The notes beneath the pieces were generated by a model. It had not been told where the DNA came from and did not search any database. It was given only the letters and a program-made list of their open reading frames with translations. Position numbers and translations under genes: made by a program. 64,000 nucleotides of DNA from Candidatus Gastranaerophilales bacterium. GTDB taxonomy: Bacteria > Cyanobacteriota > Vampirovibrionia > Gastranaerophilales > Gastranaerophilaceae. Positions 1 to 64,000 of this stretch are shown here, one piece after another. The number at the start of each line of letters is the position of its first letter. Position 1 is the first letter of the stretch. The stretch is taken from assembly GCA_944325605.1 (NCBI GenBank), contig CALVAX010000003.1, positions 62,001-126,000 on the forward strand, given 5' to 3'.

Positions 1-578
1 CAAAAATTATCGAAAAAAATCTTGAAAGATGCCACTATCTGGCTGAAGAACTTACAAACACTCTTGTAATAAACGGCGACGGAACAGATTTGAAACTTCT
101 GGATGAAGAAGACATCGGCTCTTCTGACGTTGTAATCAGCGTTACGAACAATGACGAAAGAAATCTTTTATGCTCGCTTCTTGCAAAACAGCTTGGCGTA
201 AAACGTGTTATTGCAAGAGTGTCCAAGGTGTTGAATATTCCGCTGTTTGAAAAAGTCGGAATTGATATTGCAATATCTCCAAAAAATTCAGCGTTGAACG
301 AAGTTAGAAATGACTTGCAGGAAAATGATGTTGACATTCTGGCAACTGTAGAGCAGGGTCAGGGTGAAGTTTTGGAAATCGGTGTTCTTCCGGAATTCAG
401 CTGCCGAAAACTGATGGATTTAAACCTTCCAAAACGTGCAATCATCGGGATTATAGAACGAAAAAATGCCGTTATTATCCCTAAAGGTGATACTGAACTC
501 AGATCCGGTGATGTTTTAATTATATTTACAAAAGCTGAAGACGCGCCGGAAATTAAAAAATTCTTTAAGGTAAAGTAG
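1..578 (+). CDS. trkA: Trk potassium uptake protein TrkA, C-terminal part (5' truncated by window edge)
   Basis: The frame is open from base 3, so this is the last 191 residues of a gene that starts upstream of the window. The visible part holds most of an RCK/Rossmann nucleotide-binding domain (GDGTD at residues 25-29, DEEDIGSSD just after, then a VTNNDERN segment) followed by a TrkA_C domain (SGDVLIIF near the end). TrkA is the cytoplasmic NAD(H)-binding regulator that gates the TrkH potassium channel; full-length proteins carry two RCK units and this is most likely the second. The stop codon is one base before the trkH start, so the two are clearly co-transcribed and probably coupled in translation. 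Confidence 0.9.
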   Translation, partial: KIIEKNLERCHYLAEELTNTLVINGDGTDLKLLDEEDIGSSDVVISVTNNDERNLLCSLLAKQLGVKRVIARVSKVLNIPLFEKVGIDIAISPKNSALNEVRNDLQENDVDILATVEQGQGEVLEIGVLPEFSCRKLMDLNLPKRAIIGIIERKNAVIIPKGDTELRSGDVLIIFTKAEDAPEIKKFFKVK

Positions 579-579
579 T

Positions 580-2052
580 ATGCGTTTAAATTATCTTGCA
601 AATGCACTCGGACTCATTCTTAAATATATCGGGCTTGTTGTGTTGATTCCGATTATTGTTGCGATAATCTACGGGGATTATGAATCAATTTATCCGTTTT
701 TAATATCAGGCCTCGGCTCAATTATTGTCGGATATCTTTTAAGAAAATACGTTAAAGATGCATCAACCATAGAAAATCTTAACGATATCAAAAAATCCGA
801 AGCCCTTTTGATAGTTGCTGTATCTTGGATTTTGTTTGGAATAATATCCGGAGCGCCGTATTTGTTTTACGGCTTAACTCCGACGGATGCACTGTTCGAA
901 GCTGTTTCGGGAATTACAACAACGGGAGCTACAATACTTACAAACTTTGATTATCCTGAAGCTTTTTTCTTCTGGCGTTCATTGTCTCAGTGGCTGGGCG
1001 GTTTGGGAATAATCGTGTTATTTATTGCGATTTTACCTCAATTTGCGGTTGCTGGACGACAGATGTTCTTTGCGGAGGCTCCGGGGCCGACGGAAGATAA
1101 AATTACTCCGAGAATCAGAAACACGGCAGGAGCTTTGTGGAAAATTTATGCGGGTTTGACTGTTATAGAAATTATCCTGCTTCACTTTACCGGAATGCCC
1201 TGGTTTGATTGTGTTTGTAATTCTCTGTCAACTCTTGCGGCAGGCGGGTTTTCTCCAAATCCGCAGAGTCTTGCCGGATACAATTCAAATGCTGCAATCT
1301 GGATTACTACAGTATTTATGTTTCTTGCCGGCGCAAGCTTTATTCTTCAGTATAAAGTTGTTGTTCAAAAGAAGCCTTTGCTAATATTCAGAAATGAAGA
1401 ATTCAGAGTATATGCGGGCATGGTTTGTATAATGTCGCTCTTAATTGCTCTGTCACTGTATTTTTCAGATGGTTATACAATGAAAGACGGGCTTATGCAT
1501 GCTTTTTATCAGGTAGCCAGTATAACAACGTCAACAGGAAGCGCAAGTGTAGATTTTGCTCAATGGAGTTTTGTGCCGCAGGTGCTTTTGTTTACGGTTA
1601 TGTTTATGGGATCCTGCGCAAGTTCTGCCGGCGGCGGTATCAAAATGATGAGATGGATCCTTGTATATAAATCAATGAAAAATTCGATAACAAAAGTTCT
1701 ACATCCGAATGCCATTTTGAACGTCAAAGTTGATAATGTCATTATTCCGCACGAAATTTTAAATCAGACGGTAGTATTTGTATTCTTTTATTTTTTATGT
1801 TTTTCTGTTGGTGCACTACTGATTACTATGGTAGAAAAAGATGTTGTAATCGGACTTGCAGGCTCAATCACCGCTCTTGGAAACATTGGCCCGGGATTTG
1901 GGACAATTACAGGTCCGATGGGTTCATTCAGCAGTATGCATGAATTAACAAAAATTATAATGATTGCGTCAATGCTTATCGGCAGGCTTGAAATAGTTCC
2001 GTTCCTTGTAATGTTCCAGAAAGATTTCTGGGTATTCAAACGACAAGCTTAA
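580..2052 (+). CDS. trkH: Trk system potassium transporter, membrane subunit TrkH
   Basis: A 490-residue polytopic membrane protein that forms the potassium pathway partnered by TrkA. The four pseudo-repeated selectivity-filter loops of the TrkH/KtrB family are visible: ITTTGAT near residue 109, TLAAGGFSP near 217, TTSTGSA near 315 and NIGPGFG near 433. An additional internal glycine patch (SSAGGGIKMMRW) corresponds to the gating loop of the family. Length is normal for TrkH (about 480-500 aa). The ATG follows the trkA stop after a single base, with an AAGG-type ribosome site inside the trkA 3' end. Identification is secure; TrkH and KtrB are related, but an adjacent tandem-RCK partner favours Trk. 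Confidence 0.94.
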   Translation: MRLNYLANALGLILKYIGLVVLIPIIVAIIYGDYESIYPFLISGLGSIIVGYLLRKYVKDASTIENLNDIKKSEALLIVAVSWILFGIISGAPYLFYGLTPTDALFEAVSGITTTGATILTNFDYPEAFFFWRSLSQWLGGLGIIVLFIAILPQFAVAGRQMFFAEAPGPTEDKITPRIRNTAGALWKIYAGLTVIEIILLHFTGMPWFDCVCNSLSTLAAGGFSPNPQSLAGYNSNAAIWITTVFMFLAGASFILQYKVVVQKKPLLIFRNEEFRVYAGMVCIMSLLIALSLYFSDGYTMKDGLMHAFYQVASITTSTGSASVDFAQWSFVPQVLLFTVMFMGSCASSAGGGIKMMRWILVYKSMKNSITKVLHPNAILNVKVDNVIIPHEILNQTVVFVFFYFLCFSVGALLITMVEKDVVIGLAGSITALGNIGPGFGTITGPMGSFSSMHELTKIIMIASMLIGRLEIVPFLVMFQKDFWVFKRQA

Positions 2053-2094
2053 TGTTTATAAATTTTGATAAAACTTTTCTGTGTCTTTATTTAA

Positions 2095-2173
2095 AGTGAA
2101 TAAGTGATGAAGTGAATAAGTTCTTTGCGGCGCTGCGTGCAAATTTTAATTAACTGTAACGCACTTATTCACT
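2095..2173. repeat. tandem 12-mer with a distal inverted copy
   Basis: AGTGAATAAGTG occurs at 2095-2106, again (11 of 12 bases) at 2111-2121, and its exact reverse complement lies at 2162-2173. The transcript could form a stem with a loop of about 40-55 nt. It lies just downstream of trkH and has no U-tract, so it is not a classical terminator. The architecture resembles the one at 40272-40367. Confidence 0.6.
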
Positions 2174-2203
2174 CTTAATTTTCATTTCCATTCAAACTTC
2201 CGA

Positions 2204-2493
2204 CCGCCCTATTTTGTCTTTCTCTGTCATCCTGAATTTATTTCAGGATCCCAACGTCATCCTGAGGCGTACGAGCAGAGGCTAAAAGGCGTTAGCCGTA
2301 CCGGTTAACCGCGAGTGCGAAAGCCGAAGGATCTCCTTAAAAATTTTACTGTCATCCTGAGGCTTAGCCGAAGGATCCCCTTAAAACGCCATGAGATTCT
2401 TCGGGCTCCGCCCTCAGAATGACATGTCCGGTGTGATGGGGTTCTTCGGTCGCAGGTTCCCTCAGAATGACAGTGATAGACAAAATTGGGCGG
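2204..2493. mobile_element. MITE-like non-coding element with about 33-bp imperfect terminal inverted repeats
   Basis: The left end (2204-2236) and the reverse complement of the right end (2461-2493) match at 28 of 33 positions; both begin CCGCCC, continue ATTTTGTCT and run into CTGTCATYCTGA. The interior consists of several copies of the TGTCATCCTGAG...GAAGGATC repeat in both orientations (about 2226-2260, 2261-2335, 2351-2380, 2388-2425, 2437-2471). No ORF of useful size is present. It fills most of the 469-bp gap between trkH and the glycosyltransferase gene. Whether it was mobilised by a transposase in trans is inference. Confidence 0.6.
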
Positions 2494-2521
2494 AGCATTA
2501 TCGCCTTACTGACTTGCCGCC

Positions 2522-3424
2522 CTAATCCACAGGCTTTATGTAGGTATAAAAGAAAGCTTTGTAAAACATTGGTCTGAACATAAAAAGAGGTCTGTATTTC
2601 AGATACCCGAAAAGAGAAGCTGTTCTGTTTTTGTCGTACCAGTACTTTTTCTCATCTTCGGATAAAGCCCACGGAGTCATTTGCAAATATTTAAAATAAT
2701 AATCTTTGTGGTAGCTGAATGACGCAAAATGCCATGGCTTTCTTTTAGAAACAAAATGGATTATCCATGGATTTTTTGTGTAACTTGAGCGGTTAGTGAA
2801 ATTGCTTGATTGAACATTCCATCTGTCATCAAGAATTTTAATTTTCCCTTTCAAAACTTCATTTATAATTTCCTGATCACCCATTTTTATTGTATCAATG
2901 TGCTTTTGAGTCCAGTCCAGAAATTCATCCTCAATATTTTGTTCTCTGATTTTCTTCAAGTCCATCACAAGCATTCCGGCATTAACGTAAGACGGATTTT
3001 TCTTAAGCATTCTTTTATTTATATCACGAACGCCGCCCGCGATATTTTCGCCTAAATCCGACTCAAAAAGTTCTCTCAAACTTTTATTCACAACAACATC
3101 ACAGTCAAGATAAATAATTTTATCTATATCTGGCAGAATATGCGAAAGTTTTAGACGATAGAAAGTACATATCGGAATATATGAGTGAGTTTTTATATTT
3201 TTGTAAGCGTCAAAAAGTTGTTCATCCAACGTTATAAAATTTATTTCACAAATCTTTATATCTTTCAGCTTAAGTATTTCTGATTTTTTCTCATCGCTCA
3301 ATCCGTCGGTCAAAATATAAAAACACAAATCATCATCTTCAGACGCATTAGCTAATACAGATGCAATTACCACACCTGCATATTTTGAATAATTTTCGTC
3401 ACAAGCCAGACCGACATTAATCAT
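2522..3424 (-). CDS. family 8 glycosyltransferase (lipopolysaccharide glucosyl/galactosyltransferase-like)
   Basis: A 300-residue GT-A fold protein. The N-terminus INVGLACDENYSKYAGVVIASV matches the nucleotide-sugar binding start of GT8 enzymes in pattern; YLDCDVVV near residue 100 is the metal-binding DxD motif; GDQEIINEVL near 180 and a late HFVSKRKPW segment are the other typical GT8 blocks. It probably transfers a hexose from a UDP-sugar to a surface glycan; the acceptor cannot be read from sequence. It is the second gene of a two-gene minus-strand unit, 21 bp after another glycosyltransferase gene. The start has an AAGG site nine bases upstream. Confidence 0.85.
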   Translation of the reverse strand: MINVGLACDENYSKYAGVVIASVLANASEDDDLCFYILTDGLSDEKKSEILKLKDIKICEINFITLDEQLFDAYKNIKTHSYIPICTFYRLKLSHILPDIDKIIYLDCDVVVNKSLRELFESDLGENIAGGVRDINKRMLKKNPSYVNAGMLVMDLKKIREQNIEDEFLDWTQKHIDTIKMGDQEIINEVLKGKIKILDDRWNVQSSNFTNRSSYTKNPWIIHFVSKRKPWHFASFSYHKDYYFKYLQMTPWALSEDEKKYWYDKNRTASLFGYLKYRPLFMFRPMFYKAFFYTYIKPVD

Positions 3425-3445
3425 ATTTAAAACCTTATTTAAGCC

Positions 3446-4174
3446 CTAAAATTCGCCGTATTTGTCAAGCCATGTTGTCGGCTTAACATATCTGAGTCCG
3501 CCTTTGCCCATATAGCCTCTGCGGGCCTGCGCAGGGGTCGGTCTGCCATGGAACACAATAATTTTCGGTTCTTCAGGCTCTTTCGGCTCCTTAAAAAAGT
3601 TCAACGGGAATGGTTGAAGACAATGACGCTTAAAACTTACACACCAAGATTTGTCCCAGTATTTCAGAATACCCTTTTTGTACATTTCGTCTGATAAATA
3701 AGCCTGCTCATTTCTGTAATATTTAACAACGTCGTTTCCGAGTTTGTAGAAGTTTTCCAAAATTTCCGGATACTTGCCGACTTCAAATCTGAAAACAGAC
3801 GAATTTCCAGTCACAGCATTCGGAAAATCCCAATCCTTAACAATCAAAAAGTCACCTTCTTCTTCAAAGAACGGAGTCAAATCTTTTCTTATAACAACAT
3901 CCAGATCCAAAAACAGAGCCAGACCTTTTAAATCAGCAAGCTGTTCTTGAAAAAGCGAAAGTTTTCTCCAGCCTCTGTCAGGAATTTCTGTATTAACGAC
4001 AAAATCGGGGAGATCTCTTACTTCAACCTGAGGCAAAAGACCGTTTCCGTCATCTGTAAAGCATACAAATCTGTAAGGAAGAGTCATATTTTTATCAACA
4101 GCTTTGTAAAGCCTGTTGACATATTCCGGCCCGAATTTATTTCCCCATTTAATACAAATAATATTCTTTTCCAT
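3446..4174 (-). CDS. putative GT-A fold glycosyltransferase
   Basis: A 242-residue protein with IICIKWGNKFGPEYVNRLY at the N-terminus, a FVCFTDD segment near residue 40, and LFLDLDVVI near 90 that looks like the DxD metal/nucleotide-sugar site. A conserved-looking GWRKLSLF block precedes it, and a C-terminal VFHGRPTPAQ block could carry the late His ligand. I recognise the fold and the general class of small cytosolic surface-glycan transferases but not a specific donor or acceptor. The ATG has a strong GAGGGAAG ribosome site. It probably forms an operon with the GT8 gene downstream; both point to surface polysaccharide synthesis. Confidence 0.7.
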   Translation of the reverse strand: MEKNIICIKWGNKFGPEYVNRLYKAVDKNMTLPYRFVCFTDDGNGLLPQVEVRDLPDFVVNTEIPDRGWRKLSLFQEQLADLKGLALFLDLDVVIRKDLTPFFEEEGDFLIVKDWDFPNAVTGNSSVFRFEVGKYPEILENFYKLGNDVVKYYRNEQAYLSDEMYKKGILKYWDKSWCVSFKRHCLQPFPLNFFKEPKEPEEPKIIVFHGRPTPAQARRGYMGKGGLRYVKPTTWLDKYGEF

Positions 4175-4395
4175 TCAACTTCCCTCACAGAATAATTACA
4201 AAATACAAGCTCTGTTTTTCTGTAATTATAATACAATAACATAAATGCATGCAAGCTATTCCGAAAAAATGATTTATTTAGTGTTACAATTCAAGTCCGT
4301 TTTTATAAATTTAATCTTTATACATGATTAAAATGAACAAAAATTATACTAAAATCGTTAGTTGCATGTGAGAAGAAATTGAGGACAAAAGAGAA

Positions 4396-5853
4396 TTGAA
4401 ACTTGCCGGCAAAATAAAAATATTTTTAGTTATCACAGGCTTATTCATATCATTTACTCCGGTGTTTTCAGCAGAGTTTGCAGCGGTTCAAAAAGGTATG
4501 GTTTTGTCGCTGGACGATTGTATTGAAATTGCACTTAAAAACAGTCCGAACATAAAAAAATCACAGTATAATTACAGATTAAGCAAAACCGACGTAAATC
4601 TTGCAAAGTCAGACTTTTTCCCGACGATAACCCTTGGCACCGGCTTGAACTACAATGACAGCAAGTCCAGAATAAGAAACTATGAAAACAGCTACTATAG
4701 TGCACAGGCTTCAATTAATCAGCTTATTTGGAATTTCGGAAAAACTAATGCAAGAATTAAAATGCAGAAATTCAACATGATTTCTTCGCAGTTTGGGTTT
4801 GACAACACGGTTTTATCAACGATTTATACAGTTAAAAATAATTACTACGGTGTACTTGCGGCAAAAGCATCCCTCGATGTAAACAGAGCAAATGTCCAGA
4901 TTAATGAAAGAAATTATCAGAGAACTAAAGCCTATTTTGATGAAGGAATTCGTTCAAAAATAGACCTTGTAAATGCGGAAGTTTATTTGAGTGATTCAAA
5001 AATTGCGCTTGTTCAGGCTGAAAATCAATACAAAAATGCAATGGTTCAACTGAATAATTCAATGTATATTGCCTATGCGCCTGAGTATGAAATCAAAAAT
5101 ACGGAAACTTTCAACTTCAAACGCAACGAAATCCCGGTAAATCTTGAAAAAATTTCCGAAAAAAATAATATGACTACCCTGCCGAAAGATGTAAGCGACG
5201 CAACTCTTACTTCTTCTGTCGAAAAATTAAATGTAATGGAAAATTTTAAATTTGACCCGTTTCCTTACACATTTGAAAAATCCGTAGAAATCGCAATTGA
5301 AAACCGGCCTGATTTAAAGGCATACGAAAACACCCTGAAAGCAATGAAACAGTCACTCCTTTATATCAAACGCCAGTACTACCCGACACTTTCAGGCACA
5401 GCCGGCTATACCCTCAGAGATTCTCAATACAGCACAAACTCATTCAATATGGGGCTGACATTGAACACTTCTTTTAACATCATGGGGCTTAAAAATGAAA
5501 TCGAAGCCGGAAAAATTCAGGTTGACCTTGCGCAGAATGATATAGACCTTTTAAAACAAAATATTTATTTTGAAGTCCAATCGGCATATATTAATATGAT
5601 ACAGCTTGAAAAACAAATCCCGCTCCTTGCAGTCAGCGTAAAACAAACGCTTGAAAACCTTGAGCTTGCAGACGGCAGATATTCGGTCGGAATCGGGGAT
5701 TACATAGAACTTCAGGATGCAAAAGTTAACTACAATAACGCACAGCAGGCTTATGTTGAAGGCGTTTACAACTACAACGTTGCCCGTGCGGCACTTGAAC
5801 AGGCTATAGCGTTAAAGCCTAATGTAAAAATCAATATTGAGGATAAAAATTAA
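4396..5853 (+). CDS. TolC-family outer membrane efflux protein
   Basis: A 485-residue protein with a signal peptide (KIKIFLVITGLFISF, cleavage near PVFSA-EFAA) followed by two related helical halves of the OEP family: ALKNSPNIKKSQYN with later DEGIRSKIDLVNAEV, and AIENRPDLKAYENT with later GRYSVGIGDYIELQDAKV. It is the outer membrane exit duct of a tripartite exporter. The frame begins with TTG at 4396, twelve bases after a GAGG site; the TTG is required to include the signal peptide, and no in-frame ATG precedes it. Its stop overlaps the start of the adaptor gene by one base (TAATG), so the two are coupled. Confidence 0.88.
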   Translation: MKLAGKIKIFLVITGLFISFTPVFSAEFAAVQKGMVLSLDDCIEIALKNSPNIKKSQYNYRLSKTDVNLAKSDFFPTITLGTGLNYNDSKSRIRNYENSYYSAQASINQLIWNFGKTNARIKMQKFNMISSQFGFDNTVLSTIYTVKNNYYGVLAAKASLDVNRANVQINERNYQRTKAYFDEGIRSKIDLVNAEVYLSDSKIALVQAENQYKNAMVQLNNSMYIAYAPEYEIKNTETFNFKRNEIPVNLEKISEKNNMTTLPKDVSDATLTSSVEKLNVMENFKFDPFPYTFEKSVEIAIENRPDLKAYENTLKAMKQSLLYIKRQYYPTLSGTAGYTLRDSQYSTNSFNMGLTLNTSFNIMGLKNEIEAGKIQVDLAQNDIDLLKQNIYFEVQSAYINMIQLEKQIPLLAVSVKQTLENLELADGRYSVGIGDYIELQDAKVNYNNAQQAYVEGVYNYNVARAALEQAIALKPNVKINIEDKN

Positions 5854-7025
5854 TGGAAATTAAAAAATTCTTAAACCAGAGATTTATAATTACAGGCGGG
5901 GTGCTTCTGGCGCTCACGGTCGGAACAGCGTCTTATGTAACAATAAAAAACAAAGTCCACTACATAACCCAGCCTTTAAAAAGATGCACAATTACTGAAA
6001 TTGTCGAGGCTTCCGGTACAATAAACCCTGTAAATACTGTAAGCGTAGGTTCTACCGTATCAGGACTTATAAAAGAAATTTATGTTGACTTTAACTCCGA
6101 AGTCAAAAAAGGCCAGCCGATGGCGCAGATTGACCCCGCAAACTTCCTTGCGACGGTTCAGCAGAATGAAGCACAAATTGCAAACGCTCAGGCAAATCTT
6201 GCAAGGCTTCAGGCAGTAATGGATTATGACTACAAGATGTATGTGAGATACAAAAATCTCTATGCTAAAAATTTCATCGCAAAAAGCGAACTTGATCAGG
6301 TGGAAAGCACCTATAGATCTGATCTTGCCCAGATAAATGCCGCAAAAGCACAGATTGCCCAGTATCAAGCCTCATTAAAAACCGCCAAAACAAACCTCGG
6401 TTATACAAAGATTATTGCACCTGTAGATGGAACCGTAATTTCACGTGAAATCGACCTTGGCCAGCCGGTTGCAGCAAGCTTTCAGGCTCCGCAGTTGTTC
6501 ACAATTGCTCAGGATTTAACAGAAATGCAAATCGAAGTAAACGTCTCGGAAGCCGATATCGGAAAAGTTAAAGAAGGCCAGGATGTAACTTACACACTTG
6601 ACGGATACGCTGACAGCCTGTTTAAAGGTAAAGTTACTCAGGTAAGACTTGCCTCAACCACGACAAGCAACGTTGTTACATATTCGGTTATTGTTGACGT
6701 TAAAAATGAAGATTTGAAGCTTAAACCCGGCATGACCGCAAACGTTTCTATTATCACAAACCAGAGAAATGATGTTCTGTGCCTGCCAAATATTGCGCTA
6801 AAATTCACTCCAAACACTGACGGAAAAAAATATGAAAATCAGGGTGTCTGGGTATTAAAACACAACAAACCCGTAAGATACGACATCAAAACAGGTGCCG
6901 GAAATGACAACTTTACGGAACTTATATCAAAAGATATTCAGGAAAACGATGCGATTATTACAGGAATAAAAGGCAAAAACTCTTCCGGCCAGACCAAACG
7001 CCGCAGAGGCCCCGGAATGTTTTAG
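5853..7025 (+). CDS. macA: MacA-like periplasmic adaptor (membrane fusion protein)
   Basis: A 390-residue membrane fusion protein: N-terminal membrane anchor (about residues 12-30), first half of the lipoyl domain (VGSTVSGLIKEIYVDFNSEVKKGQ, about 66-90), a long alpha-hairpin coiled coil rich in Q/A/N (about 95-180), second lipoyl half (IIAPVDGTVISREIDLGQ), a beta-barrel with VSEADIGKVKEGQ, and a membrane-proximal domain. The C-terminus is basic (KRRRG). It links an inner membrane ABC transporter to the TolC-type duct encoded immediately upstream, and the ABC genes follow directly. The cargo (macrolide, peptide, lipid or other) cannot be inferred, so macA is used in the family sense. Confidence 0.85.
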   Translation: MEIKKFLNQRFIITGGVLLALTVGTASYVTIKNKVHYITQPLKRCTITEIVEASGTINPVNTVSVGSTVSGLIKEIYVDFNSEVKKGQPMAQIDPANFLATVQQNEAQIANAQANLARLQAVMDYDYKMYVRYKNLYAKNFIAKSELDQVESTYRSDLAQINAAKAQIAQYQASLKTAKTNLGYTKIIAPVDGTVISREIDLGQPVAASFQAPQLFTIAQDLTEMQIEVNVSEADIGKVKEGQDVTYTLDGYADSLFKGKVTQVRLASTTTSNVVTYSVIVDVKNEDLKLKPGMTANVSIITNQRNDVLCLPNIALKFTPNTDGKKYENQGVWVLKHNKPVRYDIKTGAGNDNFTELISKDIQENDAIITGIKGKNSSGQTKRRRGPGMF

Positions 7026-7045
7026 TACAAATTATAAGGATAAAA

Positions 7046-7750
7046 ATGTCACTTATAGAAGTTAAAGATGCAATAAAAACTTATCAAACAGGCGAGGACA
7101 GCTTCAATGCCCTTAACTGTGTATCTTTGAGTGTTGAAAAAGGCGAGTTTGTCGCAATAATGGGTGCGTCAGGTTCCGGCAAATCAACATTTATGAATAT
7201 GCTCGGTACTCTTGATAAGCCAAATTCCGGAAGCTACCACCTTGACGGAATTGATATGCTTCATTTGACACCGGATGAAGTCGCTCATATTAGAAACGTT
7301 AAAATGGGGTTTGTATTTCAAGGCTTCAATCTTATTGCAAGAACAACCGCGCTTGAAAATGTTGAACTTCCGATGATTTATAAGGGAGTTCCTGAAGAAG
7401 AACGGATAGAAAGAGCAAAAGCCGCACTTAAAATTGTCGGGCTTGAAGCAAGAGAAGATCATATGCCGAACCAGATGTCAGGCGGCCAGCAGCAGCGTGT
7501 TGCGATTGCCCGCGCAATAATTAACGATCCTCCGCTTATCTTAGCGGACGAGCCGACAGGTAACCTTGATACAAAAACAAGTATTGAAGTTATGGAATTT
7601 TTTGTTAAATTAAACGAAAAAACAGGTAAGACAATAATTCTGGTCACTCACGAACCCGATATCGCAGAATACTGCAAACGGGTTGTAAGGTTTAAAGACG
7701 GAAACATAATATCCGACGAAATTAACAAAAATCGCAAACTTTGCGGGTAA
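7046..7750 (+). CDS. MacB/LolD-type ABC transporter ATP-binding subunit
   Basis: A 234-residue ABC ATPase with Walker [10 protein letters not shown] at residues 40-48, Q-loop VFQGFNLI near 90, signature MSGGQQQR near 145, Walker [10 protein letters not shown] near 165 and a switch His in VTHEPD. The sequence is typical of the MacB/LolD/FtsE subfamily that powers mechanotransmission rather than solute transport. In E. coli MacB the ATPase is fused to the permease; here it is separate, followed nine bases later by the permease gene. An AAGGA ribosome site precedes the ATG. Confidence 0.92.
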
Positions 7751-7759
7751 GGAAAACTT

Positions 7760-8989
7760 ATGCTTGATTTCAAATCAACCGTAAAAATGGCAATAGTATC
7801 ATTAAAAATAAACAAAATGCGCTCAATGCTGACTTCTCTCGGTATAATTATCGGCGTAAGCGCAGTTATAATAATGCTTGCAGTAGGCTCCGGCGCAAGC
7901 GAAAGAATTGCAAGAGATATGGAATCAATGGGCAGTAATCTTCTTATGATACGTTCAAGTTCAGCCACAACAGGCGGTGTTAGAATGGGATCCGGCACAA
8001 AACCTTCACTGACACTTAAAGATGCGGAAGTAATAGAAAGCAATGCACAGGGTGTTCTTGCAGTTGCTCCGTATTCAAGCGCAAGTTCGCAGCTGACTTA
8101 CGGCAACCAGAACTGGGCAACAACCGTTGCCGGAACAACAGCCTCATATCTTTATATAAGAAATTACGAAATTCTTCAGGGCAGAAATTTTATTCCTGAA
8201 GACATCAAAAACAGCACCAAAGTTGCAATAGTCGGCGACACTGTCGCAACCGAGCTTTTCGGTGACATGAACCCGATAAACAAAACAATGAGAATCGGAA
8301 ATGTTCCGTTTAAAGTAATCGGACTTTTAAAAACCAAAGGTGAAAACGGAATGGGCATGGATCAGGATGATCTTGTCTTTATTCCGATTACGACGGCGCA
8401 GAAGAAAGTTTTCGGAACAGATTTTCCGGGCAGCGTAAAGATGATAAACGTAAAAGCCCTGAGTGATGAAACCCTGAGCCTTGCGGCAAACGATATAACC
8501 GATATTTTAAGACGGCGGCACAATATCGGCAAAAATCAGGATGATGACTTTGAAATCAGAAACCTTGCCGAAATGCAGGAAACAATAAAATCTTCAGCCA
8601 GAACAATGTCGCTTCTTTTAGGTGCGATTGCCTCGGTTTCGCTTCTTGTCGGCGGTATCGGGATTATGAACATTATGCTTGTATCAGTAACTGAAAGAAC
8701 AAAGGAAATCGGAATTCGTATGGCAATCGGCGCAAAGGCATCAGACATAAGAATTCAGTTTTTGATAGAATCCTTTTTGTTGTCAGTAATCGGCGGGCTT
8801 ATCGGAGTAATCCTCGGAGTCGGCGGAGCGCAGCTTCTTCATATATTTGCGGATATGTCTATTTCAATATCAACGTTTTCGATAATTCTGTCGCTCGGAT
8901 TTTCGGGTGCAATCGGGGTTATGTTCGGGTACTATCCGGCCTACAAAGCCTCTCTTCTCAACCCGATTGATGCGTTGAGGTATGAGTAG
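7760..8989 (+). CDS. MacB-type ABC transporter permease (FtsX-like)
   Basis: A 409-residue permease: one N-terminal membrane helix after MRSMLTSLGIIIGV, a large periplasmic MacB_PCD domain (about residues 50-270), then three membrane helices of the FtsX domain (SLLVGGIGIMNIMLVSV, FLLSVIGGLIGVILG, ILSLGFSGAIGVMFG). The cytoplasmic coupling motif TERTKEIGIRMAIGA is present and the protein ends in PIDALRYE, the usual end of this family. It completes the TolC-adaptor-ATPase-permease operon 4396-8989. Identification is secure; cargo is unknown. Confidence 0.92.
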   Translation: MLDFKSTVKMAIVSLKINKMRSMLTSLGIIIGVSAVIIMLAVGSGASERIARDMESMGSNLLMIRSSSATTGGVRMGSGTKPSLTLKDAEVIESNAQGVLAVAPYSSASSQLTYGNQNWATTVAGTTASYLYIRNYEILQGRNFIPEDIKNSTKVAIVGDTVATELFGDMNPINKTMRIGNVPFKVIGLLKTKGENGMGMDQDDLVFIPITTAQKKVFGTDFPGSVKMINVKALSDETLSLAANDITDILRRRHNIGKNQDDDFEIRNLAEMQETIKSSARTMSLLLGAIASVSLLVGGIGIMNIMLVSVTERTKEIGIRMAIGAKASDIRIQFLIESFLLSVIGGLIGVILGVGGAQLLHIFADMSISISTFSIILSLGFSGAIGVMFGYYPAYKASLLNPIDALRYE

Positions 8990-9053
8990 AGACGAAAAAA
9001 GGCGATAGGACTGCAAGGCGATAAGGCGATAAGTCCTTTACATAAAATAAATC

Positions 9054-9076
9054 CCCTCTCCCTTGAGGGGAGAGGG
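9054..9076. repeat. CCCTCTCCC / GGGAGAGGG hairpin
   Basis: A 9-bp perfect stem (CCCTCTCCC at 9054-9062, GGGAGAGGG at 9068-9076) with a 5-nt loop, 65 bases past the permease stop. No T-run follows, so it may be a dispersed palindromic repeat rather than a terminator. Similar CCCTCTCCC palindromes are known as scattered repeats in unrelated bacteria. Confidence 0.55.
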
Positions 9077-9233
9077 AAGAAATTGTTAGTGAGCATTAGC
9101 GAACTTACAATTTCGGGTGTGGGTGATTTGTAAGTCAGGTTCTAACAAAGTGAGGGGTGAAGGGTGAGGAGAGTTGAATAGTGGAACGGGTGAAAGGTTG
9201 AAGGGTTTGTTTCAGAAAAAGGCGATAAGAAAT

Positions 9234-9323
9234 CGCCCCATTTTGTCTTACACTGTCATTCTGAACTTGTTTCAGAATCCCGTTGAGATACTGAGATAAA
9301 CTCAGCATGACAAAATGGGGCGG
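9234..9323. mobile_element. 90-bp miniature inverted-repeat element
   Basis: The left end starts CGCCCCATTTTGTC at 9234 and the right end is its reverse complement, ending at 9322 with one further base. The inside contains TGTCATTCTGA, TTTCAGAATCC and a CTCAGCATGACA copy. The ends match the inverted termini of the 290-bp element at 2204-2493, so the two appear to be the same family at different lengths. Confidence 0.6.
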
Positions 9324-9452
9324 AAGTGTGAAAAGTCCTTCACGTAAAATAATTCCCAAATTCCTTGAAAAACTTCAAAAATCATGCTAAAATAAAAGAG
9401 TAACGAACGTGAAAAAGCAAAGGAGCTAAGAGTATGAAAAGCAGTACTATGA

Positions 9453-10490
9453 TTGAATTTACGGGGGGGGGGGGCAACCTGTAATCAGGCTCCTTCAAGC
9501 GTTTTAGCCGAAAGTAATGGGATTATGCATCATCCTGAGCCGAAGGCGAAGGATCCAATTAAAAAGCAAGTAGCTTCTTCAGTCGCTTCGCTCCTTCAGA
9601 ATGACGTGCAGGGTGCGTGGGAATTTTTCGGGCTTTGTCCTCAGAATGACAAGGCAGCACAAGGAGATTCTTCGGGCTTTAGCCCTCAGAATGACATAAG
9701 AAAGGACGTCATCCTGAGCCAAAGGCGAAGGATCCACTTAAAACGTAATTGGATTTTTCACTCAGTTCAGAATGACAGGAAAAAATCCAAACACGCGGCC
9801 TTCACAATGGCGGAAGTCCTTATCACCATCGGAATAATCGGAGTTGTTGCTGCGATGACGCTGCCGGCGCTGATTAATAATGCACAGAATAAAGAACTTG
9901 AAGAAGGTTTAAAAAGATCATATTCTGTCCTCAGTCAGGCTCTTGATATGTATTACGCCCAAAATGAGGAAAGATTGACTAACGAAAATGTTGGAGCGTA
10001 TAAATTAAAGCCTACCTTAATGAAATATTTGAACGTTGTACAGGATTGCGGGAGCGGACATGCTGATGCTGATACTGCGTGCATTCCTAATACCGTCAAT
10101 GGAGTTTGGCATGATAATGGGCAGAAGATTAATAAATACAGAACCTATAACAATAAAGCTGATATTAATATGGATCTTTTTGATGACGGACAATTTGTTT
10201 TGAACGACGGCAGTTTAATTTTGATAGAAAACTCGGCATACGCTTCCAGATTGTTTATTTCAGTCGACTTGAACGGATTTCATAAAAATCCGAACAGGTT
10301 AGGGCAGGATTTGTTTATGTTTCAGATAGATGAAAAAGGAAAACTTCTTCCTATGGGTGCTGAAGGCACACAATATTACAGCAAAACAAACGAGTATTGC
10401 TCTCCGACTTCCACAAGTAATATGAACGGTGCTGGCTGCACTTACAGAGCACTCACTGACAAAACTTTTTTCAGAAGAAAAGGAAGATAA
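9453..10490 (+). CDS. pilin-like (prepilin N-methylation domain) protein with repeat-interrupted leader
   Basis: From about 9783 the frame encodes KKSKHAAFTMAEVLITIGIIG, a type IV prepilin leader junction (A|FTMAE, Glu at +5) with its hydrophobic helix. A globular domain follows with DLNGFHKNPNRLGQDLF and a C-terminal Cys pair (EYCSP...GAGCTY). The frame is open from a TTG at 9453, but residues 1-110 are mostly translated TGTCATCCTGAG-type repeats. The only ATG with a good ribosome site (AAGGAG, ATG at 9434) is out of frame and stops at 9484. Removing about 340 bp after ATGAAA would restore a normal leader, MKKSKHAAFTMAE. The gene is therefore interrupted; the G12 tract at 9463-9474 sets the frame. 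It may be off, phase-variable or a pseudogene. Confidence 0.6.
   Translation: MNLRGGGATCNQAPSSVLAESNGIMHHPEPKAKDPIKKQVASSVASLLQNDVQGAWEFFGLCPQNDKAAQGDSSGFSPQNDIRKDVILSQRRRIHLKRNWIFHSVQNDRKKSKHAAFTMAEVLITIGIIGVVAAMTLPALINNAQNKELEEGLKRSYSVLSQALDMYYAQNEERLTNENVGAYKLKPTLMKYLNVVQDCGSGHADADTACIPNTVNGVWHDNGQKINKYRTYNNKADINMDLFDDGQFVLNDGSLILIENSAYASRLFISVDLNGFHKNPNRLGQDLFMFQIDEKGKLLPMGAEGTQYYSKTNEYCSPTSTSNMNGAGCTYRALTDKTFFRRKGR
9463..9474 (+). repeat. G12 homopolymer tract after the start of the pilin-like gene
   Basis: Twelve consecutive G in an AT-rich region, 29 bases after the ATG at 9434. With 12 G the ATG-initiated frame ends after 16 codons; with 11 or 14 G it would enter the long pilin frame. 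Tracts of this kind are typical slipped-strand (phase variation) sites and are also prone to sequencing error. Confidence 0.8.
9528..9780. repeat. cluster of TGTCATYCTGAG-family repeats inside the pilin-like reading frame
   Basis: At least three paired units: CATCCTGAGCCGAAGG at about 9530 paired with CTTCAGAATGAC at 9593-9604; two TCGGGCTTT...CCTCAGAATGACA copies at about 9628-9651 and 9673-9697; and GTCATCCTGAGCC at 9709 paired with CAGTTCAGAATGACAGG at 9764-9779. They leave the frame open. The same units occur at 2226-2471, 10558-10998, 20618-20740 and 27308-27340. Confidence 0.75.
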
Positions 10491-10554
10491 TTAAACCAAG
10501 GCAGACAAAGCTGTAAGGATTTATATAGCAAAGTCCACTAAAATTTTCCAAAAC

Positions 10555-10998
10555 AATGTCATCCTGAACGTAATCGAATGCGTCCTGGCAAACACCCGAT
10601 GAGATTCTTCGGGCTAAAGCCCTCAGAATGACATGAGATAGGCGACGGAATTCTTCAGACAAAGCCTTGCAAGAATGATAACAATGCCGCAATAGCGTAG
10701 TGAACAATAATTGCAGACAAGGCAAACGTCAAAGGCGGGTATTGTCCGAGCGCAGCGAGTTTACCCGCCAAAATGCCGAGTCTAGCAAATTATTAGCGAA
10801 CGCAGCGTGCGGCCGGTTTTGTGAAACTTTTTCCGAAAAAAGTTTCCCCGTCCGGAGGACAAAATAAAAAACGCCATGAAATCCGATAGAATTCTTCAGA
10901 CTTTCGTCCTCAGAAAGAGGTGGAAAAATAGCATGTCATCCTGAGCCATTCTGCCGAACAAAACGATTAAGTATCGTTTTGCGAGAGGGCGAAGGATC
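10555..10998. repeat. composite of TGTCATYCTGAG-family repeats, with a nested palindrome
   Basis: This describes the 524-bp gap 10491-11014, which holds no gene I can support. A complete unit runs from TGTCATCCTGA at 10557 to CCTCAGAATGACA at 10621-10633. Diverged pieces follow at 10645-10680 and 10885-10915. A last copy starts TGTCATCCTGAGCC at 10934 and ends GAAGGATCTCC near 11003; it is split by AAAACGAT-TAAGT-ATCGTTTT (10960-10980), a palindrome with 8-bp arms apparently inserted inside the repeat. Confidence 0.65.
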
Positions 10999-11014
10999 TC
11001 CTTCTTAAAAAAGA

Positions 11015-14000
11015 CTAATCCGCCGAGAAGATTTCTCTGATGTCGTCTAAAGTCAGAGATTTTACGATATTTCTGTCAACCGAAATTACGCTGTCAACAA
11101 GGTTACGTTTGATGGTCTTGAGTTTCTGGATTTTCTCTTCAACAGTATTTTTCGTAATAAGCCTGTAAACAAACACTTTCTTGGTCTGTCCGATACGGTA
11201 AGCTCTGTCTGTTGCCTGATCTTCGACAGCAGGGTTCCACCACGGGTCGTAGTGGATTACGTAATCGGCTCCTGTCAGGTTCAAGCCTGTACCGCCGGCT
11301 TTCAGGCTTATTAAGAAGATAGGAATGTTGCTGTTGTTAAATCTTTCAACTGCCGCCTGACGATCTTTTGTCTTGCCTGTCAGATATTCATAATCAATAC
11401 CGGATCTTTCAAGCCAGTCTTTTACTATATCCAGCATATTGACAAACTGGCTGAACAAAAGCACCCTGTGGCCTTCCGAGATAATTTCTTCAAGCATAAC
11501 TTTAAGTTTTTCAAACTTGCCTGATGACATAACGTGCTTGACATTTTCTTTGTCATACAATCTCGGATGACAGCATATCTGACGGAGTCTGAGAAGGGCT
11601 GAGAATATTGAAAGTCTGCTCTTTTCAAGTCCGTTCTGTTCGATTGATTTGAAGAGTTCTTCTTTTGTTGAATCAAGAACCTGCAGATAGAAGTCTTTCT
11701 GTTCGTCAGTAAGTTCGCAGTATGCAATGTTTTCAACTTTATCAGGAAGATCTTTTGCAACATCGCGCTTCATACGGCGGAGGATGAACGGATAAATCTG
11801 TAATTTCAAACGTTTTTCAACTGTTTTGTCGCCTCTTTCCATAATCGGATTGACATAGCGGTAATTAAATTCAGACACACTCATCAAAAATCCGGGCATT
11901 AAGAAATCAAATACTGACCAGAGTTCTTCCAGTTTATTTTCAATCGGTGTGCCTGAAAGCGCAAGTTTGTGGTCTGCATTGAGTTTTTTTACTGCCTGCG
12001 CTGTTTGAGAGAGTGCGTTTTTGATATTTTGTGATTCATCCAGAATTATGTATCTGAAATTATATTTTTGAAGTTTTTCAATGTCGCGGCGGACAAGGGC
12101 GTAACTTGTGATTACAACATCGTATTCCGGAATTTTTTTAAACAAAGTTTTTCTGTCAACACCTGAAAGCTTTAGACAATTGAGAGTCGGCGCAAATTTT
12201 TGTATTTCAGCTTCCCAGTTGAAAACAACCGTTGTCGGACAAATTACGAGAGTTGGCGCAGGGCCGTCGACTTCTTTGGCTTTTTGAACAACCGCAAGCG
12301 CCTGCAAAGTTTTACCAAGCCCCATGTCATCAGCAAGTATTCCGTTAAGCCCGTATTTATACATAAACCACAGCCATCCGTAACCTTTAATCTGGTATTC
12401 ACGGAATTCAGCGTTGATGTCTTTGGGAAGTTCGATTTCTTCTGTTGTCGAGAAGGACGACATCTGCTCCCAGAATTTGGCAAACTCATCACTCAGGACA
12501 AGTTCCACATCAAGGTTTTTAAGTTCGCTGATTAAGCCTGCACGGTAGGTTTTGACCGTAAATTTGTCATCGTCATTTCTGTAAACATCAAAAGAGTTGA
12601 AGGCTCTCATCATTGCATAAATATTCTGCGCCGGAAATTCAACAAAGCCAAGGCTTCTGATTCTGCTGTATTTTTCACCGCTCTGGATTGTGTCATAAAT
12701 ATCACTGAACGAAATTATTTCATCTCCGACTTGACCGTAGAGGGTTATGTCAAAGCTGTCAGAGGCTTCTTCGCTGAAATCTATTTTTGCACAGAGTCTG
12801 AAAGGGTCATCAAGAAGTTTAAAGAAACTCATATCGTCTTTTTCTTCAAACTTCCAGCCATCCCCTGCCTGCTTGATGTAATAATTATAAAAATCAATTG
12901 CGTTTTCTTTTTCAAGCGCAAGGTTGTTTGTCTGCATCGGAACAAACTTGCAGGCCAGAAGCATGTGATAAGCTTCAATTTCGTGCTGGTAATTCCTTTT
13001 TATCCAGTAAACTAGGTCTTCTCCGGGCTTTTTAATTGTAATGTACGGAGATTTTTCCGCTGTTTTTGAAAACGGAACCTTCACCCCGTCATATTCAAAT
13101 TCCAGAGTAGCCTTCAGTGACTGGTCGTAGTCAATTCCCATAGTCACGATGTTCAGAGGCGGACGTTCCTCAAGCATCAGTTTGCTTATGGTTTCGGATA
13201 TTTCAACGTCCATAATTTCACGAAGCTGCGGAAGTTCTTCGTAAATAAACTTGCCGCCGTCAGAATCTTTCAAATCCGTGAAACTTGATTTTATCAGGTT
13301 CTGCGGAAGTGCCTGAATTGCTACATTGGTCGGAAATATAAGATTTTTATATCTTCCCCATTTCAAATGTCTTGAAAAATATCTTACTTCTTCAAACGGA
13401 ATAACATCATCTTTATCCGGCCGGATCCATTCAAGCGAAAGCAGAATTGTACCCTGAGTTCCGGCATTTACATATAATTTCAGGCGCCATTCCTCATCTG
13501 TAAATTTCAATCTGTCTTTTGTTTTTTCATCTAAAACTTCATCAGCTCTTGAAAGAAGAGAAAACATCGGCCCGAATTTTGTAATCGGGATATCATACCA
13601 GCCGGCTTTTTTGTCCTGTCTGGAAATTGTCAAAAGCTGCTGGAATATCGCTACTTCAACTTTCTGAGAATTATTAAGTTCAAAATTTTTGTCCTGTTTT
13701 TGCGCTTCAATTAAAGCCCTTAAAATAGGTTCAATCTGCCTTACGACCTTGCCGGTTTCTCGTGACATTACAAGAACAGAAAAGAAATTAGCCTTTCTTT
13801 TGGGATTAAAATGAAAAATAAAATTCCCTTTCGGCTCTTCCGTAAGCGCAGTATTTTCATCCGGAAAACTCGGTTCTATGCCGAATTTAGTTTCGAGCCA
13901 GTCTTCATAAGCATGTTCATCAATTGCTTTCAGTCCGACAGCAACAGCATGCTTGCACCATTCTTCTTTTAGAGGGCAGTTACAACGGGCTTCAACCTTG

Positions 14001-14188
14001 TTTTTTTTGAAAATAAGGTCGGTTTTATAAAAATCCTGAAAATTGCCTTTAACTTTTCCCATGTAAAAGTTCTTTTCAGGATACGTATCAAACACCATAT
14101 CTTTCAAATGGTATTCGTATCCGCGTCTCCAGCTTCCGGCACTTGCCCTGTCTTTTATATATTTGTAATTAAATTCTTCAACACTCAT
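11015..14188 (-). CDS. SWIM zinc finger and SNF2-family ATP-dependent helicase
   Basis: A protein of about 1057 residues. A SWIM-type zinc finger (CNCPLKEEWCKHAV) sits near residues 68-85. After a long middle region come the two SNF2 helicase lobes: motif I DDMGLGKT near 622, motif II DESQ near 717, an SGTPIENKLEELWS block, and lobe 2 with LISLKAGGTGLNL and RAYRIGQTKKVFVYRL near 1001. Such proteins remodel protein-DNA or nucleic acid complexes using ATP; the bacterial role is poorly defined. I chose the ATG at 14188, where the conserved N-terminus (FNYKYIKDRAS) begins; the frame is open to a TTG at 14272 (1085 aa), and neither start has a strong ribosome site. Confidence 0.85.
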   Translation of the reverse strand: MSVEEFNYKYIKDRASAGSWRRGYEYHLKDMVFDTYPEKNFYMGKVKGNFQDFYKTDLIFKKNKVEARCNCPLKEEWCKHAVAVGLKAIDEHAYEDWLETKFGIEPSFPDENTALTEEPKGNFIFHFNPKRKANFFSVLVMSRETGKVVRQIEPILRALIEAQKQDKNFELNNSQKVEVAIFQQLLTISRQDKKAGWYDIPITKFGPMFSLLSRADEVLDEKTKDRLKFTDEEWRLKLYVNAGTQGTILLSLEWIRPDKDDVIPFEEVRYFSRHLKWGRYKNLIFPTNVAIQALPQNLIKSSFTDLKDSDGGKFIYEELPQLREIMDVEISETISKLMLEERPPLNIVTMGIDYDQSLKATLEFEYDGVKVPFSKTAEKSPYITIKKPGEDLVYWIKRNYQHEIEAYHMLLACKFVPMQTNNLALEKENAIDFYNYYIKQAGDGWKFEEKDDMSFFKLLDDPFRLCAKIDFSEEASDSFDITLYGQVGDEIISFSDIYDTIQSGEKYSRIRSLGFVEFPAQNIYAMMRAFNSFDVYRNDDDKFTVKTYRAGLISELKNLDVELVLSDEFAKFWEQMSSFSTTEEIELPKDINAEFREYQIKGYGWLWFMYKYGLNGILADDMGLGKTLQALAVVQKAKEVDGPAPTLVICPTTVVFNWEAEIQKFAPTLNCLKLSGVDRKTLFKKIPEYDVVITSYALVRRDIEKLQKYNFRYIILDESQNIKNALSQTAQAVKKLNADHKLALSGTPIENKLEELWSVFDFLMPGFLMSVSEFNYRYVNPIMERGDKTVEKRLKLQIYPFILRRMKRDVAKDLPDKVENIAYCELTDEQKDFYLQVLDSTKEELFKSIEQNGLEKSRLSIFSALLRLRQICCHPRLYDKENVKHVMSSGKFEKLKVMLEEIISEGHRVLLFSQFVNMLDIVKDWLERSGIDYEYLTGKTKDRQAAVERFNNSNIPIFLISLKAGGTGLNLTGADYVIHYDPWWNPAVEDQATDRAYRIGQTKKVFVYRLITKNTVEEKIQKLKTIKRNLVDSVISVDRNIVKSLTLDDIREIFSAD

Positions 14189-14314
14189 GTAGTTCTTTGG
14201 AGTATCACTTACTTTCCTGAGGGTATAAACTTCGAATATAGAAACAATATTGAATCTATAAACCCTTAACAAGTTCTATTATACATGAATTAAAAAAAAA
14301 GGCAAGCTTTAATA

Positions 14315-14779
14315 TTAGAATTTCATCAAATACTGATGGAAACAGAATGCATAACAAATGCCGAAAATTGCACCCATAATAACTTCAAAAGGTGTATGCC
14401 CGAGAAGTTCTTTGAGTTTGCCGCCGATTGCCTGAACTTTATGTTCATAAAAATCTTCCATCATGCGGTTTAAGCAGGCAGCAGTTTTTCCGGCAGCACG
14501 TCTTACGCCTGCAGCGTCGTACATCGTAACAAGCGCATATCCGATTGCCACTGCAAAAATTACGGAATCAAATCCCGATATAAGACCTACCGATGTTGAA
14601 AGCCCCATTACACCTGCGGAATGAGAACTTGGCATCCCGCCGGTTGTTGTAAATATCTTAAAATTGATTTTTTTTGATTGTATAGTGAATATAAAAAACT
14701 TAATAACCTGCGCAAAAAATGCAGCCGTCAAGCCTGAAAATATTGCCTCGTAACCTGTATTCAAAATCTTTTCTATCAT
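14315..14779 (-). CDS. divergent PAP2 family protein (DUF212/YuiD-like)
   Basis: A 154-residue membrane protein with GGMPSSHSAGVMGLS near residue 48, the acid-phosphatase-like PSSHS motif of the family, plus DAAGVRRAAGKTA near 87 and a closing GHTPFEVIMGAIFG segment. The family is related to PAP2 phosphatases; the substrate is not established. It lies 78 bp downstream of a polyprenyl diphosphate synthase gene on the same strand, which makes an isoprenoid-phosphate substrate a reasonable but unproven idea. The ATG at 14779 has a GCAGGA ribosome site; the frame also reaches a TTG at 14800 without one. Confidence 0.8.
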   Translation of the reverse strand: MIEKILNTGYEAIFSGLTAAFFAQVIKFFIFTIQSKKINFKIFTTTGGMPSSHSAGVMGLSTSVGLISGFDSVIFAVAIGYALVTMYDAAGVRRAAGKTAACLNRMMEDFYEHKVQAIGGKLKELLGHTPFEVIMGAIFGICYAFCFHQYLMKF

Positions 14780-14856
14780 TAAATCCTGCTCTCTAAACAA
14801 AAATTACATTTTTATTCTAACACAAGTATGTGAGGTTGCAAATTAGTCTTTTAATT

Positions 14857-15741
14857 TTATTTTCTGACCTTGCGCAAAATTTCACTGAATATATCAGTTT
14901 TTAACCTGTTGTCCTGCAAAATCTTTTCGCACTCATCAAGAAGCAAATTCAAATCTTTTCTGGCTTTTTCCATACCGTAAAGACTTGTATAAGTTAATTT
15001 TCCGGATATTTTATCTTTACCGGGGGTTTTGCCGATTTCTTCAAAATCTGCAGTTTCGTCAAGAATATCGTCAGCAATCTGAAAAGCAATTCCGAATTTT
15101 TCAGCAAAAACTGTCAATGCTTCAATTGATTTTTCATCGGCGCCGCCTATTATTGCGCCTGTTCTGACAGCAAGCCTGAATAAATCTCCGGTTTTGTGAA
15201 GATGCAGGTAATGAAGGATTTTTTCTTGTTCTTCTGCGGAGAGGTTTTCGCCTTCATTTTGCCTGTGTTCATTTTCAATATCAACAACCTGTCCTGCAAT
15301 TACCCCGTAAGCGCCGGCAGCCTGAAAATATTCTTCCATAATCCTCACAAGTTTTTCACTCCCGAGGTTTTTAGAGTTTTTCAAAATAATCTGCGGTGCA
15401 AAAGTCAAAAGAGCATCGCCTGCAAGAACAGCAATTGCTTCTGAAAATACTTTATGGTTTGAAGGTTTTCCGCGTCTGAAATCGTCGTTGTCCATGCACG
15501 GAAGATCATCATGTATCAGAGTCTGCGCATGAAGCATCTCAATTGCGCAGGCTGCCGGCAAAACATCTTCCAAATCCGCTCCGAACATCCTTGCGCTTTC
15601 AATACACATTACCGGACGAAGCCTCTTGCCCGGCAAAAGCACCGTATATTTCATTGATTTAAAAATATCTTCAGGATAAGAAATTTTTAAATACTCATCA
15701 AGTTTTTTATCCACAATTGCGCTTAATTCTTTCATCTGCAT
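14857..15741 (-). CDS. ispA: polyprenyl (farnesyl/geranylgeranyl) diphosphate synthase
   Basis: A 294-residue all-helical trans-prenyltransferase that condenses IPP with allylic diphosphates. First Asp-rich motif: DDLPCMDNDDFRRGKPSNHK near residues 83-102; second: DDILDE near 225, with KTGDLFRLAV before it. GKRLRP near 37 is the IPP-binding block. The two-residue insertion in the first motif (DDLPCMD) is typical of bacterial FPP/GGPP synthases of the IspA/CrtE type; chain length cannot be assigned with certainty. Tandem ATGs lie at 15741 and 15735 after an AGAAAGAG site. Confidence 0.9.
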   Translation of the reverse strand: MQMKELSAIVDKKLDEYLKISYPEDIFKSMKYTVLLPGKRLRPVMCIESARMFGADLEDVLPAACAIEMLHAQTLIHDDLPCMDNDDFRRGKPSNHKVFSEAIAVLAGDALLTFAPQIILKNSKNLGSEKLVRIMEEYFQAAGAYGVIAGQVVDIENEHRQNEGENLSAEEQEKILHYLHLHKTGDLFRLAVRTGAIIGGADEKSIEALTVFAEKFGIAFQIADDILDETADFEEIGKTPGKDKISGKLTYTSLYGMEKARKDLNLLLDECEKILQDNRLKTDIFSEILRKVRK

Positions 15742-15783
15742 AATTTTGACTCTTTCTTTTCAGGTTATTTTAGAATGTAAAAA

Positions 15784-16776
15784 CTATTCTTCAATATCAA
15801 ATTTTTTTAAATTCTGCTTTAAAGTATTTCTTCCGCCTGTGCGTTTTTTAGTGCTGATTTTGGCGATTTCTTTGTTGTGAACGGTTTTCTTTGAATGTTC
15901 TTTTTTTACTCCTTCATACTTAATTCGTTCTTTGTATTCTTTCGCCTCTTCAACAAAAGCAAGATAGCTTTCATATCTTGATGTATCAATTTGGTCAAGG
16001 TGCGCAAGCACGTTGCAGCCGTCCTCTTTTATATGAAGGCAGTCTGGATATTTACACCCGTTTTTTAGCGCCGCAATTTCATCAAATAATCCGCCGACTT
16101 CTGCCGGAAGAATGAAATCAAACTTGACGTTGCTGAACCCAGGAGTGTCGACAATTCTTGTGTTTTCTCCGATTTTAATGATTTCGCAGTGGCGGGTTGT
16201 GTGGGTGCCCCGTTGAGTTTTTTCACTGACGGATTTTGTCCTTAAATTGAGTTCAGGATTTATTGCGTTGATAAGGCTTGATTTTCCTACTCCTGAATTC
16301 CCGCAAAGGACGCTTGTTTTGTCTTTTAAAAGTTTTTCGAAAGTTTTTATCCCGTTATGTTCGGTGGCTGATGTGTAGACCGCTTTGTAGCCCAAAGGTT
16401 CATAAATATCGTGGATTTTGGACTTTAAGTCTTTTTCAAATTTCAGATCGCTTTTGTTGAAACACAAAACAGCCGGAATTTTAAAATATTTTGCAAGTGT
16501 TATATACCTGTTCAACTGGAGAAAGCTTAAATCAGGCTCTTTAAGCGCTGAAACTATCACAACCTGATCAATATTTGAAACGGACGGACGGCTTATAAAG
16601 TTTTTTCTCGGCAGAACTTCTTCAATAACTCCGCCGGAAAATTCCACAAAGTCGCCGACAAAAATTTTTTCTTTTCGCTTTTTAAGCACTTCTCTTATTT
16701 TGCACTCGAAAATTTCCGCTCCGTCATCGACGTAGTAAAAATCGGAATGAATTTTGTAAATCTGTCCTTGTGCCAT
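15784..16776 (-). CDS. rsgA: ribosome small subunit-dependent GTPase RsgA
   Basis: A 330-residue circularly permuted GTPase involved in late 30S subunit maturation. Order of motifs: N-terminal OB domain, G4 NKSD near residue 110, G5 TSATE, G1 GNSGVGKSS near 160, a TTRHCE switch, G3 DTPGFSN near 205, then a zinc knuckle with CKYPDCLHIKEDGCNV near 242-257. The order G4-G5-G1-G3 is diagnostic for RsgA. The C-terminus carries a lysine-rich tail (KKEHSKKTVHNKE, KKRTGGRN) longer than in many homologues, probably rRNA-binding. Confidence 0.93.
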   Translation of the reverse strand: MAQGQIYKIHSDFYYVDDGAEIFECKIREVLKKRKEKIFVGDFVEFSGGVIEEVLPRKNFISRPSVSNIDQVVIVSALKEPDLSFLQLNRYITLAKYFKIPAVLCFNKSDLKFEKDLKSKIHDIYEPLGYKAVYTSATEHNGIKTFEKLLKDKTSVLCGNSGVGKSSLINAINPELNLRTKSVSEKTQRGTHTTRHCEIIKIGENTRIVDTPGFSNVKFDFILPAEVGGLFDEIAALKNGCKYPDCLHIKEDGCNVLAHLDQIDTSRYESYLAFVEEAKEYKERIKYEGVKKEHSKKTVHNKEIAKISTKKRTGGRNTLKQNLKKFDIEE

Positions 16777-16819
16777 ATATCAATTTTAGCATAAAAAAGA
16801 TTGAGTAAAAATTCAAAAT

Positions 16820-17545
16820 TTACTTCTTATAATTCCACGGATAATCGTCGGAAATTTTCCATCCGTCAAGTATTATCAAAAGAGAACATCCATCGCCTGC
16901 ACTATAACCGAACTGATCTGTTGCATTAAGATTACACGTGCCATAATCTGCTGAAAGTAAATAGCTGCGGTTTTTATTTGTTTCTGAATTTTGTGACCAT
17001 TGTGAATTTTCCTCACTTCTATCTGCTCCGAGTGTAAATCCGTAAGTCTTTGTAATTGACATTCTGAAAATATCATGTCCAATAACGTTAGGTCCTGTTA
17101 ATCCGTTTGTATCAGCATAAATAATAATACTTGTCCCGTTGTCCATTGCAGATGTTCTTACGGCAACAAGCGTTCCGTTTGCAAGCGAAAATTTTGCATA
17201 TTCTGTTGTATTAAGAAAACCATCTTCACCACCCCACGTAGCTTTATTTAAAGACCTGAAATTCCAGACAGAATTATTGATTTTAAAGTTTTTAATATAT
17301 GGTGCCAGATAAATTTTTACAAATTCATCACTTGAAAGTGTGTAATCCCACGAATTTACAACCCCGTTATCAGTTTCGGAAATCTTGATTACTTCAGATA
17401 GTTTAGAATAAATCGTTTTTAATTTTTCTACCGTAACTTTTTTCTGATAATGTCCAATTAGTGCAGGAAGTGTCATTGCGATTACTACTCCGAGAATGCC
17501 AAGTGTAATCAAAACTTCAGCCATAGTAAATGCTTTATGCTTCAT
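16820..17545 (-). CDS. pilin-like protein (prepilin N-terminal cleavage/methylation domain)
   Basis: A 241-residue secreted or pilus-type protein. It starts MKHKAFTMAEVLITLGILG: short basic leader, A|FTMAE junction with Glu at +5, then a hydrophobic assembly helix. The rest is a globular domain ending with DTNGLTGPNVIGHDIF and a Cys pair (YGTCNL ... GDGCSLLI), both features shared with the pilin-like gene at 9453-10490. I chose the ATG at 17545, preceded by AAGGAAC; the upstream 60 codons of open frame are not plausible. It is read from a good promoter (17610-17638) divergent from a small HTH gene, with two palindromes in the shared region. Confidence 0.85.
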   Translation of the reverse strand: MKHKAFTMAEVLITLGILGVVIAMTLPALIGHYQKKVTVEKLKTIYSKLSEVIKISETDNGVVNSWDYTLSSDEFVKIYLAPYIKNFKINNSVWNFRSLNKATWGGEDGFLNTTEYAKFSLANGTLVAVRTSAMDNGTSIIIYADTNGLTGPNVIGHDIFRMSITKTYGFTLGADRSEENSQWSQNSETNKNRSYLLSADYGTCNLNATDQFGYSAGDGCSLLIILDGWKISDDYPWNYKK

Positions 17546-17590
17546 AAAAAGTTCCTTTCTTATGAAAAAATATCGAATATATAAATATAA

Positions 17591-17641
17591 TATTGATATA
17601 TTCAATAAAATATTACGTAAGTTGATATTGAAAGTCAATAT
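17591..17641. promoter_or_regulatory. paired operator-like palindromes in a divergent promoter region
   Basis: Two palindromes share TATTGA/TCAATA half-sites: TATTGA-TATAT-TCAATA at 17591-17607 and ATATTGA-AAG-TCAATAT at 17625-17641, centres about 34 bp apart. The first covers the predicted start point of the pilin-like gene; the second covers that promoter's -35 box and the spacer of the HTH gene's promoter. The arrangement suggests a repressor acting on both genes, most simply the HTH protein encoded here. Confidence 0.55.
17610..17638 (-). promoter_or_regulatory. sigma-70-type promoter of the pilin-like gene
   Basis: On the minus strand TTGACT (17638-17633), a 17-bp spacer and TAATAT (17615-17610) form a near-consensus promoter. 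The predicted start point, about 17603, gives a leader of roughly 57 nt before the ATG at 17545. Confidence 0.6.
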
Positions 17642-17649
17642 TTTATACT
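17622..17649 (+). promoter_or_regulatory. promoter of the small HTH gene, apparently leaderless
   Basis: TTGATA (17622-17627), a 16-bp spacer and TATACT (17644-17649). The expected start point falls at 17656-17657, that is at the ATG of the HTH gene, and no ribosome binding site precedes that ATG. Confidence 0.5.
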
Positions 17650-17656
17650 TTCTATT

Positions 17657-17878
17657 ATGAATATTACAGACTGGAATAACGACGAAATACTGCGGCTTGT
17701 TATGGCAAAAGGCCATGTTACTCAAAAAATTCTTCTTGAAATGCTTAAAAATAAATCAGGTGAAGAAATTCCGCAGAGTACTTTTTCGTGCAAGATTAAA
17801 CGCAACGGCCTGAAACTGGCGGAATTTCAGCAGATTTGCACTATTCTCGGCTATGAAATTATTCTCAAACGGAAATAA
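17657..17878 (+). CDS. small helix-turn-helix protein, putative transcription regulator
   Basis: A 73-residue protein with the layout of a minimal Cro/XRE-type DNA-binding domain: VTQKILLEML as the first HTH helix pair, IPQSTFSCKIKR as the recognition helix, and KLAEFQQICTILGYEI closing the domain, with a basic tail. It lacks any oligomerisation or ligand domain. It is divergent from the pilin-like gene at 16820-17545, and the 111-bp gap holds two TATTGA/TCAATA palindromes that are good candidates for its operators. No ribosome site is visible and the promoter suggests a leaderless mRNA. Assignment as a repressor is inference. Confidence 0.65.
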   Translation: MNITDWNNDEILRLVMAKGHVTQKILLEMLKNKSGEEIPQSTFSCKIKRNGLKLAEFQQICTILGYEIILKRK

Positions 17879-18004
17879 ATCCGCTCCGCCGCGGAAGGTT
17901 TTGTTAATATAACCCCTAAAATTGTTACAATTATTTGAAGTTTAATACTTTTATGTTATCATCAATGTAAGAATAGATGATTATACTTTAATAAGGGGAA
18001 TAAT

Positions 18005-18562
18005 ATGATTTCAGTAAACGACTTAAAAACAGGTTTGACATTAGAACTGGACAACGGCTTGTGGTCAGTTGTTGAATTTTTGCACGTTAAACCGGGAAAA
18101 GGAGCCGCTTTTGTAAGAACAAAATTGAAAAACGTTGAAACCGGACAGGTTATAGAAAAAACTTTCCGTGCCGGTGAAAAAGTCGGCAAAGCAACTCTTG
18201 ACAGACGTGAAATGCAGTATCTCTACAAAGAAGGCGCAGATTACGTTATGATGGATAATGAAACTTACGACCAGCTTCACCTGACAGAAGATCAAATCGG
18301 TGACGGTCTTAAATACTTAAAAGAAAATATGAACGTACAGGTTCTGATGCACGATTCAAGAATTATAGGTGTTGATATTCCGGCTCACGTAGAACTGGAA
18401 GTTGTTGACACTCCGCCGGCAGAAAAAGGCAACACGGCTCAGGGCGGAACAAAACCCGCTAAGCTTGAAACCGGTGCTGTTGTAAACGTTCCGTTCTTCG
18501 TTTCTAACGGCGACGTTATCAGAGTTGATACCAGAACAAACGAATATCTCGACAGAGTTTAA
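18005..18562 (+). CDS. efp: translation elongation factor P
   Basis: A 185-residue three-domain protein that rescues ribosomes stalled at polyproline stretches. The N-terminal KOW-like domain carries the loop KPGKGAAF with the tip lysine at residue 32, the residue that is modified in many bacteria. The middle OB domain follows, and the C-terminal OB domain ends with [17 protein letters not shown], the family hallmark. A short insertion ([16 protein letters not shown]) is normal. A strong AAGGGGAA site precedes the ATG. It leads a unit with accB and accC; efp-accB adjacency is common in cyanobacteria and other phyla. Confidence 0.95.
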
Positions 18563-18586
18563 AACCGGCTCTGGAGTCTTAAAATA

Positions 18587-18622
18587 AGTATGTCATTCTT
18601 AGCAAAGCGAAGAATTTCAAAA
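18587..18622. repeat. single TGTCATTCTTAG-type repeat fragment
   Basis: TATGTCATTCTTAGCAAAGCGAAGAATTTC resembles one arm of the dispersed TGTCATTCTGAG...GAAGAATC family. It lies between efp and accB. Confidence 0.5.
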
Positions 18623-18667
18623 TACTTTAAACTAAGGCTCGAATAATTTACCTGAAAGGAAAGAAAA

Positions 18668-19111
18668 ATGAAATTTGAAATAGATTATATTGAAAAACTT
18701 GCAAAAGTATTGTCTGACAATTCTCTGACAGAAATTTCGCTGGAAGACGGCGAACAGGCAATAACAATCCGCAAGGAATTAATCGGAGCACCGGTAATTA
18801 CAGCCGCTCCGGCACCGGCAGCCGCAGCCCCGCAGGCTGCAGCAGCTCCTGCTCCGGCTAAAGAAGAAGTTAAAAAAGGTAAACCTCTTACTTCTCCGAT
18901 GGTTGGAACTTTTTACACAGCTCCGTCGCCTGATGCAAAACCGTTTATCGAAGTCGGACAGACTGTTAAACAGGGCGATGTTGTTTGTATCGTTGAAGCA
19001 ATGAAACTTATGAACGAAATCGAATCCGAATTTTCAGGCACAGTTACGGAAATTTGTGTTAAAAACGGCCAGCCCGTTGAATTCGGTCAGGTTTTGATGT
19101 ATATAGAATAG
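18668..19111 (+). CDS. accB: biotin carboxyl carrier protein of acetyl-CoA carboxylase
   Basis: A 147-residue carrier protein that shuttles carboxybiotin between biotin carboxylase and carboxyltransferase in the first step of fatty acid synthesis. A short N-terminal domain is followed by an Ala/Pro-rich linker (about residues 41-66) and the C-terminal biotinyl domain with TSPMVGTFY and VEAMKLMNE; the biotinylated lysine is residue 113. Length and layout match AccB. The start has an AAGGAAAG site. The biotin carboxylase gene follows after a hairpin terminator. Confidence 0.95.
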
Positions 19112-19121
19112 CTAATATTAA

Positions 19122-19158
19122 AAAAGGTGAAAAGTTTGAATAAAGCTTTTCACCTTTT
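19122..19158 (+). terminator. intrinsic terminator/attenuator between accB and accC
   Basis: A 13-bp perfect stem: AAAAGGTGAAAAG (19122-19134) with CTTTTCACCTTTT (19146-19158), loop 11 nt, ending in a T-run. Only 40 bp separate it from accC, so it may act as a partial terminator adjusting accC output. Confidence 0.7.
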
Positions 19159-19198
19159 AATTATGTTTGCCTTCAAATTGGCATAAAAGGGATTAGAT

Positions 19199-20563
19199 AT
19201 GTTTAAAAAAGTACTAATAGCAAACCGCGGTGAGATTGCGGTAAGAATTATCAGAGCATGCAGAGAAATCGGTATTCCGACAGTTGCAATTTATTCGCAG
19301 GCTGACGCAAACTCGCTTCACGTAAGACTTGCAACCGAGGCATACTGCATCGGCCCTGCAGAAAGTTCAAAAAGTTATCTGAGCATTCCGGCAATTATTT
19401 CGGCAGCACTCGTCGCAGGCGCGGATGCAATTCACCCCGGATACGGGTTTATGTCTGAGCGTGCGGATTTCGCTGAAATTTGCGAAAAGCACGGAATAAA
19501 ATTTATCGGGCCGACTGCTGAAGCTATGCGCAAAATGGGCGACAAAGCAACAGCGCGTAAAACAATGATTGAAAACAACGTGCCCGTTACTCCCGGAACC
19601 GGAATTTTGAAAACTCCTCAGGAAGTTAAAGAATTTGCCAAAAAAGCAGGCTATCCGATAATCCTGAAAGCCACGGCAGGCGGCGGTGGAAAAGGTATGA
19701 GAATTGTCCGCTCGGATGATGAAGTCGAAACCAATATGAATCTTTGCCAGTCTGAAGCGCAGAATTTCTTTGGAAATCCGGATGTTTATGCTGAAAAATA
19801 CCTTGAAAATCCGCGTCACATTGAAGTTCAAATTCTAGGCGACCAGTATGGCAACGTAGTTCACCTCGGTGAACGTGATTGTTCAATACAGCGCCGTCAC
19901 CAGAAATTGCTTGAAGAAGCGCCTTCACCTGCGATTGACGAAGCAACCAGAAAAGAAATGGGTGCAGCGGCAGTCAGAGCCGCTAAGGCTATCAATTACG
20001 AAGGTGCCGGTACCTGCGAATTCCTTCTTGACCACGACGGAAAATGGTATTTTATGGAAATGAATACACGTATTCAGGTTGAACACTGTGTAACCGAGAT
20101 GATTTCCAATGTTGATCTGGTGAGAGAACAAATTATGGTTGCATCCGGCGAACCTCTTGACTTTACACAGGAGGACATAGTTTTAAGAGGTCATGCTATT
20201 GAATGCCGTATAAATGCCGAAAATCCGGCAAAAGACTTTATGCCGAACCCCGGACAGATTACGGGTTATGTGACCCCGGGCGGTTTTGGGGTCAGAGTGG
20301 ATTCGCATGTTTATCAGGATTACAAAATCCCGCCTTATTATGACAGTATGATAGGAAAGCTTATCTGCTGGGGCAGAACCCGTAACGAAGCCCGCCGCAG
20401 AATGTACAGAGCCTTAAAAGAATATGTCATTACAGGTATTGAAACCACAATCCCTTTCCATCAGGAAATAATCGAAGATCCTGTGTTTATGAGCGGAAAC
20501 TTCAACACTGGTTTTATTGAAGATTTCTACAAAAGAACGGGCAAAAATAAAAAAGAAAAATAA
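19199..20563 (+). CDS. accC: acetyl-CoA carboxylase, biotin carboxylase subunit
   Basis: A 454-residue ATP-grasp enzyme that carboxylates biotin on AccB using bicarbonate and ATP. N-terminal domain [32 protein letters not shown]-grasp glycine loop [12 protein letters not shown] near residue 160; [19 protein letters not shown] near 230; [11 protein letters not shown] near 288; and C-terminal [13 protein letters not shown]. All catalytic blocks of BC are intact and length is normal (about 450 aa). An AAAGGG site precedes the ATG. The carboxyltransferase genes accA/accD are not in this window. Confidence 0.96.
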
Positions 20564-20567
20564 ATGT

Positions 20568-20740
20568 GTCATTGTCATTGCGAGCGAATGCGAAGCAATC
20601 CAGCCGTTTAAATAAACATGTCATCCAGAGGAAAGGCACAAATGCACACTTAAAAATTGAAACAATTTCTTGTCATCCTGAGGGCAAAGCCCGAAGGATA
20701 CTCAGAAAAGCTACTTGGATTCTTTATTTCGCTCAGAATG
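20568..20740. repeat. dispersed repeats downstream of accC
   Basis: The 353-bp gap 20564-20916 holds no gene. It contains TCATTGCGAGCGAATGCGAA (20576-20595), a member of the widespread GTCATTGCGAGCGAAGCGAAGC type. A diverged TGTCATCCAGAGG copy follows at 20618. A full unit runs from TGTCATCCTGAGGGC at 20671 to CGCTCAGAATGATC at 20728-20741. A terminator follows at 20787-20822. Confidence 0.65.
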
Positions 20741-20786
20741 ATCTAAAAAACAACCACCTGTTGTAACAGGGTTAGCAATCATTATA

Positions 20787-20822
20787 AAAAGGCGCCGGCT
20801 CGTTGAGCCGGCGCCTTTTTAA
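20787..20822. terminator. bidirectional intrinsic terminator between accC and tgt
   Basis: GGCGCCGGCTC (20791-20801) pairs perfectly with GAGCCGGCGCC (20805-20815) over an 11-bp GC stem with a GTT loop, flanked by AAAAA and TTTTT. It sits between convergent genes and should work on both strands. Confidence 0.88.
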
Positions 20823-20916
20823 TATTTCAAATTTTAATTAATGTAAATCTTAAACAACATAAACGAAACCTGCTGTATTATTAGCAGTAACAAAAAAAAA
20901 TTATTTTTCCATTAAA

Positions 20917-22032
20917 CTAAACAAGCAGGGGATAATGTTCGTTGTAAAAGTCGCCGAACCTGTCATTTAAAATAGCCTCGCGGCATTTTTGCGAAAATTC
21001 AACAAGGAATTGGATATTATGAATTGAAAGCAAGGTTGCGGCAGTGCTTTCACCGCATCTCCAAAGATGCCGGATGTAAGCTTTTGAATGATTACGGCAG
21101 GTGTAGCAGTTGCAGCCTTCTACAAGCGGAGATTTGTCGTCTTCGTAGGCTTTGACTTTAATATTTCTTTTGCCTTCCCACGTGAAGAATGAACCGTGGC
21201 GGGCGTTTCGGGTTGGCAGAACACAGTCAAACATATCCACACCGCGCTTAATCCCGTCTAACAAATCTTCAGGCGTTCCGACTCCCATCAGATAACGGGG
21301 TTTGTTGTCCGGTAAAAGCGGGGCTGTAAATTCTACAAAATGATTCATTATATCTTTTGTTTCACCGACGCTCAAGCCGCCGATTGCGTATCCGACTGCG
21401 TCAAATGAGGAAATTACCGAGGCGCTTTCTTTTCTCAAATCATCAAAAAATGCGCCCTGAACAATCGGAAACAATGCCTGACGCGGGTTTGTTTTTGCTT
21501 TAAAGCATCTTTCAAGCCATCTGTGAGTGCGCTCCATTGCTTTTTTCGCATCATCATATTCACACGGAAAAGGCGCACATTCGTCAAACGCCATCATAAT
21601 ATCCGCACCTATGTCCTGCTGAATTTCCATTGACACTTCAGGAGAGATAAAATGTTTTTTGCCGTCCTTCGGGTCGCGGAATTCAACCCCGTCCTCCGTA
21701 ATTTTTCTTAAATGCGCCAGCGAGAATACCTGAAATCCGCCCGAATCCGTCAGAACAGGTTTGTGCCAGTTCATCCAGCCGTGAATTCCGCCAAAATCTC
21801 TTATCCTTTTTGTTCCGGCTCTCAAATACAGGTGATAAGAATTTGCAAGAATAATCTGCGCACCTGTATCTGCCACCTGATCGCAGGTAAGGGTTTTTAC
21901 GGCAGAATTTGTGCCGACCGGCATGAATATCGGAGTCTTTATAACCCCGTGCGGTGTCGTGAATACACCTGCTCTTGCTCCGGTCTGGGCGCATGTATGA
22001 ACTATTTCATATTTAAAAAAATCGCTTTGCAT
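20917..22032 (-). CDS. tgt: tRNA-guanine transglycosylase (queuine tRNA-ribosyltransferase)
   Basis: A 371-residue TIM-barrel enzyme that exchanges guanine-34 of GUN-anticodon tRNAs for the queuosine precursor preQ1. Catalytic Asp in DSGGFQVFSL near residue 92; GGLSVGE near 215; nucleophile Asp in DCVLPTRNARHG near 268. The zinc site is CNCYTCRNHSKAYIRHL near 305-321, with the late histidine in LLSIHN. Length and motif order match bacterial Tgt. No queuosine synthesis genes are nearby. Confidence 0.96.
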   Translation of the reverse strand: MQSDFFKYEIVHTCAQTGARAGVFTTPHGVIKTPIFMPVGTNSAVKTLTCDQVADTGAQIILANSYHLYLRAGTKRIRDFGGIHGWMNWHKPVLTDSGGFQVFSLAHLRKITEDGVEFRDPKDGKKHFISPEVSMEIQQDIGADIMMAFDECAPFPCEYDDAKKAMERTHRWLERCFKAKTNPRQALFPIVQGAFFDDLRKESASVISSFDAVGYAIGGLSVGETKDIMNHFVEFTAPLLPDNKPRYLMGVGTPEDLLDGIKRGVDMFDCVLPTRNARHGSFFTWEGKRNIKVKAYEDDKSPLVEGCNCYTCRNHSKAYIRHLWRCGESTAATLLSIHNIQFLVEFSQKCREAILNDRFGDFYNEHYPLLV

Positions 22033-22140
22033 ATCTGTATCTTTTTATTTTGGTTTGTCCTTAAAAATCTGAGGATTTGGCTTAAAATGAAATTCCGCCT
22101 GTCTCCTCAGAATAAAAACGGACAATTTTCTCAAATTTGA

Positions 22141-22611
22141 TTATTCATCAACATCTTCAGTCACAAGTTCCATCATATTTTTGTAATTCGGACAGAGTTC
22201 TTCGGGCTTAAAGTAAATAGCAATTTCTCTTTCAGCACTTTCAACACTGTCTGAACCGTGAACTGTATTGTAAGCTTTCAACTGTGCATAGTCTGCTCTG
22301 ATAGAACCAACATCAGCCTCGCAAGGGTCAGTCGCTCCGAGTACGTGGCGGATGCCTTGCACGGCAAGATATCCTTGAAATACCATTGCTACAATCGGAC
22401 CGCTTGTAATATATTTTACAAGGTTAGGATAAAACGGTTTTCCGACGTGTTCAGCATAATGTTTAGCAGCGATTTCTTCGGTTACCTGAAGCATCTTCAT
22501 ACCGATAAGTTTGTAGCCTTTTTTCTCAAAACGGCTGATAATATCCCCGACTAAACCTCTCTTAACTCCGTCCGGCTTAATTGCCACAAATGTTCTTTCT
22601 TCTGTATGCAT
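22141..22611 (-). CDS. ndk: nucleoside diphosphate kinase
   Basis: A 156-residue enzyme that equilibrates nucleoside di- and triphosphates through a phosphohistidine. TFVAIKPDGVKRGLVGDI opens the fold, the active-site histidine lies in NTVHGSDSVESAEREI near residue 119, and the C-terminus ends acidic. The ATG at 22611 is chosen because GGAGGAAAT lies directly before it; the open frame continues 23 codons upstream into the 3' end of the MATE gene region, but that extension is not family-like. It is about 15 residues longer at the C-terminus than the common 140-150 aa form. Confidence 0.94.
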   Translation of the reverse strand: MHTEERTFVAIKPDGVKRGLVGDIISRFEKKGYKLIGMKMLQVTEEIAAKHYAEHVGKPFYPNLVKYITSGPIVAMVFQGYLAVQGIRHVLGATDPCEADVGSIRADYAQLKAYNTVHGSDSVESAEREIAIYFKPEELCPNYKNMMELVTEDVDE

Positions 22612-22648
22612 ATTTCCTCCATTCATGTAGATTATATCATAAAAACGT

Positions 22649-24001
22649 TTATTTTGAGCCTGATTCGGGATTTTGTGCAATTGCCGGAACCGTGCTTTTA
22701 AGGTTTTTAAGCTCTTTCCCGAGTACAGAAAGCATAATTATACACAATGTAATCGCCGCAATTACAAGCCCGTACCAGAACCCTTTTAAATTCATGTTCA
22801 TTTTGAATGCCAGATAACAGCCGAGCGGTAAAAATAAAAGCCAGTATGCAGTAAAATTTGAAATCAAAACAATTGTCGTTTGTTTCATGCCCTTAAATAT
22901 TCCGGCAAGCGCAACCTGTAACCCGTCAAATACCTGAAATATTGATAATATATATAATATCGGAACAGAAATTTTGAACAAATTTTGATCCGCAGTAAAC
23001 AATCCGACAAGGAAGTTCGGGAATGTCGAAAATACGACTGAGCTGCACATCATAAACCCCACTGACATAACAAGTCCGACAAATGCATACCTTTTAAGTT
23101 CATAAACATTTCCCGCCCCGTTTGCAAACCCGACTTTAACTGCAATTGCGTTTGAGATAGCCAGCGGAACCATAAATGATATGGTCGTCAGCGTGCATAT
23201 CAAATTCTGTGCTGCCGCATAGACTCCTGAAATTCTGCCCATTATAATTGCAACACTGTTAAATGCTATAAATTCTACAATTATTGCCAGCGAAATCGGA
23301 AGTCCTATTTTCATCAGATTTTTGTAATAGTCAAAATCTTTATAATCATGGAATTTCATTATTTTAAAACAATAAAACAGGAGGAATAATCCCATAAAAT
23401 ATCTGACGATAAAGCTTGCCCACGCAAGCCCGACTGCACCCATTGATTGTATCGGCCCAAGCCCGAATACAAGGGTTATATTCAATGCAATATTCAAAAA
23501 TACTGAAAATACTGTCACTAAATTCGGGACAAGAACAATCTCAAACGCCTGCAAAAACTCTTTCAAAGCTGCATGCAAATACCCGCCGAATGTCGCAAAC
23601 GCAGTTATCAGCATATATTCCTTAATCATCGGCACCAGCTTTGCTTCAAAATGCAAAAAATCAATCAACGGAATTGCCGCAAGCACCGCAAACATTATAA
23701 TTACCCCGAGAAGCATTGAAAATCTGATTGTCGGATAAAAATATTTTTTAGCGGATTTTCTCTCCCCTCTATAGTTTGACAAAAGAGGAGAAACGCTTGC
23801 AATAAGTCCTATGCCGAAAGTTTGGATACAGTTTGTAATTGCTGTAGCGATACTGATTGCAGCAAGTGTATCCGTCGAATGTCGTCCTGCAATCAAAACA
23901 TCTCCGGCACCTATCAGTATAAAACCGAGGTTTCCCATGATTATCGGCAGGGCAATGTTTAAAAGTTCTCTGGCATAGTGCCTGAATTTCATTCTACTCA
24001 T
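22649..24001 (-). CDS. MATE family efflux transporter
   Basis: A 450-residue protein with about twelve hydrophobic segments. Family features include the N-terminal ALPIIMGNLGFILIGAGDVLIAG and the early second-half segment IGLPISLAIIVEFIAFNSVAIIMGR, showing the internal two-fold repeat of MATE transporters. These export cationic compounds or metabolites using a sodium or proton gradient. The substrate is unknown. It lies between mutS (39 bp upstream) and ndk (37 bp downstream) on the same strand. ATGs at 24001 and 23992 are both possible, with weak ribosome sites. Confidence 0.87.
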   Translation of the reverse strand: MSRMKFRHYARELLNIALPIIMGNLGFILIGAGDVLIAGRHSTDTLAAISIATAITNCIQTFGIGLIASVSPLLSNYRGERKSAKKYFYPTIRFSMLLGVIIMFAVLAAIPLIDFLHFEAKLVPMIKEYMLITAFATFGGYLHAALKEFLQAFEIVLVPNLVTVFSVFLNIALNITLVFGLGPIQSMGAVGLAWASFIVRYFMGLFLLFYCFKIMKFHDYKDFDYYKNLMKIGLPISLAIIVEFIAFNSVAIIMGRISGVYAAAQNLICTLTTISFMVPLAISNAIAVKVGFANGAGNVYELKRYAFVGLVMSVGFMMCSSVVFSTFPNFLVGLFTADQNLFKISVPILYILSIFQVFDGLQVALAGIFKGMKQTTIVLISNFTAYWLLFLPLGCYLAFKMNMNLKGFWYGLVIAAITLCIIMLSVLGKELKNLKSTVPAIAQNPESGSK

Positions 24002-24040
24002 TATGTTTCAATTATACTTCAAAAATATTTTTTGAAAATA

Positions 24041-26617
24041 TTAATTAAACAAATTCAACTGTGGAACAACAAGGTCTTTGTTATCAGTTTTTTTGCGTGT
24101 CGAAAGGTTATTCGAAAAATCTTTCTGCATTTTATTCATCAAATCCTGAGAGCGTTTAATGACTGATGCCGGTAGTCCTGCCATCTTAGCAACCTGAATA
24201 CCGTAACTTTTGCTTGCGCCGCCCTGAACAATCTTACGCAAAAATTCAATTTCTCCGTCAGCTTCCGCAACTGTAATTCTGTAATTTTTAATTTGCGGGT
24301 AAGTGTTTGTCATGACGTTTAATTCGTGATAATGGGTTGCAAAAATGCATCTTGCTTTAATTTTTGTAGCTATGAATTCAGCGACAGACCATGCTATTGC
24401 AACACCGTCATAAGTGCTTGTGCCACGGCCGATTTCATCAAGAAGTATGAAACTCTTGTCGGTTGCAGAATTCAGGATATACGCTGTTTCAATCATTTCG
24501 ACCATAAACGTAGACTGGCCGAGGGTTAAATCGTCAGAAGCACCGACTCTTGTAAAAATTTTATCAATCACGCCGAGTTTCAGATAATCCGCAGGCACCC
24601 ATGAACCAATCTGGGCTAAAAGTGCAATAAGAGCATTCTGCCTCATATAAGTAGATTTACCTGCCATATTAGGCCCTGTCAAAATCATGAACTGGGTTTT
24701 GTCATAAGAATTGCTTTGGAGTTCAAGGTCGTTTGCAACATACTCACCGAGCGGAAGAATTTTTTCTAATACCGGATGTCTGCCGTTTTTAACTATAAAG
24801 TCGCCGGAGTCATCAATCTCAGGTTTGCAGTAATTGTTTTCTACAGCCGTCTGCGCTAAAGATGTCAACACATCAGCTTCCGCTATACAATTTGCAATTT
24901 CCCGAATTCTTGTGACAAACTCTTTTGAGTACTCTCTAAAGTCCGTAAACATTTTATATTCAAGTTCAGTCGCCTTGAATCTTGCAGACAGAACATCATC
25001 TTCATGTTTTTTTAGTTCTTCTGTAATAAATCTCTCGGCACCTGTTAGAGTTTGTTTGCGGATGTACGTTTTCGGAACTAAATTTCGGTTGGCATTCGTA
25101 ACTTCAATAAAATATCCGAAAACTTTGTTGTATCCAACTTTTAAGTTTTTAATTCCGGTTGCTTCTTTTTCCCGTTCCTCAAAGTCAAGAAGCCACTGTT
25201 CTCCGTTTGTCAGAAGATCCCTGTAATAGTCAAGTTCTCCGGAAACTCCGTCATTTATAATGCCGCCTTCCTTTATTATCATAGGAGCGTCTTCTTTTAT
25301 TGTTCTTTCAATCAAGGAAGAAAATTCTTTTATATCTTCCTGATATTGAATAATATTTTTGAACGGGTTATTTTCAAGCGGCTCTGCTGCTGCAATCAGA
25401 TCCGGAAGCATATTTAGAGAAGCTTTTAAGCTTAAAAAGTCTTTCGGATTTGCAGAGTTGTTGCTTAATCTGGTCGCAAGTCTTTGAATATCATAGATTT
25501 TCTCAAGAGTTTCAATAAGTTCAACTCTGACAGCGGATTTTTCAACCATTTCACTTACAGCATTCTGTCTTTTTAAAATATCCGGAACTCTTTTTAGCGG
25601 CTGACAAATCCAGTTTCTTAAAAGCCTTGCACCCATATTTGTTTTTGTCTGATCTATTGCCCACAAGAGCGAGCCGTATTTGTTTTTTTCGCGTAAAGTT
25701 TCAACAAGTTCAAGGTTCTTTCTTGTGCTTGAATCAAGAATCATAAATTCAGAAAGTTCGTACGCTTCAATTCGCTCAATTTTCGGGACACTATCTTTCA
25801 TGTTTTCCCAGACATAGGCAATTAAAGCTCCTGCTGCTCTAAAACCTGTTTTATACTTATCATACCCGAATGCTGTAAGAGCTGCCGGTGTAAATATAGC
25901 TTTCAAATTGTTATCTGTCATTGAAAAGTCAAAAACATTCGGCGGAATTTTTGTACAATTATAAGTTTTTACAATCCCTTCCGGCAAATCAACTTTTTCA
26001 TCAGGAACAATCTGGAAAGGCTTAATTTCGCCTCTTATAGATGGCGCCACAATTTCAGAAGGCGAAATCCTTGCAAGCTCTGACATTAAAAGTTCCAGAG
26101 GAGCCTGTGTAACTTTGAATTCGCCTGTTGAAATATCTGCGTATGCAAATCCGTACAAATCAGACTTATCCTCTTTGAACATTGCAGCTATATAATTGTT
26201 TTTATTCTGATTTAAAAAATCGCTTTCGGTCAGCGTTCCGGAAGTTATAACTCGGGTCACACCTCTTTTGACAAGACCTTTTGCATATTTTGGATCTTCA
26301 AGCTGGTCACACAGGGCGACTCTGATATTTTTTTGTACCAGCTTTTCCAGATAGTTGTTTACAGCCTTATAAGGAATACCTGCAAGCGGAACTCTTCCGT
26401 AAACAGGGCCTGCATCTCTGCCAGTAAGAGTTAATTCAAGCTCTTTTGACATTAAAACAGCATCCTCAAAAAAGGTTTCGTAAAAATCGCCTAAACGGTA
26501 CAAAAGTACGGCACCCGGATTTTGCCGTTTCATCTGCATGTACTGCTGCATAACAGGTGTAAGATCTTCTATCTTTACATCCCATGAATTTATTTGATTG
26601 ATTTCTGATTTTGACAT
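24041..26617 (-). CDS. mutS: DNA mismatch repair ATPase MutS
   Basis: An 858-residue mismatch recognition protein. Mismatch-wedge motif GDFYETF near residue 40; connector, lever and clamp domains in the middle; Walker A TGPNMAGKST near 645; Walker B DEIGRGTSTYDG near 727; a FATHYHEL signature near 760. The C-terminal part is short, as in MutS1 lacking an extended tetramerisation tail. I chose the ATG at 26617 (MSKSEINQ...): upstream residues are not family-like. An extended -10 box (TGCTATAAT) lies so close that the mRNA leader would be only about 6 nt. No mutL is present in the window. Confidence 0.95.
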   Translation of the reverse strand: MSKSEINQINSWDVKIEDLTPVMQQYMQMKRQNPGAVLLYRLGDFYETFFEDAVLMSKELELTLTGRDAGPVYGRVPLAGIPYKAVNNYLEKLVQKNIRVALCDQLEDPKYAKGLVKRGVTRVITSGTLTESDFLNQNKNNYIAAMFKEDKSDLYGFAYADISTGEFKVTQAPLELLMSELARISPSEIVAPSIRGEIKPFQIVPDEKVDLPEGIVKTYNCTKIPPNVFDFSMTDNNLKAIFTPAALTAFGYDKYKTGFRAAGALIAYVWENMKDSVPKIERIEAYELSEFMILDSSTRKNLELVETLREKNKYGSLLWAIDQTKTNMGARLLRNWICQPLKRVPDILKRQNAVSEMVEKSAVRVELIETLEKIYDIQRLATRLSNNSANPKDFLSLKASLNMLPDLIAAAEPLENNPFKNIIQYQEDIKEFSSLIERTIKEDAPMIIKEGGIINDGVSGELDYYRDLLTNGEQWLLDFEEREKEATGIKNLKVGYNKVFGYFIEVTNANRNLVPKTYIRKQTLTGAERFITEELKKHEDDVLSARFKATELEYKMFTDFREYSKEFVTRIREIANCIAEADVLTSLAQTAVENNYCKPEIDDSGDFIVKNGRHPVLEKILPLGEYVANDLELQSNSYDKTQFMILTGPNMAGKSTYMRQNALIALLAQIGSWVPADYLKLGVIDKIFTRVGASDDLTLGQSTFMVEMIETAYILNSATDKSFILLDEIGRGTSTYDGVAIAWSVAEFIATKIKARCIFATHYHELNVMTNTYPQIKNYRITVAEADGEIEFLRKIVQGGASKSYGIQVAKMAGLPASVIKRSQDLMNKMQKDFSNNLSTRKKTDNKDLVVPQLNLFN

Positions 26618-26629
26618 AGCTATAATTAG

Positions 26630-26638
26630 ATTATAGCA
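26630..26638 (-). promoter_or_regulatory. extended -10 promoter element of mutS
   Basis: The minus strand reads TGCTATAAT (26638-26630), a perfect TGnTATAAT extended -10. Initiation about 7 nt downstream would be near 26623, six bases before the mutS ATG. No clear -35 box is seen. Confidence 0.45.
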
Positions 26639-26655
26639 TGAAATAGGAAAAAGAT

Positions 26656-27255
26656 ATGGGCTGCTTAAAAAATATTTGCATGTCAATTTTATTGGCACTT
26701 GCATTTGTCGGATTTATGTCGCTCGGCGGGGATAGAATAGCCGGCGATATTATCGAGAATTTTCTTAATCCGCCTAAAAGTGAACTTGTAAAAAAAGCCG
26801 AAAAAGTCGGTGATTTTTCAAAAATTAACGATGAATTTGAACTTGAAAGAGCTGCCGGTATGCTCGGTTACAACGGTGTTGTAGCTGAACATAAAGCTTC
26901 GGGGCAGAAGCTTCTTGTGATTGATACTAACAACAAACCTATCTTAACTCAGGATGATATTAAATCCGACAAAATCGAGGATAAATTAATCGGGCTTACT
27001 AAAAAAGTAAAATATCAGGCTTTTCAGGTTGAAGAATTTAAAGTGACAAAACATGGAACTTTAGTTTCGTTTGGAAAAGAAGCTCCTTATATTAAATTTG
27101 AAGCCAAAGCTAAAAAAATTCCTATAGGCGACATTGCAGGAATTATTTCAGTTGCAGAGAATAAGAACGGTGAACAGCGGCTTCTTGTTGCGGCAAATGA
27201 AAAGAAGCGTTATTCCCAGCTTATTTCAGATGAATTTTTTAAGTCAGTAAAATAA
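26656..27255 (+). CDS. membrane-anchored protein of unknown function
   Basis: A 199-residue protein divergent from mutS. It starts with a single hydrophobic helix (ICMSILLALAFVGFM) after a short Cys-containing N-terminus, then a soluble, lysine-rich region of mixed alpha/beta character. Two related stretches (about residues 45-95 and 120-185) each contain a predicted strand with LLVIDTNNK or LLVAANEKK, hinting at an internal duplication. The AGGAAAA site six bases before the ATG supports the start. I do not recognise the family; the topology suggests one membrane span with the domain outside the cytoplasm, but orientation is not certain. Confidence 0.65.
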   Translation: MGCLKNICMSILLALAFVGFMSLGGDRIAGDIIENFLNPPKSELVKKAEKVGDFSKINDEFELERAAGMLGYNGVVAEHKASGQKLLVIDTNNKPILTQDDIKSDKIEDKLIGLTKKVKYQAFQVEEFKVTKHGTLVSFGKEAPYIKFEAKAKKIPIGDIAGIISVAENKNGEQRLLVAANEKKRYSQLISDEFFKSVK

Positions 27256-27307
27256 AGTCCGAATTTTTGGGACTTATAGCAAAATCCACAGATACTATAA
27301 AAGCCCG

Positions 27308-27340
27308 TCATTCTGAGGACTTTAGTCCGAAGAATCTTTT
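27308..27340. repeat. TGTCATTCTGAG-family repeat fragment
   Basis: CGTCATTCTGAGGACTTTAG followed by TCCGAAGAATC matches the dispersed family; a diverged closing arm (ATCAGTATGACG) lies at 27363-27374. The rest of the 230-bp gap 27256-27485 shows nothing I can assign. Confidence 0.55.
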
Positions 27341-27485
27341 TTATTGAGATATTTCGTTAACCATCAGTATGACGCTGTTATGAAAATTTTTGGCGGAATT
27401 TGCTATATACATCCCGAATTTTCTGCTTACATCTGTAAAAAAGCATGCGCCGGCAGAATGGCGGCTGCTTATTTTAATATTCAGA

Positions 27486-28412
27486 CTAAACATTTCCGGT
27501 TGAACTGTTTCTGTCATCTTCGAGTTGTCTTATATCAATACCGGCGTCAGAATCATCCGAATATGTTGTCATTACAGGAACCTCAATTTCAACATTAACA
27601 TCAGCATCAACCATTTCGATATCGCCTTTCGGAAATTCTTTAACTTTACCATCTTCCATTTTGACTGCGACTTTTCCGCTCAAAAACTGGAGATAGCAGA
27701 CTTTTCCGAGTCCTTCAGGTGTCATAACGGATGAGCCGACAGGCGGCATGCCCTTTGCTGCGTCAATGTAGTTTGAATATTCATAAGTCAGACAGCACAG
27801 AAGCCTTCCGCAGGTGCCGGAAATTTTCCCCGGCGCAATTGGCATACCCTGATCTTTTGCCAGTTTCACGTTAATTGTCGCAAATTTTCTCAAAAAACTT
27901 GAACAGCAGAATGGCCGGCCGCAAATCCCCATACCTTCTAATATAGAGGTTTCATCTCTGACCCCGATATGGCGCAGGTCAATTCTGACACGTGTAAATG
28001 TCTGCGTCAAATCCTTAAGCAAGGCTCTGAAATCAACCCTTTCAGGGGCTGTGTAATAAAAAGTTATTTTACGCCTGTCAAAAGTTATTCTGCATTGGAC
28101 AAGGTTCATAACAAGTTTGTGCTGCTGTACAAGTGCCTGACATTTAAAGAATGCAGTTACTTCTTCTTTCTTTATATCTTCCAGTGTTTGCAGATCCCGC
28201 TGGGTCAAAACTCTGATAAAAGAAAGCGGTTCCGGTTTGTTTTTGCTTTTTTCCCACAAGTCGGAAATCTTTGAATTTACAAGGATTGCCTTTAAGGCTT
28301 CTTCGCCCTTGTCTGTTCTTACAAGTACCATCTGCCCGTCTTCAAGCTGAATATTATCGGGCACATTAAGAGGGTAAAAAGTATTTTTTATATAATTTAC
28401 TGCAAATTTCAT
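27486..28412 (-). CDS. PSP1-domain protein, RicT/YaaT-like
   Basis: A 308-residue protein of the PSP1 family. The central cysteine-rich block is characteristic: CGRPFCCSSFL followed by CGRLLCCLTYEY (about residues 163-205), which in the Bacillus RicT complex helps bind an iron-sulphur cluster. The N-terminal region GQMVLVRTDKGEEALKAI is also family-like. In Bacillus subtilis RicT works with RicA/RicF to steer RNase Y; an RNase Y gene is present in this window at 54701, but ricA/ricF are not seen. The start lies two bases after the gpsA stop, so translation is coupled. Confidence 0.82.
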   Translation of the reverse strand: MKFAVNYIKNTFYPLNVPDNIQLEDGQMVLVRTDKGEEALKAILVNSKISDLWEKSKNKPEPLSFIRVLTQRDLQTLEDIKKEEVTAFFKCQALVQQHKLVMNLVQCRITFDRRKITFYYTAPERVDFRALLKDLTQTFTRVRIDLRHIGVRDETSILEGMGICGRPFCCSSFLRKFATINVKLAKDQGMPIAPGKISGTCGRLLCCLTYEYSNYIDAAKGMPPVGSSVMTPEGLGKVCYLQFLSGKVAVKMEDGKVKEFPKGDIEMVDADVNVEIEVPVMTTYSDDSDAGIDIRQLEDDRNSSTGNV

Positions 28413-28414
28413 GT

Positions 28415-29416
28415 TTATACGTATCTCTCTTCTTCTTTAAGTTTTCTGTTCATTAATTTTTCGAGTAATGCCTGAGGAGTTATATCAGTGTAAACAGCTT
28501 CATAAATAGCTGATGATACAGGAACTTCTATATCCAGTTTTTTTGCTAGTTCGCAAATAGCTTTTGAAGTTTTAACGCCTTCCGCAACTGAACCAAGTTC
28601 AGCCAGAATGTCGTCAATTTTCTTGCCTTTTGCAAGCATTGAACCGACTGTGTAATTTCTTGACATCGGGCTTGAGCAGGTTGCAATCAAATCCCCCATG
28701 CCGGACAGCCCGTAAAGCGTTGACGGATTTGCGCCGAGTTGAATGCTGACTCTGACAATCTCTGCCATTCCGCGTGTCAAAAGTGTGCCTGTGCAATTGT
28801 CCCCTAAACCCATAGTTTTCGCAAACCCTGAGGCAATTGCAATTACGTTCTTTAAACTTCCCCCCAGTTCTACTCCGATTACGTCCGTGTTTGTGTATAA
28901 TCTGAATTTTGACGGAACAGTGCAGGCTTTCTGGACAAATTCAGCGGTCTTGATATCCTCGCAGGCAACTGACGCTGCTGTCGGAAGCCCTGCAAGAACT
29001 TCTTTAGCAAGAGTCGGGCCGGATAAAATTGCAAGCTTTTGTTCCGGCAAAACATCTTTTATAACCTCGGACATCCTCATTAATGACGGAAGTTCTATCC
29101 CTTTTGAGGCGTTTACAAGAATTTGTTCGGGCTTAATCCCTGCTTTTTTTAAGTTTTCGCACACGTCGCGCGTTCCGGAGGTCGCAACAACATTCAAAAT
29201 AATATCCGCATTTTTTATTGCTTCTTCAAGGTTTGATATTATTTCAACTTTGTCTTTTAATTGTACTTCCAGAGGTTTTGATGTGTGTTTGTTTTTTATC
29301 AAATCTTCTGACAAATCTTTTTCGCGCCCCCAGACGGTGACGTTTTCAAAGTTGTCCGTCAAAAGCCACGCAAGCGTAAGCCCCCAACATCCAGCACCGA
29401 TTACTGTCAATTTCAT
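28415..29416 (-). CDS. gpsA: glycerol-3-phosphate dehydrogenase [NAD(P)+]
   Basis: A 333-residue enzyme that reduces dihydroxyacetone phosphate to sn-glycerol 3-phosphate for phospholipid synthesis. The N-terminal Rossmann motif is VIGAGCWGLTLAWLL (GxGxxG form), followed by NASKGIE and LSGPTLAKEV; the catalytic lysine block ELGGSLKNVIAIASG is near residue 183 and GLSGMGDLIATCSS near 245. Length is standard. It is the middle gene of the murQ-gpsA-ricT unit. Confidence 0.95.
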   Translation of the reverse strand: MKLTVIGAGCWGLTLAWLLTDNFENVTVWGREKDLSEDLIKNKHTSKPLEVQLKDKVEIISNLEEAIKNADIILNVVATSGTRDVCENLKKAGIKPEQILVNASKGIELPSLMRMSEVIKDVLPEQKLAILSGPTLAKEVLAGLPTAASVACEDIKTAEFVQKACTVPSKFRLYTNTDVIGVELGGSLKNVIAIASGFAKTMGLGDNCTGTLLTRGMAEIVRVSIQLGANPSTLYGLSGMGDLIATCSSPMSRNYTVGSMLAKGKKIDDILAELGSVAEGVKTSKAICELAKKLDIEVPVSSAIYEAVYTDITPQALLEKLMNRKLKEEERYV

Positions 29417-29449
29417 AAATTTTTATCCTCTTTTCTGTCCGATTATTTT

Positions 29450-30346
29450 TTAGACTGCCGTAGTCTTTGAATTTAAAAGTTTTCGCAAGACTCCGCGGTG
29501 TTTTTTTAATTCTGCTCTTGCCTGTTCTATATCAAAATTCAATTCAAGCATTACAATTGCGGTTTTTATTTCCCAGTCACATTTTAACAAAGCTGCAAGC
29601 GCTTCACTGTGAGAAACTCCGGCAATTTGTGCAACAATTCTTATCGCACGATCTTTGAGTTTTTCATTGACTGCCTGAAGGTCAATCATGAAGTTTTCGT
29701 AAGTTTTGCCTATTTTAATCATAGCACCGGTTGAGAGCATATTCAATATCATTTTCTGCGCAGTTCCGGCTTTCAGGCGGCTGGAACCTGCGATAACTTC
29801 AGGGCCTACTTCCGCGCAGATTACAAGCCCTGCTTCTTCGGCTATCCTGCCTTTAGGGTTGCAGGTAATTCCGATTGTTTTGCAGCCGGTTTCGTCCGCA
29901 CGTTTTAAAACCCCGAGAAGATATTTTGGATTTCCGCTTGCTGAAATTACAACCGCAACATCATCAGGTTTTAATATTGAAGCATCTTCATAGCCTAAAT
30001 CCGGATTATCTTCAGCCCCTTCGATTGAATGACGGATAGCTTTGTCTCCGCCTGCAATGAACCCTGTTACCATATCTTTCGGAACGCTGAAGGTCGGAGG
30101 GCATTCTGAGGCATCTAAAATTCCAAGACGTCCTGATGTGCCGGCGCCGAAATAGTAAAGCTTGCCGCCTTTCAAAAACTGTTTTGCGATTAAATCAATG
30201 CCTTCTGCGATACGTTCTGCCTCATCTTCCACCGCAAGCGCAACCAGCTTGTCCTCGTCGTTCATCTTTCTGACAATCTCAATGGTCGGAAGGATATCAA
30301 TATCCTTTGTGTTTTCGTTCCTGAATTCCGTAATAATGTCGCTCAT
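29450..30346 (-). CDS. murQ: N-acetylmuramic acid 6-phosphate etherase
   Basis: A 298-residue SIS-fold enzyme that cleaves the lactyl ether of MurNAc-6-phosphate to give GlcNAc-6-phosphate, a step in cell-wall sugar recycling or use of exogenous MurNAc. Visible blocks: YFGAGTSGRLGILDASECPPTF near residue 64-86, IAGGDKAIRHSIEGAEDN near 100, SGNPKYLLG near 140 and SSRLKAGTAQKMILNMLSTG near 190. The C-terminal helical region ends LKKHRGVLRKLL. I chose the ATG at 30346, which lies eight bases after AAAGGG; a TTG at 30352 is too close to that site. No MurP or AnmK is visible here. Confidence 0.93.
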   Translation of the reverse strand: MSDIITEFRNENTKDIDILPTIEIVRKMNDEDKLVALAVEDEAERIAEGIDLIAKQFLKGGKLYYFGAGTSGRLGILDASECPPTFSVPKDMVTGFIAGGDKAIRHSIEGAEDNPDLGYEDASILKPDDVAVVISASGNPKYLLGVLKRADETGCKTIGITCNPKGRIAEEAGLVICAEVGPEVIAGSSRLKAGTAQKMILNMLSTGAMIKIGKTYENFMIDLQAVNEKLKDRAIRIVAQIAGVSHSEALAALLKCDWEIKTAIVMLELNFDIEQARAELKKHRGVLRKLLNSKTTAV

Positions 30347-30380
30347 TTTCAAACCCTTTCTATATAAACACTAAATACAT

Positions 30381-30785
30381 TTATGCATAATAAGCTTTTG
30401 CTGCTGTTTTTTGTTCGCTGTTCATTTTTGGCAGAACTTTTGCAAAAGAAAGTCTTGATTTTTCTATTAAAAATTTGCGCAAATTCCCTGTTTTCGGATA
30501 AAGAGCGTCAAAGGCTTTTTCAAATTTTTCGTAGGCAGGTTTTACGTCCGGGTGTTTTTTTAGTGCATTGTAATTATAAAACCATTGAGGATACGCTAAA
30601 ACCGGAAGTGAAAATGTTTTGTTTGTTTCTGTTCCTGCGATTGCTTTTGCTACAGAAGGGTTTTGAGCGCCTTCCGTGTAGAAATTAATCATATTCTGCG
30701 CGGCAGAACTTTTTTTGCCCATAGGTGCAGAGTTGTAACATGCTTTTATAAAATAATTTCTTACTGATTGAACATTCATTCCCAT
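30381..30785 (-). CDS. small protein of unknown function
   Basis: A 134-residue basic protein without signal peptide or membrane span. It is rich in Ala, Lys, Asn and Tyr, with several predicted helices (SAAQNMINFYTEG, AYEKFEKAFDALY, RLSFAKVLPKMNSEQK). I do not recognise a family. It sits 15 bp downstream of ribH and 34 bp upstream of murQ on the same strand, so it belongs to that transcription unit. An AGGAGT site precedes tandem ATGs at 30785 and 30779. Confidence 0.6.
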   Translation of the reverse strand: MGMNVQSVRNYFIKACYNSAPMGKKSSAAQNMINFYTEGAQNPSVAKAIAGTETNKTFSLPVLAYPQWFYNYNALKKHPDVKPAYEKFEKAFDALYPKTGNLRKFLIEKSRLSFAKVLPKMNSEQKTAAKAYYA

Positions 30786-30800
30786 TAAAAATTTTTACTC

Positions 30801-31259
30801 CTATAATTTCATTAAATTTGCCATTTCAATAGCGGCTTTTGCAGCGTCAGAACCTTTGTTTCCGGCTTTTGTTCCTGCTCTTTCGATTGCCTGCTCCAGA
30901 TTATCTGTTGTAAGAACTCCAAAGATTACCGGAATTCCTGTGTGCAAGCTTACCTGTGCAACTCCTTTGGAAACTTCCGCGCTTACGTAATCAAAATGCG
31001 GGGTTGAACCTTTGATGACAGCACCAAGTGTAATAAGCGCATCATATTTTCCGCTTTTTGCAAATTTTTGTGCCGCTACAGGAATTTCAAATGCACCCGG
31101 AACTTTTACAATATCAATATTTTCTTCTGATACCCCGTGGCGTTTGAGTTCGTCTATCGAGCCTGATAGAAGTTTTGAGCCGATAAAATCATTGAATCTT
31201 GATATAATTATACAAAATTTTTCATTTCCTGCTACTAACTGACCTTCATAAGTTTTCAT
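30801..31259 (-). CDS. ribH: 6,7-dimethyl-8-ribityllumazine synthase
   Basis: A 152-residue riboflavin synthesis enzyme that condenses a pyrimidine intermediate with dihydroxybutanone phosphate; homologues assemble into 60-mers or pentamers. Motifs: [14 protein letters not shown] near residue 15, [15 protein letters not shown] near 55, [15 protein letters not shown] near 80 with the catalytic histidine, and [17 protein letters not shown] near 115. The ATG at 31259 aligns with the family N-terminus (KTYEGQLV) and has GGAG before it; another in-frame ATG at 31274 is less likely. No other rib genes are in the window. Confidence 0.95.
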
Positions 31260-31357
31260 AACTGTTTTCTCCATTGGCTTTGTTTTAAAATATATCCCTT
31301 TTTGATTTGTTCAAAGCCTTAACCTTTGTCTATGCAACTATTTTAACTCATTTAAGG

Positions 31358-32065
31358 TTATTTTACAACAAACGGGAGAAAAATCTTATAAAAAATATAT
31401 AATGCAGCGAGTATCAGCAGAATTCCGCTGATTTTCAAAAGCCAGTCGGAAAATTTGTAAAACCCTTTCCAGTTTTTGAGTTTTGAAGTCAGGACGCCTG
31501 CAAAAATAAGAATTATTCCCTGCCCGAGAGCAAACAAAAACAGCATTACAACAGACTGTGCCATGCTTGCCGAAAGCGACGCAAATGCCATTATCGCAGC
31601 AAGTATCGGGGTCGAACACGGGGTTCCGGCAAGTGCAAACACTGCTCCTAAAATTACAGGATACAAAAAGGTGTTAGTCCCTTCGTTGCGCGGCATTTCT
31701 TTTATTATTACAGGCATGTCAAAATCAAGAATTCCGACAAGTTTCAATCCCATTACAAGAACAAGCGACGCCAGAACAAGCCCGAAATATCCGCCCGCAA
31801 ATGATACAAAAACTTTGCCAGTAAGTGCACAGATTATTCCGATAATTGAAAACACAACCGCTGTTCCGAATACAAAAAACAGCATTTGTAAAAATGTTTT
31901 TTTGCCCGAACTTTCATTTGAATACCCGCCGATATACCCCACAATCAGCGGTATCATCGCGAGTGAACACGGCGAAATTGATGCTACAACCCCGCCTAAA
32001 AACGACAGCCAGAACAAAAGTGCTATATTGCCGTTATTTGTAAACAGTTCAACGTAATTTTCCAT
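31358..32065 (-). CDS. ccdA: CcdA-type thiol-disulfide membrane transporter
   Basis: A 235-residue protein with six hydrophobic segments. The two redox cysteines lie in SISPCSLAMIPLI near residue 33 and AGTPCSTPILAA near 150, the CcdA/DsbD-beta signature in which each cysteine precedes or follows a proline. It moves reducing equivalents from cytoplasmic thioredoxin to extracytoplasmic partners. Its start overlaps the stop of the membrane-anchored thioredoxin gene (TAATG), so the two form a two-component reductive relay, functionally like a split DsbD. Confidence 0.9.
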   Translation of the reverse strand: MENYVELFTNNGNIALLFWLSFLGGVVASISPCSLAMIPLIVGYIGGYSNESSGKKTFLQMLFFVFGTAVVFSIIGIICALTGKVFVSFAGGYFGLVLASLVLVMGLKLVGILDFDMPVIIKEMPRNEGTNTFLYPVILGAVFALAGTPCSTPILAAIMAFASLSASMAQSVVMLFLFALGQGIILIFAGVLTSKLKNWKGFYKFSDWLLKISGILLILAALYIFYKIFLPFVVK

Positions 32066-32481
32066 TATTTAAGCCCTTCAAGATATTCTTCCAAAATCTC
32101 TTTTTCAATTGCGCCTTCTACGCGTCTGACTTCTTTGTTGTTTGAGTCAAGAAAAATCATTGTCGGCACAAGCGTTATATTGTATTTTTTTATCTGTTCA
32201 TTTGTAAATTCTTTGCCGTCCTGAACAGAAATTTCCGTCAATACTATATCATTTGAATATTTCGGAAAAACTTCTTTGAATAATTTGTTCATAGTCTGGC
32301 AGTCAAGACACATTGTTGAAGTGAATTTTAGAACCTGAGGTTTGCCGATGATAACTTCCTCTGCCTGCGGAACTTCCTGAGGGGTAGTCTTGGCTGTTGT
32401 GGAGCCTGAATTGCTCAATATCCAGAATGCAAGAAGCGGCACTATAAACACTAACGCAATAATTACAATATTTTTTTTCAT
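32065..32481 (-). CDS. membrane-anchored thioredoxin-like protein
   Basis: A 138-residue protein: N-terminal membrane anchor (IVIIALVFIVPLLAFWIL), a flexible Ser/Thr/Pro/Glu linker, then a thioredoxin fold with active site MCLDCQTM near residue 80, ITLVPTMIFLDSNNKEV with the cis-proline near 110, and a late VEGAIEKEILEEYL helix. It should be the extracytoplasmic partner of the CcdA encoded directly downstream, with which it overlaps by one base. Targets could be cytochrome or other disulphide proteins; none can be named from here. Ribosome site AAGGAGAG precedes the ATG. Confidence 0.86.
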   Translation of the reverse strand: MKKNIVIIALVFIVPLLAFWILSNSGSTTAKTTPQEVPQAEEVIIGKPQVLKFTSTMCLDCQTMNKLFKEVFPKYSNDIVLTEISVQDGKEFTNEQIKKYNITLVPTMIFLDSNNKEVRRVEGAIEKEILEEYLEGLK

Positions 32482-32556
32482 AAAAATCTCTCCTTTTTGA
32501 CTTACATATTATCATAAACCAAAAAGGATTTTTTCAAAACGCCTGCCGGGTATTTT

Positions 32557-33000
32557 TTATTTATCCGTTTGGGCTACCTGTTTGAGTTTATCAAGAGCTT
32601 TTGCATTGTTAAGCATATTTGCACCGAAGAATGCAAGCGCTCCGCCTGCAGGGATTGCAAACAGTCCTCTTACCCATTTTTTCGGGCTTAAAAATGACAG
32701 TGCGCCTAAAACACCTATTCCCAACAATGTGCCGCCTAAGATTTTCTGTACTTTTTGCATTTTATTTAGCTGTGACATAAAAACTTCTGCTGCATTCTGC
32801 GGTTTTGCTTCCGGCGCCGGCTGTGATGTTGTATCCGGCTGAGCAGTTTCTTTTTTCTCAAACTTGTCCTCATTAGTATTTGTTGCAGAAATTTCCGGTG
32901 CTGCTGCGGCAGGTTGTTCCGGTTTTACATCTTTTATTTCAGAGTTTTCGTTCGCTCTGAATGAATAAACATTGTTGCTTTTTACAGAATTTACATACAT
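32557..33000 (-). CDS. small membrane protein of unknown function
   Basis: A 147-residue protein. The N-terminal half is low-complexity and disordered (Ala, Pro, Glu, Thr rich, about residues 25-70); the C-terminal half has two hydrophobic segments (ILGGTLLGIGVLGALSFL and GLFAIPAGGALAFFG) separated by SPKKWVR, so it likely forms a membrane hairpin. The N-terminus contains NNVYSFRANEN, reminiscent of PNFTAQL at the start of the unknown protein at 53945. No known family is recognised. GGAGGT seven bases before the ATG is a very strong ribosome site. Confidence 0.65.
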   Translation of the reverse strand: MYVNSVKSNNVYSFRANENSEIKDVKPEQPAAAAPEISATNTNEDKFEKKETAQPDTTSQPAPEAKPQNAAEVFMSQLNKMQKVQKILGGTLLGIGVLGALSFLSPKKWVRGLFAIPAGGALAFFGANMLNNAKALDKLKQVAQTDK

Positions 33001-33074
33001 AGGCAGACCTCCTGTCCTTATTAAAACCGAACAAGGATTTTTTTGCTTGTTTTTAACGTTTTGTTTACAAAAAT

Positions 33075-33239
33075 TTAAAAATCTTCCGGCACAAAAAATG
33101 TGGCTTTCTTAAGAAGTTCTCTCGTGTGCTCATAGCAGCAGGAATTTCTCGTTATCTGCTGGTATTCTCTTACAATATTTAAAACGTCATCCACGCTCAT
33201 CTTGATAATCCGTCTTTTCCCTTCAATTATTCTTGCCAT
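33075..33239 (-). CDS. small basic protein, 54 residues, unknown function
   Basis: An ATG at 33239, eight bases after AAGGATG, opens a 54-codon frame: it starts MARIIEGKRRIIKMSVDDVL, has a central REYQQIT helix and a Cys-Cys pair (NSCCYEH), and ends FFVPEDF. A basic N-terminus followed by an amphipathic helix could bind nucleic acid or a membrane, but this is only an impression. The codon use looks coding and the spacing to neighbours is natural (102 bp to the DUF3137-like gene, 74 bp to the next). No family recognised. Confidence 0.6.
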   Translation of the reverse strand: MARIIEGKRRIIKMSVDDVLNIVREYQQITRNSCCYEHTRELLKKATFFVPEDF

Positions 33240-33341
33240 ACTTCACATCCTTTCCGGATTAATTATCGGCAAAAACTGTTGAAAACTTTTGGAAAATCAC
33301 CTTTGCGGTTTAGAAATTCCCGTTGAAATTTGAAGTCAAAC

Positions 33342-34469
33342 TTATAGTCCTGTTTTTTCATCAAGTTTGAAGTAATCTACAAGCGCAAATATTGAAATAA
33401 GTTCGTTCATAAACTTTTGCAGCTGTTTGGGTTTATTTAAAGAGGTAAACAAATTCCCGACTTCAAAGAGATTTTTGCCTGTCGTTATCGCAAACATTAA
33501 GTTATCTCCGTAAAATGAACACTTTGCGCCGCGTGCGCCGAAGGCTGTCTTGATATTATTGAATCTCTCCATAAATGCAGTCGTTATCAAATATCTCCCT
33601 TCAACTTCATTTGATGAATAAGCTCTGTATCGCTTGTTGAACTCAGGATCTTCAAGTTTAATTTCTCTTAAAATAGTTTTATCTTTGCTGAATTTTTCAT
33701 GCCATATAGACCCTATCATTAGAACTAGTGATATTCCGCTGCAACCTATGATTTCAAAATCGTTGAAATACAATCCTAAGCCTAAAAGGAGTATCGTGAT
33801 TAAAAGAGAAGCTCTTGTAAACCATCTGTTTTTAATATTTTCGTCACCTTTTGTTGCAATTATCGTGTTGTTTTTTATGGGCTTGTTCGCATCAAATCTT
33901 ATAATAACACCCTTAAAGACATGCCTGCAGGTGCGGTTTTTGCCTGAACCCGATTCATACCACAGATGTGTTTCTATGATTGAAAACTTTACACCTTTAT
34001 ATGTGCCTGAAAAAGTATCATCGCAGGACTCCCTGTTATAGCTTGAAAATAATGAACTCTGCGAGTAATCATAATCAGTCTCAGGTAAATAAGAATTTAA
34101 TTTGTTTTTCGCATTATACCATTCAATATCCCCGAATGCTTTTAATATCTTATCCATGCAATTATTTTTCAGTTCCTTTGCAAAATTGCAGCTTTGCACA
34201 ACTGGTATGCCTAAAATTCCCCCAAGACAGGCAAGACTTGCAAATATAAATAACATAGCACTCGTATCAAATCGGTTCATAATACTGTTCCAGAATGCTT
34301 TTGCGCAAATAACCAGTAATGTTATCAACACAATTTCTATTATATAAATTATAAATAGTTTTCTTCTGCGTTCTTTTTCATAGTTTTCCATCACCGGTGC
34401 AATTTCATCATAATAAATTTTATGAAAACTTTTGCGCATATCCGTCGTGTCAATTGTAGTCTTTGTCAT
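33342..34469 (-). CDS. DUF3137-type membrane protein
   Basis: A 375-residue protein. After FHKIYYDEIAPVMENYEKERRRK (a typical start of DUF3137 proteins) come two hydrophobic hairpin segments (about residues 44-62 and 70-90), a soluble domain with SSLFSSYNRESCDDTFSGTYKG and HVFKGVIIRFD, a further pair of membrane segments (about 218-255), and a C-terminal cytosolic domain with GDNLMFAITTGKNLFEVG. Function of the family is unknown; the assignment rests on my recognition of the layout and these blocks. A perfect AAGGAG site lies seven bases before the ATG. Confidence 0.65.
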   Translation of the reverse strand: MTKTTIDTTDMRKSFHKIYYDEIAPVMENYEKERRRKLFIIYIIEIVLITLLVICAKAFWNSIMNRFDTSAMLFIFASLACLGGILGIPVVQSCNFAKELKNNCMDKILKAFGDIEWYNAKNKLNSYLPETDYDYSQSSLFSSYNRESCDDTFSGTYKGVKFSIIETHLWYESGSGKNRTCRHVFKGVIIRFDANKPIKNNTIIATKGDENIKNRWFTRASLLITILLLGLGLYFNDFEIIGCSGISLVLMIGSIWHEKFSKDKTILREIKLEDPEFNKRYRAYSSNEVEGRYLITTAFMERFNNIKTAFGARGAKCSFYGDNLMFAITTGKNLFEVGNLFTSLNKPKQLQKFMNELISIFALVDYFKLDEKTGL

Positions 34470-34550
34470 ATTTTCTCCTTGATTTATTTAAAAGTATATC
34501 AGATTTTAAAAATTTAAACATAATCTGAAAAATGGAAATTTTTTTGCACA

Positions 34551-34584
34551 AAAAAGAGGAAACTTTTTAAGGTTTCCTCTTTTT
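34551..34584 (-). terminator. intrinsic terminator of the rpoBC operon
   Basis: AAAAAGAGGAAAC (34551-34563) pairs with GTTTCCTCTTTTT (34572-34584): a 13-bp stem with an 8-nt loop, 24 bp past the rpoC2 stop. Read on the minus strand it ends in a U-run. Confidence 0.85.
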
Positions 34585-34607
34585 CATTTTTATATTTTGG
34601 AAGATTT

Positions 34608-37600
34608 TTATTCTTCGTCGTTGTCGTGCTCATCGTCAAGCTGGAAATCAGGAGCTCCAAACATACCTTCGATTTCTTCCAAAATCGCAGACGGTTTTCT
34701 TGCCTGATTTCTCTGAGCAACCGCACGTTTTCTTGCTTCACGTTCTTTTTCTTCGTTAGCGTTTGTAAGGTGGTGGAAGCCTGTACCTGCAGGAATCAAA
34801 CGTCCGATAATAACGTTTTCCTTCAAGCCTCTGAGCATATCCTTCTTACCTTCAACTGCTGCTTCTGTCAGGATTCTTGTTGTTTCCTGGAATGAAGCTG
34901 CTGAAATGAAGCTTTCCGTGTTCAATGATGCTTTTGTGATACCTAAAAGCATATATTCGCAAGTTGCAGGAGTTTTGCCTTCTTCTTCTGCCTGTTTGTT
35001 AATATTTTCAAAATGCTGAATTTCAATTAACTCACCTGGTAGAAGTGTTGTTTCGCCTGCATCAACAACCTTAACTTTTTTAGTCATCTGGCGAACGATA
35101 ATTTCAACGTGCTTATCTGCGATTTCAACACCTTGTGAACGATATACGCGCTGAACTTCGTCAACCAGATACTGCTGGGCTGCTTCCGGTCCGCAAAGTC
35201 TGATGACATCATGCGGGTTCAGAGGACCGCTAGTTAAAGGCTGGCCTTTTGTGATTTTCTGTTTATCCTGAACTATGATATTTGCATCAATTGCGTATTT
35301 GATTTCAGTTCTGCCGTTGTCTGTTACAAGATAGAGTCTCGGCAAATCTTCATCAGTTTCAATTTCCGCAACGCCGTCAACTTCAGCCAATATTGCGCAG
35401 TCTTTAGGTTTGCGGCCTTCAAGAAGTTCTTCAACTCTCGGAAGACCCTGAACAATATCACCTGTTTTTTGTCTTTCAAATACCAGAGTTGCAATGATAT
35501 CACCTCTCTGTACAAGTGCTCCTGATTCAACCTGAAGCATTGTACCGGGGCTGATAAGGTAAGGACGGCCGTTTCTTATTTTAACTTCACTCTTGTCTAT
35601 TGAAACAACCTGACCTGAAACAGGTGATCTGTCGCCGTTGTCTGAAATTATTGCGTCAAGCTTGATGAAATCACCTTTCTTAACGCTTGCTTTACCGCTT
35701 ATTTTAACATCGGTTTCATAGCTGTCGCAGACAATCAGTAATCTTCTTGCTTCTTCGTTGTCGTGCTTGATTGATGCCGTACCGTCGTTGATTGCAAGAA
35801 CCTGAGTTTTTGCAACCGGAGTTTTCGGCTCAATAATCTGTCCGTCTTTTACAAGAAGTTCTGTTTGAAGTGAAGACATAAGTTTTGAATTGCCTTCAAA
35901 TTCACGGCGGACAATCAGGTTTTCAAGAACAACTATTCTCAAATTGCCTTTTTCATCAAGTTCAACCATACCTTTCAAGTGAGAAAGATATCCCTGCATC
36001 TGAAGGACAAGGCTTGTTCTTGTAATAGTTGAACCGTCAAGATTTCTTACTCTTGCGCCGTCTTTATACTGAAGCTGTGTTACAGGAACGATATCAATTA
36101 AATTGTCTGTTGTGTTGAATTTAATAGATACGTCTTTCTGTTGAACTTCAAGTACCTGTACTGGTCTAATCAAGATTTGAACAGGCTGGTTTGCGATGTT
36201 GTCCTCATCAAGTGAAAGGTTAGCATCGAGTTCTTCATCCAAATCATCAATATCAATGTCATCATTTGCTGAATCCATAATTGTGATGATTGAAGTTTCT
36301 TTAGCCTTGATACCGTCAGCAATTACAGTACCTTTCTTAACGACTTCGCCTTCATCAACTTTTAATTCAGAGATGCTTGAAAGCTGGTGAACTTCGCCGG
36401 GACGTACCGTGATTTCGTGAATAATATCATTAAATTCTTTGAATTCAACAATACCGTCAATATGACAGTAAACGTCTTTTACAACTTCTGTACCTGCTGT
36501 GACGTAAGTTCCGTTTTCAACCATCTTCAAAGAACTGTCTTTTGAAATCTGGTGAATTTCTTCCGGAATAAATACAACAGAACCGGGTTTTGTAATGATT
36601 TGATTTTCATCAACTTCGACATCAACATATCTGATTTCGCCTGAAGATGTTACAGCGCAATCATCATCGAGAAGTTCTGCGATAATCATTCCGTTTTCTA
36701 CCGGAGTGTCAACCGGAGCTTTTACGATGTATTTTTCACCGGTTTTGTCAACTGTCCAGAGTTGTTCTTTCTTTGTTTGTTCAAATGTCGCATTTTCCGG
36801 CTGTAATGATGCAATTACGATTGTCAATTCTTTACCTTGAACAATCTTTCTGATATTTTTGCCTTCAAATTTAACATCTTCTATAACAAGATCTTCTCCG
36901 AAACGAACTTCTCCGCCGTGTTCAGAGATCATCAATGTTTCAGCAAGTTTTTCACCTTCTGTAACTTTCTGTTCGTCTTTTACAAGTAATTTTGAACCGC
37001 CCGGAAGGTTGTAAACATCACCGCCAAGAACCCAGATAATACCTTGTTTGTTTGTAGTTCTTGAGATGTTGCCCTGACGGTCTTTCTTTTCATCAGCGAT
37101 GAAGTCTTCGTAAATAACTTCACCTGAAAGGTCTGATGTAATATCTTTTGTTGCTTTTTCTGTCAAACGTGAGCCGTCGCCGGAGGATACAGGTTCGTAA
37201 GTTGCAAGTTTGAAACCTTTTTCTACCTGCATACCATTTTCAAAGAATACGGTAGATCCAGCCGGAATGTGATATTTGTCGGTACGTTTTGCACCTTTAA
37301 CTTCAATATCTGCTTCATAGTTTGCAACTTTTACAACATCCCCGTGGCGGGTTCTAACTTCTCTTGTTCTGACATTAGAAACAACTTCACCTGCAGATTT
37401 TGCTTCGATAGATTTCATCGCACCGGCACCTTTGAATACACCGCCTGTGTGGAATGTTCTCATTGTAAGCTGTGTACCGGGTTCACCGATTGACTGTGCT
37501 GCAATAATACCGATTGCTTCACCGATATCAACGAGTTTCTGGGTTGTCATTGCCCAGCCGTAGCATTTCTGGCAGATACCGTATTCCAGTCCGCAGGTTA

Positions 37601-38474
37601 AACCTGAACGTACTTTTAAGTGCTGAAGATTTAAGTGTGCAACTTTTTTGATATCATCACGGTTCATTGTAGTTCCTGATTTTACAAGAACTGTACCGTC
37701 TGTATCGACTATATCTTCTGCAATTGTTCTGCCCAAAAGTCTGTCAATCAACGGAACAATTACTGCATCTCCGTTTGTAATCGGTTTCATATTGATTGAT
37801 TTTGTTGTGTGGCAGTCATCTGCACGAATAATTACGTCCTGTGCAACGTCAACCAGACGTCTTGTCAAATAACCGGAGTCGGCTGTTTTCAGCGCCGTAT
37901 CTACAAGACCTTTACGTGCACCGTATGATGAAATGATGTATTCTGTAACGGATAAGCCTTCTTTGAAGTTTGACTTAATCGGCAAGTCAATAATCTGTCC
38001 CTGTGCGTCAGCCATCAAACCACGCATACCGACAAGCTGTGATACCTGTGAAAGGTTACCTCTCGCTCCGGAGAATGCCATCATATATACCGGATTTAAT
38101 CTGTCAAAGTTTTCAACTACCTGTGCTGTTAATTTTTCTGTTGTTTCAGACCAGGTGTCGATAACTTTTGTATATCTTTCAACTTCTGTAATTTCACCTT
38201 TTAAATATCTGTTAGTTGATTTTTCAATTTCTTTTTCTGCATCCTTGAGCAGTTCTTTTTTTACTGACGGAACCTGCAAATCTGCAATTGAAATCGTTGT
38301 GCCGGATTTTGTTGCATACTTGTAGCCGAGGTTTTTCAGGCTGTTTGCAAGTTCTGCGGTTTTCGCGCCGCCAAACTCAAGATATATCTGTGACAGAAGG
38401 TTGTTCAATCCTTTTTTGTCCATCTGTTTGTTAATATATTCAAGAGTTTTCTTTGAATTTGTGTATGTTTCCAT
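34608..38474 (-). CDS. rpoC2: DNA-directed RNA polymerase subunit beta-prime, C-terminal part (RpoC2)
   Basis: A 1288-residue protein equal to the C-terminal two thirds of beta-prime. It contains the secondary-channel/bridge-helix region (FSGARGNLSQVSQLVGMRGLM), zinc-site cysteines (CHTTKS, CGLEYGICQKC), and the trigger loop start (PGTQLTMRTFHTGGVF). A large insertion of several hundred residues built of repeated barrel-sandwich units (patterns such as VKKGTVIADG and VQRGDIIATLV) follows, then the C-terminal catalytic clamp and an acidic end (DDEHDNDEE). The insertion in the trigger loop corresponds to the SI3 of cyanobacterial polymerases. It starts 46 bp after rpoC1 with an AGGAAA site. Confidence 0.95.
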   Translation of the reverse strand: METYTNSKKTLEYINKQMDKKGLNNLLSQIYLEFGGAKTAELANSLKNLGYKYATKSGTTISIADLQVPSVKKELLKDAEKEIEKSTNRYLKGEITEVERYTKVIDTWSETTEKLTAQVVENFDRLNPVYMMAFSGARGNLSQVSQLVGMRGLMADAQGQIIDLPIKSNFKEGLSVTEYIISSYGARKGLVDTALKTADSGYLTRRLVDVAQDVIIRADDCHTTKSINMKPITNGDAVIVPLIDRLLGRTIAEDIVDTDGTVLVKSGTTMNRDDIKKVAHLNLQHLKVRSGLTCGLEYGICQKCYGWAMTTQKLVDIGEAIGIIAAQSIGEPGTQLTMRTFHTGGVFKGAGAMKSIEAKSAGEVVSNVRTREVRTRHGDVVKVANYEADIEVKGAKRTDKYHIPAGSTVFFENGMQVEKGFKLATYEPVSSGDGSRLTEKATKDITSDLSGEVIYEDFIADEKKDRQGNISRTTNKQGIIWVLGGDVYNLPGGSKLLVKDEQKVTEGEKLAETLMISEHGGEVRFGEDLVIEDVKFEGKNIRKIVQGKELTIVIASLQPENATFEQTKKEQLWTVDKTGEKYIVKAPVDTPVENGMIIAELLDDDCAVTSSGEIRYVDVEVDENQIITKPGSVVFIPEEIHQISKDSSLKMVENGTYVTAGTEVVKDVYCHIDGIVEFKEFNDIIHEITVRPGEVHQLSSISELKVDEGEVVKKGTVIADGIKAKETSIITIMDSANDDIDIDDLDEELDANLSLDEDNIANQPVQILIRPVQVLEVQQKDVSIKFNTTDNLIDIVPVTQLQYKDGARVRNLDGSTITRTSLVLQMQGYLSHLKGMVELDEKGNLRIVVLENLIVRREFEGNSKLMSSLQTELLVKDGQIIEPKTPVAKTQVLAINDGTASIKHDNEEARRLLIVCDSYETDVKISGKASVKKGDFIKLDAIISDNGDRSPVSGQVVSIDKSEVKIRNGRPYLISPGTMLQVESGALVQRGDIIATLVFERQKTGDIVQGLPRVEELLEGRKPKDCAILAEVDGVAEIETDEDLPRLYLVTDNGRTEIKYAIDANIIVQDKQKITKGQPLTSGPLNPHDVIRLCGPEAAQQYLVDEVQRVYRSQGVEIADKHVEIIVRQMTKKVKVVDAGETTLLPGELIEIQHFENINKQAEEEGKTPATCEYMLLGITKASLNTESFISAASFQETTRILTEAAVEGKKDMLRGLKENVIIGRLIPAGTGFHHLTNANEEKEREARKRAVAQRNQARKPSAILEEIEGMFGAPDFQLDDEHDNDEE

Positions 38475-38520
38475 TCTATATTTCCTTTTCTTAATATAGT
38501 TTACATTTTATTTGTTTGGA

Positions 38521-40230
38521 TTAAGCAAGTGCTTTTCTGACAGCTTCATTGAAGATAATTCTTCCGGCTGTAGTTTCAATTCTTCCGCCGTGCTCATCAC
38601 GAACAACAATTTTGTCGTGAAGATCTATCACACCTACTTCCAAAGCTGAAATTGCATCCTGGAAGTTGTAGAAGTATCCTTTTGGCTCGGATTCCGGATT
38701 TTTGAGAATTGTCAGGTAGTACATACCCAAAACCATGTCCTGAGTCGGTGTAATAATCGGCTTGCCTGTTGCCGGAGCGAGAATGTTGTTTGTCGCAAGC
38801 ATCAACATTCTTGCTTCGGTTTGTGCTTCAATTGAAAGCGGAACGTGAACAGCCATTTGGTCACCGTCGAAGTCTGCGTTGAATGCTGTACATACAAGCG
38901 GGTGAAGCTGAATTGCACGGCCTTCTACGAGTTTCGGTTCGAATGCCTGAATACCGAGTCTGTGAAGGGTCGGGGCACGGTTCAACAATACCGGATGTCC
39001 GTCGATTACTTCTTCTAAGATATCCCAGACAATCGCTTCAGAGCGTTCGATTTTCTTCTTAGCTGATTTAATATTTTGAACATATCCGCGTTCAATAAGT
39101 TTGTTTACAACGAACGGTTTGAACAACTCGATTGCCATTTCTTTCGGCAGACCGCACTGGTTAAGGCTTAACTGCGGGCCTACAACGATAACTGAACGGC
39201 CGGAGTAGTCAACACGTTTACCGAGAAGGTTCTGGCGGAAACGTCCCTGTTTACCTTCAATGATGTTAGAAAGTGATTTCAACGCTCTGTTGTTCGGGCC
39301 GACAACCGTTCTGCCGCGTCTGCCGTTATCAATCAGAGCATCGACTGCTTCCTGAAGCATACGTTTTTCGTTTCTTACGATAATTTCAGGTGCGCCCATT
39401 TCCAGAAGTCTTTGCAAACGGTTGTTTCTGTTGATTACACGTCTGTACAAATCGTTCAGGTCTGATGTTGCAAAACGTCCGCCGTCAAGCTGTACCATCG
39501 GTCTTAAGTCCGGAGGCGTTACAGGAAGTACATCCATAATCATCCAGGTCGGATCTGTTTCTGATGAAATCAGGCTGTCTAACAATCTTAAACGTTTAAT
39601 TAATTTACTTTTCTTTTGAACTGAATTTACAGATCCTGCAAGTTCTGTTCTTATTTCTTCTGCCAGTTCTTTTGTGTTAATTTCTGACAAAAGTTCTTTG
39701 ATGGCTTCGGCGCCGATTCCGACTTTCAAAGTAGAATCTTCGTTTTCTGCCATATAATCTTCATATTCTTCTTCACCTAAAAGTTGAAGTTTTTTGAACT
39801 GGCTTTCGCCCGGATCAAGAACTACGTAATTGTTGAAGTAAATTACCTGTTCAAGATCTTTCAAAGTCATATCCAAAAGTAAACCTAAATAAGAAGGAAT
39901 ACCTTTTAAGAACCAGATATGAGAAACAGGAGCGGCTAATTTGATATGCCCCATTCTCTGACGTCTTACTTTTGAATCCGTAACTTCAACACCGCAGCGT
40001 TCGCAGATAATACCTTTGTGGCGGACTCTTTTATACTTACCGCAATAGCATTCCCAGTCTTTCGATGGTCCGAAGATTCTTTCGCAGAAAAGACCGTCGC
40101 GTTCGGGCTTCAAGGTACGGTAGTTGATCGTTTCAGGTTTTGTAACCTCACCGTAGGACCATTTTAAAATCCTTTCCGGTGACGCTATACTGATTCGTAT
40201 ATAGTCAAAATAATCAATACTTGTTGACAT
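38521..40230 (-). CDS. rpoC1: DNA-directed RNA polymerase subunit gamma (RpoC1, N-terminal part of beta-prime)
   Basis: A 569-residue protein equal to the N-terminal part of beta-prime. Zinc ribbon [24 protein letters not shown] near residues 61-82; the catalytic loop [12 protein letters not shown] near 450-461 with the three Mg-binding aspartates; clamp and lid regions between. It stops shortly after GMYYLT, where cyanobacterial gamma subunits also end, and rpoC2 follows. The split is a known cyanobacterial-lineage trait, so it is not a frameshift: both parts have proper starts, stops and ribosome sites (AAGGAGAA here). Confidence 0.96.
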
Positions 40231-40271
40231 TGTTTTTAATTTCTCCTTTTAATTAGTTGAAAATTGTTTTT

Positions 40272-40367
40272 GTTGAAGGTTTAACGGTTGAACAGTTGAG
40301 TTGTTTTTATCGAGTTTTGAATTATTAATATAACTTTTCAACTCTTCAACCTCTCAACCTTTCAACT
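40272..40367. repeat. TTGAA tandem repeat with distal inverted copy, between rpoB and rpoC1
   Basis: 40272-40303 is a run of GTTGAA/GTTGAG-like words; 40333-40367 is a run of their complements (TTCAACTCTTCAACC...). The two arms could pair over about 28 nt imperfectly with a loop of about 30 nt. Related TTGAA-word tracts occur at about 9172-9212 and 56221-56250. Confidence 0.6.
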
Positions 40368-40371
40368 AATA

Positions 40372-43300
40372 TTATAAATCTCCGAATGTTGTCGGTGTTT
40401 CAAAGAAGTTGATATTCAGCAATTCTGAATCTATATCAGACAGAGTTCTTTTCGGAGCGGATTTTCTCAAATCGTCCATATCTGTCATCAGGTCAACTTC
40501 AGCGCCGTCTTTCTTCGCAACCGTAATATCAAGACCGATTGACTGTAATTCACGAACCAGTACTTTGAATGATTCAGGAATTCCCGGTCTCGGAATATTG
40601 TCGCCTTTTACGATTGCTTCGTAAGCGCGGTTTCTGCCGTTTACATCATCGGATTTAATTGTCAGCATTTCCTGTAATGTGTAAGCTGCACCGTAAGCTT
40701 CCAATGCCCAAACTTCCATTTCACCGAATCTTTGTCCGCCGAACTGGGCTTTACCGCCGAGCGGCTGCTGGGTTACGAGTGAATATGGCCCTGTAGAACG
40801 AGCGTGGATTTTGTCATCTACAAGGTGGACAAGTTTAAGGATGTATGAAAGTCCGACTGCTACAGGCTCATCAAACGGTTCGCCTGTACGTCCGTCAATC
40901 AATCTGACTTTACCGTCTTCTGTTACCCAATCGCATCCGGATTCTTTGATACCTTTCAAAAGTTCCTGTTTTGTTGCGATTTCGGATTTGTTGTCGCCGT
41001 ACATTTCGTCAAACGAAGGTGCTTCGTAATAGTTGCCTGTCAAATATGCTGCAAGACCTAACAACAATTCATAAGTTTGACCTACGTTCATACGGGAAGG
41101 TACACCAAGCGGGTTAAGTACGATATCAACCGGTGTTCCGTCAGGCATAAACGGCATATCTTCTTTCGGTAATATTCTTGATACAATACCTTTGTTTCCG
41201 TGACGTCCTGAAAGTTTGTCACCGACTGAAACCTTACGTTTTTGCGCGATGTAAACTCTGATTACTGTATTTGCACCCGGCGGAAGTTCGTCGCCTTTTT
41301 CTCTGTCAAATACCTTAACGTCGAGTACTCTTCCGCCTTCACCGTGAGGAACACGAAGAGAGTTGTCTTTTACATCTCTTGCTTTTTCCGCAAATATTGC
41401 GCGGAGAAGTTTTTCTTCCGGCGGATGTTCGGATTCGCCTTTCGGAGTAACTTTACCAACGAGAATGTCGTCCGCGTAAACTCTTGCACCGATACGGACA
41501 ATACCGCGTTCATCAAGGTGTCTGAGGGCATCTTCCGAAACGTTCGGAATTTCTCGTGTGATTTCTTCCGGCCCGAGTTTTGTCTGGCGTGCGTCTATTT
41601 CTAATTTTTCAATGTGGACTGATGTGAAGATATCATCGTGTACACATCTTTCTGATAACAAAATCGCGTCTTCGTAGTTGTAACCTTCCCACGGCATATA
41701 AGCAACGATTACGTTTTTACCGAGTGAAAGTTCTCCGCAGTTTGTAGAAGCACCGTCTGCAATTACATCACCGGCTTTAACCTTGTCGCCTTCATTAACA
41801 ATCGGTTTCTGGTTAATGCAGGTATCCTGGTTGCTTCTGAGGTATTTCATCAACTGATATACATGCGGTTTGTTGTTTTTATCTCTTATTATAATTTCTT
41901 CACCGACTACTCTTTCAACAGTACCGTCGACTTCTGAAACTACAACCATACCTGAGTCTTTTGCTGCACGGGCTTCAAGACCTGTTCCGACTACCGGTCT
42001 TTGTGTAATCAAAAGCGGAACTGCCTGACGCTGCATGTTTGAACCCATCAACGCACGGTTTGCGTCGTCGTGTTCGATGAACGGAATTAATGAAGTTGCA
42101 ACGGAGATTACCTGAATAGGTGAAACACCCATATAGTCAACTTTGCTTGATTCGCCCATTGTAAATTCAGATTTGTATCTGACCGGTACGTATTCATCTT
42201 TGAATGTATTATCAGGATTCAACTGAACGTCTGCCGGTGCAATACGGAGATTTTCGTCTTCGTCTGCTGTCAGGTAGTGAACTTCATCTGTTACAACTCC
42301 GTTTTTAACAACAAAGAACGGTGTTTCAACAAAACCGTAGTCGTTTACTTTCGCGTGAGTTGCAAGTGATCCTATCAAACCTGCGTTCGGACCTTCAGGT
42401 GTTTCAATCGGGCAGATACGTCCGTAGTGTGACGGGTGAATGTCACGAACCGCAAAACCTGCACGTTCTCTCATCAAACCGCCCGGCCCAAGAGCTGAAA
42501 TACGTCTTTTGTGAGTAAGTTCGGCAAGCGGGTTGGTCTGATCCATAAACTGTGACAACTGTGAACTTCCGAAGAATTCTTTTAATGATGCAACCAGAGG
42601 TTTTGTATTCAAAAGATTCAACGGAGTCAAAGTTTCAGAATCCTGAAGAGTCATTCTTTCTTTTACTATTCTTTCAATTCTTGAAAGACCTACTCTGAAC
42701 TGGTTTTGAAGAAGTTCGCCAACTGAGCGTATTCTTCTGTTTCCGAGGTGGTCGATATCATCAACTGAACCTTCGTCGTATGTAAGGTTAATCAGGTATT
42801 CAATTGAGGCTACGATATCCTGAACAGTTAATGTTCTCTGGTTTTTCGGAATGTTCAGATTTAATTTTTTGTTTAATTTATAACGACCGACACGTCCGAT
42901 GTCGTATTTCTTTTCATCAAAGAAACGAGCTTCAAGAATCTGGCGGCCGCCCTGAGGAGATGCTGGATCTCCCGGTCTGAGTTTTTTATAAACTTCAATC
43001 AAAGCGTCGTCGGTTGTTTCGGCGGTATCTTTGTCTAATGTTTTCTTTAAGAATTCAAAGTGTGTGAACAATGATTCCATTTCGGAAACAGTAATACCCA
43101 TAGCTTTCAACAATGTTGTAGCAAGGATTTTTCTGTTTTTGTCGATTTTTACGTAAATTAAATCATTGGAATCTGTTTCGATTTTCAGCCATGCGCCTCT
43201 GTTCGGAATCATGGTTGCGTTGTATAAACGTTTTCCGGCCGGGGAAATTTCACGTTTGAAGTAAACACCCGGAGAACGTACGATTTGCGAAACGATAACA

Positions 43301-43689
43301 CGTTCTGCACCGTTTACGATAAACGTACCTTTGTCTGTCATAGTCGGAATATCACCGATATATACTTCCTGTTCTTTAATTTCACCGCTGTCACGGTTTA
43401 CGAGTCTTATCATAACGCGGAGTTGTTTTGCATAAGTTGCGTCATGAATTCTTGCTTCTTCAACTGTGTATTTTGCATTGTCAAACGTATAGTTTGGCAG
43501 GAAGTGCAGCTCTAATCTTCCTGTGTAGTCTTTAATCGGAGAGAATGAAAGAAGTTCTTCTTTCAAACCTTCTTTTAAAAACCATTCAAACGATTTTTTT
43601 TGCACTTCAATAAGATCCGGTAAATCGTCCAATCGGGTATGAGGAATACCCATCGGCGTTACTCTTTTTGCATATTTTGTCTTCGACAT
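40372..43689 (-). CDS. rpoB: DNA-directed RNA polymerase subunit beta
   Basis: A 1105-residue beta subunit. Visible family blocks: rifampicin-pocket region [27 protein letters not shown] near residue 385; [20 protein letters not shown]; a lysine-rich active-site block [21 protein letters not shown] near 830; and the C-terminal [23 protein letters not shown]. The length is near 1100 rather than about 1340, so the large lineage-specific insertions of enterobacterial RpoB are missing, as in cyanobacteria. The ATG at 43689 follows GAGGTGA at seven bases; the TTG before it is too close. It heads the operon. Confidence 0.97.
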
Positions 43690-44083
43690 CAATTCACCTC
43701 ATTAATAATGGTGTAACTACAAAAAAATATTTTAACTATCTAACTTAAGGCTGTAAACCTTTTATCTGTCTGCTTTTGAGACTGATAAACTTTTATATGT
43801 AATTCGGGAAAATTTTAATTTAGGCACAATTCACCCGACTTTAATTTTTCATGTTACTTTATCGTAATACATCAAATTTTTTAGTCAAGAAAATGATAAT
43901 TCTTTTTAATTTTCTTGTTACGATTTCTTTACAATATGTTATAAAAAAGATTATTCAGGGCATAAAGTTTCTTCCCGTGCCGGTTTTCGCCGCGAGCCGG
44001 TGATTGTTGTTCTGATAAATCATCTTCCGCCGAAACTTGCGTCCAGCAAAACTTTCTGCTATATTTCTTTTATGGGGGTGTAT
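43690..44083. other. non-coding gap between divergent rpoB and the exported-protein trio
   Basis: About 394 bp, AT-rich, with no ORF or RNA gene I can support. On the minus strand a plausible rpoB promoter lies at 43861-43888. On the plus strand, TTGTTA (43915-43920), 18 bp and TTATAA could serve the trio, but this is weak. Confidence 0.5.
43861..43888 (-). promoter_or_regulatory. candidate promoter of the rpoB operon
   Basis: On the minus strand TTGACT (43888-43883), 16 bp and TACGAT (43866-43861). It would give a leader of about 165 nt before rpoB, compatible with a long 5' region in this operon. Confidence 0.4.
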
Positions 44084-44716
44084 ATGAAAAAGTTTTTAAT
44101 ATTATTGCTCGCAATTTTGACTGTTTCCTGCGGAATTGTTTGTGCGGAAGAAGAAAAAATTCAGGAAGAAAATAATAATATTGTTCTCAAAGGCGAGGCT
44201 GTTTTTAACTGGCTTGATATGTCGCAGATTGAACGTGATACGATTATTCAGAATTACAAAAACATAATCTTTGGCGAAGATACCGTCTACAAATACAAAC
44301 GCAAAGAATTCAAGAAAATGCACGATGGTTTTGTGAAAGATAAAGATTTCAAATACCATTATATTGAAGCCAAAAATGGAATTACTGAAACCCCTCAATA
44401 CAGACTCAGCGCATTTTTCAGCGGGAAAATTTTAATAAGTTATGCAATCCAATACAAAAAAAATCCGAGAACCGTTTATTATTACGACGCAATGGGACAC
44501 TTAAAATACGTGGATATGATTTCGGAAAATTATCCGAACTTCCCGTACTGGTCAAAGCAATACAGAGTAAACGGCAAGATGATAAGCGCCATATATTTTG
44601 TGTCGCACGATATGCAGTATATGTACGAACCTGACGGAGAATTTCAGGGTGTATGGTTTATGGACAAAATGTATGACAGGCACGCAAAACAAACTTTAAC
44701 ACGTACAAACTGGTAA
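44084..44716 (+). CDS. exported protein of unknown function, paralogue 1 of 3
   Basis: A 210-residue protein with a clear signal peptide (KKFLILLLAILTVSCGIVCA, cleavage before EEE). A Cys two residues before the Gly suggests it is not a standard lipoprotein. The mature part contains YKRKEFKKMHDGFVKDKDF, YAIQYKKNPRTVYYYDAMGHLKYV and YMYEPDGEFQGVWF. The same order of blocks recurs in the next two genes: Y.I.YD.DP..E.VYN..G.LY, then a Y.AVY segment, then G.LQGV...LY. The blocks look like short beta hairpins of the MORN/YD type. The ATG at 44084 follows a GGGGGTG site; the open frame begins at 44000 but the first 28 codons are not signal-like. Confidence 0.7.
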   Translation: MKKFLILLLAILTVSCGIVCAEEEKIQEENNNIVLKGEAVFNWLDMSQIERDTIIQNYKNIIFGEDTVYKYKRKEFKKMHDGFVKDKDFKYHYIEAKNGITETPQYRLSAFFSGKILISYAIQYKKNPRTVYYYDAMGHLKYVDMISENYPNFPYWSKQYRVNGKMISAIYFVSHDMQYMYEPDGEFQGVWFMDKMYDRHAKQTLTRTNW

Positions 44717-44721
44717 TTTTT

Positions 44722-45336
44722 ATGAAAAAGTTTCTGGCTATTCTGATATTTTCAACAGTTTTAATCTGTCAGGCGCTGTGTGCTGAAGAAATTTTGGCAT
44801 ACGGAGTGAGAGTTCAAAAGGATTATCGGTTCACGACACAGCAGGATCGTAACAAAAGAATAAAAGTTTATCAGGAATACCTCCAGAAAACCGGAATTTT
44901 TAACGAAAATCCTGATGTAAAAAAAGAATCTTATAAAAAATACAGAAAAGACAAAAATTTTAGAGCAAATCTTAACCACATAAAACACGGAAAACCTTTG
45001 CCCCAGAAAGGTTACACGGCTAAAGGCAACTACTATCAGATGGCCGATAAAATTCTTTCCGGCTACTCTATTATTTATGATGACGATCCGGATACGGAAT
45101 ACGTTTATAATACTCTGGGGGATTTGTACGAAGTAATTTATTTAATCGGAGAAGAAAATGTACTTCCGCACTACAAAGCGGTCTACGCGTTCAACGGTTC
45201 TTTGCAGAAGGTTATTTTTTCTGCAATCGACGGATATGATTACATTTTTTATCCGACCGGAAAGCTTCAGGGAGTTGTTGTTGACGGCAAGCTTTACAAT
45301 AAAATTGGAAGGCCGGTAAAAGTCTGGTTGAAGTAG
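44722..45336 (+). CDS. exported protein of unknown function, paralogue 2 of 3
   Basis: A 204-residue protein with a signal peptide (KKFLAILIFSTVLICQALCA, cleavage before EEI). Blocks shared with its neighbours: KVYQEYLQKTGIF, YKKYRKDKNF, YSIIYDDDPDTEYVYNTLGDLYEVIY, HYKAVYAFNGSLQKVIF, DYIFYPTGKLQGVVVDGKLYNKIGRPV. It starts five bases after the previous stop, with no strong ribosome site, so it is probably translated by coupling. No cysteine is left in the mature part. Function unknown; the three genes look like recent tandem duplicates that have diverged strongly. Confidence 0.7.
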   Translation: MKKFLAILIFSTVLICQALCAEEILAYGVRVQKDYRFTTQQDRNKRIKVYQEYLQKTGIFNENPDVKKESYKKYRKDKNFRANLNHIKHGKPLPQKGYTAKGNYYQMADKILSGYSIIYDDDPDTEYVYNTLGDLYEVIYLIGEENVLPHYKAVYAFNGSLQKVIFSAIDGYDYIFYPTGKLQGVVVDGKLYNKIGRPVKVWLK

Positions 45337-45352
45337 TTTTGGGAGAGTTAAA

Positions 45353-45946
45353 ATGAAAAAACTTTTCGTAATTTTTGGGTGTTGTTTATGGCTGGTTTTA
45401 ATCCAAAATATTTCAGCGTTCGCAGGTGAGGAAAAACCAGGCGCCCCTCAGCCGCCGCAAATTACAAATGAAAAACTTCGTGCGTATAAGGAGTTTATAG
45501 ACAATAACGGAATAAAAGAAAAAGAATTTCCGAATTTAAAAACGGACATTTCAATACACGAAAAAGATCCGAATTACAAGGAAAATGTACAGCGTGCGCT
45601 TGATGAAAACACGGATTCAATAAACGGCTATAAAGTCAGGCCAAACTGCGGAAAGAAAAATGACATAAAAATTCTTCTGAATTATTCGGTAATTTATGAC
45701 GCTGACCCGCAGAAAGAATTTATTTACAATATTTCGGGAACTCTGTATCAGATTGCTTATGTATATCCTGAATACAAGGCTGTTTACTCAAATTTAGGGC
45801 GGCTTGCGCAGATAATTTTTCCGCTGGAGAATGATTTTTTCTGCGTATTCAGCGGCAAAGGCGCACTGCAGGGAATAGTCGACAGGGAAGGAACCCTCTA
45901 CAACAGAAGCGGAAAGCCCTACGCTTCTGAAATCCGGCAGGAATAA
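45353..45946 (+). CDS. exported protein of unknown function, paralogue 3 of 3
   Basis: A 197-residue protein with a signal peptide (KLFVIFGCCLWLVLIQNISAFA, cleavage before GEEK) and a Pro-rich start of the mature chain. Blocks shared with paralogues 1 and 2: AYKEFIDNNGI, HEKDPNYKEN, YSVIYDADPQKEFIYNISGTLYQIAY, YKAVYSNLGRLAQIIF, GALQGIVDREGTLYNRSGKPY. A GGGAGAG site lies seven bases before the ATG. It is followed after six bases by the remnant of an HTH regulator gene. Function unknown. Confidence 0.7.
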   Translation: MKKLFVIFGCCLWLVLIQNISAFAGEEKPGAPQPPQITNEKLRAYKEFIDNNGIKEKEFPNLKTDISIHEKDPNYKENVQRALDENTDSINGYKVRPNCGKKNDIKILLNYSVIYDADPQKEFIYNISGTLYQIAYVYPEYKAVYSNLGRLAQIIFPLENDFFCVFSGKGALQGIVDREGTLYNRSGKPYASEIRQE

Positions 45947-45949
45947 AAT

Positions 45950-46111
45950 ATAAATACGCAGGCACAGCTTGGGGAAATGGTGGAAATTTCCGAACACAGA
46001 ATAAGCCAGATTGAAAACGGCAAATGTAATCTTACTTTAAAAACGGTAAACCGTTTATCCCGTGCACTTAACATACAGGCCGAAAAACTTTTTAGTTTTG
46101 ATTTGGGATAA
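45950..46111 (+). pseudogene. remnant of an XRE-family HTH regulator (N-terminus missing)
   Basis: An open frame with no usable start encodes TQAQLGEMVEISEHRISQIENG, KCNLTLKTVNRLSRALNI and QAEKLFSFDLG before the stop at 46109-46111. This is a typical XRE helix-turn-helix (QAQLGEMVEIS, then HRISQIENG as recognition helix, then the closing LSRALNI helix), but the first helix is gone: an in-frame stop (TAA) lies at 45944-45946, the end of paralogue 3. It is best read as a decayed or truncated gene; an ATG at 45977 would give an even shorter product. Confidence 0.6.
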
Positions 46112-46308
46112 ATTTTCGTTAATTAATGAGTTAAATTTTTATATCTTACTTGATTAGTGAGTGAAGCTCCGGTCGGGAGTTTCTTTGCGGAACTTTCTTG
46201 TCGGCACAAGAAAGTTCCTATATTATAAACATTTTTCCACTGCTTTGCGTCACAACAAAAGAAAAGAATGAATATAATAAAAAATAAATTATAAAAATAA
46301 CCAAATAA

Positions 46309-46334
46309 AAAGCCCGGTTTTATTCGGGCTTTAC
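46309..46334 (-). terminator. intrinsic terminator overlapping the M16 protease stop codon
   Basis: AAAGCCCG (46309-46316) pairs with CGGGCTTT (46325-46332). On the minus strand the hairpin ends in a U-run. The right arm includes the last codons of the protease gene. The rest of the gap 46112-46319 shows no gene. Confidence 0.75.
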
Positions 46335-48917
46335 TATTGATATTACGTAATTGTCATTGAAATATTTGTTTGCGGCTTCTATTATGTCGGATTCTGTGAC
46401 GGAATTTATAAGCTTTATGTATTCGTCATCAAATCCGTATCCGCGCCCTGAAACTTCATACCAGCCAAGGCTTGAAGCTTTTTCAAGATTGGTTTCGCGC
46501 GCAATTATGTAGTTTCCGATTAACTTGTCTTTTGCCTCTTTAAGTTCTTTTGTGCCGACAAACTCTTTTTTGAGTCTGAAAACTTCTTTGAGTAAGAGAG
46601 ATTGAGCTTTATCAAGGTTTTGAGGGTTGGTGCCGATGTAGACAACAAAGGCGCCTTTCAGAATGTTCGGCGCATAGCCTGAACCCAGCTGATAAGCCAG
46701 CCCTTCCTGATCGCGAATGTTTTTGAAAAGTCTTGAACTCATGCCGGAGCCTAAAAGTGAATCAATAACCTGTAATGCGGCATAATCTTTTTTCTTTTCA
46801 ACCCCGCAGGTCTGCCATGCGATGAAAATCCAGTCGGATTTTGTCTGAGGCATGATTTTTACGGCTTCTTTTCTGTTCGTAAGCCGCCCGAGAATTTGTG
46901 AGTAAGTTTTGTAGTCAAACTTTTCGCCGCCTTTTCGCCCGTCAAAGATTTTGGTGAAATCTTTAATAATTTTTTCGCTGTCAATGTCGCCGTTTATTGA
47001 AATTACAATATTTTCAGGATTGAAAATTTTGTTGTAATAATTAACGATTTCTTCGTGGTCGATTTTCGGGTAAGTTTTTTCAAAAATCTTGCTTGTGTAA
47101 GAATACGGAGTTCCTTCAAAAATCAAATCCTTATAATTTTCTATTGCAACCTGAAGCGGAACATCTCTGTTTTGTTTTATTTTGTTTAATTTTTCATTTT
47201 TAGTTTTTTCTATTTCATAATCGTCAAATGTTGCGTTATTCAGAACTTCGCTTAGAATTTCAATTGTTTTGTCATACTGGGGTTTTGTTGTCAAAACATT
47301 TACAGTAAAAGCATCTGCTCTTACTGACGGTGAAATTTTAATTCCATTGTCCTCAAGCACACGGGCAAGTTCTGTCGGGGAATATTTGCTTGTACCTTTC
47401 ATCATAACGTCTGCCGTCAGAACAGAAGTTCCGGGGATTTCATCAAGGAAAGTTCCGCCTTTTGCCCAGATGCTAATTGCAATAATCTCGTTCACGTCGT
47501 TTGGCGTAATCAGAAGTTCCGCGCCGTTTGAAAGTTTATATTTTTTAGTTTCGGAATTTTCGCTAACCAGAGCGGCAGGCGCAGCTTCTTTTGCCGGAAG
47601 TTTCGCGGACACTCCGACTTCTTTGCAATTCTCCGGAAGAATTACAGACACTGCGGATTTGTCTTTTCCGAGGTATTTGTTTGCTACGCGTTTGACGTCT
47701 GCCGGAGTAACTTTTTTAATATTATCTATATAATTGTCATAATATTTTATACTTCCGGTAACAACCATTGTATAGCCGATTTCCTGTGCTATATTTGAAA
47801 TTGATTCTCTTGCATAATATGTATCTCTTTCTATAACATTTTTTGCGAGATTAACCTGTTCTTCCGTCACACCGTGCTTCTGGATATTTGTGATTTCTTC
47901 AAATATTGCGTTTTCAAGCTTGTCCAGATTTTGCGGAACAAAATTGGCGGATATATAAAATATTCCGTCATCTTTGAACCCTGAATTTGCAGCACCGATT
48001 GAATAAGCCAGCTGTTTTGCATCTTTTATGTTTTTATAGAAAACGCTGGAGCGTCCGTCCCCGAGAATTGTGGATAAAACATCAAGAGCATAACCGTCTT
48101 TCTCATCAGCCTTAACTGCTCTAAATCCAATCAGCATATAACCGGATTGGGCAGGAAGGTATGCGGTATTCTTTTTTTGTTCTGTCAAGGGTTTTTCATG
48201 CGGAAACGTATTTTTAACAACTTTTCTTCCGTCAGAAGCAAAATATTTATTAATAAGTTCAATAGTTTTAGCCGAATCCACATCGCCTGTAATGACGGTA
48301 ATCATATTTGACGGAGTGTAGAACTTGTTATAATAGTCAAGAATTTTTTCACGCTGGATTGAACTTATAACATCTCTTGTTCCTATAACCTGACGTTTGT
48401 ATGGGTGGGTTGTATAAAGCATTGAGACCAGATTGTCATAAACAACGCTCTGCGGTTCTGTTTCGTCCTTTGCAATTTCTTCAATAACAACTTTTCTTTC
48501 GCGTTCGAGTTCTTTTCTCGGAATAAGCGGATGAAGAAGCATATCCGCATGAAGTCCAAGTGCAAGATCAAAATAATTTGACGGAATTGTTATGTAATAA
48601 TGCGTGAAATCTTTGCTTGTTGCAGCATTTGTGACTGCACCTTTGGATTCAAGGATTTTATCAAACTCTCCCGGCGGATGGTTTGTTGAGCCTTTAAAGA
48701 ACAAATGTTCCAGAAAATGAGAAACTCCGTTATTTTCGTCTGTTTCATTGATTGAACCTGTATTAATCCAGGTATCAATCGTCACAATCGGATTTGAATG
48801 AACTTCCTTAATAATAACAGTCTGTCCGTTGTCAAGGTTATAAACCGCAGCATCAGATGCTAATACGGAATTCCCGATTAAGAAAACACTTAAAACAAAT
48901 AGAATTCTTTTAATCAT
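46320..48917 (-). CDS. M16 family zinc metalloprotease, active and inactive halves fused
   Basis: An 865-residue secreted or periplasmic protein with a signal peptide (KRILFVLSVFLIGNSVLA). The N-terminal half has the inverted zinc site HFLEH at residues 67-71, with downstream glutamates in KVVIEEIAKDETEP, and is catalytic. The C-terminal half repeats the fold (KLSNGAELLITPNDVNEIIAISIW ... LPGTSVLTAD) but lacks HxxEH and should form the non-catalytic half of the clamshell. In many bacteria these are two genes of about 430 residues; here they are one chain. A GAGAGGGGAT site precedes the ATG. Confidence 0.9.
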   Translation of the reverse strand: MIKRILFVLSVFLIGNSVLASDAAVYNLDNGQTVIIKEVHSNPIVTIDTWINTGSINETDENNGVSHFLEHLFFKGSTNHPPGEFDKILESKGAVTNAATSKDFTHYYITIPSNYFDLALGLHADMLLHPLIPRKELERERKVVIEEIAKDETEPQSVVYDNLVSMLYTTHPYKRQVIGTRDVISSIQREKILDYYNKFYTPSNMITVITGDVDSAKTIELINKYFASDGRKVVKNTFPHEKPLTEQKKNTAYLPAQSGYMLIGFRAVKADEKDGYALDVLSTILGDGRSSVFYKNIKDAKQLAYSIGAANSGFKDDGIFYISANFVPQNLDKLENAIFEEITNIQKHGVTEEQVNLAKNVIERDTYYARESISNIAQEIGYTMVVTGSIKYYDNYIDNIKKVTPADVKRVANKYLGKDKSAVSVILPENCKEVGVSAKLPAKEAAPAALVSENSETKKYKLSNGAELLITPNDVNEIIAISIWAKGGTFLDEIPGTSVLTADVMMKGTSKYSPTELARVLEDNGIKISPSVRADAFTVNVLTTKPQYDKTIEILSEVLNNATFDDYEIEKTKNEKLNKIKQNRDVPLQVAIENYKDLIFEGTPYSYTSKIFEKTYPKIDHEEIVNYYNKIFNPENIVISINGDIDSEKIIKDFTKIFDGRKGGEKFDYKTYSQILGRLTNRKEAVKIMPQTKSDWIFIAWQTCGVEKKKDYAALQVIDSLLGSGMSSRLFKNIRDQEGLAYQLGSGYAPNILKGAFVVYIGTNPQNLDKAQSLLLKEVFRLKKEFVGTKELKEAKDKLIGNYIIARETNLEKASSLGWYEVSGRGYGFDDEYIKLINSVTESDIIEAANKYFNDNYVISIVKPE

Positions 48918-48943
48918 ATCCCCTCTCTTTTTTAGTTAAAATC

Positions 48944-48952
48944 ATTATACCA
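48944..48952 (-). promoter_or_regulatory. extended -10 promoter element of the M16 protease gene
   Basis: The minus strand reads TGGTATAAT (48952-48944). Initiation near 48937 gives a leader of about 20 nt that contains the GAGAGGGG ribosome site. No good -35 box is seen. Confidence 0.45.
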
Positions 48953-48964
48953 CAAAGCACCGGA

Positions 48965-48995
48965 TATAATACAACAGCCGGTCGGGTGTATTATA
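48965..48995. repeat. short inverted repeat between two minus-strand genes
   Basis: TATAATACA (48965-48973) and TGTATTATA (48987-48995) form a 9-bp stem with a 13-nt loop. No U-run follows on the minus strand. It might be an operator, a weak terminator for the gene upstream, or neither. Confidence 0.4.
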
Positions 48996-49001
48996 TAACA
49001 G

Positions 49002-49283
49002 CTACCACTTCATAGCTTTTTTAAACACAAGCCAGCCTCCGCCTGCAGCAGCGGCGACAAGTGTTAAGATAACAGATAAAGGTGTTTTCCTTTTATCTTG
49101 AAACCCTTTAGAATGTTCTTTGTCATAAATGTCTTTTGAAATTTGTTTAAAATTGGAGTTTGCCTCTTTGTCGGAATACAAAACAGGTTTGTACAAAGCA
49201 TTAGGCGGATTTAACACGCCTATATTTAACGGATGCTTTTGTACCTGAGTATTTGCAACATGATTAACTACACTATCTGCCAT
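49002..49283 (-). CDS. small protein with C-terminal membrane anchor, unknown function
   Basis: A 93-residue protein: a polar N-terminal region (ADSVVNHVANTQVQKHPLN, PPNALYKPVLYSDKEANS), a charged segment (DIYDKEHSKGFQDKRKT) and one C-terminal hydrophobic helix (LSVILTLVAAAAGGGWLVF) ending KKAMKW. This is a tail-anchored layout. The ATG at 49283 is chosen since upstream codons are AT-rich and overlap the promoter region of the Fur-family gene; no clear ribosome site is visible. Function unknown. Confidence 0.55.
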   Translation of the reverse strand: MADSVVNHVANTQVQKHPLNIGVLNPPNALYKPVLYSDKEANSNFKQISKDIYDKEHSKGFQDKRKTPLSVILTLVAAAAGGGWLVFKKAMKW

Positions 49284-49338
49284 ATTTATATAAAAACATG
49301 AACCCGCAAAAAATTGCTTATTTGTAAAATTTTGTATC

Positions 49339-49367
49339 TTGACAATAATAATTTTCAATAATAAAAT
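49339..49367 (+). promoter_or_regulatory. sigma-70-type promoter of the Fur/PerR-rubrerythrin cluster
   Basis: TTGACA (49339-49344), a 17-bp spacer and TAAAAT (49362-49367): consensus -35, optimal spacing, good -10. The start point near 49374 gives a leader of about 23 nt to the ATG at 49397. Confidence 0.7.
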
Positions 49368-49381
49368 AAGAATTATTATCA
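49367..49381 (+). promoter_or_regulatory. Fur/PerR-type operator
   Basis: TAAGAAT-T-ATTATCA fits the 7-1-7 inverted repeat of Fur-family boxes (TGATAAT-n-ATTATCA) with the right half perfect and the left half 5 of 7. It overlaps the -10 box and start point of the adjacent regulator gene, as expected for autorepression. Confidence 0.55.
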
Positions 49382-49396
49382 ATTATTGGGAATTGT

Positions 49397-49777
49397 ATGA
49401 ATTATTCTAAACAAAGAGAAGTTATACTTAATACATTAAAAGAGAATGTTGTCCACCCGACAGCAGAATACTTATATGCAAAAATACAGGAAAAGGATCC
49501 CAAAATCAGCCTTGCAACTTTATACAGAAATCTCAATCAGCTCACGGAAAACGGGATAATTAAAAAAATTGACGGTCTTGAAACTTCCTCTCATTATGAT
49601 CATAATACGCATGAGCATTATCACTTTATATGTACAAAATGCAGAAGGGTTTTTGATATAGATGCGGAAGTTGCACCTGAATTAATCAGACGCACGGAAG
49701 AAAAGACTGATTTTTTAATTGAAAATCATGATATAGTATTTTCAGGCATCTGCAAAGATTGCCGGCAATCGGAGTAA
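49397..49777 (+). CDS. Fur-family transcriptional regulator, PerR-like
   Basis: A 126-residue winged-helix repressor. DNA-binding part: SKQREVILNTLKENVVHPTAEYLYAKIQ and ISLATLYRNLNQLTENGII. Metal sensing part: a histidine-rich HYDHNTHEHYHF block near residues 61-72 and two zinc-binding CxxC pairs, CTKC and CKDC. The genes that follow encode rubredoxin, rubrerythrins and a flavodiiron protein, so a peroxide-sensing PerR role is more likely than iron-only Fur, but the distinction cannot be proven from residues here. A Fur-type box overlaps its own promoter. Confidence 0.85.
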   Translation: MNYSKQREVILNTLKENVVHPTAEYLYAKIQEKDPKISLATLYRNLNQLTENGIIKKIDGLETSSHYDHNTHEHYHFICTKCRRVFDIDAEVAPELIRRTEEKTDFLIENHDIVFSGICKDCRQSE

Positions 49778-49798
49778 TTAACAGTAAAGGAGAAAAAA

Positions 49799-49936
49799 AT
49801 GGAAAAATTTGTATGTACAGTTTGCGGTTATGTTTATGACCCGGCAGAAAATGACAATGTAGCTTTTGAAAATCTTCCGGACGATTATACATGTCCTCTT
49901 TGTGGTGTCGGCAAAGATATGTTTGAAAAACAATAA
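49799..49936 (+). CDS. rubredoxin
   Basis: A 45-residue protein with the two CxxC iron knuckles: [10 protein letters not shown] at residues 6-15 and CPLCG at 32-36, with [11 protein letters not shown] in place of the usual LPDDWxCPxCG. It carries one electron on a mononuclear FeS4 centre, here most likely to rubrerythrin or the flavodiiron protein. It is slightly shorter than standard rubredoxin (about 52 aa). An AAAGGAG site precedes the ATG; it is 21 bp after the regulator and 33 bp before rubrerythrin. Confidence 0.92.
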
Positions 49937-49969
49937 GCGTTAACTAACTAAAAAAGAACAGGAGTTAAT

Positions 49970-50509
49970 ATGGATTTAAAAGGAAGCAAAACAGAAAAGA
50001 ATCTTCTTGAAGCGTTTGCCGGAGAATCTCAGGCGAGAAACAAATACACTTACTACGCTTCTCAGGCTAAAAAAGAAGGTTATGTTCAAATAAGCAGGAT
50101 TTTTGAAGAAACCGCAAACAACGAAAAAGAACATGCCAAACTCTGGTTTAAAGCCCTTCATGGGGACAAAGTTCCCGATACCTTAACAAACCTTGAAGAT
50201 GCCGCCGCGGGTGAAAATTACGAGTGGACGGATATGTATGCAAGGTTTGCCAAAGAAGCAAAAGAAGAAGGCTTCGACACAATCTCGGCTCTGTTTGAAA
50301 TGGTCGGCAAAATCGAAAAAGAACACGAAGAAAGATACAGAGCACTTCTTAAAGCAGTAAAAGAAGGAACAGTTTTTGAAAAACCGGAAAAAGTCGTCTG
50401 GGAATGCGGAAACTGCGGGCATGTTTTTGAGGGCGAAAAAGCGCCGCAAATCTGTCCGGTATGCAAACATCCGCAGGCATATTTCTTTATGAAAGCAAAA
50501 AATTACTAA
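49970..50509 (+). CDS. rbr: rubrerythrin (peroxide reductase)
   Basis: A 179-residue protein with an N-terminal four-helix diiron domain and a C-terminal rubredoxin domain. Diiron ligands are complete: Glu in [10 protein letters not shown], ExxH in [10 protein letters not shown], Glu in [13 protein letters not shown] and ExxH in [10 protein letters not shown]. The FeS4 site is CGNCG and CPVCK. It reduces hydrogen peroxide to water using electrons from rubredoxin. An ACAGGAG site precedes the ATG, and a strong terminator follows. Confidence 0.95.
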
Positions 50510-50516
50510 AAATTAA

Positions 50517-50544
50517 AAGGCTTTGCTTTTGCAAAGCCTTTTTT
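50517..50544 (+). terminator. intrinsic terminator after rubrerythrin
   Basis: AAAAGGCTTTGC (50516-50527) pairs with GCAAAGCCTTTT (50531-50542), a 12-bp stem with a short loop, followed by T-rich sequence. It separates the PerR-rubrerythrin transcript from the degenerate rubrerythrin gene. Confidence 0.85.
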
Positions 50545-50592
50545 AATGTGATATGATGTATTTGCATGTGAAAAATAAAAAGGGATAAAAAA

Positions 50593-51126
50593 TTGGATAT
50601 TAAAGGCTCCGAAACAGAAAAAAACTTAAAAAAAGCATTTAATTTTACGGCAAAACGAAGAACTGAATACGATATATACGCACTGATTGCCGAAAGACAT
50701 GGACAAACGGAACTGTCCAGACTTTTGAAAATGTTTGCAAACATGGAAACTGAACACTCAAAGCTCTGGTATAAGTGGCTTAACGACGGGCATACGCCTG
50801 ATTTAGTGAATTGTCTTGAACGTGCTCTTGAAAAAGAAATACAAGATACACAAGGCAAATGTGAGATGTTTGCACAAAAAGCGGAAGAAGAAGGATTCGA
50901 CCATATAGCAGGCTTGTTCAGAAATATTGAAAACTTTGAACATACTCACCTTGAACGCTTGAGAAAAGCAATTTTAAAACTCAAGGACGATGTGACGCCA
51001 AATGAAGACGGAACATTCAACTGGACTTGCTCGGTCTGCGGTGCGATTTTCAGACAAACGGAAGAACCCGATTATTGCCCGCTTTGTGTCAAAGAAAATG
51101 TTTTCTTTTATAAAAACCCCAATTAA
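50593..51126 (+). CDS. rubrerythrin-like protein with an altered diiron site
   Basis: A 177-residue paralogue of the preceding rubrerythrin; both begin MDxKGSxTEKNLxxAF. The first helix motif GESQARNKY is replaced by FTAKRRTEY, so the first iron-ligand glutamate and the following Gln are gone. The other ligands remain (METEHSKLW, AEEEGFDHIAGLF, FEHTHLERL). The C-terminal rubredoxin-type site keeps all four cysteines (CSVCG, CPLCVK). The start is TTG with an AGGGAT site. It may bind a different metal arrangement, or have a structural or sensory role; loss of peroxidase function is possible. It is separated from rbr by a terminator and lies 26 bp before the flavodiiron gene. Confidence 0.75.
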   Translation: MDIKGSETEKNLKKAFNFTAKRRTEYDIYALIAERHGQTELSRLLKMFANMETEHSKLWYKWLNDGHTPDLVNCLERALEKEIQDTQGKCEMFAQKAEEEGFDHIAGLFRNIENFEHTHLERLRKAILKLKDDVTPNEDGTFNWTCSVCGAIFRQTEEPDYCPLCVKENVFFYKNPN

Positions 51127-51152
51127 AATATAAATAGTAAAGGAGAGATGAA

Positions 51153-52337
51153 ATGAAATTTCAGGAAATCAAAAACAATATTTATTACTGCGGGCTGAAC
51201 GACTGCGACAGAAGAATTTTTGACGAGCTAATTCCGCTTGAACACGGAACAAGCTACAATTCTTACCTTGTAAAAGGCAGCGAAAAAACAGCAATAATTG
51301 ATACAATGTACCCGCCAAAAACCACTGAATATTTGAAAAGATTTGCAGAGAACCAAATCGGCAAAGTTGATTATATTATTGCAAACCATGGAGAACAGGA
51401 TCACTCCGGTTCAATTCCGGCGCTGTTAGAAAAATATCCGAATGCAATTGTTCTGACAAATTCAAAATGTGCTGAAAATATCAAAAATATGCTTCATGTT
51501 CCGGCAGAAAAAATCAGAGAAGTTGCAGACGGCGAAGAAGTTTCTCTCGGCGACAAGACTTTAAAATTCATTTTTGCTCCCGGAGTGCACTGGCCGGATA
51601 CAATGTTCACTTATATAAAAGAGGATAACGTAATTTGCACGTGTGACTTTTTAGGTGCGCATTATACTTTTTCCGACGTTTTTGCTGTTGAAAGCAAAGA
51701 GCTTGAAAAGAGTGCCAAAAGATATTATGCGGAGATAATGATGCCGTTCAGAATGATGTGCAAAAGATATACGCAGATGATTAAGGATATGAATGTTGAT
51801 ATGATTTTGCCAAGCCACGGGCCTGTTTACAAAAATCCGTCGTTTATTCTTGATTTGTATGCGGATTGGACGTCAGACACTCCGAAAAACCTTGTTGTTC
51901 TTCCCTATGTTTCAATGTACAACAGCACAATGGAAATGATTGACAGACTCGCTGAAAAACTTAATGCCGAAGGTATTGAAACTTTCAAATTTGACATTGT
52001 GGATGATGATTTAGGCGATTTAGCAATGGCGTTAGTTGATGCGGCAACGATAGTAATGGGAACATCAATGGTTCTTGCAGGGCCTCACCCGATGGCAGTA
52101 AACGTTGCATATCTTGCTTCTGTATTAAGACCGAAAGCAAAATTCGCCTCGCTCATCGGCTCTTACGGCTGGGGCGGAAAGCTTTTTGATATAATCGTAA
52201 ACCTTCTGGCTCCTCTGAAACTTGATTTGATTGAACCGATACAAATTAAAGGAAAACCTACTGAAGAAGATTTCAAAAAAGTTGACGAAATGGCCAAAAC
52301 AATTCTTGAAAAACATAAATCAATCGGACTTGTTTAA
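51153..52337 (+). CDS. flavodiiron protein (oxygen/NO reductase, FprA type)
   Basis: A 394-residue two-domain enzyme. The N-terminal metallo-beta-lactamase-like domain carries diiron ligands in NHGEQDHSG (HxExDH, residues 79-86), PGVHWPDTM near 145, CDFLGAH near 163 and LPSHGPVY near 225. The C-terminal flavodoxin domain begins near 245 with VLPYVSMYNSTMEM, and has GTSMVLAGPHP near 310. It reduces O2 to water (and/or NO to N2O) with electrons from rubredoxin, protecting an anaerobe. The start has an AAGGAGAG site. It closes the oxygen-defence cluster. Confidence 0.94.
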   Translation: MKFQEIKNNIYYCGLNDCDRRIFDELIPLEHGTSYNSYLVKGSEKTAIIDTMYPPKTTEYLKRFAENQIGKVDYIIANHGEQDHSGSIPALLEKYPNAIVLTNSKCAENIKNMLHVPAEKIREVADGEEVSLGDKTLKFIFAPGVHWPDTMFTYIKEDNVICTCDFLGAHYTFSDVFAVESKELEKSAKRYYAEIMMPFRMMCKRYTQMIKDMNVDMILPSHGPVYKNPSFILDLYADWTSDTPKNLVVLPYVSMYNSTMEMIDRLAEKLNAEGIETFKFDIVDDDLGDLAMALVDAATIVMGTSMVLAGPHPMAVNVAYLASVLRPKAKFASLIGSYGWGGKLFDIIVNLLAPLKLDLIEPIQIKGKPTEEDFKKVDEMAKTILEKHKSIGLV

Positions 52338-52360
52338 AATTTAATCAAAGAATTATAAAT

Positions 52361-52390
52361 GGCGGCGGAATTTTTAAAAATTCCGCCGCC
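52361..52390. terminator. bidirectional terminator, 30-bp perfect palindrome
   Basis: GGCGGCGGAATTTTT (52361-52375) and AAAAATTCCGCCGCC (52376-52390) are exact reverse complements, between the convergent flavodiiron and pepA genes. A-rich and T-rich flanks allow function in both directions. Confidence 0.8.
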
Positions 52391-52415
52391 CGATTTTTTA
52401 TAAAAGAAACATCCA

Positions 52416-53816
52416 TTAAATATTTTTCAAATAATTCAGGAATGTTCTTACACCGGCGCCTGTTGCACCTGCAATGAATTCTTTCTGCGGTTTTTCAAGG
52501 AAGGCTGTTCCTGCAATATCAATGTGGCACCATTTCGGGCAGGATACAAATTCTTTTAAGAATACGCCGGCCGTTGAAGCGCCGCCGTAGCGGGAGCCAG
52601 TGTTTTTCATATCAGCGATGTCAGATTTTAAGCTGTCTTTGTATTCTTCAAACATCGGTAATTCCCAGTAAGTTTCGCCGCTGGATTTTGCGGTATTAAT
52701 AAGGCGGTTAATCATCTCTTCATCGTTGCCCATAATACCTGAAGCCGCAGTGCCCAGAGCCACCATGCACGCGCCTGTCAGGGTTGCGATGTCAATAACT
52801 TCGTCAACTCCGAGTTCGCAGGCATAGCAGAGAGCATCGGCAAGGGTCAGGCGGCCTTCCGCGTCAGTGTTGTCAACTTCGATAGTCTTTCCGTTTTTAG
52901 CTGTCAGAATATCACCGGGTTTGTAAGAACTTCCGGAGGGCATATTCTCGCACGCAGCAATAATCCCGTGAACTTCAACATCCGGTTCAAGATACTTTAA
53001 AGCGCTCATAACGCCAATAATGCAGGCAGCGCCGGACATATCATCACGCATTGTAAGCATTGATGAGGCAGGTTTAATATCAAGTCCGCCCGAGTCAAAG
53101 CAGATGCCTTTGCCGATAAGCGCGATTTTCTTCTTAACATTTTTGCCTGTATATTTCATATGGATAAATTTCGGCGGATTAACGCTTCCTTGTCCGACAG
53201 CAAGGAATGCGCCCATTCCCATTCTTTCGATTTCGTCTCTGTCGTAAATTTGAGTGGTAATTCCTTCAAGATTTTTTGCGGTATCAGCTAGTTTAGAAGG
53301 TGTCATTACCTGCGCTGATTCATTTGCAAGATCTCTTGTAAGCTTCATAGCATTTGCAAAAACAATTCCTTCATTAACTTCTTTTTCGCTGAATTTTGCA
53401 AAAGTAATTTCGTCAACTCTATCAGCTTTTTTGTTTTTGTATTTGTCAAAAGCGTAATCCGCAATCAAAGCGCCGATGGCTGCAGATTTTCCGTAATCGG
53501 CATTTACGTCAAAATCAAAGCAGGCGTTTTTTGCCTTAATCTGCTGTAATTTTTTAACTGATTTTGCAACGGCTTCGCGCATTTTATTTGCGTCAAATTC
53601 TTCTTTTTTACCGAGTCCTACAATCAGAATTTTGTCTGCCGGAATTTGTCCGAGTGTGTGCATTAGATATGTTTCGCAGAACCTGCCTTCAAAATGGTCT
53701 TTGTCGACCGCATATTTATTTGCAAGTTCCACGGAAGTCTTTTCACCCTCAAACTTGCCTGTAACAAGAACTTCGCAGGGGGTGGAAGATACATTTTCTG
53801 ATACTTTAATTTCCAT
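52416..53816 (-). CDS. pepA: leucyl (cytosol) aminopeptidase, M17 family
   Basis: A 466-residue dizinc aminopeptidase that removes N-terminal residues from peptides. The N-terminal domain is less conserved. The catalytic domain shows IGKGICFDSGGLDIKPA near residue 234 (Lys and Asp ligands), MRDDMSGAACIIG near 257, and NTDAEGRLTLADAL near 317, the M17 signature with metal-binding Asp and Glu and a catalytic Arg. Length is typical. The start has an AAGGAGAG site. It is monocistronic, convergent with the flavodiiron gene. Confidence 0.95.
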   Translation of the reverse strand: MEIKVSENVSSTPCEVLVTGKFEGEKTSVELANKYAVDKDHFEGRFCETYLMHTLGQIPADKILIVGLGKKEEFDANKMREAVAKSVKKLQQIKAKNACFDFDVNADYGKSAAIGALIADYAFDKYKNKKADRVDEITFAKFSEKEVNEGIVFANAMKLTRDLANESAQVMTPSKLADTAKNLEGITTQIYDRDEIERMGMGAFLAVGQGSVNPPKFIHMKYTGKNVKKKIALIGKGICFDSGGLDIKPASSMLTMRDDMSGAACIIGVMSALKYLEPDVEVHGIIAACENMPSGSSYKPGDILTAKNGKTIEVDNTDAEGRLTLADALCYACELGVDEVIDIATLTGACMVALGTAASGIMGNDEEMINRLINTAKSSGETYWELPMFEEYKDSLKSDIADMKNTGSRYGGASTAGVFLKEFVSCPKWCHIDIAGTAFLEKPQKEFIAGATGAGVRTFLNYLKNI

Positions 53817-53944
53817 GGTTCTCTCCTTCTTTCGGCTTAATTATACACTTTTTTTGAAGAATTGTAAATTTATTTTTTTAATAAAACAAAATAAATTTTT
53901 CAGAGGTTTTAGAAAACTTCGGAAAGCATTAAAAGGAGCTAAAA

Positions 53945-54502
53945 ATGGATATAACAATTACCCCGAACAGAACAGCAGGTTGCCGCAAACCGAACTTTAC
54001 CGCGCAATTAAGAGGTTCTGCAATCAGAGAAGCGATTAAAAGCGCAAAAGATTCATTCCAGTTAGGTGAAGTAAAAGAAATTATTGAAAACGTAACCCTT
54101 AAAGGCGACAAAGATACAATAATAGATTGTACCTACGACGGGTTTGTTAAAGTAAAAAACGCAAAGCTTGGTGAAACTGTATATTCCGAAAAGCTAAAAA
54201 GAAATGAAAAATCCCAAAATCCGTATCTGGAATTTTTAAGAGTATTTAACAGCGACAGCAATATAAACAAATATGAGAGTTCACTTATAAACAGAGTTTT
54301 CAGCCACAGTAAAAACAAACAAGGGTTATATAATTTGTTAAAAACTTATGATTTTACTCCGAAAACAAAGCTTATTATTCAAATAGAGGCATCAAAATAT
54401 CCAGAAATAAGTGTCTTGAAAAATGCCGGAATTGAGTTTGTTATTTCTGATTTAGAACAGCTGAAAGAACGATTTTTGAAACAATTTGCCCCCCGTTTCT
54501 AA
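53945..54502 (+). CDS. protein of unknown function
   Basis: A 185-residue soluble protein without signal peptide or membrane span. The N-terminus reads TPNRTAGCRKPNFTAQLRGSAIREAIK; the rest is alpha/beta with IIENVTLKGDKDTIIDCTYDGFVKV in the middle and KLIIQIEASKYPEISVLKNAGIEFV near the C-terminus. I see no known motif. AAAAGGAGCTAAAA directly before the ATG is a strong ribosome site. It is followed by 198 bp without a gene before RNase Y. Confidence 0.65.
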   Translation: MDITITPNRTAGCRKPNFTAQLRGSAIREAIKSAKDSFQLGEVKEIIENVTLKGDKDTIIDCTYDGFVKVKNAKLGETVYSEKLKRNEKSQNPYLEFLRVFNSDSNINKYESSLINRVFSHSKNKQGLYNLLKTYDFTPKTKLIIQIEASKYPEISVLKNAGIEFVISDLEQLKERFLKQFAPRF

Positions 54503-54700
54503 TGTATCAAAAAATAAATAACTACTATACAAATTGATATTTGCATGATATGATATTGACAGATGTAGTAGGTAAATATTTTTGGATATATATGCAATGA
54601 AATTCATTTAAATATTAATTTAGTGAAAGCTCGATAGGATATATGTATCGGGCATTGCGTGTATTATTAAAAAATAGAAAAGGATAAGGTAAAAAACTTC

Positions 54701-56221
54701 ATGGATTTTTTATTGATTATCGCGATTATTGTGGTAATAGCATTAGTCGCTGTGCTGATTATCCAGCAAAACAAAGTTAAGTCCGTTTTAAATGACATTG
54801 AGAAAGACAGAAATGCTTTAGAGGAGAAGGAAAAGCTTCTCCTGAAGGAAGCAAAAATTAAAGCAATTGAAGAACTTCAAAACGACAGAGAAAAATTAAA
54901 CGAAGAAGAAAGAGAACGCAGGCAGGAAATCGCAAGGTTAGAAACAAAACTTGCAAAACGTGAGGATGTTCTTGAAGATAAAATTCAGGAATATACCGAA
55001 AAAGAAATACAGGTTCAGAAAAAAATAGACGAACTTCTTGATAAAGAGGATTATCTGGCGGAAATTGTCCAGAAACAGACAACAGAACTTGAAAGAATTG
55101 CCGGCATGAGTGCAGAAGAAGCAAAAACAATGCTTCTGGATCAGCTAAAACACGATTTGGCGCAGGAACAAATGCAGCTTATAAGAGAAAACGAAGCAAA
55201 AATAAAAGAAACAGCGCTTGAAAAATCAAAAGAAATTCTTTCAACAACAATGCAAAGGTGTATGATAGAACAGGTTGTAGAAACGACAGTTTCTGTTGTT
55301 GCACTTCCGAATGATGAAATGAAAGGTCGTATTATCGGCCGAGAAGGCAGAAATATCAGAGCTTTGGAAACTTTAACAGGGGTCGATTTAATTATTGATG
55401 ATACCCCTGAAGCCGTTGTATTATCAAGCTTTGACCCTGTCCGCCGCGAAATTGCAAAACTTGCACTTGAAAAACTTATTGTGGACGGGCGTATTCACCC
55501 TGTAAGAATTGAAGAAATGGTCGAAAAAGCCCGTGATGAAATAGAAAAGAAAATATGGACAGAAGGTGAAAATGCAGCCCTTGATATGGGTGTTATGGGA
55601 TTGAATAAAGAACTTATAAAAACACTTGGCCGCCTTTATTACAGAACAAGCTACGGGCAGAATGTTTTGAAACACTCTCTTGAAGTCGGGCATATTGCGG
55701 GCATGTTGGCTGCAGAACTCGGTGCAAATGAAGCTGTCGCTAAACGTGCGGGGCTTCTGCATGATATCGGAAAAGCAGTAGACCAGACTCAGGAAGGAAC
55801 CCATATTCAATTAGGTGTTGAACTTGCCTCCCGCTACGGTGAACGACCCGAAGTTATCCATGCAATAGAAGCACACCACGATGATGTTGTTGCAAATACA
55901 ATAGAAGCCGTTCTTGTAAAAGTTGCCGATGCAATATCTGCCGGCCGCCCCGGCGCAAGACGCGATACTCTTGAAATTTACATCAAACGTCTCCAAAAAA
56001 TCGAGGAAATCGTAAACAGCTACGAAGGTATTAAACAATCGTTTGCAGTTCAGGCAGGACGTGAAGTCAGAATAATCGTAGAAGCCGAGAAATTCGACGA
56101 TCTTGCATCTCAAAAGCTTGCCCGTGATATTGCAAAACGTATAGAAGATGAACTTGATTATCCGGGACAAATCAGAGTAACGGTTGTAAGAGAATTCAGG
56201 ACAACCGAAATAGCAAAATAG
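54701..56221 (+). CDS. rny: ribonuclease Y
   Basis: A 506-residue membrane-anchored endoribonuclease that initiates mRNA decay. Order: N-terminal membrane helix ([18 protein letters not shown]), a long charged coiled coil (about residues 25-190), a KH RNA-binding domain with [16 protein letters not shown] near 213, and an HD catalytic domain with HDIGKA near 353 and EAHHDDV near 394. Length matches the family (about 510-520). The RicT-like protein at 27486 could be a partner. A TTGAA-word tract and a CTGAAGGGTT/AACCCTTCAG hairpin follow the gene. Confidence 0.95.
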
Positions 56222-56266
56222 GTTGAATTGTTGAAAAGCTGAAGGGTTGAGTTCTTAACCCTTCAG
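56221..56266 (+). repeat. TTGAA-word tract with a 10-bp hairpin after rny
   Basis: GGTTGAATTGTTGAAAAG is followed by CTGAAGGGTT (56239-56248) and its exact complement AACCCTTCAG (56257-56266), loop 8 nt. No long T-run follows; it may be a weak terminator, an RNA processing site, or a member of the TTGAA repeat family. Confidence 0.5.
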
Positions 56267-56293
56267 TTATTCCATAATAAGAAAGAAGAACAA

Positions 56294-57124
56294 ATGTCAG
56301 GTGATGATAATAAAAATTTAAAAATACTATTTTTCGGAGATATTGTCGGCAAACCCGGCAGAAATGCCGTAAAGTTTTATCTTGAAAATCTGCCGGAAGA
56401 AGAAAAACCTGACTTTGCGATTGCAAATGTCGAAAATGCCTCCCACGGGTTCGGGCTTACGGAAAAAAATTATAACGAACTTTCCTCATACGGGATAGAT
56501 TGTATGACTTCCGGAAACCACATCTGGGATAAAAAAGATATTTTCAACTATATTGACACAGCCGGAAAACTTCTGCGGCCTCTGAATTATCCTCAGGGGG
56601 TTCAGGGGAAAGGAAGCGCAATTTTTGAATGCGGAAACTATAAAATCGGCGTCGTAAATTTTCTCGGACGGGTATTTATGAACCTAGTCGACGACCCTTT
56701 CAAAATTGCGGAAGAAGAAATTAAAAAATTAAAAGAAATTACACCTGTTGTAATAGTTGATTTTCATGCAGAAGCAACAGCGGAAAAAATTTGTTTTGCA
56801 AAATATTGTGCAGAATTGGGCGTAAGTGCATTCTTTGGCACACATACTCATGTTCAGACAGCGGATGAAAAGATTTTAAACGGGATGGGATATATAACGG
56901 ATGCCGGATTTTGCGGCACAATTGATTCGGTTATCGGGATGGAGTATCAGACATCTCTGAACCGCTTTTTGAAAGGAATTCCCGAACGTTATGAAGTAGC
57001 AGAAGAAGGGTGCGCTCAAATTAATGCAGTGCAGGTGGAAATTAGTCCGGAAACAGGATATGCTTCTGCTATTAAAAGGATTTTTTGTAGTATAGATAAA
57101 GTAGAAAAGGATGAAAGTCAATGA
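56294..57124 (+). CDS. ymdB: YmdB-type metallophosphoesterase
   Basis: A 276-residue calcineurin-like phosphoesterase of the YmdB family. The dimetal site is visible: FFGDIVGKPGR near residues 13-23, ANVENASHGFG near 47, TSGNHIWDKKD near 74, VDFHAEATAEK near 155 and GTHTHVQTADE near 181. In Bacillus YmdB is a 2',3'-cyclic nucleotide phosphodiesterase that alters biofilm and motility gene expression, and its gene lies next to rny, as here. Start ATG with AAGAAGAA site. It overlaps the PHP gene start by four bases (ATGA). Confidence 0.88.
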   Translation: MSGDDNKNLKILFFGDIVGKPGRNAVKFYLENLPEEEKPDFAIANVENASHGFGLTEKNYNELSSYGIDCMTSGNHIWDKKDIFNYIDTAGKLLRPLNYPQGVQGKGSAIFECGNYKIGVVNFLGRVFMNLVDDPFKIAEEEIKKLKEITPVVIVDFHAEATAEKICFAKYCAELGVSAFFGTHTHVQTADEKILNGMGYITDAGFCGTIDSVIGMEYQTSLNRFLKGIPERYEVAEEGCAQINAVQVEISPETGYASAIKRIFCSIDKVEKDESQ

Positions 57125-57975
57125 AAAGCGATTTGCATATTCATACTTATTATTCGGACGGTGTTTTCACCCCGGAAAAAATCGTTGACACTGCACTTGA
57201 TGTAGGGCTTGAAGTCATTGCTTTGACGGATCATGATAATGTGCTTTCATACGATGTCGCAAAAAAACATTTAAAAGAACTCGGGAAAGAGGATAAGCTT
57301 GAAATTATACAGGGAGTAGAAATCAATACTCTTTACAAAAATTATGAAGTGCATATTCTGGGATATTTTTTCAATTCGGAAAATAGCGATTTTAAAAAAC
57401 TTTTGAGAATTCAACAGGACGCGCGTGTCGAACAAACTCATGAAATAATATCACTTCTTGCCAAAAAAGAAGGTATAAAAATTAAATACGAAGACATTCT
57501 AAAACAGGTTGCACAGGGCGGAAGTATCGGGCGTCCGCATATTGCAAAGGCAATTACAAACGCAGGCGGCACATCAAGTGTAATTGAAGCTTATGCAAAA
57601 TATATTCACGATGACAGCCCTGTATATGTGCGAAGAAAAACCGTTTCCCCTCAGGATGCCGTGGAAATAATTTATGATGCCGGCGGAATTCCTGTAATTG
57701 CACACCCGCATGATATTGATATTGCGGAAACATTAATCAAAGATTTGATGAACTACGGTCTGCGTGGAATTGAAGCTTATCACAGAAAGCACTCTCCGGC
57801 GTGTGTTGAGTATTTTTCATCAATGGCAGAAAACCTCGGGCTAATTGTGACAGGAGGGTCTGACTTCCACGCACCTAATCTTGTGAACGGACAGATTATT
57901 CTCGGCAAACATTTTGTTCCGGAATGGGTTTATGACAAACTTATCAAAGAAAAAAAATTAATGGATATGGCATAA
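57121..57975 (+). CDS. PHP-domain phosphoesterase
   Basis: A 284-residue protein of the PHP family similar in layout to the 5'-nucleotidase/5'-3' exoribonuclease TrpH/RNase AM. Metal-binding blocks: DLHIHTYYSDG at residues 4-14, ALTDHDN near 34-40, GVEINT near 63, GRPHIAKA near 140, VIAHPHD near 195 and GGSDFHAP near 245. It likely removes 5'-terminal nucleotides or 3',5'-bisphosphate phosphate, consistent with its place after rny and ymdB in an RNA-turnover unit, but substrate is not fixed by sequence. It overlaps ymdB by four bases. Confidence 0.85.
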   Translation: MKSDLHIHTYYSDGVFTPEKIVDTALDVGLEVIALTDHDNVLSYDVAKKHLKELGKEDKLEIIQGVEINTLYKNYEVHILGYFFNSENSDFKKLLRIQQDARVEQTHEIISLLAKKEGIKIKYEDILKQVAQGGSIGRPHIAKAITNAGGTSSVIEAYAKYIHDDSPVYVRRKTVSPQDAVEIIYDAGGIPVIAHPHDIDIAETLIKDLMNYGLRGIEAYHRKHSPACVEYFSSMAENLGLIVTGGSDFHAPNLVNGQIILGKHFVPEWVYDKLIKEKKLMDMA

Positions 57976-57978
57976 AAT

Positions 57979-58614
57979 ATGGCAAAACGAAAGCTTTTAA
58001 AACTTGAATATATGGTGACTCTGTTTGTCATGATTGCTGTAATTCTTATAATCATGCCGGTTGATATTGAAAGCACTGTTCAGGCAAATTATATTTCACG
58101 CTGGAACGATAAATTTGCGCGGCTTGAGTATATGTTTGACGTCATCACAACACATGAAAAGGATGAAATTTTAAAGAGTTTTAAAAGGGCGCAAAATGCA
58201 GAAGAGCGCGAAACTATTTTAATAAACCTGATTGAGCCGTATTTCAGAATTCATAAAGAAAAACTCCCTAAGCGCTATACTGTTAAATATTTGAACAAAA
58301 ATAAAGTTTCACATACGGACAAATATTATTTTGAAGACTTGTACTTCAGCGAAAATGGTATGATAGTTGGAATAAAAGACATTGACAACCCGAATTTATC
58401 AGAACCTGTATTTATGATGATGTTTGATATCAACGGAATACTTCCGCCAAACACCTGGGGAAAAGATATTTACGGAGTGGATATCAGAAAAGAAAAAATT
58501 GAACCTTTCGGCGCGCATTTATCAATGGAGGAATTGAAAAAAGACTGTTCTCCGGCCGGAACAGGACTCGGGTGTTCATATTATTACAACATAGGCGGCG
58601 GGTTTGATGAGTAA
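57979..58614 (+). CDS. membrane-anchored divergent pilin-like protein
   Basis: A 211-residue protein with one N-terminal helix (LEYMVTLFVMIAVILIIMPV) after a basic start (AKRKLLK). The C-terminal part has FDINGILPPNTWGKDIYGVD and then KDCSPAGTGLGCSYY. These match in order and spacing the DTNGLTGPNVIGHDIF/GDGCSLL blocks of the pilin-like protein at 16820 and the DLNGFHKNPNRLGQDLF/GAGCTY blocks of the one at 9453. I therefore read it as a relative of those proteins whose N-terminus no longer shows the canonical AFTMAE cleavage site. Whether it is processed by a prepilin peptidase is unclear. It overlaps the LOG gene by eight bases. Confidence 0.6.
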   Translation: MAKRKLLKLEYMVTLFVMIAVILIIMPVDIESTVQANYISRWNDKFARLEYMFDVITTHEKDEILKSFKRAQNAEERETILINLIEPYFRIHKEKLPKRYTVKYLNKNKVSHTDKYYFEDLYFSENGMIVGIKDIDNPNLSEPVFMMMFDINGILPPNTWGKDIYGVDIRKEKIEPFGAHLSMEELKKDCSPAGTGLGCSYYYNIGGGFDE

Positions 58615-59194
58615 AGGAGTATGTATTTTTGCAAGTTCAAGTTCTAAAGTTGACGGATGTTATTATGAGGCAGCGCAAAATCTGGGAGCTTTGCTTGCAA
58701 AAGCGGGGTTTGATATTGTCTACGGCGGAAGTTCACTTGGTTTGATGTGGGCTTGCGCGGGTTCTGCGCAGAAAGACGGCTCAAAAATTTACGGCGTTAT
58801 GCCGGAAAGACTTTATAATATGGGCGTTGCAACCGATCATTGCGTTGAATTAACCGTTACAAAATGTATGAGAACAAGAAAAGCCGAAATGGACAGAATT
58901 TCGGATGCCGTAATTGCGCTTCCGGGCGGTTTCGGAACTCTTGAAGAATTGGCGGAAATGATTGTCCAAAAACAATTAGGCTACAATAACAAACCTGTTG
59001 TTATTTTAAATACAAACGGCTTTTATGACAAACTAACCGGATTTTTTGATACAATCATAGAACAAAATTTCGGCAAAGGCAGCCATAGAGAGATTTATTA
59101 TGTTGCAAAAACACCTGAAGATGCAATAGAATATTTGAAAAATTACAAAGCGGATTTAAAACCCGTCACAAAAGAAGACATCTACGTAAAATAG
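58607..59194 (+). CDS. LOG-family (TIGR00730-type) Rossmann protein
   Basis: A 195-residue protein with CIFASSS near residue 6, DIVYGGSSLGLMWACAG near 38 and the hallmark PGGFGTLEELAEM near 105, with a preceding MRTRKAEM block. The family includes cytokinin-activating LOG phosphoribohydrolases and nucleotide-5'-monophosphate nucleosidases; the PGGxGTxxE and R-KxxM motifs are the phosphoribohydrolase set. In a bacterium it probably cleaves nucleoside monophosphates to base plus ribose phosphate. The ATG at 58607 overlaps the end of the upstream gene. Confidence 0.88.
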   Translation: MSKGVCIFASSSSKVDGCYYEAAQNLGALLAKAGFDIVYGGSSLGLMWACAGSAQKDGSKIYGVMPERLYNMGVATDHCVELTVTKCMRTRKAEMDRISDAVIALPGGFGTLEELAEMIVQKQLGYNNKPVVILNTNGFYDKLTGFFDTIIEQNFGKGSHREIYYVAKTPEDAIEYLKNYKADLKPVTKEDIYVK

Positions 59195-59204
59195 GAAAAA
59201 GAGT

Positions 59205-59867
59205 ATGCAGTATGTTTCAATAAAAAAATCAGTAAAAGACGGCAGAGAAGTCTTTTTAGTGCCTGCGTTGAACCTTAAAAATTCAGAAGGGACGACAAAA
59301 CAGAGCATCGCACATCCGCTCGGAGATGATTATCTGGAATTTCAAACTCTGGAAGAGGCAATACGTGCAGCAGAACTTTCCGGATTTAAGTATATTCTAC
59401 CTGACGGTACAAAGCAGGCTGAAACAGTAAAAATTCAAACCTCCAACAACAATATTGATGAGGCAGTTTACAATACTCTCTTAAATCAGATACGCGATAT
59501 AAATCCGGCGGTTTCAGCGGCGGCGATTACGGCACTCGGGGAATTTGAGGATGCGAAACTTATTGATTTATTTATTGAAAAAATGGGCGAAGACAATGAT
59601 GCAATCAGAACAAGTGCGATTAATTCAGTTTTGAATTTCGGAGAACCGGCCGTTGAAAAACTTCTGACAGCATTGAAAAGCGGGAACTGGGTTAAGAGAA
59701 ACTCTGCTCTTATTGCACTTTCGCGTCTTATTGACAGCGAAACAGTTAATCCGGAAAAGCTTTTTTCAGCTTTGATAGAGGCAGTGGAAGACAAAAACAC
59801 CATCGTTAAGACGACAGCGGTTACGACGCTCGGCAAAGCCTACAAGCTGTACAAAAAGGAAGTTTAA
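59205..59867 (+). CDS. HEAT-repeat protein
   Basis: A 220-residue protein. The N-terminal 75 residues form a separate unit (REVFLVPALNLKNSEG, HPLGDDYLEFQTLEEAIRAAE). From about residue 95 there are HEAT-like helical repeats: NPAVSAAAITALGEFEDAKLIDLFIE, NDAIRTSAINSVLNFGEPAVEKLLTAL, NWVKRNSALIALSRLID and NTIVKTTAVTTLGKAYK. Such repeats act as protein-interaction scaffolds. An AGGAAAAAG site precedes the ATG. Its stop abuts the start of the TPR gene, so the two are translated together and may work together. Confidence 0.75.
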   Translation: MQYVSIKKSVKDGREVFLVPALNLKNSEGTTKQSIAHPLGDDYLEFQTLEEAIRAAELSGFKYILPDGTKQAETVKIQTSNNNIDEAVYNTLLNQIRDINPAVSAAAITALGEFEDAKLIDLFIEKMGEDNDAIRTSAINSVLNFGEPAVEKLLTALKSGNWVKRNSALIALSRLIDSETVNPEKLFSALIEAVEDKNTIVKTTAVTTLGKAYKLYKKEV

Positions 59868-61367
59868 ATGTACAAAGACGGAAAAAAAATTGATCTGGAA
59901 TATATCCAGATGCTTTATCACAGCGGAAAATACAATAAACTTTTTAAAGCTATAAAGAGGCTTGCAAAAGTTAAAGGCCGCGAAAATTCCGAGGATTACG
60001 ATTATATACATTATTTTATTCTGGCTTTGATTAAAACAAAAAATTACAAGAAAGCACTTGAATATTCTGTATATTATACAAAAAAATATCCGGAGGATTA
60101 CCGCTGTTATATGGACAGAGCAGAAGTTTGCACGGAAATTGCGGGTTACAAAGAGGAGGATTGGCCGAAATGTAAACTCTGGCTTGAAAGGTCTTTGAAA
60201 AATCTGAAAAAGGCCTTTGACTTAAACTCAAATGATGTTCGGGTTTCTAAAGAAACAGCACGAATTTACGGTGTACTCAGAATTTATGACAAAGCGATTG
60301 AGTGGTGTGACAGAACAATTCAACAAGATTCGAGTGTTTATCTTGCATACGAGATGAAGGCGGATATACTTGAGAAGTTGAATGATTTTGAAGGTGCAAA
60401 TGAGGTTTATAAAAAATATATTGAAAGATTTCCGGCAAGCGCCGCTTACGGTTATAGGAAAATAGGGGAAAATTATCAGGACAAAGGCGATTACAAGACT
60501 GCGGCTCAAATGTTTGAAAAAGCTCTTAATACCGGAGATGATTTCTATTATAGTTCTTTGCTTTACAATCTTATAGACTGTTACAGCGAACTCGGTATGG
60601 AGGATAAAATCCTTGAAACTTATGAAAAAGCATTAAAAAATTGCGATAAAGATTATAAAGCTGAAATCTTTAATCGGGCGGGAATTTATTTGTATGAAAA
60701 AGGCCATTATGATGAGGCGCTCCGCTACTTTGACATGGCAATTAATGAGCCGGGAGAACTTATTCCTGTTGCAATTGAAGCCTGCAATTCTGCTGCAGGC
60801 ATTATGGAATATAAAAAAGATTATAAAAAATCACTTGAATATATACTTAAAGGCGAAAAATTTATAAAGTTTATGGCAAAAAAATATTCGGATTTCAAAA
60901 CAGACAATCCGTCTTTAGTAGGCAATATCAAAATAAGACGGGGCAGTGTAGAAATTCAGCTTGAAAAATTTCAGGAGGCAATAAACTCTTTAAAAGAAGC
61001 GCTTGTGTATCTTGAATTTTGCAGACAAACAGTTTCTTCGGATAAAGAAGACCTTGACCGTGTTAATGAATGCGAAACCTGGATTAACAGCAATACTGTA
61101 TTTTGTTATCTTTGCTTGCGGGATAACAATAATGCCGGTAATTATCTTGAAAAAATTAAAGTCGATAAAGCAGATCCGTGGTATTATTTCAGCCTTGCAG
61201 AACTCTCATACCGCAGGGGTGATAAAAAATCCGCAAAAGAATATCTGAAAAAGTATGCCGCGGTAAATGGCAGCGATAAATTTGAACCTGATGAACAGGA
61301 TTACAAATATTTTGACTTAGTAAAAGATAAAGAATTTTTATCCGATGCCGGTGCTGATAAAAATTAA
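59868..61367 (+). CDS. tetratricopeptide-repeat protein
   Basis: A 499-residue protein made of TPR-like helical pairs; clear units include AYEMKADILEKLNDFEGANEVYKKYI, YRKIGENYQDKGDYKTAAQMFEKAL, FNRAGIYLYEKGHYDEALRYFDMAI and YYFSLAELSYRRGDKKSAKEYLKKYA. No signal peptide, membrane span or enzymatic domain is seen, so it is probably a cytoplasmic scaffold or chaperone-like adaptor. It starts directly after the stop of the HEAT gene; AAGGAAG in that gene serves as the ribosome site. Function unknown. Confidence 0.8.
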   Translation: MYKDGKKIDLEYIQMLYHSGKYNKLFKAIKRLAKVKGRENSEDYDYIHYFILALIKTKNYKKALEYSVYYTKKYPEDYRCYMDRAEVCTEIAGYKEEDWPKCKLWLERSLKNLKKAFDLNSNDVRVSKETARIYGVLRIYDKAIEWCDRTIQQDSSVYLAYEMKADILEKLNDFEGANEVYKKYIERFPASAAYGYRKIGENYQDKGDYKTAAQMFEKALNTGDDFYYSSLLYNLIDCYSELGMEDKILETYEKALKNCDKDYKAEIFNRAGIYLYEKGHYDEALRYFDMAINEPGELIPVAIEACNSAAGIMEYKKDYKKSLEYILKGEKFIKFMAKKYSDFKTDNPSLVGNIKIRRGSVEIQLEKFQEAINSLKEALVYLEFCRQTVSSDKEDLDRVNECETWINSNTVFCYLCLRDNNNAGNYLEKIKVDKADPWYYFSLAELSYRRGDKKSAKEYLKKYAAVNGSDKFEPDEQDYKYFDLVKDKEFLSDAGADKN

Positions 61368-61540
61368 TTATTTTTCCTTTTGGTTTGTAACTAATTATAA
61401 AGTCATATTTTTCTTTAAAAATTGCCTGTTTTAATACTTTTTCCATTTATAATTCTTCTGACGTAATTAAAGTATTTATAAAATCGTACCGTTATGTGGA
61501 ATATAAATTTGTACGAGAAAAATTTAACGGAGGTATGTCA

Positions 61541-63250
61541 ATGGGCATTGGTGACAATTTTGATGTGAAGACCGCAGGTAGTGTGGATTCAACCTACACA
61601 AAAAAACGAAAAGAAGATTTGCAACTTCAAAAACAGGAGAATATTGCGTTGGCAATGCAGTCTGAATTAAGAAGACTCAATCAAAACGCGCCGCAAGAGC
61701 AGAGCGGGCAAAAAGAATTTACAATTACCGGTTTGAATATTGATGAAATAACACCTGAGCAACTCGAAAAACTTAAGCAGAAAGGCATTGAAAAAGAGTC
61801 CACTGAAGAAGCAGATAACGTAGAAGCTGATAATGCAGGAAGCAGCTATAGATTCTTCAGTGATAGATACAAGGGTGAAAACAAACCCGCTAAAACTGCA
61901 AACTGGGCAGATTTGAACGGAAACTATTTTGAGGTAATTGATGAGCCGGATGAAAACGGAAACGTTCCGACGCGCCCAATACGCGGAGAGATAAAAATCG
62001 AAGGTGAAGCGAAAAACGGAGAAAATCCAAAGAAATTTACAATTACCGATAAAAATAACGGCGAAGTTTATACATTTGAACTTGACGAAACTCAAGACGG
62101 AAAAGTCGTTTACAAATGCACTTCCGGTCCGGGAGGCGCATATAAAGAAGGTAATGAGTATGAATTAAGAACAATCAACGGTGTTCCAATGCTGGTTCAG
62201 ATGAAAGAATCCGAAGGTTACGGAGTGGCCGTCGGAAAGACTAAGGCAACAACTTCGGCTGATAATGCAGAATCGCCGGCAGATGGAGCTAATGATGTAG
62301 ACGGAACGCAGCAGAAACCTCCGGCAGGCGGAAGTGAACAGGTTGAAGGTACTCAAAAATCACCTGCTGAACAACGGGAAGAAACAATTAATAAAGAGGC
62401 GGCAGCACTTGAAGTAGATTTGACACCTAAAAAGAAAATTGATAAAGACTTGCAGGCTAAAGCAGATAAAATTGGTAAAGCCAAAAAAGAAGCTCCGCAA
62501 GTTGCTCAGGATATCAAAGATGAGCTTGAAGCCTTCTGGACTGACAATGATGACGCAAGAGCACTTCTATCTAAGATAACACCAGAAAATGCTGCTTATG
62601 TAATTGCTGCGTATCCAAACATTGCAGACAAAATTGATAATGTTATAGGGATGGACACTGACGATATCTATGAATATCTGTATAAACCTTTAAAAGCTCG
62701 TTTAGTTGAACACGGGCTTCCGGATCCGTTTGGAGAAGGAAAGACACTTGGTAAAGGTGCAAATCTGAAAGGTATGCAAGACTGGATAAAAAAAGCGGCT
62801 TCAGCAATAGCACAAAAAGATACCGAAATCACCAAGCAATTTATTAAAAATCATTATGATGTTTCATATGAGCAGAAAAATCTCGAAGCTATAAACACAA
62901 AAGCTAAACCCGTTATTGATAAGGCAAACAAGACTCTTGCTGAAGCGGCAAATGCGGAGCCAAAACTTGAGGTTAAAAAAGATGAAGATGGTTCTGAATA
63001 TGTAAAACTGGCTGATGGCCGCCGGGTTTGTGTTGAACGGAACGATCAGGGAGAAATAGTAAAAGTCTGGATAGATAACGACAACGACAACAAAGATTAT
63101 GATGTATTCTATTCTCAAGACTGTTTGAAGATAGATACAAATAATGAGAATAAAGTATGGGAGTATAGTATAGATAACGACAACCGTTATGACTATGATA
63201 AAATCCTCGCTCTTGCCAATCGCATTTTCGGCGAAAAACCGCAGGAATAA
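61541..63250 (+). CDS. large acidic/charged protein of unknown function
   Basis: A 569-residue protein. N-terminus: GIGDNFDVKTAGSVDSTYTKKRKEDLQLQKQEN, without a signal peptide. Residues about 50-105 are charged and low-complexity, 105-235 contain a beta-rich stretch (GNYFEVIDEPDENGNVPTRPIRGEIKI, FTITDKNNGEVYTFELDE), and about 235-300 are a Pro/Gly/Glu/Ala linker. A helical block (about 305-480) is followed by a beta-type end (YVKLADGRRVCVERNDQGEIVKVWIDNDND). GGAGGT precedes the ATG at 61541 at the right distance; the frame opens earlier at 61496 (GTG) without that support. I recognise no family. Confidence 0.65.
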   Translation: MGIGDNFDVKTAGSVDSTYTKKRKEDLQLQKQENIALAMQSELRRLNQNAPQEQSGQKEFTITGLNIDEITPEQLEKLKQKGIEKESTEEADNVEADNAGSSYRFFSDRYKGENKPAKTANWADLNGNYFEVIDEPDENGNVPTRPIRGEIKIEGEAKNGENPKKFTITDKNNGEVYTFELDETQDGKVVYKCTSGPGGAYKEGNEYELRTINGVPMLVQMKESEGYGVAVGKTKATTSADNAESPADGANDVDGTQQKPPAGGSEQVEGTQKSPAEQREETINKEAAALEVDLTPKKKIDKDLQAKADKIGKAKKEAPQVAQDIKDELEAFWTDNDDARALLSKITPENAAYVIAAYPNIADKIDNVIGMDTDDIYEYLYKPLKARLVEHGLPDPFGEGKTLGKGANLKGMQDWIKKAASAIAQKDTEITKQFIKNHYDVSYEQKNLEAINTKAKPVIDKANKTLAEAANAEPKLEVKKDEDGSEYVKLADGRRVCVERNDQGEIVKVWIDNDNDNKDYDVFYSQDCLKIDTNNENKVWEYSIDNDNRYDYDKILALANRIFGEKPQE

Positions 63251-63298
63251 TAAAAGTCTGAATAATTTAATAAATATTCCGCAAAATATTCAAATACA

Positions 63299-63340
63299 AA
63301 CCTCTCATAAAGCCTTAAACCTATTATGAGAGGTTTTATT
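63299..63340. terminator. intrinsic terminator between convergent genes
   Basis: AACCTCTCATAA (63299-63310) pairs with TTATGAGAGGTT (63324-63335): a 12-bp stem with a 13-nt loop, followed by TTATT on the plus strand and A/T-rich sequence on the other. Confidence 0.75.
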
Positions 63341-63390
63341 ATTTGAAATTTCAGAATTTGTCTGGCGGAAAAACTTTCGTCTATGCAATC

Positions 63391-63924
63391 CTAGTATTTA
63401 AGCATAGAAACAACCCGTCCGCAGTCTTTGAGTTTTTCGCGGCCGTTCAGGTCTTCAAGTTCTATTAAAAATGCTATTCCGACAAGGTTTGCGCCTGTTT
63501 TTTTGACAAGTTTGCAGGCAGCTTCAGCCGTTCCGCCGGTTGCAAGAAGGTCGTCAACAATTAAAACATTTGCACCTTGAGGAAGTGCATCCTGATGAAT
63601 TTCAATTTTGTCCGTACCGTATTCAAGCGCATATTCCTGAGAATAAGTTGCGGCAGGAAGTTTGTGAGGCTTTCTGATAGGTACAAAGCCCGCATCCATT
63701 TTGTATGCCATCGGCATGCCAAAAATAAAGCCTCTTGATTCAATCCCTGCAATATAATCTATTTTTACATCTTTAAACTCATCGCAGAGATAATCAATCA
63801 TTACCCTTAAAGTTTCGGCGTCTTTAAGAGCCGTTGTTATATCCCTGAAAATTATGCCTTCTTTCGGGAAATTTTCAACGCTTCTTATTTTTTCTTTAAC
63901 ATCCTGAATTGTTTGTGCTGTCAT
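63391..63924 (-). CDS. apt: adenine phosphoribosyltransferase
   Basis: A 177-residue type I phosphoribosyltransferase that salvages adenine to AMP. IRSVENFPKEGIIFRDITTAL at the N-terminus, GIESRGFIFG near residue 60, a KLPAATYSQEYALEYG hood segment near 88-103, and the PRPP-binding loop VDDLLATGGTAEA near 121-133. All blocks are intact. An AAAGGAG site lies upstream of the ATG at 63924. It follows the end of another minus-strand gene after 18 bp. Confidence 0.95.
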   Translation of the reverse strand: MTAQTIQDVKEKIRSVENFPKEGIIFRDITTALKDAETLRVMIDYLCDEFKDVKIDYIAGIESRGFIFGMPMAYKMDAGFVPIRKPHKLPAATYSQEYALEYGTDKIEIHQDALPQGANVLIVDDLLATGGTAEAACKLVKKTGANLVGIAFLIELEDLNGREKLKDCGRVVSMLKY

Positions 63925-63942
63925 TTTATTTGTAATCTCCTT

Positions 63943-64000
63943 TTATACTTTTGTTAAATTATTTTCTTCGTCAATATTTGCCTGTTCTTCCATAACAAGT
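63943..64000 (-). CDS. C-terminal end of a gene upstream of apt (cut by window edge)
   Basis: On the minus strand a frame that is open at the window edge ends at the TAA at 63945-63943, with residues LVMEEQANIDEENNLTKV. The spacing to apt (18 bp) fits an operon. Only 18 residues are visible, so the product cannot be named. Confidence 0.4.
   Translation of the reverse strand, partial: LVMEEQANIDEENNLTKV

Follow-up and report, generated by a model that had tools for sequence, protein, structure and literature searches.

The analysed region contains a small HTH gene that diverges from a type IV pilin-like gene, and we consider it probable, at roughly two chances in three, that the pair forms a private repressor switch, one per pilin, in which the pilin is carried as an exchangeable cassette. 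The evidence, which comes from sequence comparison, lies in the layout of the locus, the conservation of its operator, the non-random pairing of HTH and pilin genes, the group-specific palindromes, the leaderless-type starts of the HTH genes, and the cassette replacement of the pilins.

Organization of the HTH/pilin locus

The window, i.e., the whole stretch of 64,000 nucleotides that was analysed, belongs to a 2.15-Mb genome in 30 contigs from a member of the Gastranaerophilales, non-photosynthetic gut relatives of cyanobacteria. Named relatives of the locus come from metagenome-derived genomes of Candidatus Gastranaerophilales/Melainabacteria. The gene order is rsgA, pilin gene (minus strand), 111 bp, HTH gene (plus strand), efp, accB, and accC. 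The features of the locus are as follows.

16820-17545, minus strand: type IV pilin-like gene, 241 aa, with prepilin motif and DUF6613; the body, from about codon 28 to the stop, is the exchanged segment
17551-17557, minus strand: pilin ribosome-binding site AAGGAAC, from the sequence
17571-17587: site A, putative degenerate operator copy TATCGA-n5-TAAATA, from the symmetry score over 24 orthologs
17591-17607: site B (palindrome 1), putative operator TATTGA-n5-TCAATA (TATTGATATATTCAATA), over the predicted pilin transcription start, from ortholog conservation
17610-17615, minus strand: predicted pilin -10 box TAATAT, from a consensus scan; TAnTAT is kept in orthologs
17622-17627, plus strand: predicted HTH -35 box TTGATA, from the consensus scan and ortholog alignment
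17625-17641: palindrome 2, TATTGAAAGTCAATA at 17626-17640 with one more pair, from the window sequence
17633-17638, minus strand: predicted pilin -35 box TTGACT, within the HTH promoter spacer, from the consensus scan and orthologs
17644-17649, plus strand: predicted HTH -10 box TATACT, 7 nt before the ATG; TATA is invariant in orthologs
17657-17878, plus strand: lambda-repressor-like (Cro/C1-type) regulator, 73 aa, from the ORF, the AlphaFold2 model, and structure matches

The two genes diverge across the 111 bp, with predicted promoters that overlap and candidate operators between them. As consensus matches, these promoters scored 10/12 for the HTH gene (TTGATA-16-TATACT, plus strand) and 9/12 for the pilin gene (TTGACT-17-TAATAT, minus strand). 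The overlap of the pilin -35 box with the HTH promoter is kept in orthologs. A preliminary description of this DNA had listed the divergent genes, the 111-bp gap, the promoters, and both palindromes, and each of these elements was recovered in its place. Site A, the apparently leaderless HTH gene, the repetition of the arrangement across the genome, and the swapping of pilin bodies did not figure in that description.

The HTH protein and the pilin

The AlphaFold2 model of the window HTH protein has four helices (pLDDT 88.6). Its best structural matches are CI, HipB, and C proteins, with the N-terminal domain of TP901-1 CI as the top match (Z 6.8, rmsd 2.6, 65 aligned; Foldseek probability, 0.98). 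On the strength of the model and these matches the 73-aa protein is assigned a lambda-repressor-like fold, and with Z below 8 the assignment is one of fold only, in agreement with the earlier view of the protein as a minimal 73-residue Cro-like domain. The sole Pfam match was DUF6471, at 17.5 bits and below the cut-off of 26.8. The HTH subfamily lies below the Pfam cut-offs, with 4 of 31 members matching HTH_26 (best value, 1.6e-4). A PHROGs search gave just one weak, unannotated match, and a PDB sequence search gave no useful match. A reading of the locus as a defence system was rejected because there was no PADLOC match.

The divergent partner had been called pilin-like, and both profiles and model bear this out. 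The prepilin motif TIGR02532 (18.3 bits; cut-off, 16.3) and DUF6613 (29.3 bits; cut-off, 24.3) scored above their cut-offs, and N_methyl scored 20.9 bits against a cut-off of 21.2. The pilin model (pLDDT 83) has a long N-terminal helix (residues 8 to 60) followed by strands forming a sheet. The top matches of a fold search include the PAO1 type IV pilus, at a weak Z of 3.3, and Foldseek returned no convincing match to the pilin model. Twenty-three pilin homologs share the conserved C-terminal pattern C..I..DGW.I..DYPW.

Operator conservation in orthologs

The pattern TATTGA-n3..5-TCAATA occurs twice in the 64-kb window, at sites 35 bp apart, against an expectation of 0.02. The spacers are unequal, with 5 bp in palindrome 1 and 3 bp in palindrome 2, so one dimer would not fit both palindromes equally. 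The whole genome contains 7 sites, compared to 1 for a reversed-pattern control. The search of the genome that the preliminary description had proposed thus yielded five more exact sites, all within ORFs, and the pair at the locus represents the only promoter-type copies. Sites with one mismatch numbered 93 genome-wide against 44 for the control, which is not separable from chance, and TATTGA-n5-TCAATA was found upstream of no other listed pilin of the genome. On these grounds a genome-wide regulon of the window HTH protein was rejected.

The upstream regions of 24 loci with an orthologous HTH gene (66 to 95% identical to the window protein) and full upstream sequence were aligned and then anchored on site B. 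Site B was kept in all 24, with 5.6 of 6 symmetric pairs over a background of 2.27 (sd, 0.57), and its position was always -64 to -68 from the HTH ATG. Site A, whose offset from site B is exactly 20 bp, showed a mean of 4.0 of 6 symmetric pairs over the same background and is a perfect TATTGA-n5-TCAATA in three of the orthologs (L044, L046, and L059). The GTCA of the pilin -35 box is invariant in the 24 orthologs, with TTGACA in most relatives, and the pilin -10 box TAnTAT is conserved 17 bp from it. The HTH -10 box, TATA(C/A)T, lies 6 to 9 nt before the ATG in all 24. The left half-site of palindrome 2 was present in 1 of the 24, namely the window alone, and the alignment indicates that palindrome 2 is a window-specific extension of the conserved pilin -35 box. 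The proposal that palindrome 2 is a second operator copy, and with it autorepression through this palindrome, is not supported by this distribution. The conservation of palindrome 1 and of the HTH/pilin pair in relatives, which the same description had put forward as a check, was found for site B in 24/24 and for the divergent pilin in 21/24 orthologs.

Leaderless-type starts of the HTH genes

The window HTH gene is without a ribosome-binding site, so its mRNA should begin at or beside the AUG; the distance of 7 nt between its -10 box and the ATG likewise predicts a leaderless mRNA. In the 18 HTH/pilin pairs of the same genome (see below), a -10-like hexamer is located 4 to 10 nt before the ATG of 14/18 HTH genes versus 0/18 pilins, and a ribosome-binding site precedes 3/18 HTH genes versus 16/18 pilins (Fisher p = 1.6e-6 for the contrast in start type over the 18 pairs). 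The HTH genes as a group therefore look leaderless. The lambda cI mRNA is likewise leaderless, starting at its AUG.

Pairing of HTH and pilin genes

Usable pilin-type genes number 43 in the window's own genome, and most of them are full length and have their own starts. A small HTH gene adjoins 18 of the 43, in all cases divergently and at a distance of 41 to 199 bp; the other 25 have no adjacent HTH gene, so the switch is not universal. The count of 18 pairs used an Xre profile built partly from the proteins that it then found, and because of this partial circularity the pairing statistics are carried by an independent count with Pfam HTH_3. By that count, 15 of 43 HTH genes have a pilin within 400 bp, versus 0.17 expected by random placement. 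All 15 are upstream of the pilin and in the opposite orientation, with 0 in other layouts. Beyond the 18 pairs, an HTH gene decayed by a stop codon (C2:136622) is located beside the pilin at C2:136452. Three pilin-type frames of this genome (G000), at C11:7001, C6:106232, and C1:91238, end after 26 to 43 residues, and some HTH/pilin pairs are thus decaying; the few very short pilin frames are isolated truncated genes.

Four relatives have 29, 120, 134, and 64 pilin-type genes, and at least 10 of 30 sampled pilins in these genomes are paired with an HTH gene, all divergently. Of 292 genomes sampled from the phylum, 111 carry the HTH subfamily, with up to 20 genes per genome, and only two of the 111 lie outside the same family. 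A divergent pilin lies within 300 bp of 29/40 subfamily HTH genes sampled across the family, a sample that was drawn from stronger matches and is not strictly random. The window HTH type is patchy, being present in 31 of 288 family genomes. Its orthologs have a divergent pilin about 105 to 113 bp away in 21/24 cases, and the remaining three (L049, L054, and L061) have a surface-glycan partner behind the same operator, these partners being Stealth, CDP-glycerol glycerophosphotransferase, and glycosyltransferase 2. An HTH paralog (L002) has DUF1796 rather than a pilin as its partner. At four further loci (L292, L293, L299, and L294), small HTH genes that do not adjoin a pilin are divergent from a glycosyltransferase-like gene or from exported-looking genes with signal-peptide-like starts. 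Divergent HTH genes may thus accompany further kinds of surface gene as well.

Apparently private operators

Six other HTH groups each have their own conserved upstream region. Three of the six have clear palindromes at the same place that differ in sequence (AAATTATATTAATTATAATATAATTT, GAATATTCTTAATATATTAAGAATATTC, and AAACATGTATATTATACATGTTT), so the operators look private; the palindromes of the remaining three groups are less clear. In the window's own genome, shuffle-significant palindromes were detected in 7/18 paired versus 1/18 unpaired pilin upstream regions (Fisher p = 0.04), a palindrome being significant on its own in just 7 of the 18 pairs, and the significant palindromes of these regions all differ from one another. 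Each HTH protein apparently has a private operator.

Exchange of pilin bodies

Comparison of the window with the orthologous locus L039 gave protein identities of 95% for HTH, 97% for efp, and 28% for the pilin body. At the DNA level, identity is 77 to 88% in rsgA, 30 to 53% in the pilin body (16800 to 17460), and 83 to 100% across the segment that begins near pilin codon 28 and takes in the promoter, HTH, and efp. The window's pilin body shares 68% identity with the L042 pilin body, while the HTH proteins of these two loci share only 81%, and the pilin body of L039 is nearest to those of L044 and L046 (54 to 57%). These alignments indicate that the pilin body is swapped with sharp boundaries while the HTH gene, promoter, and flanks remain. 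L039 and L046 share 98% identity in rsgA and 99% in efp, compared with just 79% in HTH, and the HTH of L046 is 96% identical to that of L044, so the HTH gene was evidently replaced there too. Two more comparisons, L036/L037 and L023/L024, show a replaced pilin behind a kept HTH gene, and in L003/L021 the pilin has been lost. The whole HTH/pilin unit was found at several genomic sites. A record within this comparison, L041 (FR900479.1), carries the title Fusobacterium sp. CAG:439, yet it shares 94% identity in rsgA with a Gastranaerophilales genome (L043) and is probably misnamed.

Two repeats were observed near pilin starts. GTGCTACGCACGTAG (core GCTACG-CA-CGTAGC) has 27, 32, and 9 copies in three relatives and 2 copies in each of two others, and it is absent from the window's own genome (loci L262-L291, L195, L196, L201, L225, L229, and L257; genomes G248, G056, G082, G019, and G210). 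Of 36 copies inspected, 35 are in frame and located exactly 44 bp before the pilin FTLAEVLIT codons or about 60 or 120 bp more, with the copies farther out forming tandem 60-bp units. This element is a pilin-specific 20-codon repeat and possibly a recombination site for pilin bodies. In another pilin gene of the window (9453 to 10490), a dispersed repeat beginning ILSQRRRIHLKRNWIFHSVQNDRKK lies in frame directly before the prepilin motif. It occurs in the window at 9664-9705 and 10601-10642 and also precedes other pilins of the same genome (L080, L086-L089, L143, and L145).

Proposed mechanism and alternatives

In the proposed mechanism, a dimer of the HTH protein would bind site B (17591 to 17607), covering the pilin transcription start, and would probably also bind the weaker site A, 20 bp or two helical turns further on, and this binding would block pilin transcription. 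Relative to the predicted pilin start, site B extends from about -4 to +13 and site A from about +17 to +33. Since the sites lie over and beyond the start, one bound dimer, or two on one face of the DNA, should prevent the pilin from being transcribed. The HTH -35 and -10 boxes flank the pilin -35 box, so polymerases at the two promoters should exclude each other; both promoters would never be occupied together, and the locus would tend toward pilin-on or HTH-on. Repression at sites B and A combined with this exclusion predicts a two-state switch. The HTH mRNA would start at its AUG, as does that of lambda cI. With its own HTH protein and its own palindrome, each pilin would be switched separately, and the pilin body would be an exchangeable cassette, with relatives keeping the HTH gene, operator, and promoter and carrying a different pilin. 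Relative to the predicted HTH start, the centre of site B is near -58, a position that is compatible with no effect on the HTH gene or with its activation and that says nothing firm on HTH self-control.

Activation of the pilin gene by the HTH protein from site B or A seems unlikely. Small Cro/C1-type proteins can activate, as C proteins do on their own promoter via one of two operators (PMC4824078), but activators act upstream of the -35 box, whereas sites A and B cover the predicted pilin start and DNA downstream of it. The pilin promoter is also close to consensus by itself (TTGACA-17-TAnTAT in most relatives). The version of the preliminary description, an autorepressor acting via two equivalent palindromes, one per promoter, is slightly more improbable still. 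It was prompted by the identical half-sites of the two palindromes in the window, but palindrome 2 differs in its spacer and is unconserved, its left half-site being confined to 1 of 24 orthologs. What stands of the autoregulated switch on a surface appendage gene is the surface-gene switch, which fits the anatomy of the locus; autorepression via palindrome 2 does not, and autorepression by other means is possible.

Alternatively, the HTH protein might have no role in pilin regulation and be encoded by a small hitchhiking or mobile gene that comes to lie before pilins, with palindromes that serve the HTH gene alone. The patchy presence of this HTH type (31/288 family genomes) and its several genomic sites do indicate mobility or frequent loss, and the operators are also upstream of the HTH promoter. 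Against this reading, the pair is always divergent, and in the window's HTH group the operator covers the start of the pilin gene. The elements of the pilin promoter are conserved with the HTH gene while the pilin body changes, and partners that take the place of a pilin are surface genes too. We regard a bystander HTH gene as about as doubtful as activation, and we favor a private repressor acting on its own pilin.

Implications

That species exchange pilins but retain the switch suggests a toolkit for cell-surface variation. More tentatively, and with the odds somewhat against it, the private repressor switches could together constitute a surface-variation system, with dozens of pilin genes and some glycan genes each under a miniature lambda-like switch with a private operator, cassette-replaced bodies, and one of many on/off combinations displayed by each cell; the benefit might be evasion of host or phage. 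Gastranaerophilales are common, almost uncultured gut bacteria, with 29 to 134 pilin-type genes in the five genomes examined. A private switch per pilin, if true, would explain the control of this large pilin set and would offer a concrete route, open to testing, by which the surface could vary from cell to cell. If private switches hold, a single genome would also supply, in its many HTH/operator pairs, a natural collection of orthogonal repressors about 75 residues long with which to study the divergence of HTH specificity. Under partial literature coverage, no published account of the arrangement was found, either for Gastranaerophilales, Melainabacteria, or Vampirovibrionia or for divergent HTH/pilin pairs in general, which is weak evidence of novelty; the literature on termite-gut Melainabacteria says merely that they possess type IV pilus genes. 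Any novelty of the arrangement is thus provisional.

Comparison with known systems

The exchange of a pilin body behind a constant 5' part is also the basis of pilE/pilS antigenic variation in Neisseria, where silent partial copies within the genome supply a single expression locus. Unlike in Neisseria, dozens of mostly full-length pilins here have their own promoters and regulators; the exchange was seen between species, from sequence, and the scheme of a single expression locus with silent copies does not apply. The N-terminal domain of TP901-1 CI resembles the HTH model as its best structural match, but sequence identity is 15 to 19%, and CI has a further C-terminal part that the 73-aa protein does not.

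C proteins such as C.Csp231I, which has two CTAAG-n5-CTTAG operators and a leaderless mRNA (PMC4824078), are similar in being small single-domain HTH proteins with n5-spaced palindromic half-sites in two copies and a leaderless start, the latter predicted here. However, C genes are tied to restriction genes, whereas the partner here is a pilin and there is no restriction system, so the locus does not belong to this group. Lambda-type immunity regions are represented by PaaR2/YdaS of the Escherichia coli O157:H7 prophage CP-933P, with a 97-bp divergent region, a leaderless regulator, and bistable expression (PMC8630535). The likeness lies in divergent genes about 100 bp apart, operators between them, and a leaderless regulator (predicted here). 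The locus may therefore work like a lambda cI/cro immunity switch, but it is no member of that family. No second, opposing repressor gene (cro) was found at the locus, where the partner is the pilin; the partner in PaaR2/YdaS is a second, cro-like regulator, and here it is a structural surface gene. In further contrast to PaaR2/YdaS, the pilin arrangement is repeated many times per genome with different operators.
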